Origin: Circinella minor
Taxonomy: Eukaryota > Mucoromycota > Mucoromycetes > Mucorales > Lichtheimiaceae
NCBI GenBank assembly: GCA_016758965.1
Contig: JAEPRB010000072.1
Location: forward strand, 100,326 to 164,325
DNA: 64,000 nt
Direction of reading: 5' to 3'
Position numbers and translations under genes: made by a program. Within the stretch, counting starts at the first letter, position 1. The number at the start of each line of letters is the position of its first letter. A model generated the notes under the pieces. It ran no database searches and had not been told where the DNA came from. It was given only the letters and a program-made list of their open reading frames with translations. Below, one piece after another: positions 1-64,000 of this stretch.

Positions 1-1328
1 AATAACATTACAATGTATCTATAAACTTTCGGGGACCAAAAGGGTTAAATTGGGAAGTGCATGTAAGAGTACTAGTTAATTGAACCCTATTTATATTATG
101 CCATTAAGTAGTTATAAGGTGGTCCACTTTTTAGCTGGTCGTTAAAAAAAAAAGAACATTGCTTTACCTTTTTTAAAAAAAATGTGCGGTATGTCTTTTT
201 TTTTGTAGTCAGGAAAATGACTTACTACCATAATAAGTATGTGACACTCTTTGGCTGTGTGGATAATCTGCTATATCCAGATTAGTAATTTTATTGATTA
301 TCTTTAATCTACGTACGTACGTATCTTATGTATGAATATATATTTCTTTCCCTCGGTCTCGTTAAATCTAGTTGTGGGAAATCGAGGAACTCTTTTGGTA
401 AATGATTGTTATTATATAACTTCAAGCAACATTCGTTATATAAAATAGGGTATATAAAAAATGATAAGAATGGTTGTTGATTTAACTATGAGCCTATTCT
501 TATTTAAGTTTATTTAATATATAGTATACAAAGTTTAGTCAATTCATTATCATAAGACCACCTTCACTCCATTTAGAGCTTTAATAATAGTAATGATAAA
601 CTACATTTACATATCTATGCATATATATATTATATACAGCTTATTATTATGATATATATCTACTATGATACTGTATAAATCAATTAGTAGTAACGGTCAA
701 AGGTAACACATGATCTAAAAACATTCTTTTTACTTCTTCAACGCGTGAAAGTGATGAATTCCATATTTTGTGAGTGCGTTACCTTAAATGAGAGCATAGG
801 GACAGCAGGTGGCTTTTTTCCCCTTTTTCCCATATGCTTATGACCCTTTTTTTTTTGGGTTGTTCCACAAACATGATAACGATTACAAAATTATAGGGTT
901 GATAACCTGTTTCCTGTTTTTTTTTTGATTTTGATGGATCTTAAAGAAATAAAATTCTTTTTTTAATGTATACAACTACCATTGATAGAGAAAAAAGATG
1001 AAGATAATATGAAAGAAGTATATTATGTATATATGAAAGGAGAGAGACTTTTTTTTTGGAATGAAAAATATATGTATATATATGAAATGTTAGAAGAAAT
1101 AAATATGAAAAAAATGTTATGTGAAGTTAAAGAGAGGGAGGAAGAGAGGAGAGAGAACGAGAGAGACAAAAGGATGAAAAGTTTTTCTTTCTTTTTTTTT
1201 TTTTTACTTGATAACTTTTTCTTTGAATTGAATTGAATGTAAAAATGTATTGTTTGTATATAAAAATATGTTGAAATAATATAAATAATTTATAAACGAA
1301 ATAGAAAAAAAAAAGAGCAAAAAAAAAT
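1..1328. other. Intergenic DNA, no gene recognised
   Basis: AT-rich sequence with many homopolymer A and T runs and a short ACGTACGTACGTA stretch near 312. The reading frame from 982 to 1236 is low-complexity (Lys, Glu, Phe rich) and has no family resemblance. The last few hundred bases are the likely 3' untranslated region of the pyrophosphokinase gene that ends at 1329 on the minus strand. Confidence 0.6.
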
Positions 1329-2624
1329 CTATTCGGGAACATGCGAAAACAAATATGAGACAGATTCACCATTATGAGTTCTATAATAGTAATTAAAGAA
1401 TAATAATAGTTAATTATCATAGTATAAAGGCTAGTGTTAAAAAGTATGTATAATTTACCTTCGGATAGCTTCGGCCAAAGTAGGTGAGATATCAATAACA
1501 TCAAGTTTGGGGCAAATAGCCTATATAATAAAAATGTATATTACATAACATATGATGAGTCATTTGTTTCGTACTAATTATGCTTCTTTCTGGAATATGC
1601 GGAAGCAAATATAACTTTAAAAATAATAATAATAAAAAAAACTTACCATTTTATCTTCATGAGGAATAGTGTTGGTAACCACAAGCTTTTCAATCACTGA
1701 TTCATTAATCACCTTAATAGCTTTACCAGATAAGATACCATGAGCAACAATAGCATATACCTTTTCAGCACCATTTTCAACCAAAGTTTTGGCAGCCAAA
1801 CCCAAAGTACCACATGTATCTGCCATATCATCTACAAGAATTGCAATCTTTCCACGGACATCACCAACCAAAACCATACGCGATACTTCATTAGCGCGCT
1901 TACGTTCCTTGTGGATTAATGCAAAATCAAGATTTAAACGGTCTGCGATCGACGTAGCCCTATATAATTTCACCATTTTTTTTATAAGTAATCTGTATCC
2001 TCAACAAACATCTTGACCATATTCTTTATTACACACAAAAAAAAAAGAATGTAATAAAGCTCTTGTTAAATAAATAAAAATTTCTTACCGTTTAGCACCG
2101 CCAGCATCGGGAGAAACAATCAATGCATTCTTCCAGTTGGGAATTTGAGTAGAGATATACTTAATCATGGATGGTTCACAATACAAGTTATCAACAGGAA
2201 CATTAAAGAAACCTTGGATTTGAGATGCATGCAAATCCATTGTAATGACATGGTTAGCACCAGCAACAGTCAACATATTAGCAGTTAATTTGGCAGTGAT
2301 GGGAGCACGGCTCTTATCCTTCTTGTCTTGACGAGCATAAGGGAAACAAGGAATGACAGCTGTAATACGACGAGCAGAAGCAGTCTTGCATGCATTGATC
2401 ATAATCAATAATTCCATCAAATTATCATTGATTTCACCACAACCGGATTGAATAATAAAAACATCTTCGTCACGAACAGATTCACCAATAGTAACTGAAG
2501 TTTCTTGGTTGGAATATTTCATGACAACAGCCTTAGCCAAGTCGATACCAATACGGTTAGCAACGAGTTTGGCAAGTTCAGGGTGAGAGTTACCAGTAAA
2601 GATCTTGATTGAGTTATCGGCCAT
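1329..2624 (-). CDS. PRS: Ribose-phosphate pyrophosphokinase (PRPP synthetase)
   Basis: Makes PRPP from ribose 5-phosphate and ATP for purine, pyrimidine, histidine, tryptophan and NAD synthesis in the cytosol. Four exons on the minus strand: 2089-2624, 1647-1959, 1459-1520 and 1329-1380. All junctions are GT-AG and the phases close to 963 nt, a 320-residue protein, against about 318 for the short PRPS enzymes. Exon 1 starts [18 protein letters not shown] and carries the catalytic-loop region [17 protein letters not shown] and [11 protein letters not shown]. Exon 2 carries the PRPP-binding loop [10 protein letters not shown]. Exon 4 ends with the family tail [13 protein letters not shown]. 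The protein has the compact form without the long insertions seen in some yeast PRS paralogues, so it looks like a complete active enzyme. The start is the only in-frame Met before the conserved N-terminus. Confidence 0.95.
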
Positions 2625-3762
2625 TGTTTATAATTTCTTTTTTTTAATTTAAAATGAAAGGGTATGCAAAAAATAAAACAATAATGAATATATATATATA
2701 TATGTCTAAATGAAGTTAATGAGTAGAGAGGGGTGGGTTATTATGTGAAAAAAACCGGTTATAAAAACCTTTTTTATGATTTGTTGTTTTGGTTTGTGTT
2801 GTTATTGGGATAACCGTAGAAGGTTTCCTTGTCAATATAAAAAGTTATGGAATGAAAAAAAAAAAGTGGGGGTTGAAGAGAAGTGAAGGGAAGGAGAAGG
2901 AGAAGAAAAGGTCAAAACTTTTTTTTTTTTTTTTTTTTACCTTGGCCACTCAAAATGGCTTGCTAAAAAAGTCCGCAAAAGAAGAAAACAGTGGCTCCAT
3001 CATCCAAACTTATAATGCTCGTCACATGCCCCCCGCATTTAGTGAGACTTTTTTTTTAAAAAAAGGTGAAATATATTAAGGCTGGAATCGGTTCATCGGA
3101 ACTAACCACCGTTTTTTCCAGCAAATTTATCATGGATCAAATAATATAGGTAGAAAAAACCACCTTTCAAAAATTTGGAATAAAGATCTAAGCCTTATTT
3201 CTCAATAATGAAAAGAATGAATTAATATAAACAAAAAAAAAAGTGACAACGTGGATAAAAAACCAAGTTTGAGTCGGTTCAACAAAAACATAAAATTTTT
3301 TTTTTTTCTGTGTATTTTATTTTAGGCAAGTCGATTTCTCACTCTTACTGCAAATTATATAGAGAGCTCTGAAATAAAAAAAAAAGTCCTCTCTAAACAA
3401 CCGACAGTCGAGGATCAAATGATTTTATGTTTATTCTTTTATGAAGAACAAAAAAAAAACCGTGCACAATTATAACATTATTATTCGATCAAAAAATGTT
3501 AATTTAAATAAAGTGAGTTTGTAGTACACACAATATAGTGATATGCCTCTTTCCCACCCACATAACAATCATGTCATGTAACGACAAATAAACAAAGAAA
3601 AAAAAATTGGTACGCGAATCAAAAAAAAAATTTCTTGTATTACAAAAGAACTAAAAACGAAATATCACGTGGGAAAATGTGTATTTTGCTTCTCGGCCGG
3701 GCTTTTTTGTTAAAAACCCGTCTGCCCGAAACCGTCCGTGTATATTGTGCCCGCTTTATATA
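2625..3762. other. Intergenic DNA upstream of PRS
   Basis: Contains the promoter side of the pyrophosphokinase gene, with long T and A runs near 2921-2938, 3297-3307 and 3378-3388. A frame at 2789-3079 on the plus strand is broken by homopolymers and shows no domain. I see no RNA gene or repeat here. Confidence 0.5.
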
Positions 3763-4065
3763 TCAATCAAGTATATTTCCGTCTTGTGGTAATGATAAGG
3801 TAATAGTGGCTATTGTATTTGTATTTGGTATCTCATCATTCATTTTTATGTTATCTTGTGGAATATACACTGTAGTATCAGTCAAAATAACTTGTTGATG
3901 ATGAGGTTTAATATCACACTCAAATACTCCCGCTGTAAGATGAACTTCTTTTGCTATGGTTACATTCGCTGTTGCTAAGGAATGTGACATTTGTTGTTGC
4001 TGTTGTTGTTGTTGTGGAATAACAACCTTTTTATATGATCGATGTATTCTGGTCCTTGTAAACAT
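3763..4065 (-). CDS. Hypothetical protein with poly-Gln tract
   Basis: A single open frame of 100 codons with ATG at 4065 and TGA at 3763. The N-terminus is basic (MFTRTRIHRSYKKVV), followed by eight glutamines at about residues 18-25, then a Val/Thr-rich segment that reads like beta strands (VHLTAGVFECDIKPHHQQVI). I do not recognise a family. It lies about 320 bp downstream of the G-gamma gene on the same strand, so it could be a short gene, an exon of a larger one, or chance. The CAG/CAA mixture coding the Gln tract and the non-repetitive C-terminal half favour real coding, but there is no independent support. Confidence 0.3.
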   Translation of the reverse strand: MFTRTRIHRSYKKVVIPQQQQQQQQMSHSLATANVTIAKEVHLTAGVFECDIKPHHQQVILTDTTVYIPQDNIKMNDEIPNTNTIATITLSLPQDGNILD

Positions 4066-4387
4066 ATTTGTTATTAAATAACGAAAAAGAAGTTGTAAGG
4101 AGATGAAAGAAAAAAGTAATGAAAGAAAAAGAAAATTTTATCCACTAATAAATTCATTATTATTAATATTGCTTTTAGTTTTGTATGATAATCATGCTTT
4201 CTTGTTTTTTCTTCAAGCATTGGGTAGTATTCATGTGATCATAAAATAAAAGGATAATACATCATTTACTATTATATTATAATATACGTATATATTTATA
4301 CATACGTAAGATTGTTTTAATGCCAAAAAAAAGAGGGTATTGTTATGTTCATTGAGCAAAAAGAAAAAAAAAATGAAGAACTATATA

Positions 4388-4745
4388 TTACATGATATTA
4401 CAGCATAGAAATTTATTTCCAATAGGTGCGAAAGGATCATCTTGACGATCTGTCGCACCCCATACAGACGGAACGAGAGGATCACGCGTATTATTACAAA
4501 AATCAATCAAACTATTTCTTAACAAAATCGGGCTTAATTTTTATTTTATTTTTTGGTAGTGATTTCTTATGATTGTTTTACGCATGAAATTCTATATATA
4601 AAAAAAAAAAAAAGATTTACCTTTCTGAAGCTGTACTCACTGGTATTCGTGGCATATCCAATTGTTCTTTAAGTCGTTGACTATATTCATTTATTCGCTT
4701 CAACTTTGATTCAGATAGATGATGATGTGTACGCTTCACTTTCAT
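4388..4745 (-). CDS. Heterotrimeric G-protein gamma subunit
   Basis: Binds G-beta and anchors the G-beta/gamma dimer at the plasma membrane in receptor signalling (mating, nutrient sensing). It is too short for a simple frame scan and was assembled by hand from two exons, 4621-4745 and 4388-4532. The intron has donor GTAAAT and acceptor TTAAG, and the total is 270 nt for 89 residues, the usual gamma size. The N-terminal half is an amphipathic coiled-coil helix (SKLKRINEYSQRLKEQLD). The C-terminal half has the fungal gamma signature RDPLVPSVWG followed by DPFAP. The protein ends CCNIM, a CAAX box (CNIM) for prenylation preceded by a cysteine that could be palmitoylated. This is the fungal Ste18/Gpg1-like class. 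Several gamma paralogues are common in Mucorales, so the orthologue within that set is not resolved. Confidence 0.9.
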
Positions 4746-4909
4746 TTTTCTTTTTGTTTGTCAAATTAATAAGAAAATGAGAAAAAGAAAAGGAAATTAA
4801 ATAAAGGCTTATGCAGCTTTTTCTTTTATTTTCCTTTATTTTTTATTTTTTTTTTTATTTTTTTACATTTGTCGCAAAGAAAGGGAAACAAAACAAACAA
4901 TTCATATAT

Positions 4910-5365
4910 TTAACGAATTCCAGGATTTAAGGTAATAGCAATGACAATGACAAATAAAATAATCAAAATACAAGAACAGCAACCGAAAAAAACCCATTTT
5001 CCTTCTTTTAAAACCATTTTCCAACTTGAAATATAATCATATAATGTTCTTGTTTCTTCTTCTTTATCTTCTTCATAGTCCTGTATAATTATGAAATCTT
5101 GTACTGGTACTTGTTGTAATGGTACTCGATAATAAGATTCAAGTAATGTTAAAGGAGGAGGAGGTCTATCGATATTTTGATATGGTGGTGGATATTGATC
5201 AGTATCTTGATCTTGTCGATTACATACTGAATGATAGTTATTAGGGTCTTGATAATAACGATATGCTGGTGGTGGAGATTGTATTACTGTTATTCTTGTC
5301 AATGTCGATATTGATTGAGTATTATCATCATTGCTTGTCTTTTCTATTTCCCGGTCATTATACAT
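4910..5365 (-). CDS. PY-motif, C-terminally anchored membrane protein, possible Rsp5/Nedd4 adaptor
   Basis: A single exon of 151 residues. The N-terminal 120 residues are hydrophilic, Gln/Pro/Tyr rich and probably disordered and cytosolic. They carry two PY motifs, PPAY (residues 32-35) and PPPY (59-62), plus a run of prolines near 68-72. An acidic stretch (EEDKEEETR) follows. One strongly hydrophobic segment from about 124 to 146 (WVFFGCCSCILIILFVIVIA) lies at the extreme C-terminus, with cysteines at its cytosolic edge that could be palmitoylated. PY motifs bind WW domains of HECT E3 ligases such as Rsp5. Small membrane proteins of this design in yeast act as ligase adaptors for sorting membrane cargo. 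That function is inferred from architecture only; I recognise no named family. The start at 5365 is the first Met of the frame. Confidence 0.6.
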   Translation of the reverse strand: MYNDREIEKTSNDDNTQSISTLTRITVIQSPPPAYRYYQDPNNYHSVCNRQDQDTDQYPPPYQNIDRPPPPLTLLESYYRVPLQQVPVQDFIIIQDYEEDKEEETRTLYDYISSWKMVLKEGKWVFFGCCSCILIILFVIVIAITLNPGIR

Positions 5366-5838
5366 GGTTTTTTTATAATTAAAAAAAAGAGCATAAGAAG
5401 AAAAGAAAGCGAGTATATATAAAAGAATAAAAGAAAAATGATTAATTGATTATTTATTCCATGACATAAAAGTGATAATCATAATTGAAAAGTAGTAAAA
5501 GGAGAGAGGAGAATTTCTATCTACTTTATTCCTTTTTTTTTTTTTTTTGCTATTAAGAAAAAACCTATAGTATGAATTGTGCATTATCTATAAATGGTAT
5601 TAAGTCTATTGAATATGCTACTAACTGATTAGCTCCCCCCTCCCCCAATATAAAACAAAATGGTTTTCAATAATCTATATGCCTTTGAATTTTACCATTT
5701 TTTCTTTGCCATGCAACATCAGCTCCGACCTAAAATTTCGGAAGGCTTATTTTTTGGACATGAAAAAAGAATTCTCTTTTTTTTTTTTTTTTTTTCTACT
5801 GCCTCCTTTCTTACCCTTTTGCTTGTTGCTCATCGATC
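5366..5838. promoter_or_regulatory. Divergent promoter region between the PY-motif gene and PRMT1
   Basis: About 470 bp between the start codons of two divergent genes. It has T-rich runs near 5530-5547 and 5779-5796, and a C-rich patch at 5635-5645. No individual factor site can be defended from sequence alone. Confidence 0.4.
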
Positions 5839-7254
<1,416 letters not shown>

Positions 7255-7694
7255 GTATATTTTCTTTTTATGACGTGTTTAATTACGAGGGATTAGTTAT
7301 TAACTAATATTCATGATATATTATTTAATAGGTCGTAAATCAATTCTGTTCCCCCCCCCCTTTTTTCTTGTTATTTTTATATATATATATTTATTTCATA
7401 TCTCGAGTTCCCTTTCCCACCATTTCCTTTCTTTTTCATCCTTTTTTTTCATTTCCTGCAATTATCATAAGAGTTCAAAAACAAAGAAATTGTCGCATCT
7501 GCATTGATTACTATAAATTATTTATTTTATTTTATTGATCTTATCGTATATGTTCGAATAAGAAACGAGAGAAATTATATGCCAAGTAAAAAAAAGAGAG
7601 AAATGATTAATTTTGGGATTATTTACATGAATGATACAAAGATAAGTATATACAAAGATAAAGCCGTAAAGAAGAAAAAAAATTAAAAAAGAAA
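7255..7694. other. Convergent 3' region between PRMT1 and VPS72
   Basis: About 440 bp holding the two 3' untranslated regions. It contains a run of ten C at about 7349-7358, then T-rich sequence. The open frames at 7313-7507 and 7504-7686 are low-complexity and look like untranslated sequence, not genes. Confidence 0.5.
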
Positions 7695-9257
7695 TTACAA
7701 AGAATTGTGTATATCAGTGAACCAGTCAGGACACTCAATATCACCATTCGATCGTTGCCAATCTATTTGACCCTCTTGTTTCCCCATAATTGCTCGTTGC
7801 CATCCTTCAGGTACACCTTTGGCACCTACTGACGATTCTCCAACATAAAGTTTATAATCCCGTGACCATACCACTTTATTTTGTAAACATCGTTGAATTG
7901 TCTTGTATGCTTCGAGGTTGGCATAAGGCACCATGGTCTTTGGATCAAGATAACGTGCCTGCATACCCGTAATTGGACATATTGTAGGTTTTGTGGGCCT
8001 TGTAGGTCGTTCCGCCCAAGATGCTAATTCTGGAATTAAATCCGTTCGATCCATTTCGCGATCAGTCAATCCAGTTAACGTCACAGTAGGTTTAGCGTGA
8101 ATCTGTTCTTCATCTGCTGTTTGCATAAATGATATCAAATTACGACCCATAGCATCACTTTGTTCCATATCTCGTTTCTCTTGCCATGCTAAGGCTGCTG
8201 GATCTGTAATTTCTGTTTGTATATTATGATTCTCATCTATTGAAGGTGATAATGGAGATGATGATGATGATGGTGTAATCATGAAAATTTTACGTCGTTT
8301 AGGTCTTTTATCTGGATCTTCTGTAAAGGATGTATATCTTACAAAAGGCCCCACAATTCGTTTTTTATCCCTTTTTTTTGCTCTTGCTCTTCTTTCAGCT
8401 TCTTTTTGTTGCCATTGTTCTAATGATTCCAAATTTTCACGCTCTGTTATAGCAGCTTCTGCTAATAATTCTTCTTGTGTTAACTGTTTCACGACAGGTC
8501 GATCTCGTTTTGGAAGTTTTTCCTTTCGATTTTTATATTGACGGATTTGTTCTTCAACTTGAAGTCGATTACGTACTGTGTTAGATCGAGAGGATTGTCG
8601 AACAAAGTCTACTTCACTACGTCGAGAACCTCGTTGCCGTGGTTGCTCATCTGTTGATTTTTCTTTTCTTTGTTCCTTAGGTTGTTGGTGTTGTTGCCTT
8701 TTGGGACGTGATTGAAAAGTTGCAGGTGGTAATGGTGCTCTTCGTGCCTAGATTATTATAATAGAGTTTAGTCTAGTTTCCCCCCACCCTTTTTTTTTTA
8801 CTGTAATATCCCATATATATATACCTGGCGCTCTTGTTTTTCAATCGCTTTATCAGCTTCTCGTCCTAATTCTTCCTGTTCACGTTCTTCATCGGACGAT
8901 TCCGTATCGAAATCAGAATCCAAAGTATCTTGTACTTCGTCTTCAGCTATTAAAAAAAAAATATCGCTTAAAAAAAGAAATTTATTCATTTTTTTTAATT
9001 TTCAAATCAATTTCTTTTTAATTTACGTTTAGTAAAAAACTCTTCGTCTTCACTTATAGATTCTTCAAAAAGATCTTCCATTTCAACCTCTTGATCCAAT
9101 AATGCACGCATACTATCAAATGAACAAATAAAAGTGAAGCATTAGCTTTTTTAGGGAGGGTTTTTTTTCTTTAGACGTATAGTTTATCAAAGATATCATG
9201 TTCATATTACCGGTTACCAGCATTGGCGCGTCTTTCTCGTTCTCTTGCAAATGACAT
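7695..9257 (-). CDS. VPS72: VPS72/YL1/Swc2, SWR1 chromatin-remodelling complex subunit
   Basis: Histone H2A.Z-binding subunit of the SWR1 complex (also in NuA4/TIP60 complexes of animals). Four exons on the minus strand: 9211-9257, 9027-9112, 8825-8946 and 7695-8747, giving 435 residues with closed phases. Exon 1 starts MSFARERERRANAGNRM. Exons 2-3 hold the acidic H2A.Z-binding region (LLDQEVEMEDLFEESIS, later DSDFDTESSDEER). The middle is basic and Gln/Arg rich with the YL1 core RRSEVDFVRQSSRSNTVRN. The C-terminus carries the YL1_C domain with CPITGMQARYLDPKT and PYANLEAYKTIQ. An Asp/Ser-rich low-complexity insert lies near the TPSSSSSPLSPS stretch. All family segments are in order and no lesion is visible. 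The start was chosen because the conserved acidic YL1 segment begins about 20 residues downstream of it. Confidence 0.92.
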
Positions 9258-11229
9258 GAGAGAAAAAGTTACTAAAAAAAAAAAGAAAAGTGAAAAGAGG
9301 AAGGAGGAAAATTGAATGAGTTACTAGACTCAGGGTGTAATATATAGAAAAAAAATTCGAAATGCGTTACACCGACCAAGTAAAACCAATAGGGCATTTT
9401 TCTATAGTTGAAATGATGAAAAAAAACTATTACATGAAGTTCTGTATAATAATTCAGCAACCTTCATTTTGTATATGACAGCTTCTTATTAAGTTATCTG
9501 ACAGATGTAAAAACAAAAAAAGAAAAGCTTATTTATTAGAGTGGTCATTTATTTATTTGGAAATATTAATCAATGTATATGAAAACAGAGACTTTTACTT
9601 CTTTTAATAAAAGTGATTATTAAAAGTTAATTGTGTGTAGTTATCCACTGTTACAAATCAAGACAATAGTTATATATATATTACTATGACAACACTCTAT
9701 ATATGTGAAGAATATCTAAAAAAAAAAACTCAAAAGCGAAGAAATGAAAGAATGTGGGAATACATATCAAACCAAGATTAGGTCGTGAAACTCCATCATA
9801 TTAACAAAGTTGTATGGTAACCACTTTCTTCATCTTTGTAACAATCACGCTTTTCAGGCCCATATAACACCACAAGGCAAAAAGGTAGAGAGCTTATCTC
9901 ATTATGCAATCACTTGACGGAATTTGAAGTAGAGACTTCTCTTTTAAACGACTTTTTCTAGCTTAACAGTAAGATCTACTTTCAACTTTCAAAGTTAATC
10001 AAGACGTTATATACTGAAAAGTTGGCATATAGCGTGCGGGTGACACACAAGATATAATCGGAAAGGTGTTTATACTATTTTTGTGTGTATAAAACTTGCG
10101 GACAATAAGTAGGTGAAATGGGGTTTTCTTGGGTGTTTAACGCTATAATGAAAAATATGAAACACACTATTATTATAATAACATGATAATAACATTTTAT
10201 TCTATGAAAAATGCAAGCTTGGCTAATCATTTTATAAGAACAATAAATGATAGATTCGGTGCGTTAGGTTAGTCACTTTTAAGAAATATTACCATAATAC
10301 ATATAATATATCTATTCGCATGTTTGTATCAACGAACCGACGTTTTACCATTATCAGGGAAAATTTCAGAAGTCGCATGATGTGTTCAAATCATGTCAAG
10401 TATCATATGAGTGCATAGCCACAAATCTCTTTTGTGATAATTACGTATGCAAAATATTGCAGCGGAAATACATCGTGACCAACATAGAAAATAGTTTGAG
10501 TATTCCCAGCAATTCACAGATACCATGATCTGTTGTATCATTTTGATGATTCAGGTAAAGATGATACAGATACTTTAGATCATCAAGTGTAGTAGTAATG
10601 TTGTTATAGTGATTCTAGATTTACAAAACAGAACATATTGTTGGTCTTATTAGATATGATAAAGCACACTTCTTTTAATACCTAAGAGCTCTTAAAAATA
10701 TGAACAATGTATATCCTGGAATTGTCTTGTGTAACTGTCATTATGTATTGTAATAAAAGCCCCATCTTTTTTTTTGTAATCTTTCATCTCATTAAATATA
10801 CGTACATTATATCTTATATGGTAAAAGAACGAAATATCAAGTAATAATAATAAACGTTGGGTACTACGTATATAATGAACCATCGTAATAAAAGAGTTTT
10901 AGCATATACAAGAGAATGTGTATTGATGTTGTCAAATATACAGTATAAGAAGTAACAAAGGACTATATTAATTTATAAATTACATCTTGTGCTATTTTAC
11001 TAATACATAGTGTTATTATATCTTACGTATGGTATTCCGTTATAATCTGGATTATTTTAATTTAGTTAAAATAATCAATATGTGCATGATGATAAAAAAA
11101 ATGATAATAATACTAAATACAAATGTAATAAAATGATAACTTTTTTTTTCTTTTAGTTGTTGGAGGATATTGTCCAAATTGTTATATGCGTTAACCTTTT
11201 TTTATCTTGTTCCTTTTTTGAGAATAACG
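9258..11229. other. Intergenic DNA, about 2 kb
   Basis: AT-rich sequence between the VPS72 start and the MSH1 stop, with TACGTA-type hexamers (for example 10799-10803 and 11026-11030). The frame at 10692-10883 has no coding character. No element ends, RNA genes or conserved coding segments were found. Confidence 0.5.
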
Positions 11230-14200
11230 TTAAACAGTAGTTGACTTGTTTAGTGTCTGCCACACATCCCTCGCAGTACTAATGACTTCTGTCGGTAATC
11301 CTAAATATATCAGTTAATGAATGAGAGTTATAATTAGTTTTTTTATCCCCTTTGGAAAGTGTTTGGTAAACATCAACATTATCAATAAGGGGATTGTCTT
11401 TGGATAACCCTCATATGCAATATGAGAGCCATTATCATCATTGATAAAGTTAAATTACCTGCCAGCTGCGCCACTTTCAATCCATGCGACTTTCGACATA
11501 CACCTGGTTGAACCTTGTGCAAAAACACGAATCGTCCCATTTGATCTTCTACAAGATCTGTTTTATAAAGTTGGATCATAGCTAATTCTTGTTTTCGTTT
11601 AACCATATCTGCTAATTCATGATAATGAGTAGCAAATATTAAACGAGACTTGATGTGTGTATGAATATAGGCCAAAATAGCATAAGCCAATGAAATACCA
11701 TCCGTTGTTGCTGTACCACGTCCTACTTCGTCCATAATCACCAATGACTTTTTTGTTGCATAGGTTAAAATATTGGCCGTCTCCATCATTTCTATCATAA
11801 ATGTTGACAAGTCTTGTGCAAGATCATCAGCAGTGCCAATACGACTCATGATTCGATCGGCAACTCCAATTTTTGCTTGATGTGCCGGAACATAAGAACC
11901 CATATGAGCCAAGATCATGATAATGGCATTTTGTCGTAAAAAAGTACTCTTTTAGAATAAAAGAAAAAGTTAGTATATAAGTTGGGGTCCTTGAATGTAA
12001 ATAATAATGGTATGTGCTTATTTTTTTTAATACAAACCTTGCCTCCCATATTCGGAGCAGTCAACAACCAACTACGTTCATCTCCACCATTATCTTGACT
12101 TTTTGCTAATATACAGTCATTTTTGACGAATGACCTTCCTTTTTGTGCTAAACTCGCTTCTACTACAGGATGTCGACCACCCAAAATAATCATTTCACAT
12201 CCATTTTCTTGTTCTAGCATCACAGGTCGAATATATTTATATCTTCTTGCCATCCAAGCGAAAGAACAAAATACATCTAATTTTGCCAGCATACCACTGG
12301 CTGCAATAATAGATGTCGAATCCTCAAGAACTCGATCCACTGCTTTGTCCCAAATTTGACTTTCCAATTCTACGATTTGTGCATGTGTATTCTGTATTTG
12401 AATTGATAAATTAGTCCATTCAGGTAACTGAAATCGATGTTTACCCTTTGTCTTGTGAACAAGAAAGGCTTCGGGATATTCATCAACTAATTTTTTAGCT
12501 TGAGTTGCATTAATTTCAACTACATGTCTATAAAGAGATGAATTTGCGGCAAGTGATACAGAGTTACCCCCAATAGAACGTAACGTTTTTTGTAGTTGTT
12601 CTTTCTGTTGAAAAAATGCGTCGAGTTGTTGATGCAAGTGTTGGAGTTGTGGATCAAAGTCAGATCGAATGAATCCATAGTTAAAATCTTTAGCCTCGTC
12701 TGACATAATACGTTCATGGTCAATGACAGAGTCGATATAATTTGCCAAATCATCATGTGGGTTTAATCGATCTATTAATTCATTTATAGCTGTTGTTGTT
12801 ATTGTTTCTGAAGATGACGATGGTGCTTGAATAGTATTAGACGTAGTAGCGGATGAGACATGCTCCATCAATACTTTTTTTGTTCCCTTAATAGCACTTA
12901 AAGTTGAACCTATTTCCAATAAATCCAGATGTTGTCCACGACGAAGTGCTAATCGTTGTAATGCCCGTTGTGCGTCCGAACTTTCTCTTAAAATCGAACG
13001 AACATCATCCAAAATAAAATTATCAGAAACAAGAAATTCGACAATATCATGTCGTCGTTCAATAGTATGAACTGAAGAAGAAGGTGCTAGTAACCATTGT
13101 GCTAATTGTCTTGCCCCAGCATTGGTGACTGTATAGTTGATACAACTCAATAAACTATTGGTTCTTCCACCTTCTCGTAAATTTTTAACTAATTCCAATG
13201 AAGCAACTGTAGCACTATCGATTTGTAATGTTTCATTGGCACTCATTCTTACGGGTTTCAGAAGTCTTGGTTTTCCATGTGGATGGGTGTTGTTGATATA
13301 ATCTAATAATGCGTTACTTGCCCCTAATTCTTTGTTGTTAAAAGTAGTAATACTAGTAGTAGTAGTAGCCTCGGAGTCATACGTTGCTGCTGGTGATGTG
13401 GTAGTAGTATCAAATAATGTATCAAGCATACGACGTCCGGCATCTGGATCAAAATGATCTTGTGGTACAAATGTGACTGAAATATGAGGGTTACTTGTTA
13501 TTATCCGTGCCAATGGATGGTTGAGATCTTCTTGTTCTTGATCTTCAATCAATGGTTTGAATGATTCAGGTAAAATAATTTCGCGAGGTCGGATGCGTGC
13601 AATATCATCTTTGAGCATGTCGAGTGTTGAAGATTGGATCATGAATTCACCTACTGAGATATCAATCCATGCTAATCCTAATTCACTATTGTTAGATGGA
13701 GACAATGATGAGGATGATTGCGGTAACGGATATATAGGTGAAATGGCCATAAGGTAATTGTATGTATGTGAATCCAAAAAGCGTTCTTCAATTACGGTGC
13801 CAGGAGTAATAACACGTGTAATAAGTCGTTGGATTCCAATGACAGAATCATCCCCTTCACGTTTGACAGGGTTATATTGTTCACATAATGCTACGCGACA
13901 TCCCAATCTATTGACAAGTATATCCAAGTATCTATCCAGTGAACGTAAAGGAAATCCTGCAAAGTCAACAGTAGTGCCTGTTGTCATTTCTTTTCGTGTC
14001 AATTTGAGATCCAGTTGTGAAGCATATTCCGTAGCATGGGATTCATACAACTAATAATAATAATAATATATACAACATAAACCATTTGATATTGATGTAT
14101 AAAAATGAATACACACACACATTTAATTTATCATTATTATTTACCACAAACCTCATAAAATTCGCCCACTTGTACTAGTAACACACAATCTGGATGTTGT

Positions 14201-14571
14201 TCAGTGTACTTCCGCACTGTATCCAAGACAATTGAACCTGTTGATTCCAATTTCGGTTCAAGACTTTTTTCTTTTTTCTTTTTCATCATTGTTGTAGCTG
14301 TTATTTCTGTTCCTGTTTCTGTTGCTAATGATTGTTGTTCCTGTTCTGCTTTTTTTGACGCGCATTTTCGCTTCTTTTTCACGGTAATGGTAGTGGGATC
14401 GACTTCTTTTACATTTGTTGGCGGTTCTTCAACTTTACCAAATATCTCGTCGATATTTCCTCGCGTAACACGTTTTAATGCCAATGGTGTTGTCGAAATG
14501 GTCCTTTTTGATGATGTTGTTAATTGAATTAATAAACGAGGTCCAGGTCGACTTAATGCAAGACGAAACAT
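11230..14571 (-). CDS. MSH1: Mitochondrial DNA mismatch repair protein MSH1 (MutS family)
   Basis: MutS homologue that binds mismatches and supports mitochondrial genome stability. Four exons: 14152-14571, 12038-14050, 11459-11948 and 11230-11300, giving 997 residues (yeast Msh1 is about 960). The start at 14571 gives MFRLALSRPGPRLLIQLTTS, a basic, hydroxylated, acid-free presequence typical of mitochondrial import; a longer frame upstream is not needed. The mismatch-binding domain I motif VGEFYELYESHA is rebuilt across the first intron (donor GAG|GTTTGT). The Walker A APNMGGKST spans the second intron. Walker B LVIMDEVGRGT and FATHYHEL are in exon 3. The C-terminal HTH region runs HGLKVAQLAGLPTEV across intron 3. 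All ATPase and clamp segments are in order with no lesion. A Ser/Thr-rich insert (around the TTTTSPAATYDSEATTTTS segment) is lineage-specific. Confidence 0.93.
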
Positions 14572-14950
14572 TGTCAAAATGTAAAAATAAAATAAAGGAC
14601 GATCATCAACTGTTTTTTTTTTCTGTAACGTTGGTATTACTTTGTCGGAGATGTGGTTACTTACACCTGTCAACAAGGAAAGGAAACACAAAAAAAAACT
14701 TTAAATAACTTGCATGATTGAAAGTTTATTACATATAAAATAATATTAAAAAGAATTAATACACTTTGGTTTACGAAAGGGAGGGGTTAAGTCTTAAGGA
14801 TTTTCGAAGATATTTTTTTTCGCTTTATACACACAGATTTTAAAAGGAGGCGAAGAAGGATGAGAAGTGATGGAGAAAGAAAGGGAATTTATACTTTATA
14901 TATCAATAAGAATAATAATAATAATCAAAACGGGAGGGATAAAAAAGAAG

Positions 14951-16836
14951 TTATCGTTGACTTGATTTATACATTCCTTCATAGAAGGGTTTCAAACGAC
15001 TCCTATCCACTGTAGCAATATAGTATGTACCACCATTATTTGTCCAACTTACAGCTTCTGAAAAGTATTCGAATTCTTCTACACGTAAGATCGATTCTGG
15101 CATATGAAAAGTACGTTGATTAATCTTGTGACTTTTGGGTACAAATGATTTTAAGGAGATAATCTTTGTCCCTTCATTTAAATCCAAGAATAATTGAGCC
15201 AAAGAATGGTTTGTTTCCCAATCAAATGCATAATTGTTAACTAATAATACATCTGTTCGTTTTAATGTTTCATACATATCACTTGATCCAACATCTAAAA
15301 AGTCTCCATGTCGAAAATGTATTTTACCAGTTGGTAAACGCCATGCCCTATATAAAACAAATTAAATAAGTTACTATTATTATTATTAATTAAACACATG
15401 TCACTCATTCAATTTTGAACTACTTACTTCATTCTAGCAGCATATTCCTTTAATTGTCGTTTCGCACATTTACATGGTACTTCCATAATTTCAATACCAT
15501 ACGCTTCACATCCTGTTTGAGCAGCTACTTGTAATACTACGTTACCAATACCGCATCCCATATCCATAAATACACTATGTGAATTTAATTTGGTCTTGGT
15601 AATGAATTGTTTGACTAATATTGGGTTGATTTCTCCATACACATTATTCGAAAATGCTAAATCATAAATACGTAACAAAAATTAGTTTTTTCTCCTTCCT
15701 ATGATATCTCAGTTATATATATATATATATTACCTTGATAATTGTTAAGTGCATCCGCCTGCGGCGCAACAGTTCTACTATATACTTGGTATAAAATATG
15801 ACAAGCTAAATCATAACTTGGATGACGCATAGCTTTGGCATTCTTGCTGAGTTCACCCTTGGCTTTTAAATCACGAATTATTCGATTAAAATCATTGACT
15901 GCTTCAATAAATCCATTGGCGTTACGTCGATTACGATGTTTAGTCAAATTACGCATAATGCCCTGAGATTCATCACCTAATAAATCTTGTTGTTCTGGTG
16001 TAAGATAACAATCATAGATAAAATAAGCGGATCGGATTAAATCGGTAATAGGGTTATATTCATCCTTGTCCTCTATATCATCCACTGCCTGCAGTGATTT
16101 GTGATTTTGATGTTGGCGACGATCGTTATTATCACTGCTATTACTATTACTATTATTAGTGGTTGTGTTCTTTAATACAGGTCGTAACAATAAGAAACTA
16201 TAAATAAATATGATTGCAGATTTAGTATTAGTATTGTTTATATAATCTTACCCCACACACACTTTCTTGTCTCACATGATAATACATACTTTTCACTGTC
16301 ACCTGGATATTCTAATATCGATTGTAAATTAGGATCACCCACTGGTGAAGCTCGAGAATCATGAGTATTTTCACTATTTTCTGCAATGAAATCTAATCAA
16401 TTATAATAATCCGAGAAAATAAGTTAGAAATGAATTAAAAAAATGAACTTGACATGATATTTTTCTTTTACTTTCCAGAAAAAAAGCTCCCCTGACATTA
16501 TAACAGCCGTAGTAACAAACAAAAGAAATTACAAAGGAATTACTTACAAGGACGATATTTTGAATGAGAAGCTCGTACAATACGGTCAGAAGTAATCATT
16601 TTGGGTCTTGCGTTAACCGTTGCTTTAGTAGTAGTAGTAGTAGTAGTAGCAGTAGTAGCAGAGGGTTTTTTATTATTATTTTTATTATCTTCTCGTAGTC
16701 TTTTTTCCGGTGTTGCTGTCGTAAGGTCATTCGACTTTGAAAGTCTTCGTTTAATACTAGTTGTTGCTGTTACTTTAGTATTATCCATTCGTTTATTCAT
16801 ATGTTTTTCCTCTGTACATGCAATTGCTGTATTCAT
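14951..16836 (-). CDS. DOT1: Histone H3 lysine-79 methyltransferase DOT1
   Basis: Methylates H3K79 in the nucleosome core (silencing, checkpoint and meiotic control). Five exons: 16548-16836, 16290-16392, 15734-16197, 15428-15656 and 14951-15347, giving 493 residues with closed phases. The N-terminal 100 residues are basic, Thr/Asn rich and probably nucleosome- or DNA-binding (KRRLSKSNDL, PEKRLREDNKNNNKKP). The catalytic domain holds AFSNNVYGEI, motif I MDMGCGIGNVVLQVAAQTG, YGIEIMEVP and the Asn-rich active-site strand LLVNNYAFDWETN. The canonical motif I is DLGSGVGN; here the serine is Cys and the valine Ile, conservative changes. The exon 2 acceptor was set at 16392 because the nearer CAG at about 16381 would create a stop at the junction. 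It lies 380 bp upstream of MSH1 on the same strand. Confidence 0.92.
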
Positions 16837-19800
16837 TTTATTTTATTATTATTTTTAGTTTGAAACGTAAAGAAAAGGAAAGAATAAAAAAAAGGAGGGG
16901 AAGAAAAAAAAAAGCTGTATGGTGTGTGACACTAAAAAAAAGAATTCCATCAAAAAATTATTATAGGGAACTCTCTCGAAATTACTCAATTTGGAATATT
17001 AAAAAAAATGAAACTTATTCCAATTAAGGACTGATATGATTTATCGAACAGTTAGCAGTAAGGAAGATAAAAAATATGATGATATCATACCAGATTGACT
17101 AAGGTGATATATAATATTTTGTACTTAAGAACATATTTTTTTAAGTGATCTATGTAATTGTAAGGAAGTCAACCAAACATACTGTTATAGAACATCCTTT
17201 TCGTGAGAAGCGAGATGATCAATCCTGTTGTAACGTTATTAAATCTTTCTACACCTTGTTCAATCCGGATCGGGTCATAAGCACTTATGTATAATTATCA
17301 TTTAGCTGTTATTGTATCACCCTGATTCCAGATAATCATCCAACCTCAACTCTTCCAATCATATATTCATAAACGCCTTTTTCAGCCAAAGAAACAAGTG
17401 TCGCATATATTACTATAGTAGACTATTAATCTTACTAATAAAAAATAGCAAAAAATATATCATATAATCTGTAATTCATTTTAGAGCCTGATGAAATTAG
17501 ACATAGAAGTATAAAATTGAAAATGGATGTAGCAAAGAGCTTTTTTGCTTGAATTTGGTGTCACAGCTGACTTTTTATTATCTGTTACGAATTTCAATAC
17601 AAAAACAAGGCAGATATTAAAAGTCGTGCTATCCTGCGGTCGTGCCATTCCCCTATGTCTGTGTTTATTTTTATTCCACTATGTTCAATCGTGCCATTGA
17701 TCCTGTCTTATTACCCTCCTGCATAAATAATATTTACTGATATTTATAATGAAGTTAAAAAAAGTACGTAGCGATTTTGTTTTTGTTTTGACTAATTTTT
17801 ATTTTTTGTTCTACGTAGTAGTATAATGATATAAATGAATTAACTTACATATCCAACTTATTGTAGCACTTTCAATAGAAAGATCATCACAATTGTTGTA
17901 TTTGACAAGAATACGTAATATGATACATAAAAAATACACTTTTTTTATGAATCGATATATGATGGAAATATTTATGCTTTTTGGTTTTAAGGTGATAATC
18001 TTTTCATCACATATATATATTATTTATGTGATAAATGGAATACGTAATACAAGTTTAAAAAAATAAAATAAATAAGTATAATAAATATAATAAATAAAAA
18101 TGTTTATAAAGAAAGTGTATTTTGGCCATAAATAGAAGAAAGTTCACAAAGAGATGTCACCAAAGCGACCCTCAATCTCCTTTGAAAATTCACTGGCCTT
18201 AATAAAAGCGCTCAGTTTCGCCCTGCGGCAAGGTTTATTGTTCCTTAAGAGCTTTACTGAGGAGACATCAAAGGATCCATTTGTTAGACATGCTTTCCAA
18301 CTCTGAACCAAAGGCGTGTGTAGTATGATAATATAAATACGTACATCACGTACCCGTAAGAACTTCACCAAGAGTGTGTGGGGGGTGAATGAGAAAAAGA
18401 GAGAGAGGGAGTTGTACGAATCAAGTTAATTACTAATCACTGTTCTTTATACTTATATATAGCTTAAACAGAATGGCTGGGAGATTGGATCGGATGTGGG
18501 ACAAACGGTACGTGGTGTTATAATATTTAAAAGCATATTTATATTACCATACTACACACGCCTCTGAATCAGAGTTGGACTGTAGGTCTATCAAATGGAT
18601 GCTTTGGTACCTCTTTCACAAATGCAATACAACGTGCTCTGTCTCGTTTTATGTCGTTGCACTGTCTTGATGTACAGTGATCCAATAACGATCAACCACA
18701 GGGATTTTCATAGATATTTTGACAGAAAATGGAGTTAGGAATTAACAATGCCAAGACAAATGACTTGAAAAAAACGTACTTTGTCACTATGTACTATCAA
18801 TCGTGTATATTCAAAAATGAATGACAACCCTTATCTGCCGTTCTACTCATCCACACAAAATAAGAAAAATAATTATTCGGTGCTCTCAAAAAAATAATTT
18901 CAAGTCTCTATTTAAAGTAAAAGCATGGACTTATTGAGGGAAGTTTGCTGGCAAGTGAATTCGCATAATAAAATTGACCAGAGGAATATTTTTTATAAGT
19001 ATCCGGAACATCTTCGTACTTGGAATAATTGAACATTCTACTCAAAAAAATACAAATGGAATCCTACTAAATGAATTGAAAAAATTACTTGTGGGTCGTA
19101 TAATACGACAATGATTGCCTCTGAAGCTCAAGCACGTTCTATTGTTAATCCATCACAAGCTAAGAATAATATTTCATCACACTTATCACTACAAAGATGA
19201 CCAGCTCCAAAAATAGCTTACTTTCCTATAGCATTTTATTCCAAACAGAAAAGCTCTATTTTCACCTATCGTATCCCAACCACCTCCATCCTATATACAG
19301 GATATAAGCTATTTACAGCAACAACAACAATAGCTCAGTAAAACAAAACAAAGAAACTATCGCGGTGCTCAAATTGTCGTTCAGACATCTCTCCTGCCTG
19401 GTGGAAGAGGTGGTACTTGCGAAAATCAGAAGATGAATAAATATATTTGTTGTTTGTTATAAGAAGTTAATATGTTTTTACGTAGTTCGCCGGAGGAGAG
19501 AGGTTGTTTCGCAACACACTTTGGGAGTATTTTTTTGGTTACCCATACACATGATACCTGAACTGAAAATTGATATTTGATCACCAAAGATTTAAACTGG
19601 TTGCCTAAAATAACACTGATTTAAGAATTTTTATATCGATAGAATTAAAAATGGAGTTGCCACTTTCAATTTTTATATTTTTAAAGTAAAACACCATATT
19701 TAACTCTTAGTCCTCTCCAGTTTTCTACTTTCCTTTTGAATTACTACGTACTATATGTTTATATAAAATATAACTTTTACAAAGAGAATACTTATTGTAT

Positions 19801-20140
19801 AATGAGAGTTTCATCAAAGATCAGCCTCTTTATCTTCATTTTTGTACATACAATAATTAATATTTCTGCTATTCCATAATAGCAACTGGTGCCACGGCAA
19901 CCGTCACATGTGTAATGTAGGGTTAATTTTTGGTTTGAGGTCGCTGTTAAAGCAGTTTTTTTTTTCTCCTTCCTTTCTCCTCCCTATACATACTTCAATT
20001 TATATATAAATAACACCACACGTCAATTAATCTCTCTCTCTCCTCGTAGCCCCCTTCATCATATTATATACTTTTCTACATATATAAAATAAAAAAAGCA
20101 TTCCATTATATTCAGAGACAAAATAACAACAGTAACTACC
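16837..20140. other. Long intergenic region, about 3.3 kb
   Basis: AT-rich DNA between the DOT1 start and the EDC3 start. It contains many TACGTA hexamers, a less AT-rich patch at 18150-18380 whose minus-strand frame (75 codons) has no recognised family, and a decayed coding-like stretch at about 19090-19440. Pyrimidine-rich sequence at 19960-20060 directly before EDC3 is the likely EDC3 promoter. No RNA gene was recognised. Confidence 0.5.
19090..19440 (+). pseudogene. Decayed coding relic, unknown family
   Basis: The plus strand has a run of sensible codons interrupted by stops and frame changes. One segment reads IASEAQARSIVNPSQAKNN before a TGA. A second contains SQPPPSYIQDISYLQQQQQ, then a TAG, then RGAQIVVQTSLLPGGRGGTC. 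Codon choice resembles the genes nearby more than the flanking AT-rich DNA. No family was recognised and no intact frame exists, so this is a tentative gene relic; chance open sequence is the alternative. Confidence 0.25.
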
Positions 20141-22569
20141 ATGGCAGAAGCATTCCTTGGACTTGTTATTGGAGTACAATTGCATTCCGGCCTAAAACTT
20201 AATGGCACCGTAGCTCATATTGAACCCACTTCACAACAGATGACTTTGAAAGATGGTACATATATATATATATACATATATATGAGATACGCTAAATAAC
20301 AAATTTCTACAACCCTTGGATATTATATTAATAAACGTAAAAAAAAAACGAAACATATTTATCTTATTAGTCGAAGTTATTTTTCCCGGGCAACCACCTC
20401 ATTTAACTTCACTTTATGGTGTTAATGGAAATGAGATTGCTGATCTACAAGTTATTCAAAAAAAAACTGAAAAGTTCCCCAATACTATTAATAATCAAAA
20501 GAAAGTAACACCATCAACGACAACAACAACCACAACAACAGTAATACCAACACAATCCAAAAGTTGTAATGTATCAAGTACGAACACCAGTAATAGAAAA
20601 AAAACAGTTGAAAAAAAGACAAGTAATGATCGAGTAAAAAATATCCAGCAACAAAAGAAGGTTTGTTATCCTTACTTATTAATCTATACATATAGTATTC
20701 ATTAAATCAATTATATCGAATAATCCTACCTTTTTTTTTTTGTAATATAGAATAACATGCCCGTCAAATCGTTATCTTCAAGTACAGGTAAAAACATTAA
20801 TTGTGTATATAAGTGTATATAAGTTTTTTTGTGGGGAAGAAAAATTAATAATGGTTTTAATTATTGCCGAATTAAGGACGAAAACAACAACAACAGCAAC
20901 AACAACGTATAGCAGCAGTAACACAAGGAAAAGAAAATGGATGGGCAAATCAAGACGTTAGTGGATTTAGAGAAAAAGAATTCGATTTTCAAGCCAATCT
21001 AAATATGTTTGATAAAGCAAAGGTGTTTGCAGAAATTCGTGTAAGACTTTCTATTATATCTTATGTGAATAAAAGTTGATAACGTTAAAGATCAGCAACT
21101 TAGGAAAATGATTAAATATTTAGGAATTGGACGATACAGAAGCAGATACATTATTGGTCACATTGAATCGACTACCACGAAAAGATGGACAATCTCCACA
21201 AGTACCTCGGAAAAATTTATTACCTACTGAAAATGTTTTGGATAGTGAAGATGAGGATGATGAAAGTGTTGGGGATGAGAGTGATACAGAATCACGGACC
21301 ACGTCAGATGAAAGTATTCGAGTACGACGTAATAATCGTCAAAAAAATACCAATAATAAACGAGACGCGTCATCATCTCCTATTACTACCATTTTACAAT
21401 CCAACAACAATAGCAGTAACAAAAATGGTAGTAGGGTAAGAACATCAGAAAGTCATATTAATTGTGTGCTTGTATCACCATTGCAAATGGCTCACGCAGA
21501 GCATGAATGTGGTAATTTTTATTTATTTATTTTTCTCTTAAACAAACAATCATAGTTTAAATAATAACAACAATGTTTTTGGTGTGTATTAGTGAAAGTG
21601 ACTGGTCCATCAGAAGATCAACTTATAGAAAATGGAGGGCGATGTATTAGTATGAAAGTACTTGAAATTCTTGGTGCGCACATTATATAATAATTATAGT
21701 GAACAGAAGGAAGGGCAGGATATGATAATAATTAAGGAAAATTAATACGTTTCTATTCGGATATATGTATAGGGGGTATTCGACGAAGAAAACAAAATGA
21801 TATTGTACCTATTGTCATTGTATTGGCAGGAAATAATAAGATTGGAGCCAATGGATTATCTACTGCGCGGCATTTAATCAACCGTGGGTACCACGTCGCT
21901 GTTTGCATGAATGAGCAAAGAACGGTATTGTGTGACACGGTTGCACAGCAACAAACCATGATCGAACAAGCTGGAGGAAAACTGATTGGTGATCCTAAAG
22001 GTAATTTACTATGACCACCATAATTCTCTTTTCTCCTTCTTTATAGTAGTTAATTTATCTAATTCTTATGACAACAACAACAAATAAAGAATTGGAAGGA
22101 TGGAAAGCAGATTTGATTGTGGATGCTATGACAGGTTCTCAACAATTACAAACCGAGGAAGAAGATCAAGATGAAGAAGATAAAGAAGCAAATAAAACTT
22201 TACGTAAAATGATTCAATGGGCATCTCAACAATCTGCACCCATTTTAAGTATTGATTTTCCAAGTGCAATGCATGGACCTGATGGTATGTCTTTTTTTTT
22301 CATTTGTGAAAGACGAGCGCCCACACACACCAGTGCTCTATTCTAAAACTTGGAATCTCAATAATTTTTACATATTAGATGTTATTCATCCTCAATGGAC
22401 TGTTTGTCTTGGAGCACCCAAATTTGGATGTGTTTCACAGGAAGTGACAGGAGAATTATATATGGCTGACATTGGTATTCCTAAAATATGTTGGAAAAGA
22501 GCTGGTGTCAAAGGTTGGACTGCACCTTGGGGTGCTGATTTTTTGGTTGCATTAGAATATGTAATATAA
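20141..22569 (+). CDS. EDC3: Enhancer of mRNA decapping protein 3 (EDC3)
   Basis: P-body scaffold that binds Dcp2 and DEAD-box helicase Dhh1 and dimerises through its YjeF-N domain to promote mRNA decapping. Nine exons: 20141-20255, 20371-20660, 20751-20787, 20877-21040, 21124-21511, 21593-21673, 21773-22000, 22090-22284 and 22379-22569, giving 562 residues with closed phases. Residues 1 to about 75 form the LSm-like domain (AFLGLVIGVQLHSGLKLNG, then SLYGVNGNEIADLQ). A Thr/Gln-rich linker follows. The FDF motif (EFDFQANLNMFDKAKVF) begins at residue 183. An acidic linker (DSEDEDDESVGDESDTES) precedes the YjeF-N Rossmann domain from about 331 to the end (VIVLAGNNKIGANGLSTARH, LIVDAMTG, IPKICWKRAG). 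The acceptor of exon 8 lacks a clear pyrimidine tract and is the least certain junction. Confidence 0.92.
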
Positions 22570-22595
22570 ATATACAAAACAATCACATACAACAT

Positions 22596-22652
<57 letters not shown>

Positions 22653-23054
22653 CATACATCCATACAGACAAAAGCAATTGTTGTTGTCATTTTCTCTATT
22701 CATCTTTTTTTTTATCACAGTTTTTTTTTTTTTAAAAAAAAGTTGTACGTGTATGAGAGAGGAAGAAGGAGAGATAAACACGATTAGAAAAAGATAAAGT
22801 AAAAAGGAAAGGTATTATTAACAATTTTTTCGTGATACAAAAGCAGAATAGAAGGAAAGAGAGGGGTATGTATAATTATAGTATCTAAATGGTCTTTTTT
22901 TTTGTTTTTCAGTGAGTGGGAGAAGTGTATATATGAGGCTGTCAATAATAATAGTAATAATAATGATAATAATAATAATAACATATAAGGAGAGAATTAC
23001 AGCATACAAAGTATAATATTAAATGGAATGAGAGTTGGTGTCAAATTGGGTTAA
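22570..23054. repeat. Convergent 3' region with CA/TA microsatellite
   Basis: Between the EDC3 stop and the MGM1 stop. A (CA)n tract at about 22595-22612 runs directly into a (TA)n tract to about 22646. Short ATA/ATT trinucleotide repeats occur near 22940-22982. The several open frames across this stretch are translations of the repeats and are not genes. Confidence 0.8.
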
Positions 23055-26000
23055 TTAAGCGCCACTAAAAGATCCCATCTTTGCACGAGCTTGCCTGTCT
23101 GCTTGTCTCTTAACCAAATAGCTTAATTTATCCATAACGTCTTCTAGTTTGTTCTTTCGTTCTTGAAGATCCAAGTGTTTTTGTATAGGTGGGTTTTCTC
23201 GTGCAAATTGCAATATTTGTCTACGGTTCATTTGATATACTAAGCGATTATCCACTTCACGAGGGAATTGGAAAAAGAATTCATTCAATAACTCAACTTG
23301 TATAAACATGACGGCCTACATAATAAACAAAAACATACGTTGGTTTAATCAAAAATTCAAATTGTAACATGTACACACATATATTACGTAGAAGAAAAAA
23401 GACAGTTACCGTATAAGTCAATTTTTCAGCAATGACATTAAGGAAAGCTTCAGGACAGTATTGCTTGTTTTCAGCCGATTTACATTGTCTGCTCTTGAGT
23501 GCTGCAATACGATACTTTAGAATCATAGCGCGATCACGTAAAAACAATGCTTCTCTTGCCTTTTCCAAAATCTTGGGGTTATAAAATGTATGTTTAATTG
23601 CATCTTCATCTTCCAAAGAAAATAGTTGCTCTTCTGTGGCCGATCCACCTTCTTCAGCAATTTGTCGAAGACGTTCTTGACGACGACCATCCTCTCGTTC
23701 TTGATCCAATAAATACTTGATAGCACCTTTGAGTTTCTTTTTACCAACGGCATTCTTGAGCGAACTGGCCATTTGGTCACACATATCTAATTCCTTTTCT
23801 AATAATCCAACGGATCGTTTGACACCTTCGGCCCACTCCATGTCAGTGACTTCTACTTCATATTTGTAAGGTTTAATCGTATTTTCTACTTGATCACTTG
23901 TAGTTAAAAACTTAGATCGCAATATTTCACTGGTGAAACTCATAACCTTTTTACGTGTATCAGGATGAAATGAAAATGGATCAGCATTTGCCAAGCGTTC
24001 CATATTACTCATCAAAACATCCACTACTAATTGAGTTGTGGATCTTCCAATACCCGATTTGGTCAATGCTGCCGACGCCAGGTCAATCTTGTAAAGCCAA
24101 TAAATATCATCTATCGAAGCTTTGGGTAATTCTGCAATTTTAGGATCGGACCAATATTGCTCAGCACAAATATCCAATACCCGCTGTTCCAACATGGTCC
24201 GCACTTCATGCCGCACTTGCGGTTTACCAAACCTTGTGGCAAAGTCCTTGAAGTTATGTTTAAGAGAATCAATTGATTCGGCCACATATGATTCGGCAGT
24301 GACTCGTCGGTCATTATATTGCACTTTGAATTGATATCGTGCCTCTTCTAATTCCTGTTGTACTGCATCCACAATACTATAAAGCGAGCGTCCCATACTT
24401 TGTTCCAAAACATTCATCAGCTTGTGTCGCAAAGTAGCAGTACCGACTTGGATATCACGTTGATTATAAACCAAATGGTGGCTTTGGAAAAAAGCTTCTT
24501 CATTTCGAATCAATGCACTTGTCATATTGCCAGTGACATTTTCAGGGGATCGACAAACGACACCAATATATCCCAAATGCAAAGGATAATCTGAATTGCG
24601 AAGGACAGAAGCACCTACTTCCGCAGGCACCAAATCCATTTTTGTAATGACACCAATGGTACGTAAACCGAGGGGATCGCATTTACGACTTGCACGTAAT
24701 GCAGGAGAGTTTGCTAAATCCACATTAGCAGCGCAGACAGCCAGTATAATATTGGGTCCACGGATGTATTTTTCGCAAAGCTCTTCAATTTTGGTTTTCA
24801 ATGATTCAGGTTGATTCTTATTACTAATTTGAATATAACCAGGTAAATCAATCAAGGTCAAGTCAGGTACATTGGGTGAATAGATACGAAGCTCGATGGG
24901 TTGTTCGGAAACACATTCAGTATCAGGAACAGCCATATTCATATCCACCAAAGTCTTTTGTACTTTTTTGAAATCATGCATTTTGCCTAATCCGAGTTGT
25001 GGGAATTCACCATATTCTTCATCTTCACCAGGTGTGTGAATTAATGTCAATTCAATAGGTCGTCGTGTTACCATATTGGAACCCCTATCGTATTATAACG
25101 TTATATTGTTACTATTTTGTTGATAACTAATCCCACATTTCTTTTGTTAGCAACAATAACAGCATGCCCCAAATATTAAAACTTACTTTGGAAGAAATTC
25201 ATGTCCCACAATAGCTTCTAATACAGAACTTTTGCCAGAACTTTGTGAACCAACAACAACAATACTTGGTAACTTGAGTGTTTCATTATGATCAATAGAA
25301 AGTAAAATACTTCGAATTTCTATTAATTTTTTGGTAAGCATCATGAGTTGTTCATCTTGATGCCCACCTCCCAAATCGTTATTCTTTCGTTGTTTCTTTT
25401 TAGGTTTTTCTTCTTCTTCATCATCTTCGTTTAGAAAAGCGGCTACCGCTGCTGCTGCAGCTACAGCCCCACCTTTATTATCACCACCACCGTCACCATC
25501 GCCACCATTCTTGTTCTCTTTTTCATTTTCTTTTTCTTGTTCAGCTTGAGCAAATTGATGGTTGGTTGTATGTGACTCTTCTTCCGTTGCATTCATAGAA
25601 GCCAAAAAATCTTTTACAGCATCAGGGACTCGGAGGTGGATTTCAGGTATGGATATATCGAGTTCTTCAGCTTGTTCCTGCAAAGTACCCAAAAGCTTTT
25701 GTGCTTCTTTCACTCCACCCATAAAAAAGGCCGTGCCTTTATCTGTCCAGTCTGTTATATAATATATAAAATATACACATATACATGTATATGAGTTTGT
25801 GTTCCCGGTTATTAGCTAATGTTGGTTGCCATGACAATGAATGATTACATAAATCTCAGTTTGTTTACAGCATTCCTTGTTATTTACCTGTAATTTTATT
25901 ATTAGCCAAAGTGACACCTGCAACCGTTGTCCCAGCAACCAATGTAGGTAATCGAAGTGCAGATAATGCCATACGAGGTACAGAACTAAAAGCAATCGAA

Positions 26001-26236
26001 CGTATTTGTTGATTATGAAGAACCATACTTGGAGCTACATTGGAAAAGAAACGCACTCGAGGAGAATGTTGCAGTAGTGGTATCATACGTTGTTGTTGGT
26101 AGTATACGTTATTTGTAGTGGTTGTAGAAGTACCAAGGTGATGGTAAGCATTTCTATGAGGTGTTGACGGAGAAAGTCTTAGAGGACGTGCATGACGGGC
26201 CAGTTGACTCGGTGCTTTTAGCACTTGCGAGATCAT
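23055..26236 (-). CDS. MGM1: Mitochondrial inner-membrane dynamin-like GTPase MGM1/OPA1
   Basis: Drives inner-membrane fusion and cristae shape from the mitochondrial intermembrane space. Four exons: about 25888-26236, 25187-25751, 23410-25084 and 23055-23315, giving 949 residues (OPA1 is about 960, yeast Mgm1 about 900). The N-terminus [20 protein letters not shown] is a basic presequence. A hydrophobic Ala/Val segment near residues 100-115 is the candidate inner-membrane anchor, followed by a Gly/Asp/Ala low-complexity linker. The GTPase has G1 GSQSSGKSS (284-292), G3 DLPG (384-387) and G4 TKMD (452-455). The middle domain and GED end with basic [15 protein letters not shown]. An upstream TTG at 26248 is in frame, but the first ATG is 26236. 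It diverges from the SNF2/STH1 gene. Confidence 0.95.
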
Positions 26237-26836
26237 GACAGCATACAACTTTATAAAAAAAAAATAAGGGGGAGGAAGAGAGAGTTACTGTATGCCGCAC
26301 TTTTGGCTGAATAAGAAAAAAGAAAAAGAGAAAAAAAAACTGTCCTTTATTAAAAATTTCTAGGGAAATAAAAAAACGAAAAAGTTATAAAATACAGTTT
26401 TTCATGTACCACGCTATGTTATTATCGTGATAGTTTTGATAAAAGAAAAAGCAGCAGTAATAATATTCATTTTCTTTGCCTATCTAATATATTCAATATA
26501 CTAGTAATGTTATGTCAAGTTTTGTTTTCCTTTTCTATTTATATGATCATAGTAATAATAGTAAGCATGCACAGTATTTTTAACTAGTTAACTACAGCAG
26601 AAATAACATATTTTTTTATTGGTGCTGTGAATTAACCAAAATTTTGGTGACCTCAGCAGCCAACGCCCACCAAAAAAAAAAAAAAAACTCCTCTCAGTCG
26701 TAAATTGGTTTGGGAAAAAAACCCACCTAATCCAACTTCACCTACTTTAACCGCTCACAAGAAAAAAAAAACTGATCTATAAACTCCAACTATTTTTTTT
26801 TTATTTTTTGATCAATAAAATAAGTATTGATCAAGA
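26237..26836. promoter_or_regulatory. Divergent promoter between MGM1 and SNF2/STH1
   Basis: A 600-bp region between two divergent start codons. It contains A-runs at about 26674-26688 and 26761-26769, and GGTTTGGG and CCAACTT elements, but no site I can assign. Both genes probably share this region for initiation. Confidence 0.45.
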
Positions 26837-32446
<5,610 letters not shown>

Positions 32447-33538
32447 ATAAACAGTTACGAGACATATTAAAAGAAAAAAAAACATAAATTGAAAGTTGTA
32501 AATAGCTAAACTAATAGTATCATCCATCCTTCCCCCTCATCCTCAAAGTTCTTATTCACACACAAATCATTATAAACAAAGTTGTTTTATTTTATTTTTA
32601 TCTTCCCTGCTCCTCAATTAAACTTTATAATGATTTTTTTTGTTAGATTCTTATTATATTTTATTATATATTACATAAAGCTGGTGCTTTTTTGCCTTTA
32701 ATCTAAACATACTATTTATTTTTATATGCAGTAGAAGATAGGGTTATAATATCTGATTTAATAGCATGAAGATTTATTGTCAATTAATGAAAAGAGCTTT
32801 TACAATTAAAACTCACCTATACCAACAGTGTGTATTGTATATTGATTCCAAGTAACAGATGGTCATCATTTATCAAGTTTCAGGAGGAAACTGCCAAAAA
32901 TTTACGTTTATTACTGCTTCCAGCTGTTTTGTTTTCAAGTCTCATAACAGATTTGATTTCAATTGTTCATATCCTCTGGGGCTCGCTCTTCTTATTTTGA
33001 TTCGTACATTTCAATGTGGAAAATTACGTACTAATACTAATATAAGAATTTGGATTGATAAATGTGATTCATAACACAACTTTTCTTTCTTTTCACTTCA
33101 CTTTAAGACCAGATACGTATCAATATACTTCACCTTCGTGAGTTCTTATCAAGTTTTCATTTTGTATGTGAATTACTAAACCTATTATACAGATGATCCT
33201 ACTTCTTGCTACAATTTGTTTCTTTCCATCGTTGTATCGCGAATGTATTTAATTGATATACGATAAAAGTAAATACGTACAGTTTTGTTTTTCCTTTGAT
33301 AAAGTATGTTAGCAAAACGAATTAGCAACTGTTTTTAATATACATCATTGTTACGATAGATAATTTACTACTCGGCTTTTATACACTTATAATCTCAATT
33401 AAAAAAAGAACAAGTGTAAAAGCTGTTAAATAAGCCAACTATGTTTTATTAATAACTGATAAAATGAGTGTGACATTGTGAAATTATATAGAAAAGGTAT
33501 ATATATATATATGTACGTGAATACTACAGCGCGTTTTA
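32447..33538. other. Convergent intergenic region, about 1.1 kb
   Basis: Holds the 3' untranslated regions of SNF2/STH1 and the aldehyde dehydrogenase. The frame at 32859-33074 (71 codons) has no domain and no splice context. A short TA repeat lies near 33497-33510. Nothing else was recognised. Confidence 0.5.
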
Positions 33539-35897
33539 TTAAATCGACTTTCCAACGTTAATCTTAACTGCCTTGACTTGGGTATAGTTACTTAATGCAT
33601 ATTCGCCACATTCGCGACCAATACCACTTTGCTTATACCCACCAAAAGGTTCGGCAGGACTGTTACTATAATAAGTATTGACCCCTATAAAGTATTGCAA
33701 CAAAGCCATGTTATTTAATTTGCTAATAATTAGTTATATCACCAGAACAAAAAGAAATGTCTATTGAATGATAAACTCACAGATTGTACCAGCTTCCAAA
33801 GCATTTGATACTTTAACAGCACGGGTGATGTTGGATGTAAACACACCAGCGGCAAGTCCATATGTGGTATCATTACCCTTTGCAATCACGTCGTCAATAT
33901 CCTTAAACTTGGAAATAATAACGACTGGGCCAAAAATTTCTTCTTTCATGATGGTCATATTTTCAGTGACATCTAGATAGAAAAAGCAAATACAGTATTC
34001 AGTTAATGCTATGAAAGCAAAAATAAATAAATACCAATCCTTTCTTCTTTTACTCACCTGTGAAAATGGTGGGTTCGATAAAATATCCCTCATCTCCCAC
34101 TCTATTTCCACCAAGATAGCAGGTGGCACCTTCCTTCCTGCCAATATCAATGTAATTCATCACCCTGTTAAACTGGCCCTCAGAAATTTGAGGTCCTTGG
34201 AATGTTTCAGCAGCAAATGGATCACCGACTTTCTTGGATAATGTTAATGCTTTGAACTTTTCAATAAATTCGTCGTAAATTCCTTCTTGGACATAAAGTC
34301 TAGTACCTATTGTTATATTACATAATTAGTGTTTTTTTTTTGTATAATCATCATTTTTTTTGATACTCTGTTATTTATTTTTTGACATACCAGCGCAGCA
34401 AGATTGTCCGGAATTGAAGAATACTCCCGTATGAGTCCAAAACACCACTTCATCCACACTTTCAACATCGTCAAATATGATACTAGGGGACTTGCCACCT
34501 AGTTCTAAAGTAATTTTTTTCAAGTTCGTTTCAGCAGCTGCCTTCATAATGGCACGACCAGTTGCCAAAGAACCAGTGAATGCGATCTTCGAAACCTTCA
34601 TGTGACGTGACAAAGCTTCACCTGCAGTGGGTCCATACCCAGTTATGATGTTAACAACACCAGGTGCTATTATTACATTGTGATTGTTTTATATAACGTC
34701 AGTTCATATATAAATCTGAATATATATTGTCAATATTTGATTCATTTGTTTCATCTTACGGAAACCAGCTTCCTTGATCAAAGCAGCGATCTTCAATGCA
34801 GACAAAGGGGTTAATTCGGAAGTCTTAACAACAATTGTATTACCCGTACAAACTGCGGGTGCAATTTTCCATGCGAGCATAATCATCTACTTGGGGTTAT
34901 TTATATGAGCATTTTGTCGGCATATTTTGTCTTTGTGTTAATCAATCTAGTTAAATTGTACTGAAAAAAGGAATAATAGTAATATCATTACTATTACTTA
35001 CTGGTACATTCCATGGAATAATCCCTCCACATACACCTACTGGTTCGTGAATGGTGTATGATAATTTTCCTTCGGTTTCGATAACTTTACCATGAAGTTT
35101 ATCGCAAAAACCTGCGTAGTATTGACTATAATAAAGTTATAAGACAAATGGTCGTATATTATAGTCAGTTATCCAACCTTGTAAGATATTTCTTTTCCTT
35201 CTTTTTCTTTGAATAAGGTTTATCCATATATACTTTTCTTTTTATTTTGTATGTCTACCACTACTTACAGTTGTTCTATAACGCTATCAGTATCCATCAT
35301 CCGCGAAGCAGAGAGTGGCTTTCCATTATCCAAACTTTCCAAGTGGACGAGATCCTCCGAGTCACGTTTTACAAGATCTGCTAATTTACGCATAAGACGA
35401 GCACGTTCAAGTGGCTTGCTGGTTTTCCAACCCCCATAAAATGCTTTGTAAGCTGCATCAACGGCAAGGTCTACTTGCTCTTTCTCAGCTATATAGAATA
35501 TTATATTTACGCTTAGTAAACGATAATTATATAAGGAAAAAATCAAATAATATCGTTGTACTGATACAAAATGATATGAAAGCACCCTTTAGGATACCAT
35601 TATGTAATAAAGCAACGACTCGTACCAGCTTGTACAGCAGCGATTACTTTTCCAGTTGCAGGATTAATAGTATCAATAGTATGTGCACCAGGGACAAATT
35701 CATTATTTATGAACAAACCAGTGTTCACTATGATAAGATAATAATAATATAGCACAAAATGATTATAAAAGTAAATTTATCTTTCAAAATTCAAATGTTG
35801 TCCAATAATATCACTTTCATATCGTAATAACGAACAGTCACCTACATGTAACTTTATAGCCATCGGGAGCAGTAATTTCAGTAATAAGTGATGACAT
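33539..35897 (-). CDS. Aldehyde dehydrogenase, NAD(P)-dependent
   Basis: Oxidises aldehydes to carboxylic acids. Nine exons: 35846-35897, 35626-35727, 35269-35488, 35002-35125, 34760-34886, 34391-34666, 34058-34306, 33781-33972 and 33539-33684, giving 495 residues, the normal length for the class 1/2 ALDH family. Visible motifs: GKVIAAVQA near the N-terminus, [27 protein letters not shown], the general-base region LELGGKSPS, the catalytic-cysteine loop [30 protein letters not shown], and the tail [12 protein letters not shown]. The second Cys of the CC pair aligns with the nucleophile. There is no presequence, so the protein is probably cytosolic. All nine exons have clean splice sites. A broken copy of the last three exons lies in inverted orientation at 41.9-42.6 kb. 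Confidence 0.94.
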
Positions 35898-37719
35898 TTT
35901 ATTATCGTCGTTCACAGGGGAAGAAGTAATAAAAAAAAGAGAAAAAAATTGAACCATTGGAATTCAAACTTAGTTCATTTATATATGTTGGAGCAATAGT
36001 TTCACAAGTTGAACAATATTTTTTTCGCCGTCTAAACCTATTATTGTGTTGTCGTACGTAATTAAGGTTTTTATTCGTGTAGCCCATTAAGTGTCGTGTT
36101 TAAATGTAAATACTTCAATAGATTGCTGTTGAAAGCCTGAAATAAGGTTTTTTCTGGAGCGAGTGGAAAGTATATTATTAGCAAAGCAAAAGTAATAATA
36201 AAATTATATACTCATGATTTAAACATATAAACAATTTAAGTTAATAGTTGTGTCACTTTTCCCATAACCTATTATAAGTAAGCAACCATTACTTTCTTTG
36301 CTCATAAACAAAAAAAATTCTTGGCTCTCTTGTCATCAGTTACTATCAAAAAAAAAAAAAAAAAAAAGATCACAACAATAAATGTGTTTTTGAACCAAGT
36401 TGCATAAAAAAGCCATCAATCTGTGCATAACCCATATAATTTATTTAGTCAATTACCATTTATAATGTTGTCATAATGCATAGACATACATACGACTTTA
36501 CCGATATTCTGAATATTAGTTGACTGGTCGTAGTAAAATTTTATCCCTTCGCTGCAGGAACTATAAATCGCAAGCCCATACTGTATACTAACGCTTTCCT
36601 GAATTGAAAACTAGAATAATATTTTCGTAGTATGGGCCAATTATCGAGGCCTTTAAAGTATATAATGTACGACTTGCATAAGTGACATCAACAGTATGTG
36701 ACACCCCGCTGCCAAAAATACAGCACGTATTACAAATTGATTTTGTCGTTGTACCACACCTATCCATGGTCCTTTCGTCGTTCAATGTACTCTAGTGTGC
36801 GCCATAACAAATATATTCCAATAAAAAAATGTTTGATCAAAGAAATTGTTCGTTTTCATTACATAATTGAATTAAAATTTTTTGTCAATTACAGTAAACT
36901 ATAAAGTTCATACGTAATATTCCTATCGATAATCATTTATTGGTTATCTATGCAAAACAACACCAGTATTCATCATGGTTATAGGTTTCTTCAAAGTAGT
37001 ATGAAAAACATGCCATAATTAAAGTATATAAAATCTCAGCACTGGCCGCTCACTGTGTGAGCGATGCTCAATAATAGTATACTGAAAATGATAGTATGCT
37101 ATTACATGTAAATACACTTCAAATAAATGATAGATTTATATACATTGCTATATTACTTACCTTAGCGCAGTAGAAAATATATAATACGGACAGCTTGTCA
37201 TCTTTAACTAAGGAAGTCGGTTTTTAATTTGCTGCATCCATAGCGGATGTTTTCTCCATCTCTACATTATAATAATATTACGAACACCGACGTTTCACAG
37301 TAGAATTCTTGAAAAACAGTTAGACTATCTAACCTCCTTTCTATAATTTTTTTTAGCATAAAAAACATATGCAGGATTTTTATTAGCTTTAAGTAGAATA
37401 ATTCTGTATCTTAACAGTAAATTCAGTGGGGTAAACTTTACTGTAATAATCAAGCAATATAGGACACCCGTTCGATATAAGCGCTCCCAATCTAGTGTAT
37501 TGTTAGTAAGTGTAAATATAATGAAATCGGGTCGATATCAGTCAACATGACGTGTTGACAAAATCTCTTTTTTAATTATTGATGAGTGTACCCATTACCC
37601 CAGTTCTTCATTTGATAAACATTATCTTCTTACATAAAGCTTATCAAAATATTATATAGTACTAGCACTAAACTTTGTTGGGATCAAGAAAATTTATTTT
37701 ACCTATCTTTGCACGCGTA
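35898..37719. other. Intergenic DNA upstream of ALDH
   Basis: About 1.8 kb of AT-rich sequence with a run of A at 36350-36367 and several TACGTA-like hexamers. It ends at the left end of the inverted-repeat element at 37720. The frames at 36588-36785 and 36698-36904 show no coding features. Confidence 0.5.
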
Positions 37720-39056
37720 CAGTAATTATTCGTTAAACTGGTACTCAATATATGTGAAGATCTGTACCGGTTTAGCGAATTACCGGTTTAGCCAATTGAA
37801 ACGCAGCTGGTACTAACATGTAGAATATACTGGAAAAATAACTATAATTAAATTAAGCTGTACAGATAAGATAAAAAAAAATGATAGTTCATATAATGTA
37901 GCTTTGCTACTATAAGCTAATATTTTAGTAATAAAAATGACAATAATGTACTCATCAAATAGTGATAATGAAACAGAGATTGGATTAATAATGAATTTAC
38001 AACAAAGTGTGTTTAATTTCATGGACCATGGTTAGCAGTTGAATAAATGAGTAAAAATGAACTGTATCAACAGCATAATTACATATTCAATGGTAATGAA
38101 CAAGTACATGACAAAGTTGAAAATAAGTACGTACGTACGCAGATGAGGAGAAAGAAAAAGTATCTATGTGAAGTTGGCGAAAAAGAGACACTGTTATCAA
38201 CAAGATGTTGAGAAGATTTCTTTTGACGACAAGAATAATTTGTGTATTTTAATTGCTACGGAAGAGCTGAGATGACGTTAAAAGAAGGCTGCATTACTGA
38301 TTTTACCAATAAAAAGGCTAGTATTATATTATATAAAATAAAATAATACGTTTAAAATTTGATGATTTTTATTATGTCTCCTATAATCCAGCGTCTGTTA
38401 AGACATATCGATTGAGACGGCCCAAAAGGTAAAAAGATATATAAAAAAACCTGTTGGGGACAGGGAAAAGGGTTTAGGGAATAGAGACAATCGTAAATAC
38501 TGGTATACATGGGATTCAACTAATGTTCATCGTGGAGGGGGGGTAGTCCGAAATTTCTAAAATAAGGTTAAAGTGAAAAAAGCAATAAAATACTAGAAAG
38601 GGAGAAAAATAAAGAGACAAAAATTTGTGATGAGAGAATTATATAAACTAGGGAATAAAAGTGGAAAAATTAGGATGAAGGAAGATTTAATCGTTTAGCC
38701 AGGTTGTTCTTCTGAAGGGGGATCAATCCATTTGATGAATGCAACACCAGGGTTTAGATCATAGTATTGCTGTTGGTTGCTGCCAGCGAGGATGTTGGTG
38801 TGGATCAACCTCAGCCAGTATCATGCATATATTCTTCCAAAATTCAATTTTCTTATTCGATGTTGGTTTGGACTGTGGTAAATAAAATAATACTATTATA
38901 AACCCGGTAAATATTTAGGAAAGCTCACCGGATACCGGTTTAACGAATCACCGGTATTTTACTAAGCTTAAGTATATAAAAAATATTCGAGTTAGAGATA
39001 CTACCGGTTTAGCGAAATACCGGTTTAACGAGTACCGGTTTAGCGAATACTCACTG
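37720..39056. mobile_element. Pogo/Tigger-like DNA element, non-autonomous, 1.34 kb
   Basis: The ends form imperfect terminal inverted repeats flanked by TA on both sides (TA at 37718-37719 and 39057-39058). The left end reads CAGTAATTATTCGTTAAACT and the right end, on the minus strand, CAGTGAGTATTCGCTAAACC. Both continue into GGTACTC. Just inside both ends are iterated copies of a 15-base motif, ACCGGTTTAGCGAAT or a near variant, at 37766-37797, about 38934-38948 and 39002-39048, in both orientations. A TA target duplication, CAG ends and subterminal iterons fit the Tc1/mariner-pogo superfamily. No intact transposase frame is present. The minus strand at about 38690-38790 has a coding-like C-terminal segment ending IKWIDPPSEEQPG then stop, which may be captured or residual coding sequence. 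Confidence 0.7.
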
Positions 39057-39840
39057 TACGTAAAACAACTTTATGCTTTTTAGCTTTTGAAGATTACCGG
39101 GCTCTCAATACCATTAACGAATAATTCATATTTATATACTAGAGCTTGCTTCAACTTCAAAACCTATAAAATACATAATACAGTGCCTATATAGGCATTT
39201 TATATACGTACAGGATAGAAAGAAAAAAAAAGTCAGGGCTGTAGGAGAGTGCTCAAAGTACTTTAATTCTTCATAGACTATCACAAAACAATGAATTTTG
39301 ATTTCATTGTTAAAACATTTTTGTACATAGTATTTGGCAATACGTATCAGAATTTTACATTTGAGAAAAAAAATCCATGTACGTAATTAGAGTTTATACT
39401 AATAATAACAAGAATGTTGTATACTAATATGGATCACCACTCGCCTTTTATGTTTAAGAAATATTTAATTTATTAATAACGAAAAAAGTATGAGTGTTCA
39501 AAATACATACGTAATGGATAGATTACTGTTGGCGATGGGAGGCTTGAAGCCTTAAAGTAATTATATAATTTGCGTAGTTTAGTATTCGTTAAATGGCTTG
39601 AAAATAGGTTTGATTTATAGCAGGTTCAAATGGAGTATACTCAATCCCTATCAAGAAAATGACCATATGAAACAAAAAAAATAATTGCTCACAGATAATA
39701 TAATACCTTTGTAAAATTCAGGCGCTTCAGGATGCTTAGACTTATGTAGTATAAACAGATCACTATGTAGTAAACCCAATCGCTGTGTTGATCTTTCCTG
39801 CTATATTTGTTTTTATATATCATGGAAACTAATGAGTTCA

Positions 39841-39893
<53 letters not shown>

Positions 39894-39901
39894 TTTTTTA
39901 T

Positions 39902-39948
<47 letters not shown>

Positions 39949-40461
39949 TCAGACTCTTGACCCCTAATCTTTATCATTTCTTTGTCCTGAAAACGACATG
40001 TAAACTGGTATGTTGTATCTGGAAGTCTTGATGCTTTTTTGCTTACGTAGCATATTACCACTTATATTTATACTTTTATAACTTTTGAAGAGGCATATTT
40101 CCTCATTTTATATACAGATATAAATAATGCCTTCACGGACGTCAGACAGCATTTCGGATTTTAAACATAAATGCAGTCGAAGTTACTCTATTTTAGCTAG
40201 ACCAAGAGCTTAATTAGTTGCTTCACTTCCAAATATTTTTTTTGTGTATACTGCATCTTGATATCTATTCACGTTTCACCACTCTACCCCTTGACGTTCT
40301 ATACAATAAATAATAGGGGTGCGATACGGATGAATAGTCTTCCGAACTAAAAGTGTGATAGCGGGGGGATCGGCCCTTCGAACAATATAAATATCGGTAA
40401 AGAGTTGAATGTATGCTGCATATAAAGGCTCGTCCTAACAAACACAACATTTTACAGCTTT
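39057..40461. other. Intergenic DNA with twin poly-T tracts
   Basis: AT-rich sequence with a perfect palindrome TGCCTATATAGGCA at about 39184-39197 and two very long poly-T tracts at 39843-39892 and 39905-39945 separated by a dozen bases. The open frames over the tracts (poly-Phe on one strand, poly-Lys on the other) are artefacts of the repeat. The last 100 bases before 40462 are the likely promoter of the DUF4334 gene. Confidence 0.7.
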
Positions 40462-41201
40462 ATGGTTAGAAGTAACATGATAGAAGAAGAGTTTTCTCAA
40501 AAGTCACCGTAAGTTTATGCGAACCCAGATATAAGACACATATTAATGGTATATCACTGTTATTGTTATTATAAGAACACCTAATTTTGCTAACCCTCCC
40601 CCCATTATTTCTCAACTTTAATACAATTTATGATATATAGTGAACAACAACTTTTAGCACTTGTTGAAACAGGTGATGTGGTCCAAGAATCTGAAATTGA
40701 GACTCTTTTTAACAAGTTGAGGCCAGTGAGTGCAAAATTAATGATTGGTTCATGGATACCAGGACCTTATGTCGAGACTGGTCATCCAGGTGTTCAAGAG
40801 CTCAAGGAAGCGGGATGGGATGGAAAGACTTTTTACTCTGAAGATCATGTTGCACCTGTCATGTCTAAAAATAGAGATGGTACTAGAGCAATGAATGAGA
40901 AGTTTGGTCTTGCTGTGGTAAGCTTTTTTTTTATTAGATAATATTAATGAAACAATAACCAAAAAAATGTTTTAAATAGACAGGAAACTAATAGTTATTT
41001 TTTTATCATATTGTACTTAAAAAGCTTCGTCCTATGGAATTCAGAGGAGTACTATCTGTTGCTATGATTTATGACAATCTTCCTATTATTGATCATTTTC
41101 GATATGTTACCGATGATATAATATTCGGTATCATGGATACAAAGATGTTCCCTAAGGAAAATGGCATGCTTTACTTCTCGCTCAAGAGATCTACTATGTA
41201 G
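40462..41201 (+). CDS. GXWXG / DUF4334 domain protein
   Basis: Three exons, 40462-40508, 40641-40917 and 41025-41201, giving 166 residues. The GXWXG half contains LRPVSAKLMIGSWIPGP, with the expected G-x-W-x-G spacing, then GHPGVQELKEAGWDGKTF. The DUF4334 half contains LRPMEFRGVLSVAMIYDNLP followed by IIDHFRYVTDDIIFGIMD and ends YFSLKR. The two domains normally occur together in small soluble bacterial and fungal proteins of unknown biochemical role, often of about this size. An in-frame ATG at 40477 is an alternative start. The splice phases close and there is no lesion. It lies 660 bp upstream of the ALDH pseudogene on the same strand, suggesting that it and an ALDH copy were once neighbours. 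Confidence 0.85.
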
Positions 41202-41860
41202 CAATTATGATAGGATTATTTTTTTCTCTATGATTCGATTCAATATATTAGTATTATACGTAGTCCTATTTTTATTAAGATTAAAAATTTCCTGCTTTGA
41301 AAATAAATCACTTTACACCCGTACTAAAAAAATAACGATACTATGTTTTTTTATTATTTTAATAGTTAAAATTTAATCTTTTATGTGTCTATTTCTTTTA
41401 CATATCATATGAATAAAATACATCATGCTTTTGCGTTCAGCAAAAAATTGTATAATATTACGCCATTACATATTATTTTAGAAAAATCATCCATCAAAAC
41501 TTCACATAACCTACGTAAAGGGAAAAAAACGTTGTTTTCAGGTAATCTCATGTGGGGCATGTTTTATTTCGCAGTACTGCTTTTTTCTTCGGTAGTGGTC
41601 GTAAAGCACCGGATGATACCAGCACAGCTGGCGGATTTTATTAAATACTACTGAACTTATTATAATCAAGAGAAATATCATATGCACTGGAAGATTGATC
41701 ATTTACGCTAGAAAAAAAGAAATTATGTATAATTGTTACGTATGACTATTATTTTTCTTCTAGCACAAATGACCATATGTACTATAAAAAAGTATCATAT
41801 TTTTTTTCTCCAACTTAATACTGTATAGGATATACTAGGGGCAATAGCAATGGAAAAAAC
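41202..41860. other. Intergenic DNA between DUF4334 gene and ALDH relic
   Basis: AT-rich sequence with frames at 41161-41376 and 41385-41654 that have no recognised family. A short segment near 41580-41640 is less AT-rich and may be decayed coding sequence, but no alignment to ALDH is visible by eye. Confidence 0.4.
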
Positions 41861-42639
41861 ATTTATGAGGAATACATACAATTTTTAAAGTTTCTTTGAT
41901 TAGAAAAGTAGTTCACGAATATGATACAGACAATAATACCTATCTGAAAAAGTTGGAAATCCATTTGATCGGGATACCTTTCAAGGACCTCGAATTTCTG
42001 AAAATCAATTTAACAGTGTGATGAATTATATCGATATTGACAAGAACGAATGTGCTACATGCTATCTTGGTGGTAATAAAGTGGGAGATATGGGATATTT
42101 TATTGAGTCCACCATATTCACCGGTAAAATAACAATATTATTTTCACTACTGTAGTTTTGGCCTTAGAGCTTATTATTAAAAGACCTACATATTGTCTAC
42201 GATAATAGATGTCACACCGGATATGCGTACATTGTAAAGGAAGAGATTTTTGGTCCTGTTGTTGCAATTTCCAAATTCAACGATGCGGATAATGTGATTG
42301 CACAAGCCAATGACATTACGTATGGTTTGGCTGCTGCTGTCCATACATCAAACATTACTCATGCTATCACAATATCCAATGCTCTTGAAGCTGGTTCAGT
42401 TTGTAAGTATAAATGACATTATGACAATAAAATCTTGATTATATAGTAATTATTAATATGCATCTTTAATCTTCCTTTTTAGGGTCGACTGCTACAATAC
42501 TCTTTCTGAATAGACTCCATTTGGCGGATACAAGCAGAATGGTATCAGTCACGAGAATAGTAAATATGCGCTTGCAAATTACACTCAAGAAGTCCAAGCT
42601 ACTGTATCAAGATTAACATTGGAAATCCTATATAGTTGA
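41861..42639 (+). pseudogene. Aldehyde dehydrogenase 3'-end pseudogene
   Basis: Carries only the last third of an ALDH. Its segments align with exons 7-9 of the intact gene at 33.5-35.9 kb. IYEEYIQFLK is followed by an insertion of about 50 nt. Then come TFQGPRISENQFNSVMNYID and [20 protein letters not shown] (about 41941-42123), [20 protein letters not shown] and YGLAAAVHTSN (about 42210-42402), and TPFGGYKQNGISHE (about 42512-42555). Lesions: no 5' exons, a 2-nt surplus near 42225-42236 that shifts the frame before EEIFGP, and an in-frame TAG at 42511-42513. The introns sit at the same three positions as in the intact gene, so this was a DNA-level copy, not a retrocopy. It is in inverted orientation to the parent. 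Confidence 0.9.
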
Positions 42640-43251
42640 ATGATTAGTTACTTTCAAAATTCTGTACAGTACACAATACGTAAAAAAGGGGGTTCTGCGT
42701 TTATCAATATATTTATTTTCTTCTATACACTATGTAGAGTAGCTAGTTCTTTTTCTATAATATGGTGCAAATTAGTTTGCCAGTGATATCATTCAATTTA
42801 ACATTACCAGAACCAACGACATTAAATATTGACAAGATAACATTGTTTTTGAATTGCCCAGTAAAATGTGAGTATAGCTCTTTCGTATATGAATGGTATG
42901 GTAAACTACAGTATTACATATAGTGTCTATTGATGCGTTGAAATAAAATCGTTCAAATTGTCGTGAACGATAGGTATATTGGTTGTACAAATCAAGCTAC
43001 TATTGGAATAGCAACAAAGATAATTATAATAAACTTTCACTGTTTTCTATATATAATTCTTATATGTTTATGTTGTCATAGTGATAACGTGTTACTGGTG
43101 TCCGAGATGAAAACGGGTTCTTCCGGACACATCAAAATGCAAAAAAAAAAAAAAATAATCACAAAAAAATCCAATTCCGCAATTTATTTGACGCATCAAT
43201 TTCTTGGTCTCTAAAGAAAAAAAAATCAGTTTTAGTTTTGATCGATCAACA
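42640..43251. other. Intergenic DNA upstream of TRM7
   Basis: About 610 bp. A plus-strand frame of about 50 codons from an ATG near 42762 (begins MVQISLPVISFNLTLPEPTT) is open and not low-complexity, but it is short, unsupported and matches no family known to me. A-runs at about 43141-43154 precede the TRM7 start. Confidence 0.4.
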
Positions 43252-44920
43252 ATGGGTAAATCGTCGAAAGACAAACGGGATGTGGTATGAGTTTTTTTCT
43301 TTTAAATTTATTTCGCATTGTATACATGGCAAAAGCTTTTATTAAATGACCAAGTCACTATAGTATTATCGTTTAGCCAAAGAACAAGGTTGGCGCGCTC
43401 GAAGTGCTTTCAAGCTATTACAGCTGGACGAAGACTTCAATCTTTTCGAAGGTAGGTAATTCGACTGCTTATTATTTATCGATTCAATAACTTATGTAAA
43501 TGTTCTTTAGGTGTTCATCGAGCTGTTGATTTATGTGCGGCTCCAGGAAGTTGGTCTCAAGTATTAACTAAAAAACTAAAGTGAGTTTACTTTTATTTTT
43601 TGACGTACTTGATTTGTTGTCTAATTCTTGAGAATAAAAAAAACTTTTTTTAGCGAAAATCACGCAAAGAATCCTCAAGAAGAACCTCCAAAGATCGTCG
43701 CAGTTGACTTACAAGCTATGGTAAATAATATTAATAATAATAATAATGGGAAACTATATTTATTTTATGTGCGAAGGATAACATTAATACTAATATTTTA
43801 TTATGCATTTTTATAGGCACCATTGGATGGCGTAGTTCAACTTCAAGGTGATATTACTAAAAAGTCAACAGCAGATCAAATCATTTCATATTTTGAAGGT
43901 CAATTGTCTGATATCGTTATTTGTGATGGTGCTCCAGATGGTAAATATATATATATATATATATGTTATAAGTTATATGAAGAGAAAGGCGAAAAGGTTA
44001 ATAATAAGAACATGGTGTTTATCTTCTATCTAAATTTGTAATATTAAATAGTAACTGGTCTTCACGATATGGATGAATATATTCAAGCACAATTATTACT
44101 TGCTGTGAGTGTTAACAGAAATAAACTGTGACAGGGGATATATAACTAATAGATGGATAATCCGAAAACTCTAGGCATTAAATATCACTACACATGTCCT
44201 TCGTCCTGGTGGAACATTTGTTGCAAAAATCTTTCGTGGCAAAGATATCACACTCTTATATTCACAACTCAAAATCTTCTTCCCTACTGTAACATGCAGT
44301 AAACCAAGAAGTTCGCGTAATTCTAGTATAGGTAAGAAATTAGTGAAAAGTTTAAGAGAAGGAGAAAAAAAATATTAATTACTATGTGATATGACTATTG
44401 TAGAGGCATTCATTGTCTGCCAAGGTTATCAGCCACCCAAAGGTTATGTACCAAACATGGCAAATCCATTACTTGATATGCAATATGGTAAATAATATAC
44501 ATATATAAGAATTCACATAATAATTTTATGACGGTACTAATAATAAAAATTGTTGTCTATAATAGATGATATGAATGAATTAGTGGGTTCAAATAGAGTT
44601 ATTGTACCTTTTACAGCATGTGGTGATTTAAAGTAAGGAATAATGATCATGGGTATTCGAAGAATAATTATTAATCAAATATTGTGTTTAACATAGTGGA
44701 TACGACGCCGACCGAACATATCCGCTTGATGTAAGTAACTATACAAATAGTATCATTGGAATCAAAACTAATATTCTTTTTTCTTTTTTCCATACATGGA
44801 CTCATTATACTACAGGAATCACATAAATCACGCGATCCCTTGCAACCTCCTATCACTGCACCATACAAGACCGCCATGGGTTTGAAACGAAGCAACTTTT
44901 ACAATAAAGTCGCAAAATAA
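43252..44920 (+). CDS. TRM7: tRNA 2'-O-ribose methyltransferase TRM7/FTSJ1
   Basis: Methylates riboses at positions 32 and 34 of the tRNA anticodon loop using S-adenosylmethionine. Eleven short exons: 43252-43284, 43364-43451, 43511-43580, 43654-43720, 43817-43940, 44052-44104, 44175-44331, 44404-44487, 44566-44632, 44697-44730 and 44816-44920. They give 293 residues with every phase closed. It starts [20 protein letters not shown], the highly conserved FtsJ N-terminus. The SAM motif is [14 protein letters not shown]. Then come [14 protein letters not shown], the catalytic-Asp segment [15 protein letters not shown] and the catalytic-Lys region [20 protein letters not shown]. The tail [10 protein letters not shown] and the C-terminal [13 protein letters not shown] region favour the Trm7 class over the mitochondrial Mrm2 class. 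It converges on SWI3/RSC8 with only about 60 bp between stop codons. Confidence 0.94.
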
Positions 44921-44981
44921 ATTTGTATTTTTAATGATATATATCTACTAAATGAAAATAAAACAATAATATAAAAATTAT

Positions 44982-47898
44982 TTAAAATGACATCATGTTG
45001 TTATAATTGTGCCCTGATGGTGGTTGGAATTGATGGCCTTGTTGCGGTTGCATTTGTCGCTGCATTTGCATTTGAAATTGTTGTTGCTGTTGTTGGTGTT
45101 GCAATTGCATTGGATTTGGCTGTCCTCCAGCGTTCATGTACATTTGGTTTCCAGCACTAACAGCACCCATACCACCAGCAATCTGTTGCTGTATCTGTGC
45201 TGGAGTAATACTATTTGCACTAGCACTGTTGCCACGTTTTGCTACTTCACGTTGTACTTGAGTAATTTGATCCTTTAGTGCCAGGCGATCTATATTGAGT
45301 TGATATCGTTCACGTTCCAATTTTCGTCGTTCTTCTTCGACAAACTCTTCCAATTTCTCGTATTGTGACACCTTGGTTTCAAAGAAGCGCATTTTGGTTC
45401 GAATTAAATTATATGTTGCTTTACGTGCTTCTTCAATTTCTTCCTCTCGTTTCTTTTCAGCTGCTGCCTTTTCCTTATCTTCTTTTTGATCATCCTTGTT
45501 TACCCCTTCCTTTTCTTCTTGTTCACTATCTGTTTTACCAGTCTTTTCGGGCTCTTCTTCTTGTTGTTGTCCGGCAGCCGCAGCAACTTTTGGTTTTACA
45601 GTGGATGCTAAGAATGCAACAACGGACATAATGGGGTTCTCAGTAGTCTTAGATTTACCCAATTGAAGTAAGCCCAATTTTGCTATTTCGCTATCGACAT
45701 GAGGATCATCAATTGGCAAATGAAGATAATGAAGAATACATTCATCGCGTGATCGGGTACTGACATGATCTGCCACTGCGTTCCAATCATCTTCAAACAT
45801 ACGTAAGCCTTCTAATAACAGCAAATCCTCTTGCTCTGTCCATGGTTCCTTTGGTAATGATGCTGATGATGACTGTTCTTCATCTTGTGTAAATTCTTCA
45901 GCAGTTGTGTTGGATGGGAATTTTTCTTCTCTGTAACAATCATCACAAATATAGATGTCACCCTTATGATATCGTTGTTCCTTGCTACATTGTTTTGAGC
46001 ATGATGCACATTCTTTATTATCGGGTTCTGTTGTTGCTGATTCTGGTTGCGATGTATCGTAAATATTGTTTCGTAATTCCAAATTTGAGTCCATCTTTAC
46101 AGATGCTTTAGTGTCTTCTTTCTTATCATCCTCTGCTGAAGTGAGTTCCTTCTCATTTGCATCAGTAGTGGCTGGGTTGCTATTTATAATTGCTTTTGGC
46201 ATATCGGCAATAATTTTGAATTGACCAGAAAATGGTGGGCCAATGTTAGATGGTTTAGCATCAGGATCAACCTACATATATATATAAATTAATTTGACTT
46301 TAATTCTTCCTTGTACCTGCTTTCAAAAAAAAAAAGCAGAATTAATTTTTCATTTTTTTTTACCTGATAATTAATCAGACCCCATTGTTCTAAAAAGGCA
46401 TGAACACGGATAATTGCACAAACATCACCCGTCAAATTACGTCGACATGCCGTTACAGTAAGATATTCGACTGGATTCAAGCGGTACGTATTAACCATGA
46501 AATCGCGGTAATCCTTGTAGACTGAAGGTGTTTTGGACCGATTTAGATTGTTGAAAAATTCAGGTAAAGAGCGTCGTTCAATATCATGGATTTCACTAAT
46601 ATCAAACCATGCGGCATATGAAGGAATAACAATTTCATGTGTTTGTATGGAAATGTACTTGCGTGCAGCATCGCGTTGTCGTTGTTGAACAACAACTGAA
46701 TCAGGATTAACACCATCTGTTTCGGTTACTTCCATTGATTCTGTTGTTGGTTCTGTCGTTCCCGATGCAGCTGGTGTCGCAGTTTTATCATCATTAGGTT
46801 GAGGTGTACGCGATTTTTTGGTAGGATTGGATTCATCAGTAAACGAAGAGCTTTCTTCCATAGTTCGTTTTATACCAGATTTTGGACTTGAATTATCTTC
46901 TTGTACAATATAGTCAAGTGGGTTCATCCATTCATTATATTTGTAACTATCGTTTATCCAACTTGAGCTGACATGTGATTGTTGTTGAGTAGTAAAACTT
47001 TCTGCTTCCTTAGTAACGTCGTTATATTGTTGTTGTTCAGATTCATTAATCCAAGAGTCGTATGAATCTGGTAAATGGATCCAATGTACATATACTTTTC
47101 CATCATTCTTTTCCAACGTTCGAAAAGCGCGTTTTTCATTATGCTTTAATGGTTGTCCGTCCTTGTACACGACATGTGTTGCTGTCGAAGTATTACTGGA
47201 TACACTACCTAATTTTTTAAAAATAAATAAATAAATAATTGAACCCCATTATGTAAAAGCCAAAACTATCGACGTTCTTTTTTTTTAATTTTCTCCTATA
47301 TTATTTTCGATATTAAAAAAAGGAAAAGAACAATAACAATTATACTGTTAGACTTACCACCTAATGCGATTATTTTTTTCTCCAGTTCAGATTTTGTACT
47401 AGCATCAATACTTTGTTGATCAAATGCAACCAGAGGGATTTTATAAACATTAGACGCTACCAAGGATCGTTTGATATGTCGTACAAGCTCTAGGTATAAA
47501 GGTTTTTCTTCTGGAATATCAAATTGCCAATCACTAATGTCTTTGTCAGATTGGAACCCATAAGCTGCTTTTAAAATGGTGTAAAGAGGTGATGTTTTTG
47601 AAAGTGTATTATCGACGCGAAAAAATGACGCGGGAATGCGCGAAGGAAATGTATTTGATGAAGAGGTTTCAGCTGGTGATTGTCGTGCTGTTTCAGCAAT
47701 CGATGGTCCCAGGGCGTCCTGTTGGAATTGTTGAAACTTAGCTGTAAAGTGGGCAAGACCTGGTGCTGTAAACGTTGTGTCTGCACCTTCTGATTCTAAA
47801 TCGTGGCGTAATTTTTCAACTATTGCATCAAAATGAGAGATCGTACTAGGTTGTTCATAGAAATTAAAGTCAATTTTGGGCTCTTGTGGTATAGCCAT
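44982..47898 (-). CDS. RSC8: SWI3/RSC8 (SMARCC-type) SWI/SNF-RSC core subunit
   Basis: Scaffold subunit that dimerises and binds the SNF2/STH1 ATPase module. Three exons: 47358-47898, 46364-47208 and 44982-46271, giving 891 residues with closed phases. An N-terminal conserved region precedes the SWIRM domain at about 372-462 (IPSYAAWFDISEIHDIERRS, then SVYKDYRDFMVNTYRLNP, ending AFLEQWGLINYQV). A ZZ-type zinc finger at about 550-575 has paired cysteines CASC, CSKEQRYH and CDDC. A SANT domain follows at about 600-650 (EPWTEQEDLLLLEGLRMFED). The leucine-zipper coiled coil contains KVSQYEKLEEFVEEERRKLE. The C-terminus is Gln/Met rich. SMARCC, Swi3 and Rsc8 cannot be separated by eye; the ZZ plus SANT arrangement fits the Rsc8/SMARCC side. 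Confidence 0.93.
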
Positions 47899-48707
47899 GA
47901 TAAAAGGATGGTGGGGAAAGAAAAAGAGGTTGTAAGGAAAAAAATAAAAGAAATAAGAGGAGAAAAGAAAAAAAAAATCAACCTTTCATTCAGCAGGGAA
48001 AAATTACGTCGGTGTTAAAGTACCTGGCGCCAACCATTTTACAAGTTAAGCAACAGCTTCAGCCAATAAAATCCCGACTTAACGTCTATGTGCGACCTAA
48101 GTTTATGTGTGCTAAGAAATTCTATGCGCGTGCGAATCGCATATTTTTGTTTTGCTTGAATTTTTTTATACTACACATGTTTTCCCTCTTGTTACAATGT
48201 GGATAACGACGACTTGTCTTCGCCAGAGAAACGCGGTCCTGGTAAACCGTTCGGTAGTAAAAATAAATTAAAATGTAAAAAACGTCTTACTGCTTAGAAT
48301 AGAACCTTAAATTGTAGTGCTTGAATTGAAAAAGAGAAATTTGTGGCCAACTATTGGGTGAGTTAAGAGGTTGTTAATTGAGCCAATGAAATCACAACTT
48401 AATTGTTCGGGATATATATATATTTATTAAAAAGACAGTAATTGGTGTGAACGATGAAGATATAATACTATTGTTGGACCAGATATCTGATTAGCTTTGA
48501 GAAGGTTAAGCTACCGATAGTATGTTGTATTTTGAGCGATACATAACATATAATAATATATATAATGAAAGCAAATGAATTATAAGATATACTCATATTA
48601 TTATATGAAAATTGAAAAAATATAGCACTATTATGCCATTGAAGCAAAGATTGTTAAACGCAAGTATTAATGTTTGAATGAACACAAAGGAATAAATTTT
48701 TTTGTAT
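47899..48707. other. Intergenic DNA upstream of SWI3/RSC8
   Basis: The first 250 bp are the likely promoter of SWI3/RSC8. Two related segments occur, about 48061-48082 and 48373-48394 (CCAATAAAATCCCGACTTAA and CCAATGAAATCACAACTTAA). A short less AT-rich frame at about 48198-48298 reads SSPEKRGPGKPFGSKNK, an AT-hook-like string, then stops. It may be a coding relic. Confidence 0.4.
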
Positions 48708-49245
48708 CTATATAAATATGATATACGTAAAAATGTACATTATATTAGCACTATATAAACTGATTGTCTTCTTATATACAGAATGTCTACTTTTACCTTC
48801 TCGTCGCTTTGGGATATGATGAAAAATAGCGACAACAATTGATCCATTTCCAATTCTTACTGTTGCTGATCGACTAGAAAAGAGATAAACAGAAAGTTCT
48901 TTGTAATGATCAACGATAAATTCAAGCAAGAGGTGATGCTGCTTGATAGGAAAAGATGAGCTATTTGGTAAATGAAAGGTATATTTCACTTCATTATCTC
49001 GTTCAAGAACATTAGTAACTTGACTTGAAATACTATCTCTTACGTAGTTGATTTTCAACTATTTCATATTCACGCAAACGATTCAAACATGCTTGTGCTT
49101 TATCTTTACAAAATGCTTTGTTTTTGGTTTTATTAAAAGCTTTATCAACACTTTCATTAAATTTTGGATTATATGTATTATTATCAATAGCCTTCTTGAG
49201 CCAGTCTTCTTTGTTACACTTGTAAGCTGGATAAAGACTGGTCAT
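48708..49245 (-). CDS. Hypothetical protein next to the Fanzor-like gene
   Basis: Two overlapping open frames can be joined by one short intron. Exon 1, 49044-49245, encodes MTSLYPAYKCNKEDWLKKAI and a Lys/Asn-rich helical stretch with two cysteines (KAFCKDKAQACLNRL). The donor is GTAAGA at 49043. An intron of about 55 nt contains TTACTAAT as a branch-like site, with acceptor GAAG. Exon 2, from about 48988 down to a stop at 48708, encodes KYTFHLPNSSSFPIKQHH and LLEFIVDHYKELSVYLFSS. The frame is kept across this junction, which supports the model. I recognise no family. The end of exon 2 turns hydrophobic and AT-rich and may contain another intron. It is divergent from the nuclease gene, start codons about 200 bp apart, so the two may share a promoter. 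Confidence 0.4.
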
Positions 49246-49448
49246 GGTTGTGACTTGAAGCTTTAAAGTTGAATAATAACAAAAAAAGATAACTCAACCA
49301 ATTATGGAACAGTATTTTTGTACGTAAACAAAAAAAAAGTGCAGTAACTGACTGTATAAATATTTGGAACGCGACACGTTTCTTTTTCTTTCTTTTCCCT
49401 TTTTTTTTTGACACATCCATCTTTACATAGTATGAATCATACATCAAA

Positions 49449-52400
49449 ATGTCATCTTCAACAACACAAAAGCAACCAGCAGCCATCATAATTGAAGAAG
49501 GTTCACTTAGTTTAGGAAAACGTAAAAGACAAACAACGTCGAAAGATGACAAAGAAATTTTACGTGATTTAGTCAAAGAAGTATTGCAACAAAAATTATC
49601 AAATATTATCAGTGACAAGATCAAAAAGTACAACGAAGAAGAAATGGTGGTGTTTCTTGAAACAAAGAAGACTTGCCCACAAGGATCACTAGAAATGGTC
49701 AGCAACCTTGCCAAAACAAATCATAATATTCATCGAACTGCAAAACAAATCAGCAAGGCTTTAGCACGTTTGGGTGGTACTAAACAACTGTGGGAACAGG
49801 TTAAAAAGGACCATTCGAAGCGTTTGTACAAGGAACATAAGGATAAAGACAGATTACGAATGACTTCACCCGTTGCAATTGTCAGTATACTGCGTGATGA
49901 TATTCCCAATGACTTGGTTTACAACTCACTAAAGCAAGCGGCAATGGACGCAACTACAGCAGTATCAAATGTTAGTGCTCTTGTTCGAATGACATTATTA
50001 TCACTGGCTCACCACAATATATCAATTATCGAAAGAGACGACGTTCAGCTTAAAAAAGAAAAATCTGGCTTTGATATTACGAAAATTCTACCAAAGTCAT
50101 TTGCTATTCGTGACAGAGAACCCTTGAACAATAGTAACAAGATTATGGTTGCTCATCCAAATCTTTCTCTAAAGGACCAGCTTAATAAGTTATACAAGCC
50201 CAATACTAGAGCAAAAGATTTACAAGAAATATGCACCAACGTTCACTTACAGTATATACAGTCGCATCATCTTGGAAATAAGAAAGATAATAGCAATGAT
50301 ACCATCCACCCATTATGGTCTGACCTTATTTTCAAGAAATCCAATCTCCCTTCAACAGCAGATGGTTCAAGCATCACAACAGCAGCAGCAATCAAAGAAT
50401 TTAATACAAATTTACAAAATATGTGGTCTAGAACTAATATTTATGCAAAATCCCAACGTTACTTGATCCGTATTTTGCTTCGAGTACATTTGGCTCCTGA
50501 ACGTGAACAAAAGACAACCGTACGTGCCAAGACACTTATTCAAAAAACAAAGGAGAAAAAACAATAACAATCTTCGACATTACAACCTCAACAATTATCA
50601 AGAAAACAAATAAAGTCCAAGATCCAGCATGAATGTCATCAAATGGCAAAGCATATAAGGCACGGAAAACTTTACAAAGATGATGAACATAAATACGCAA
50701 CACGTGTCCAATCCTGTATGAAACGGTTAGATAAATTGGCGTCCATTCTAAAAGATCTTGAAGCGGTATGACTCACTTTTATTATTACTTTGATGTTTAT
50801 TATTCATCCATGAATAGATTTACTAATAATTCTACAACAGGGAAAATCGGCTATTGACGCCAAGACTGAAAAAGACAAGGTAAGATTAGGAAAATATGAA
50901 AATAAATTGTTTGGTTATACTAAATCAAAGCATTGATGCCTATTATTCTTTTTGTTTTCGTATTACTATAGAACATTGATTGTGTTGCAAGCAACCTTGG
51001 ACCAGGTGATTTAGTAGAAATGTGGGAGGATGAAATTGAAGAAGAGGAGGAGGAAGTGGTAGAAGAAGTAGAAGAAGGACAAAATTTGATGAAAAAAGTG
51101 AAAGAAGCAAGTGCTACTCGTATTAGAAAACTTGAAGGTATTTATATGTTTTAATTATTATTATTTTCTGCTTGATATCTATGTGTATACTTTTGAATGA
51201 GTTATTTTGTTTGGCAAAGACAGTGTCGAAGAAGTAAATGTTGAACATCCCGCTCGATCTATTAGGCTTGATCAAGGCATTACTTCGTGATCCAAAAATC
51301 AATCGAACTGGAAATGTATCTGATAACGAGGTCTTAAAAGCTTTCCATGACAAGTCTCTTAAATCTGATGAAGTCGCTGTTGTAAAACTCATTACCAACC
51401 AGCTACTACCCTACTCTCCTCACTCAGACTCAATTTGTCTTTTAACCCAATTGCCATTCGTTCTTCTCGCCAACTCAATCCTGATTGCTGTCGGTTATCA
51501 TGATCACGTACAAGAGATATCACCAATCGTTTCTCCTCACAAAATTCATGCAATACTCATTAATTCTGCCATTATGTACGAGACTTTAACACCCCACAAG
51601 GATGGTATTCCTCAAGGACCCTTCGAGGTAACACCTGTTGGTACAGATGATGCAATCACTTCAAGCTATGCTGCCCGCAAGAACGGGGACCCCATGTGGG
51701 GGTCTTTTTTCGATAAAGAGAAGGTTGTCTCTTTATGTAATCGACACAAACTAATATTTGCCAACCGGATGGTTGTTAGACCTGACAGGACAGTTTCTAT
51801 ATTGGGATTGATTAAGGACGGTTATATTCCTGTGGTGTCTGAATATGAGACAAGACAAAAGAAGAATCGTAAAAAGAAGAAAAAAAAGAAAAATAAAGGT
51901 ATTCATGTTGCCAAGGAGTATGTTGGAAAGTCATTGCAACAACTGCAACAACAATTGGATCACATTGAGGACATGATCAACAAGATGACTGCAGCCTTAG
52001 ATATATTGAAGACCCAATCCAGAGAGGCAACCGAGGAATGGAATAGAACTAAAACTGAACGTTTAAAGAGTCGTGGTACCATTAAGCGTTTGTTAAGTCA
52101 GAAGCTTAAAGGCCAAGTTTACGCCAAACGGAAAAAAAGTCATTTGCTCAAACTAGCTCGAAGATATATCAAAGATTGGAGAAGTTCCAAATATTACCTT
52201 AATAAGGTAAGCAACTTTTTATTTGTCTTCTTTGTTTTACCTTTAGTCTTTTTCTGTGAAGTTAGTTTTTTTATTAAATATTGTGTTTTTAGGCCATTGA
52301 AAACCACGGCACTACTGGTGATTTGCCTATTGATGTACCATCTACCAAGCCAACTCCAGAACGGATGCAACATGAGGATGTTACAGCAAATATTGATGTT

Positions 52401-53930
52401 TCAGGGTTGAATCTCAAAAAGGTTGCATATGGGGCCACCGACTACGGTCATGTTGTATTAGCTCAAACAATTCCCTTGACAAATGATGATGTCCAGTTTC
52501 ATGTTCATTTGTACAATCAACAACAAGAGCACCAACAACAGCAATTTGAACAAATCGAAGGCTTGGTTAATTATGAAAAGGCAGAAATTATTGATGCTAG
52601 TGAAGAGAAACAAGAAGTGGATTTTATATCAAGTCAACTGCAACAACAAGAGTCTGATAACAACAACAACAACATACAGAAACAGCTGCAAGAACACCAA
52701 CTTAAAGAAACAGATCAGACCTTACAACAACGACAACAAAGTGACCGTCATTGTTTCTGGGCTATCCGAACTTGTGCTGATCATGACTCCATACGTTTAA
52801 CTGATCAACCTTTATCGAATCAACAAATCGAGCAATTGCGTAACAAACTCACCAATGAAATAAAATTCACCAAAAAAGAATATTATATTGATGATTTAAA
52901 ACTGTCAAAACCTTTCTCAATCACACATGAACAAGTGGATGAAGAGTCGTTCAACAGGAAGTTTAATAGGAGACGAGTAAGGCGTAAAAAAGTGAGTTTC
53001 CTTCAACACATAACACGCAAGTCAGTTACTTATCACTTTTTTTTCTAAAATAGTCGAAGAAAAACAAGAAGGTTGTTGCTGCTGAAGAATTGCTGAATAA
53101 GAACTCGTTTAATGGCATTATGGGACCAAGTGAAATATTAAAAAGGCAAAAGGTAAATGAATTATGTGTTATATTTATTTATTTCTTTTGGATAATAGTT
53201 AGTTGCTCACATCAAGTCGCGATGATATATTAGAATCGATTGTCTGTTAAGAATACACTCCGTGATTTCTATTATTCTCCTTCTGCTATGAATGAAAGGC
53301 GACACCAGACAATTAGAAATAATCTTGTTTATTCTAAACTGGCTCGTGCTGAACGTCATTACGTGAAAAAGGTGGCGGCCGATAAATTACATTTGAAGAA
53401 AAAAGAAGTTACCGTGATGATGCTGTAAGTTTACTTTTAATATTTTGTTCATTATATCATTTTTATGTAATATTATTATGAGATTAAGAAATTGACATGG
53501 ATGTATTTTTTTTGTACGTATTGATAGAATTGGACTTGCAGGAATGGGTTTCAACACTTTTCTTAAAGGACGACCAAGAAGAGGCGGGAAGAAGTTTCGA
53601 GGTGCACATTACCATTCGACAACTGTTGGTTTACAAAACGAACACAGATCTAGTCAAACATGCGTTTTTTGTTTCTCACCCTTGAAATTATTACCGTCAA
53701 ATATTGTCAAGAATGGGAAAAAGAAGAAAACATCACACGGCGCTCTCGTCTGCACGAACCCTGACTGTCTTGCAGTGAAAGCTGGCTATACCACTTTTAA
53801 TCGAGATTCGGTTGGTGCAACCGGTATTGGATTGGCAGGTACAACAACTCTATTATCACCCGACCGTATATCATTACCACCATATAATCCTTCCCCCCAC
53901 CACAACAACATCAGCAACTACAACCAGTAA
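49449..53930 (+). CDS. Fanzor-like (TnpB-related) RuvC nuclease, multi-exon
   Basis: Eukaryotic relative of IS200/IS605 TnpB and Cas12, a family of RNA-guided DNA nucleases. Exons: 49449-50519, about 50628-50765, 50841-50879, 50972-51137, 51266-52206, 52293-52991, 53054-53152, 53234-53424 and 53528-53930, giving about 1,250 residues. RuvC-I is KVAYGATDYGHVV (Asp codon 52440-52442). A Gln-rich insert follows. IGLAGMGFNTF and a basic loop RPRRGGKKFRG precede the displaced Glu in LQNEHRSSQTC (Glu codon 53640-53642). The zinc ribbon is C-x2-C (53661, 53670) and C-x4-C (53751, 53766). RuvC-III is NRDSVGATGIGLAG (Asp codon 53805-53807). The N-terminal 400 residues are basic-helical and unassigned. 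Oddities: an in-frame TAA at 50565-50567 unless the 108-nt GTACGT-CAG intron at 50520-50627 is spliced; the acceptor at 51265 was chosen because nearer ones give stops; and a C-run frameshift lies near the end. It could be mobile or domesticated. Confidence 0.75.
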
Positions 53931-54201
53931 ATTCCAACTGGATGAAAAATTTAGTTTGATTTCGCCATCACTCCGTTCGCATGGTATGTATTTTAAGTAA
54001 CCAAGATGATGAGTATATGTGTAAAGTAAACCAAAAATCTTATCAAATAGTTTAACTGTTATATATCCATTTATCATAGGTGCAAGTCAGACATCCACTG
54101 TTATTCATGGACCATTTAAGAGCAATTATATTTTCCCCTTCCCTCAATTTATTCCCCAGGAATCGTATAAGCGCCAAAATTACGTCAATCAGAGATTTTA
54201 A
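53899..54201 (+). other. Out-of-frame C-terminal tail of the Fanzor-like gene
   Basis: After a run of six C at 53893-53898 the main frame ends at a TAA (53928-53930). The next frame instead stays open and codon-like (TSKFQLDEKFSLISPSLRSH) to a GTATGT donor at 53984. A clean acceptor at 54079 joins in frame to an exon ending at 54201 (QTSTVIHGPFKSNYIFPFPQ, stop TAA). One C fewer in the run would join this tail to the nuclease. This is either an indel in the homopolymer, a sequencing error there, or an ancestral C-terminus now lost in this allele. Confidence 0.55.
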
Positions 54202-54832
54202 TTACAGTTTCCGCAAAAAAAAAATATGGTCTTCCAGCTGCTGGCTGATATTTTTAAATAAATATTCTGAAAAATGAACTGTTTGTTCACTTGTTACTTT
54301 TCTCATATCCAGAAAAAAAAAGCTTGTTACTACTATTTGTTACTAGTTCTTTTATTACTAATTATAATTGAAGTTTATCTGGTAGATGAAGAGGCAATGG
54401 CTGCTTACTGATAGGCTCTTATTTTCATATTTGTATGGATCCCAGAAAGAGATTTTTGGTCCAAAACTCTTTGAGGTTCATGAAAATATCTATATTATTC
54501 GTATAAATTTTATTTCAGAATCTTTAAACTTCAATATATAAAAGCTACCATTAACAAGTAAACTACAAATAATTGTATACGTACTATATTATATAATCAG
54601 TTTTATCAAAGCACTCTGAACATAATACATACAACATACAACATGATCTTCAAGAACATTATTTATTCTAACAACATTCATACTAATAAACTTCTGTATA
54701 ACTTATTAATGAGTTACGTGTATCTTTAGAGAATTACTGTATTTCTTTGTGCTTTCAATTTTTCTATAGAAAATATCGTTATCAATGTACTCTTTAATTA
54801 TTGATTAAATAGCATAATTTATATGATAATTA

Positions 54833-55701
54833 CAGACAATCCCCGTTAATCTCATATCCGTTAATTTTCACACCTCATTAACTTCACCAAAAATCAAGGA
54901 ATGATAAAAATAACATAGGAAAATTTTCATATCCCCGTTTATTTCATTTTCATAGTAGCTAGTGGTATTGAATCCTTAACGGATAAATTTAAAAAAGAAT
55001 TATGTGATAAATAAAAGGATTACAGTAGGATTATTATACAGGATGGAGTGTTTTTTGTTACACCTCCTCTTGCATGTTTTCTCATAGGAGCTTATAGAAT
55101 GTTTATTTTCTTCTTATTTCTCTCACTTTAAGCCTTTGGATATCGTACTAATGTCAGGTGCCTTAAACAAGTTGAACTTAATTTTAGCTCATAATGTCGT
55201 TGATTGATTTGTCATTATTTATGGATTAAGACTTTTCTTTTCAGCCAGAATACAATAATATATGATACTGTTCAGCTACCAAGCCCATGTTTGATTTGGC
55301 CGCTGTCATTTTGGTGTGTATAGAGCAAAAATATATAGAAATAGGAAATGCATAGAAAGGCTAAAAAATACGTAGAACAATATTGAAAATCAATTATGTC
55401 TGCGGTCCTAAAACTATGTATAGCTTTTTTAAAAAAAAATGTTATGAAAGTGCATGAATAAGAAAAAGAGATAGTTACAAAAACGACTTATAAGAACAAA
55501 CACATACGTAAATATAATTTATTAATTAATATTTATATATTTTTAAAAGATATAGTGAGTTGAAGTATCCAATACGTATATGCATATTCTGCGAAAAAAA
55601 AATTCATAGTACTGTATTTTTCGTTAAGTTTCACACCCCTTTATTTTCACAAAGAAAAAAAAAAAGAAAAATGCCCCTATGAAATTAACGGGGATCGTCT
55701 G
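54833..55701. mobile_element. Second pogo-like inverted-repeat element, 869 bp
   Basis: Flanked by TA at 54831-54832 and 55702-55703. The left terminal repeat is CAGACAATCCCCGTTAATCT and the right one, read on the minus strand, CAGACGATCCCCGTTAATTT, continuing CATA in both. Inside the ends, a motif of the form CGTTAANTTTCACACC is iterated (left near 54858-54883, right near 55622-55640), with weaker copies between. The interior is AT-rich and has no transposase frame, so this is a non-autonomous (MITE-like) copy. The CAG start, TA duplication and subterminal iterons match the layout of the element at 37.7-39.1 kb but not its sequence, so it is a different family. It lies about 630 bp 3' of the nuclease gene. 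Confidence 0.75.
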
Positions 55702-57274
55702 TACTAACTAGTACAAGGATGTTATCTTTGGTCTAATATTTGTGATTATCCGGCCACGCTTAATATACCACTGAGATATAAGAGCTTGAATACGATATGA
55801 AATTGTAAATTTGAGGAATACGTACTATCAGTTTCAATTTAACACTATAATTGATGGTAGTGTGGTGAGGGAAGTTTTATTAACATATGTTTGCTGGAAA
55901 TAACAACGAAAATAAAACTTCTAACCAAGACAACATATTGCTCTGCTGCCACTATATACATACAGTATATTAACAAAAATCTAATGTATACAGTATGTGA
56001 GAACATTATTATCAGCTTATAACTTTACATCTTTTGATTCATACGTGTGCCATTTTTAACTGAATCTGTTATTTTTTTTTTCTACTTTATGATCTTGTTT
56101 TTTTCGCCAAGCTGTATTCGAGGTGATCGAGAGAAAATGCTCTTTAAGCGAGCATTTTGCAAAAATCGAAGGACCGAAGTTAAATGCTTTATGTTGAAAA
56201 TGATATATACTTTCTTGTTTATTTGTTTGTTTAGTTGCTTTGATTGATGTTTTATTGTTTACTGTTTACTGTTTATTGTTTTGAATTATTCGAATGTTTA
56301 TGCGATGTGACAAATTGTTATAATAATTTATTGTTTTATTACAGACATTACAGAACCATTGAATACTCAAAAAGAACAGACAATACGTATTAATAAATAC
56401 GTACTATAAGATTCGTTAAAAATATACTTATTACTTTAAGAGAATAAATAACTATTCTTGCTTAAAATATTATAATTTTTTTAAAACACAAAGTTTCTTG
56501 TTTAAATGGTTTAACGATAGCAAATGAACGTTGGTACAATCTCTAGATCAAGTTTGCCAAGCAGTACCGATGTAGCAATCCAATTATGTGGGATCCACAC
56601 GGTAGTTGGGATCATTTACTTTTTCTGATTTCAGCTGTTACGGTACGTATCTTTTCTTTAGATAATTTTACACATAACATTAAAGTTATCAGTAAATTTC
56701 ACAGTCATTAAGTACTCAAACTTTACATTATATTAGGAATACTTTTTTTTCATTTCATTTTTAATAAAGGCAAAAATAGAGTACTTGCATTTTATAACAA
56801 ATATAAAAGTATTGCCACTGTGAGACGGTCGCAAGACTGACAATTTTAGTTGACGACCATCAACTTTGCAAAACCTGCTACATAAATACTTAAACCTGCT
56901 GGTACGTATAGATTGACCAAGATCATGATGTAAGCCGAAAACTCATTATTTGACAATCTAATATTATAATATGTGATGAAGTTAACATTGGTCGCATTTT
57001 TGGAAGCGTAAATATGACTTTAGAAGATTCTTCTAACTCTTAGTCTAATACGTTTTCACTGTCCTTCGATTGTAGAATGCGTAATCCAGAAAGTGACGAA
57101 GAACAAGGTTATAATGATACCTTAGTCCAACCTTGCACATGTTGGATAAAACATTTCAATCTGCTCTGCTGAAATGACGTGCTATAAGCAATTCTTCGGC
57201 TTTGTCAATTCAGGAATAAGAAATAATATGGGCATAAGTATGTTGACTTTTCCTCCCATTATCCTGTACTACTT

Positions 57275-57310
<36 letters not shown>

Positions 57311-57609
57311 GATGTGTATGATTATTGTTTTATGATGTAATTTTCTTAATAAATATAATAATCCACAAACGAAATACCACTTTTGATCTTAATAACTTTT
57401 AGGATTTGAAGTGAATATATAATTTTTTTTAAATGAAAATATGAGGTTATTAATATAGAAATGAAGACACACAAAGAGAGAGAGAGAGTGAGAGAAAGAG
57501 TGAGATAGAGAGAGAAGAAAGAAAGAAAAAAAACGTGAAACTATGTAATAAATGTAAATGAGGAGAGGGATTTTCTTTTAATTGTACAATCTAACTTTTT
57601 TTGTTTTGT
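55702..57609. other. Intergenic DNA with a coding relic and microsatellites
   Basis: AT-rich region between the inverted-repeat element and MRPS5. At about 56523-56643 the plus strand has a coding-like stretch (NERWYNL, an in-frame TAG, then FAKQYRCSNPIMWDPHGSWD ending at a GTACGT), probably a gene or transposase relic of unknown family. A (TA)n-(TG)n tract lies at about 57275-57310 and a (GA)n tract at about 57475-57525. The frame at 56047-56247 is not convincing. Confidence 0.45.
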
Positions 57610-58651
57610 TTAATGACTTCCATAATAGACACTTTGAACATCAGCTAATTTCTTTCCACGCATTTTCGCAATATCTTGGGGCATCTTTTGATTGGAAAAA
57701 GCTTCAAATGTAGCTTTAATTACATTCATGGGTTTCCGTGAACCACGAACCTTTCCACTCAAATCTTGAATACCAATGCATCGACAGATTTCATGGATAT
57801 AATGGTTTGCACGACATCCAAATCCTATATATAAAGAATTTATGAATTAAATATTTGACTTTGCTATAAAACTCATTATTCACAAAGAAATATGTATATA
57901 TAAGCATCTAATAATTACCTGGAGGTCTGCTTCGTAATTCAAGCTTTGTGGCATGGAACTTATGTTCAATATCCATCGAAATAGTTCGATCATCGTAACG
58001 ATCAAAGAAACGAAGATTCTTTATAGCTCTGTTGGTAGCCTTGAAAATAGCTCTGCTAGGTTCTTCATCTTTACCTTCACCATATCCAGCCAATCCTTTA
58101 CCATTACCAACAACGACCAATGCATACATGGAAGGTTGTTTACCTTTACCATTCATGTTGACAACACGTTTTAAAACAAGTGTCTTTTTCAAAAGTCTAG
58201 CTTGTTCAGCGGTAGTTAAAGGAGTATCGACAATTTCAGTTACAGTGTTCATGACAGCTTCTGTGGGACGGTGAGCTGGAAATAACTTGGGTTGGTCAAG
58301 AGTTTTGCCTTTGGATAATTCAGTAAAATCAAGAATTGAATCAACCTTATCCAATCGAGGTACATTTTCTTTTGTTAAACCAGCTTGACGGAATCGAGCA
58401 CCATTACTATCGGTGGTTGCGTATAAACGAGTTGCACAGCACGCGTAGGCAGCTATGTTATTGTTATTGTTATTGTCGTTGATTTTTTATTTTCGTTCCG
58501 TGTTTATGTGTTTATGTTAGATTTTCTTTTATAAACATGGTTATAAATTATTTGTTATGCAAAAGAAAAAATATTTGTTTTAATTACCTGGCGATGTTTT
58601 AGAAGCAGCAGCACCTAAAGGTCTGGCAAGTAACCGTTGAAATGCCAACAT
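57610..58651 (-). CDS. MRPS5: Mitochondrial small ribosomal subunit protein S5 (uS5m)
   Basis: Structural protein of the mitochondrial 30S-like subunit. Three exons: 58588-58651, 57919-58452 and 57610-57824, giving 270 residues with closed phases. The N-terminus MLAFQRLLARPLGAAASKTS is a basic presequence with no acidic residue. The S5 N-terminal double-stranded-RNA-binding-like domain shows LVLKRVVNMNGKGKQPSMYA and VVVGNGKGLAGYGEGKDEEP, the family hallmark. The C-terminal domain shows GKVRGSRKPMNVIKATFEAF and ends with DVQSVYYGSH. The protein is complete. It is transcribed away from NDUFS8, another nuclear gene for a mitochondrial protein. Confidence 0.93.
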
Positions 58652-59315
58652 TATTTGCGAGGAAAGGGGTTGTATGGTAAGTACAAAAAACTAAAAAAAC
58701 CAAGGTTCCAAAATGTTGACAACTGTGACTTTCATTCCATTTTAAGATTTATTGGCTTTCACCGATAATACTGGCCGCTGTAGTTACAACAGCCTTTGCT
58801 ATACTTGTCATGATAAATCATTGCTATTTTAGATAATATGGTGACCTATTATTCGTTTAATAGGATAGTTGCTTTTTTTTTTATAATAGTAGCAATGTCA
58901 TTGAAAATAAAGATTATATATTTATTGCATGTATAACAGATAACTACCACCTCACAAAAAAGAAAGGCATAGATCATATATATATATATATATATATATA
59001 CTAAGTACTAAAAACTAAAGGATGTATATATTTATTATTTTATTTTTATATTAATATACTATAAAAAATATAATTGACTATATTTACAAGGTATATGAAT
59101 AAGATGGATATAGTGTCTTAAATATTCAATATGAGTTATCGAAACAACTAAAAAAAATCCCCATATAGCAAACCCAGCGCGCAAAAAAAAAATAAAGCAA
59201 CGTCACGATTTTTCTTCCAAAGTAAGCCGGGTCGGGTAAAAACATATACTAGCCATTGCATCCCAGTGAGAAAGCCCTTCACCCTTAAACTTACTCCACT
59301 CCCCACTCTACAACC
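58652..59315. promoter_or_regulatory. Shared divergent promoter of MRPS5 and NDUFS8
   Basis: A 664-bp region between two divergent start codons, both for mitochondrial proteins. A (TA)n tract runs from about 58975 to 59000. Nearer NDUFS8 the sequence becomes C-rich and less AT-rich (about 59195-59310), as expected of a highly expressed promoter and leader. Shared regulation is inferred from the layout only. Confidence 0.5.
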
Positions 59316-60501
<1,186 letters not shown>

Positions 60502-63096
60502 ACTGTATAACCCTTTATATATATTAAAAAAAGAAAGTAGAATAAACTTTGTTCGATTTTATGACGCTTTTATGAACTTCGGCGTATATAAGCTTACTAT
60601 AATATACATTTATATTTTACGAAATTCATTGGTTATCTACATGAGGGAAAGGTTGTTTAAGTATTGATATACTTATTAGGAACAGGCGTAGATATTTTGG
60701 AATTGGATTAAAAAGGGCTTGGGTGAATCAGTTCAGTTACCATTGCATCGATAAGTAAGCAATCATGGTGTGGAAGCGGGGTAGTGACTGATATCAATGG
60801 TGTAGCATAACACTACTGTTTTTTAGAGTACTGCACACAAACCTTCGACGATTTACGAAAATTAATAACATTAAATGAGGCATAGCGTTTGTGTAACTTA
60901 ACTTGTCACTCTTAACTGACATGGCACTAACGAGCTAAAACACAACTCTTGGCTTTCTATGTAACTTTTACACAGTTACCATCTAAAGGAAATTTTTATT
61001 CCAATAATTATGCAACCTTCATTTACTATTTTTACGACCATCCCTAATACTAGTTCGTTACAGTGATATAATCTTACGTACTCGATCGAGAAGGTTACTC
61101 GAAAGTCAAAGCAGCGATAAAAAGAAAAGCTTATTGTCTAAAAATAGTGTGATATCCGTTACTTATACCAATAACAATAAAATTTTGAATCAACAAAAGC
61201 AAGAACAAGCCCTTTGTATGATTTCCAACAATCTAGATTACATCAAAGGATCACAATGCCTTGAATAATTTTATGTGAAGCGAGAAAATCAAGAAATTGC
61301 AAAACCACTTCATCAAAAATCTATAATCAGAATATTATGTCTTAATCGATTCGAATAAGATTTTGTTCAATGACCTTGATGAACTAGCTAAACCCCACAC
61401 TTTAATCCAATTTAATACTATGGATCAATAACTAGCTGATATTGTTTGTTTGTTTTTCTTGGTGTCAATCGATACACACTGTTTTTCAAATTATTAGCAT
61501 TATCATCAAAAATGTCAATAACATGGATATTAATGCTTGTTGGTGTAAACATTTTTTTTTAATTTTTCTAATACTGTACATTGCAAATACCAAATAGATA
61601 CTCGTTGCAATCATATACGCCTTATAACCCCCAATTACCCTTGTTCGTGACACATGTTGAAGCTCAAATCTATATCTCGATTCAACAAAAATGATGGATG
61701 GGGAGACTTATCGATGAGCTCAAGTTTTCAATTCTAAATATATTGAACATTTACAAAACAATTGAAGTATATAAACTTTTGTTATTATTACCACTATAAA
61801 AAAAAAAGAAAGAAGTACGGCTTTTTTTCTCCTTTCGTCTTCAATATGACATATTGGTCAATAATATGATTTATTTCGAATTCATTCATGATTATTACAC
61901 TACGTAACAGCATAGCCACACGGTGATTGCAAAAACGATACCGTCATCGCTCGCTATATATTCGATATAAGGATATTTCTATACAACGATAGGGTTTTGT
62001 GGTCCAAGACGGATTAAACAGGGAAATGTCGCTAATTTTATATAATGATATCTGATAAGGTTTCAGCAAAAATATCGTTATACGTATCGAGAGAACACAA
62101 ATATATTTATATGTTAAAGAAGTGAATAATAGTAGTTGCTGGACATTTTTTGATCTTTTTTGTCAAGAGTTTAATGATCTGAACATTAAATTTATCTTAA
62201 ACTGTCTCTTCCAAAAAAAAAATCTGCTTCTGTTTCTTCCTTATGACAATCCGGCTTTCCTTTTCGTCCACTGTGAAAACCCAACTTACCGTTTACCATC
62301 TTGGATGAATTTATAAACAATACGTACGTGGACAGTTTTGGTGCTTAGTAAGTGCTCGCATTTTTTTTCTTATGGAACATCAGCATTAGTTACGTATATT
62401 GTAACGTATAATAATTAAAAACATTTTTATACCAACATTACGTATCATTATTATTATTATTATTAATTATTATTACAGTGTCACAAGCAGCCGTATTACG
62501 TGATTTTATTGGCTCACGCAATGACACATTTATTGCATTACTAATAGTATAAATATCCCATACGTACGTAAATATTTTTTAAATAAATTCTTTAGTTCTA
62601 TCTTTATCTTTTAAATCTTTTAGACTTTTAAGTAACAATTAAATAATTGACTTGACAATAGTTTTCTTTGGGCAAAAAGTCTCTTAAACTCAGTACGTAT
62701 AAGATTTCTGAATATAAGGACTGAAGAATTCCCACAACTCAAATTTCTATTATATTTCATACAATTTATTATCCAAATACAACTACATATGTAGTGTATT
62801 ATTTCTTTTTTATTTTATATCTTTATACGAAGTACTTCAATCACACATTGAACGCTTGAATATGCGATGTTCTGGTTCTAATTCAATTAGAATTAATAAG
62901 ATGACAAGACATCTATATTATTAAAAAATAATAACTTTTACACAAAAAAGGAAAATTTTCTAGCAAAATAATTTTTACTACTACACAAAAAAAGGAGTAA
63001 AAAAAATGATATTTTATCACTAATATCTGATATATATTTTTTATTTTAAAAAGTATTACGTATACAGCCTTGGATATCGTTACTACCAGGCGTGAA
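60502..63096. other. Intergenic DNA, about 2.6 kb
   Basis: AT-rich with no complete gene. A decayed coding-like stretch is described separately at 61007-61267. The segment about 61975-62085 (TATACAACGATAGGGTTTTG, then CAAGACGGATTAAAC) resembles the subterminal sequence of pogo-type elements, but no matching end could be paired. The frame at 62122-62316 is unsupported. Confidence 0.45.
61007..61267 (+). pseudogene. Open coding relic without a start codon
   Basis: A plus-strand frame of over 80 codons is open from about 61007 to a TAA at 61265-61267 but has no ATG near its 5' end. It contains LLESQSSDKKKSLLSKNSVI and NQQKQEQALCMISNNLDYIK, non-repetitive and protein-like. No splice acceptor or upstream exon was identified and no family recognised. 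It may be the remains of a gene or a last exon of an unrecognised one. Confidence 0.25.
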
Positions 63097-63200
63097 GCGT
63101 CGTTGGGGGTTAAAGGGGGTCTCCCCCCCTTTGCGACGCAAACCGCTAAATGACCCGAAGCGAAGCGAAGGGGCTCATTTATCCGAGCGAAGCGAGGAAG
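63097..63200. repeat. GC-rich hairpin island with GCGAAGCGAAG repeats
   Basis: A sharp rise in GC content inside AT-rich DNA. GCGTCG at 63097-63102 pairs with CGACGC at 63134-63139 around a GGGGG...CCCCC core, giving a possible strong hairpin. It is followed at 63155-63197 by related units CCGAAGCGAAGCGAAGG and CCGAGCGAAGCGAGG. Such clusters resemble the GC clusters and short dispersed repeats of some organelle genomes. This is either a mobile GC cluster or a trace of organelle-derived DNA. Confidence 0.6.
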
Positions 63201-64000
63201 GGTTGCTAGTATTTAATAAAAAAAAACTATGTACGTAAAGGAAATTATATGCTGAAGTGGGAGTTCACGTTTTCGGCCTTTTATCCCAAAACTACTAATA
63301 ATGATAGTAAAGAATAATTTTCTAATTGATCAAAATAATAAGACTACGTAATAAAAATAACTTGTTTATTTACGTATTGAATTTAAATTGAAGAGAAAAT
63401 ATTGATAATAAAATGAAATAAGAGTAAACTGAGTGAACTGAAGATCTTTGAAAACTAAATTTGAAAAATATTTATATTAAAAATAAAAAGCGAAGAGTGT
63501 TTACATAATGGTGAAAAAGAAATAAATCGGGAAACAAATATTGTCTTTCATCATTTAATGAGGATATCTCAACGAATATAATATATAAGGAAACAATAAA
63601 AATTTATTGGTTGATAAAAATGGGGTGTAACAATATTTATATAGCTTATTTACAGTATGAAGGATATAATATTCTAGACTTTTCTTCTTTTTGCGACATA
63701 TATATATATATGTACAAATGAGGCCGAGTACTGTACATATGGATGGGATTTTACCCGATCATTATACGTTGCACAGATCAAGAATTCGTTATAGCGATAC
63801 GTAATTCGATATAATAACGACGCTCTCTTGGCCTCAAGGGGTATATTGTTATAGCGAGCGTCGAATAGCCTCTTATCAGCATCACATAAATATATAAATA
63901 TGTTCAATGAGTGGAGTGTTGTTATGGTGTTGAACTCTAACTACATTATTGATGACCACTTTCTTTTTTTATAAAAAGAAAATAGATCTTACCATACATA
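63201..64000. other. Terminal intergenic DNA with inverted motifs
   Basis: AT-rich. CGACGCTC at 63819-63826 is inverted as GAGCGTCG at 63856-63863, and TTATAGCGA occurs twice in the same direction (about 63790 and 63850). A TACAGTACTCGGCCTC-like end lies on the minus strand near 63720-63738. Together these suggest a fragment of another TA-inserting element, but its second end is not in view. The minus-strand frame 63674-63907 overlaps these repeats and is not supported as a gene. Confidence 0.35.

Follow-up and report, generated by a model that had tools for sequence, protein, structure and literature searches.

What Fanzors naturally contribute to the transposons that carry them is, to our knowledge, not yet settled. 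The majority of Fanzor1 (Fz1) proteins are 600–700 aa long, as given in the accessible part of PMC11423790. Their RuvC-I motif is near exclusively DPG (PMC10711439), and Fanzor1 sequences have been described by the pattern D-X(125,275)-[TS][TS]-X-X-C4-X(5,50)-RD (PMC3627910). SpuFz1 of Spizellomyces punctatus (8gkh) is a 633-aa protein encoded by a single ORF, and its transposon has putative TA target duplications (PMC3627910). PpFz1 of the Mucorales fungus Parasitella parasitica (9cf0) carries a RuvC insertion, described in the accessible part of the source as a folded FRI domain of ~100 aa that binds cyclophilin. The accessible part of PMC11423790 also gives ATN as the TAM of PpFz1 and reports CATA and TTAA for SpuFz1 and GtFz1, assigned inconsistently. 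Among Fanzor1-bearing transposons, MCi-2 of Mucor circinelloides (Bao & Jurka 2013, PMC3627910) is multi-copy, with the Fanzor in its right part, four left regions, no recognisable inverted repeats, 11–12 bp target duplications of the form ATAATTNNNN(N) and, in one subfamily, a partial Crypton transposase. ROr-4, PBl-3 and MCi-4, MuDR-type Fanzor1 elements from fungi of the same broad group as the one studied here, have inverted repeats with ends matching confirmed MuDR, 9-bp target duplications and no transposase of their own (PMC3627910).

The window analysed here, a 64,000-nucleotide stretch of Circinella minor (Mucorales) DNA with the deposited protein INT45_013529, contains a Fanzor-like gene whose product of ~1,280 residues, encoded in nine exons, contrasts with the short single-ORF SpuFz1. 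We consider it probable that this gene is the main cargo of a damaged, non-autonomous Circinella DNA transposon and that its product is a giant protein of the Fanzor1 lineage, an explanation that includes the mechanism proposed below. The gene starts with an ATG at 49449 and is readable on the forward strand as exon 1 (49449–50765), which encodes the N-terminal extension, exon 2 (50841–50879), exon 3 (50972–51137), exon 4 (51266–52206; exon 3 junction as in the deposited model P0001), exon 5 (52293–52991), which contains the RuvC-I DYG motif and a Gln-rich RuvC insert (~52510–52750), exon 6 (53054–53152), exon 7 (53252–53424), exon 8 (53528–53983), which contains the RuvC-II glutamate, the zinc ribbon and the RuvC-III aspartate, and exon 9 (54080–54170), which stops 5 bp short of the element's right end. 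P0001 itself has 1,280 aa and ends at the last residues before 54201. The C terminus encoded by exon 9 also occurs in C. umbellata proteins P0004, P0005 and P0010 and in C. minor P0008. Relative to sister copies, exons 1 and 3 show gaps at 49848 and 51098; lost introns are ruled out, these being in-frame coding deletions of ~84 and ~87 bp, respectively. The original prediction of a large, intron-rich Fanzor homologue with about nine exons from 49449 is borne out on each of these points, and the protein exceeds most Fanzor1 proteins in size. The N-terminal extension that it singled out is indeed large but not unique, as the N-terminal parts of three other Fanzor-like loci of the same genome (L013, L014 and L016) look alike by eye.

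The catalytic residues are recognizable along the C-terminal half. RuvC-I (GATDYGHVV) provides D871 (codon at 52440), and a Fanzor-type RuvC-II glutamate, E1183 (53640), lies 7 positions before Cys1190. It is followed by a C4 zinc ribbon, with C-x2-C at 1190/1193 and C-x4-C at 1220/1225 (codons 53661, 53670, 53751 and 53766), and by RuvC-III (NRDSVGATG) with D1238 (codon 53805). RuvC-I, zinc ribbon and RuvC-III thus stand in the TnpB order originally proposed; the claim of a preserved catalytic centre holds for D871, D1238 and the cysteines, although it had overlooked E1183, which is present. The position of this glutamate, the alternative one just before the zinc ribbon that characterizes Fanzor1, agrees with the Fanzor fingerprint of PMC10711439. 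The order, the SS, the C4 and the RD (X=11 before RD) fit the PMC3627910 pattern, and the D-to-SS spacing of 314 falls outside it because of the RuvC insert. The RuvC-I motif is DYG rather than DPG in the window and in 5/6 aligned sister copies, with DYD in C41; DYG also occurs in proteins P0003, P0013 and P0020, and the in-genome paralogues L013, L014, L016 and L019 have DPG. The RuvC-I aspartate is kept in all seven aligned copies, and the glutamate and RuvC-III aspartate in all five that have exon 8; one zinc cysteine is absent in C41.

A profile built from the C-terminal part and three in-genome paralogues (A2) was searched against solved chains of the PDB. Two Fanzor1 chains came first, SpuFz1 (E 5.3e-8) and PpFz1 (E 0.0016), the next match having an E of 0.92. 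In the alignment with the three paralogues, the columns of the RuvC D, E and D and of the four zinc-ribbon Cys are invariant, and a relative in Phascolomyces articulosus shows 52% identity over 100% of the C-terminal query. Single-sequence searches returned no Fanzor, the first protein search giving the window's own protein only. A weak, low-confidence structure model gave no significant Foldseek match, an absence that is not evidence, and its top VIA match was PpFz1. A search for virus relatives gave 31 pattern matches, none of which was confirmed. An unrelated zinc-ribbon protein that resembles TnpB and Fanzor by chance would be in keeping with the weak single-sequence and Pfam scores and with the low confidence of the fold prediction; given that the profile puts two Fanzors first in the PDB and that the catalytic columns align with DPG-type paralogues, we regard the probability of such a coincidence as close to negligible. 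Judged by its sequence, the protein is a Fanzor1-lineage homologue with RuvC and zinc-ribbon residues in place.

Like SpuFz1, the protein is carried by a transposon, and its RuvC-II glutamate, its zinc ribbon and the region around NRD align with those of SpuFz1 in the profile search. It differs by a RuvC insert that is long and Gln-rich, by a target duplication of 10 bp and a different candidate mobiliser, and by its DYG motif, which sets it apart from Fanzors generally (PMC10711439), SpuFz1's own motif aside. PpFz1, also from the Mucorales, has a RuvC insertion as well, which is a folded domain there and Gln-rich here. The DYG motif and the approximately doubled size broaden the described Fanzor1 range.

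The gene lies in a mobile element of 6,166 bp (48010–54175, forward strand), at whose ends inter-copy homology begins and stops and the flanks become unrelated. The same 10 bp, AAAATTACGT, stand on both sides (48000–48009 and 54176–54185) as target-site duplications, and exact duplications of 8–10 bp are found at the window, C149, C94, C69 and C55. The right terminal inverted repeat, CCCCAGGAATCGTATAAGCGCC, occupies 54154–54175; the left one is part of the left ~300 bp (48010–48311), a stretch common with the transposase-encoding element C456. Between the two ends, 15/22 positions match in C149 (0/20000 shuffles as good) and 12/22 in the window, a marginal value (379/20000). The left-end stretch is matched at 13 loci, transposase-type elements included, and the right-end stretch at 11. 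By its ends, target duplications and multiple copies, the gene has the location in a eukaryotic transposable element expected of a Fanzor1. Searched for as an empty site, the joined flanks matched nothing but the window locus at its two ends. Compared by published description, the element resembles MCi-2 in being multi-copy, in the position of the Fanzor, in the pattern of its target duplications, which here mostly consist of (R)AAATT followed by some four bases, and in its inverted repeats, weak here and not recognisable there. It differs from MCi-2 by duplications that are not 11–12 bp long and by a left end that is that of a DUF6729/exonuclease element, where MCi-2 has four left regions and, in one subfamily, a partial Crypton transposase.

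The candidate mobiliser is suggested by this left end, which is 79% identical to that of C456 in the window (~300 bp) and 89% in C149 (309 bp). C456-type elements encode a DUF6729/DDE-like/WRN-type exonuclease protein, the C456 ORFs matching PF20499 (E 5.9e-12 and 1.1e-7) and PF01612 (E 5.5e-10). A structure model of a relative matches WRN exonuclease (Foldseek E 3.4e-15), the 50 Foldseek matches listed for it being exonuclease-type, and the genome has 62 matching stretches. MuDR/MULE transposons have 8–11 bp target duplications and terminal inverted repeats, a combination also found here; no MULE Pfam domain was detected up to E 1 in the element with PF20499, DDE-like block and PF01612. The Fanzor element resembles ROr-4, PBl-3 and MCi-4, whose ends match confirmed MuDR, in having inverted repeats and no transposase of its own. 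The DUF6729/DDE-like/WRN-type exonuclease protein, which may or may not be MuDR-like, is likely to mobilise it.

Contrary to the continuous reading originally assumed, the window copy is interrupted by an in-frame TAA at 50565–50567 (codon 373) and by two frameshifts, an extra C near 53893, which shifts the frame after RuvC-III, and a missing base near 54131 in exon 9, both relative to sister copies. Codon 373 is without a stop in six aligned sister copies, C24 and C41 having a TAA beside it (by eye, in the alignment), and all six are damaged as well. The window copy probably makes no working nuclease. Exon 4 is matched at seven loci, at two of them partially. With these lesions and an element that has a target duplication, the suggestion of an active or domesticated gene is not supported: the window copy is probably dead, and one of several rather than a domesticated gene. 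In the deposited model P0001, the TAA and the shift at 53893 are bypassed solely by two introns for which some sister copies, or all of them, lack the splice signals. A functional or domesticated host gene, in which an extra intron at ~50520–50615 removes the TAA, would agree with the 1280 aa over which P0001 is open, with the donor-like GTACGT of 4/7 copies and with a putative intron length of 96 nt, a multiple of three. It is nevertheless very unlikely, since C149, C93 and C24 are without this donor, the AG of the second rescue intron exists in the window copy only (1/5 copies having that stretch), the last exon is frame-shifted too and the element is repeated, with a target duplication. Among 21 copy pairs dN/dS is 0.27–0.61 (window–C149, 0.27 over 1240 codons; window–C93, 0.35 over 1241 codons), and it is 0.195–0.315 in exon 1 (window versus C149, C93, C41 and C24). 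By these ratios, the family was under purifying selection in the past.

Fanzor-type and transposase-type insertions differ in their target sites. Right flanks start with (R)AAATT at 9/11 Fanzor-type and 0/7 transposase-type ends (p 0.0023; 8/10 and p 0.0023 without C24, whose right end is damaged), and left flanks carry it at 7/8 versus 0/4 sites (p 0.010), p-values that are optimistic because the motif was picked after the flanks were seen. The Fanzor-type right flanks are those of the window, C149, C93, C41, C24, C94, C54, C69, C55, C292 and C135, with C54 and C135 as the misses and C287 (3 mismatches) left out; the transposase-type ones are C456, C596, C144, C527, C108, C182 and C273, five of them typed by the right end alone. 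The transposase-type left flanks are C456, C596, C6 and C3. Of these, C3 is a left-end fragment of ~120 bp compatible with either type, and its AGAAATT lies farther upstream, not at the insertion point. Target preference thus goes with the Fanzor-carrying half, and the bias suggests (R)AAATT as a candidate TAM of these Fanzors.

The protein could instead be plain cargo or an accessory factor of transposition without RNA-guided cleavage, movement and AAATT choice being those of a transposase subfamily. Folding of the 3′ end revealed no unusually stable RNA structure, DYG replaces DPG, and any of the many divergent transposase copies in the genome could prefer AAATT. However, the left ~300 bp is common to elements that do not target AAATT, and the conserved RuvC residues together with dN/dS well below 1 argue for a selected nuclease function; we judge the cargo reading unlikely, if still to be reckoned with. 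In the preferred explanation, the Fanzor element would be moved in trans by the protein of the transposase-type element. Undamaged Fanzor copies would be directed by an RNA whose end coincides with the right end of the element, the flanking sequence serving as guide, and would cut the empty site beside a motif such as (AG)AAATT. Repair templated by an occupied copy would then restore or copy the element. An Rfam search for such a guide RNA gave no match.

A more specific proposal, which we put forward as speculative and rather doubtful, is that giant DYG Fanzors have (AG)AAATT as a TAM overlapping the target duplication. Occupied junctions would be spared, neither having an intact TAM plus matching target, and every empty site, having both, would be cleavable. 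On this reading, the site bias and a conversion mosaic would be traces left in the genome by RNA-guided homing of a non-autonomous element in a eukaryote. A multi-copy family with defined ends, target duplications, a candidate mobiliser and a target preference turns this into a testable TAM and homing prediction.

C54 (8.6 kb) was considered as an autonomous partner and rejected, since the transposase nested in it is, by eye, Tc1/mariner-like and unrelated. A divergently oriented ORF2 remnant (48789–49245, reverse strand), frameshifted in the window, has no Pfam match above the cut-off, and its resemblance to the ORFs that precede other Fanzor-like loci on their upstream side reaches an hhalign probability of 23 only (E 0.0009, single comparison); ORF2 is open over 150–151 aa in C93 and C149. 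The mosaic is seen in one sister copy, where 483 sites form 91 runs and shuffling gives 232 on average (0/5000 shuffles as low); by this count, the copy is a product of gene conversion.

The protein encoded at positions 49449–54201 of the window is a real, divergent and giant member of the Fanzor1 lineage, and its carrier is a chimeric non-autonomous transposon. The single window sequence was not sufficient to show this: a phmmer search of the PDB did not return Fanzor, and the score against the Pfam TNB model lay under the cut-off. The C-terminal part was then aligned with three in-genome paralogues (alignment A2), in which the Asp, the Glu, both Ser, all four Cys and the RD are invariant. 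Among 177,635 distinct PDB sequences, the A2 profile ranks Spizellomyces punctatus Fanzor1 first (E 5.3e-8) and Parasitella parasitica Fanzor1 second (E 0.0016), the third match being already at E 0.92. The residues occur in RuvC/zinc-ribbon order (D871 in GATDYG, E1183, Cys1190/1193/1220/1225 and D1238 in NRD). A protein search with A2, scoring the 7,990 candidates with most words in common, yielded 19 proteins, including eight from Circinella umbellata, three from C. minor, three from Phascolomyces articulosus, two from Zychaea mexicana and one from Mucor ambiguus. Phascolomyces protein P0003 retains GATDYGHVV, and its deposited model is missing the glutamate segment. At the position of the window's NRDSVGA, the Zychaea protein P0014 reads SHDSLSS and the Mucor protein P0019 reads GRNSLSS, so that the RuvC-III Asp of the latter may be an Asn; an active GtFz1 with Asn for this Asp is reported in PMC11423790. 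More distant paralogues with DPG motifs occur in the C. minor genome. Besides the window gene and its copies, it holds divergent Fanzor1-like loci (L013 to L020); RuvC-I is of DPG type at L013, L014, L016 and L019, those in which it is readable, and several of these loci have long coding stretches upstream. As a kind, Fanzor1 in the transposons of fungi like these has been on record since 2013 (PMC3627910); in the literature searched, Fanzor was found together with neither Circinella nor Phascolomyces, with Mucor in two papers and with Mucorales in one.

All motifs of the original prediction are present, but the gene is probably inactive: it contains an in-frame TAA and two frameshifts. A nine-exon reading (49449–50765, 50841–50879, 50972–51137, 51266–52206, 52293–52991, 53054–53152, 53252–53424, 53528–53983 and 54080–54170) yields a single frame of 1,327 codons, in which codon 373 is a stop and no further one precedes codon 1279. 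The deposited protein for this gene (INT45_013529, 1,280 aa), which the protein search returned, bypasses the TAA and the exon-8 frameshift by extra introns; its exon-8 acceptor AG is found in the window copy only (one of the five copies with that stretch) and its exon-1 donor in four of seven copies. The window copy is probably dead.

All seven aligned copies are damaged. Compared with the window reading, and besides the window's own two shifts, C149 has a 4-base deletion and C93 an 8-base deletion plus a TAG in exon 8; C41, C24, C69 and C55 show 8–17 frame-changing differences. The family was formerly under purifying selection, since dN/dS across 21 copy pairs is 0.27–0.61 (window–C149, 0.27 over 1240 codons; window–C93, 0.35 over 1241 codons). 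C93 has a mosaic sequence. It agrees with the window at 191 and with C149 at 292 of 483 informative sites; these sites fall into 91 runs, fewer than in any of 5000 shuffles (mean 232), and the window-like tracts span about 49256–49790 and 51557–53323. This pattern fits gene conversion between copies, following breaks of any origin.

Alignments of the copies all end at identical points, with unrelated flanks, and delimit the window element at 48010–54175, with AAAATTACGT on each side. Exact target duplications are GAAATTCATG in C149, AAATTATAG in C94, GAAATTTTG in C69 and AAATTGTT in C55; the automatic scan lengthens those of the window and C149 by one chance base each. By eye, AAATTGTGGG flanks C24 on both sides and the C93 flanks have GAAATTT alone in common; no target duplication was seen in the flanks of C54. 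The two ends of the element are imperfect inverted repeats of each other, matching at 15/22 positions in C149 (0/20000 shuffles) and 12/22 in the window (379/20000 shuffles). DNA searches gave at least 13 matches for the left end, including transposase-type elements and short fragments, at least 11 for the right end and at least seven, two of them partial, for exon 4. A second, divergently oriented frame, ORF2 (48789–49245, − strand), is open in C93 and C149; it has no Pfam match over cut-off and shows a hint of likeness to ORFs upstream of L013, L016 and L020 (hhalign probability 23). Copy C24 carries about 550 bp of extra sequence within exon 3 (locus L012, about 3955–4588), possibly another transposon.

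The first ~300 bp of the element are common to the transposase-encoding elements C456, C596 and C6, beyond which a different protein is encoded. Left-end identity to C456 is 78.6% for the window and 89% for C149 (77–89% over eight copies compared). The C456 ORFs match PF20499 (DUF6729; E 5.9e-12 and 1.1e-7) and the PF01612 3′–5′ exonuclease (E 5.5e-10), and between these parts lies a conserved GDH..K / FFTDN block that by eye resembles a DDE core. For the related protein P0022, a predicted model (pLDDT 64) has WRN exonuclease as a Foldseek match (E 3.4e-15); model and Foldseek gave no confirmation of the DDE part. The ends of C456 and C596 are alike in type, with duplications of 10 bp and 8 bp, respectively. 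This protein belongs to a large family, with 62 matching stretches in the C. minor genome (several from some loci), and a protein-database search gave 20 relatives; the word DUF6729 was not found in the literature searched. Because the ends are shared, we infer that the C456-type protein would mobilise the Fanzor element in trans.

Right flanks start with (R)AAATT in 9 of 11 Fanzor-type cases versus 0 of 7 transposase-type right ends (Fisher p 0.0023; p 0.077 when restricted to the two elements with the transposase actually read), and left flanks bear AAATT in 7 of 8 versus 0 of 4 (p 0.010; p 0.024 without C3, a ~120-bp left-end fragment fitting either type). As the motif was selected after viewing the flanks, these values are only suggestive of a real bias. 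Of the seven left flanks with AAATT, six have AGAAATT, the window being the exception; where a right junction bears the motif, the sequence is CC(R)AAATT. If AGAAATT served as the target-adjacent motif (TAM), with the guide starting after it, cleavage would hit the empty site and spare both junctions of a filled one. For three Fz1 enzymes, PMC11423790 gives the TAMs CATA, TTAA and ATN; PMC3627910 assigns SPu-1 putative TA duplications and MCi-2 duplications of ATAATTNNNN(N).

An Rfam search for a guide RNA gave no match, and folding of three stretches ending at 54172 was not above shuffles (z 0.70, 0.55 and 0.32). The element ends 5 bp past the last Fanzor exon, so a right-end guide scaffold would overlap coding sequence.

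To the left of the element lies a SWI3/RSC8-like gene (44982–47985, − strand; SWIRM/SANT by eye), whose ATG at 47898 is about 111 bp from the left end; the element occupies the upstream region of this gene. On the other side, an 873-bp element (54831–55703) with 26-bp inverted repeats (TACAGACAATCCCCGTTAATCTCATA) in a TA context appears pogo/Tigger-like by eye, and a relative of it sits within the C94 Fanzor copy (locus L023, about 4595–5213).
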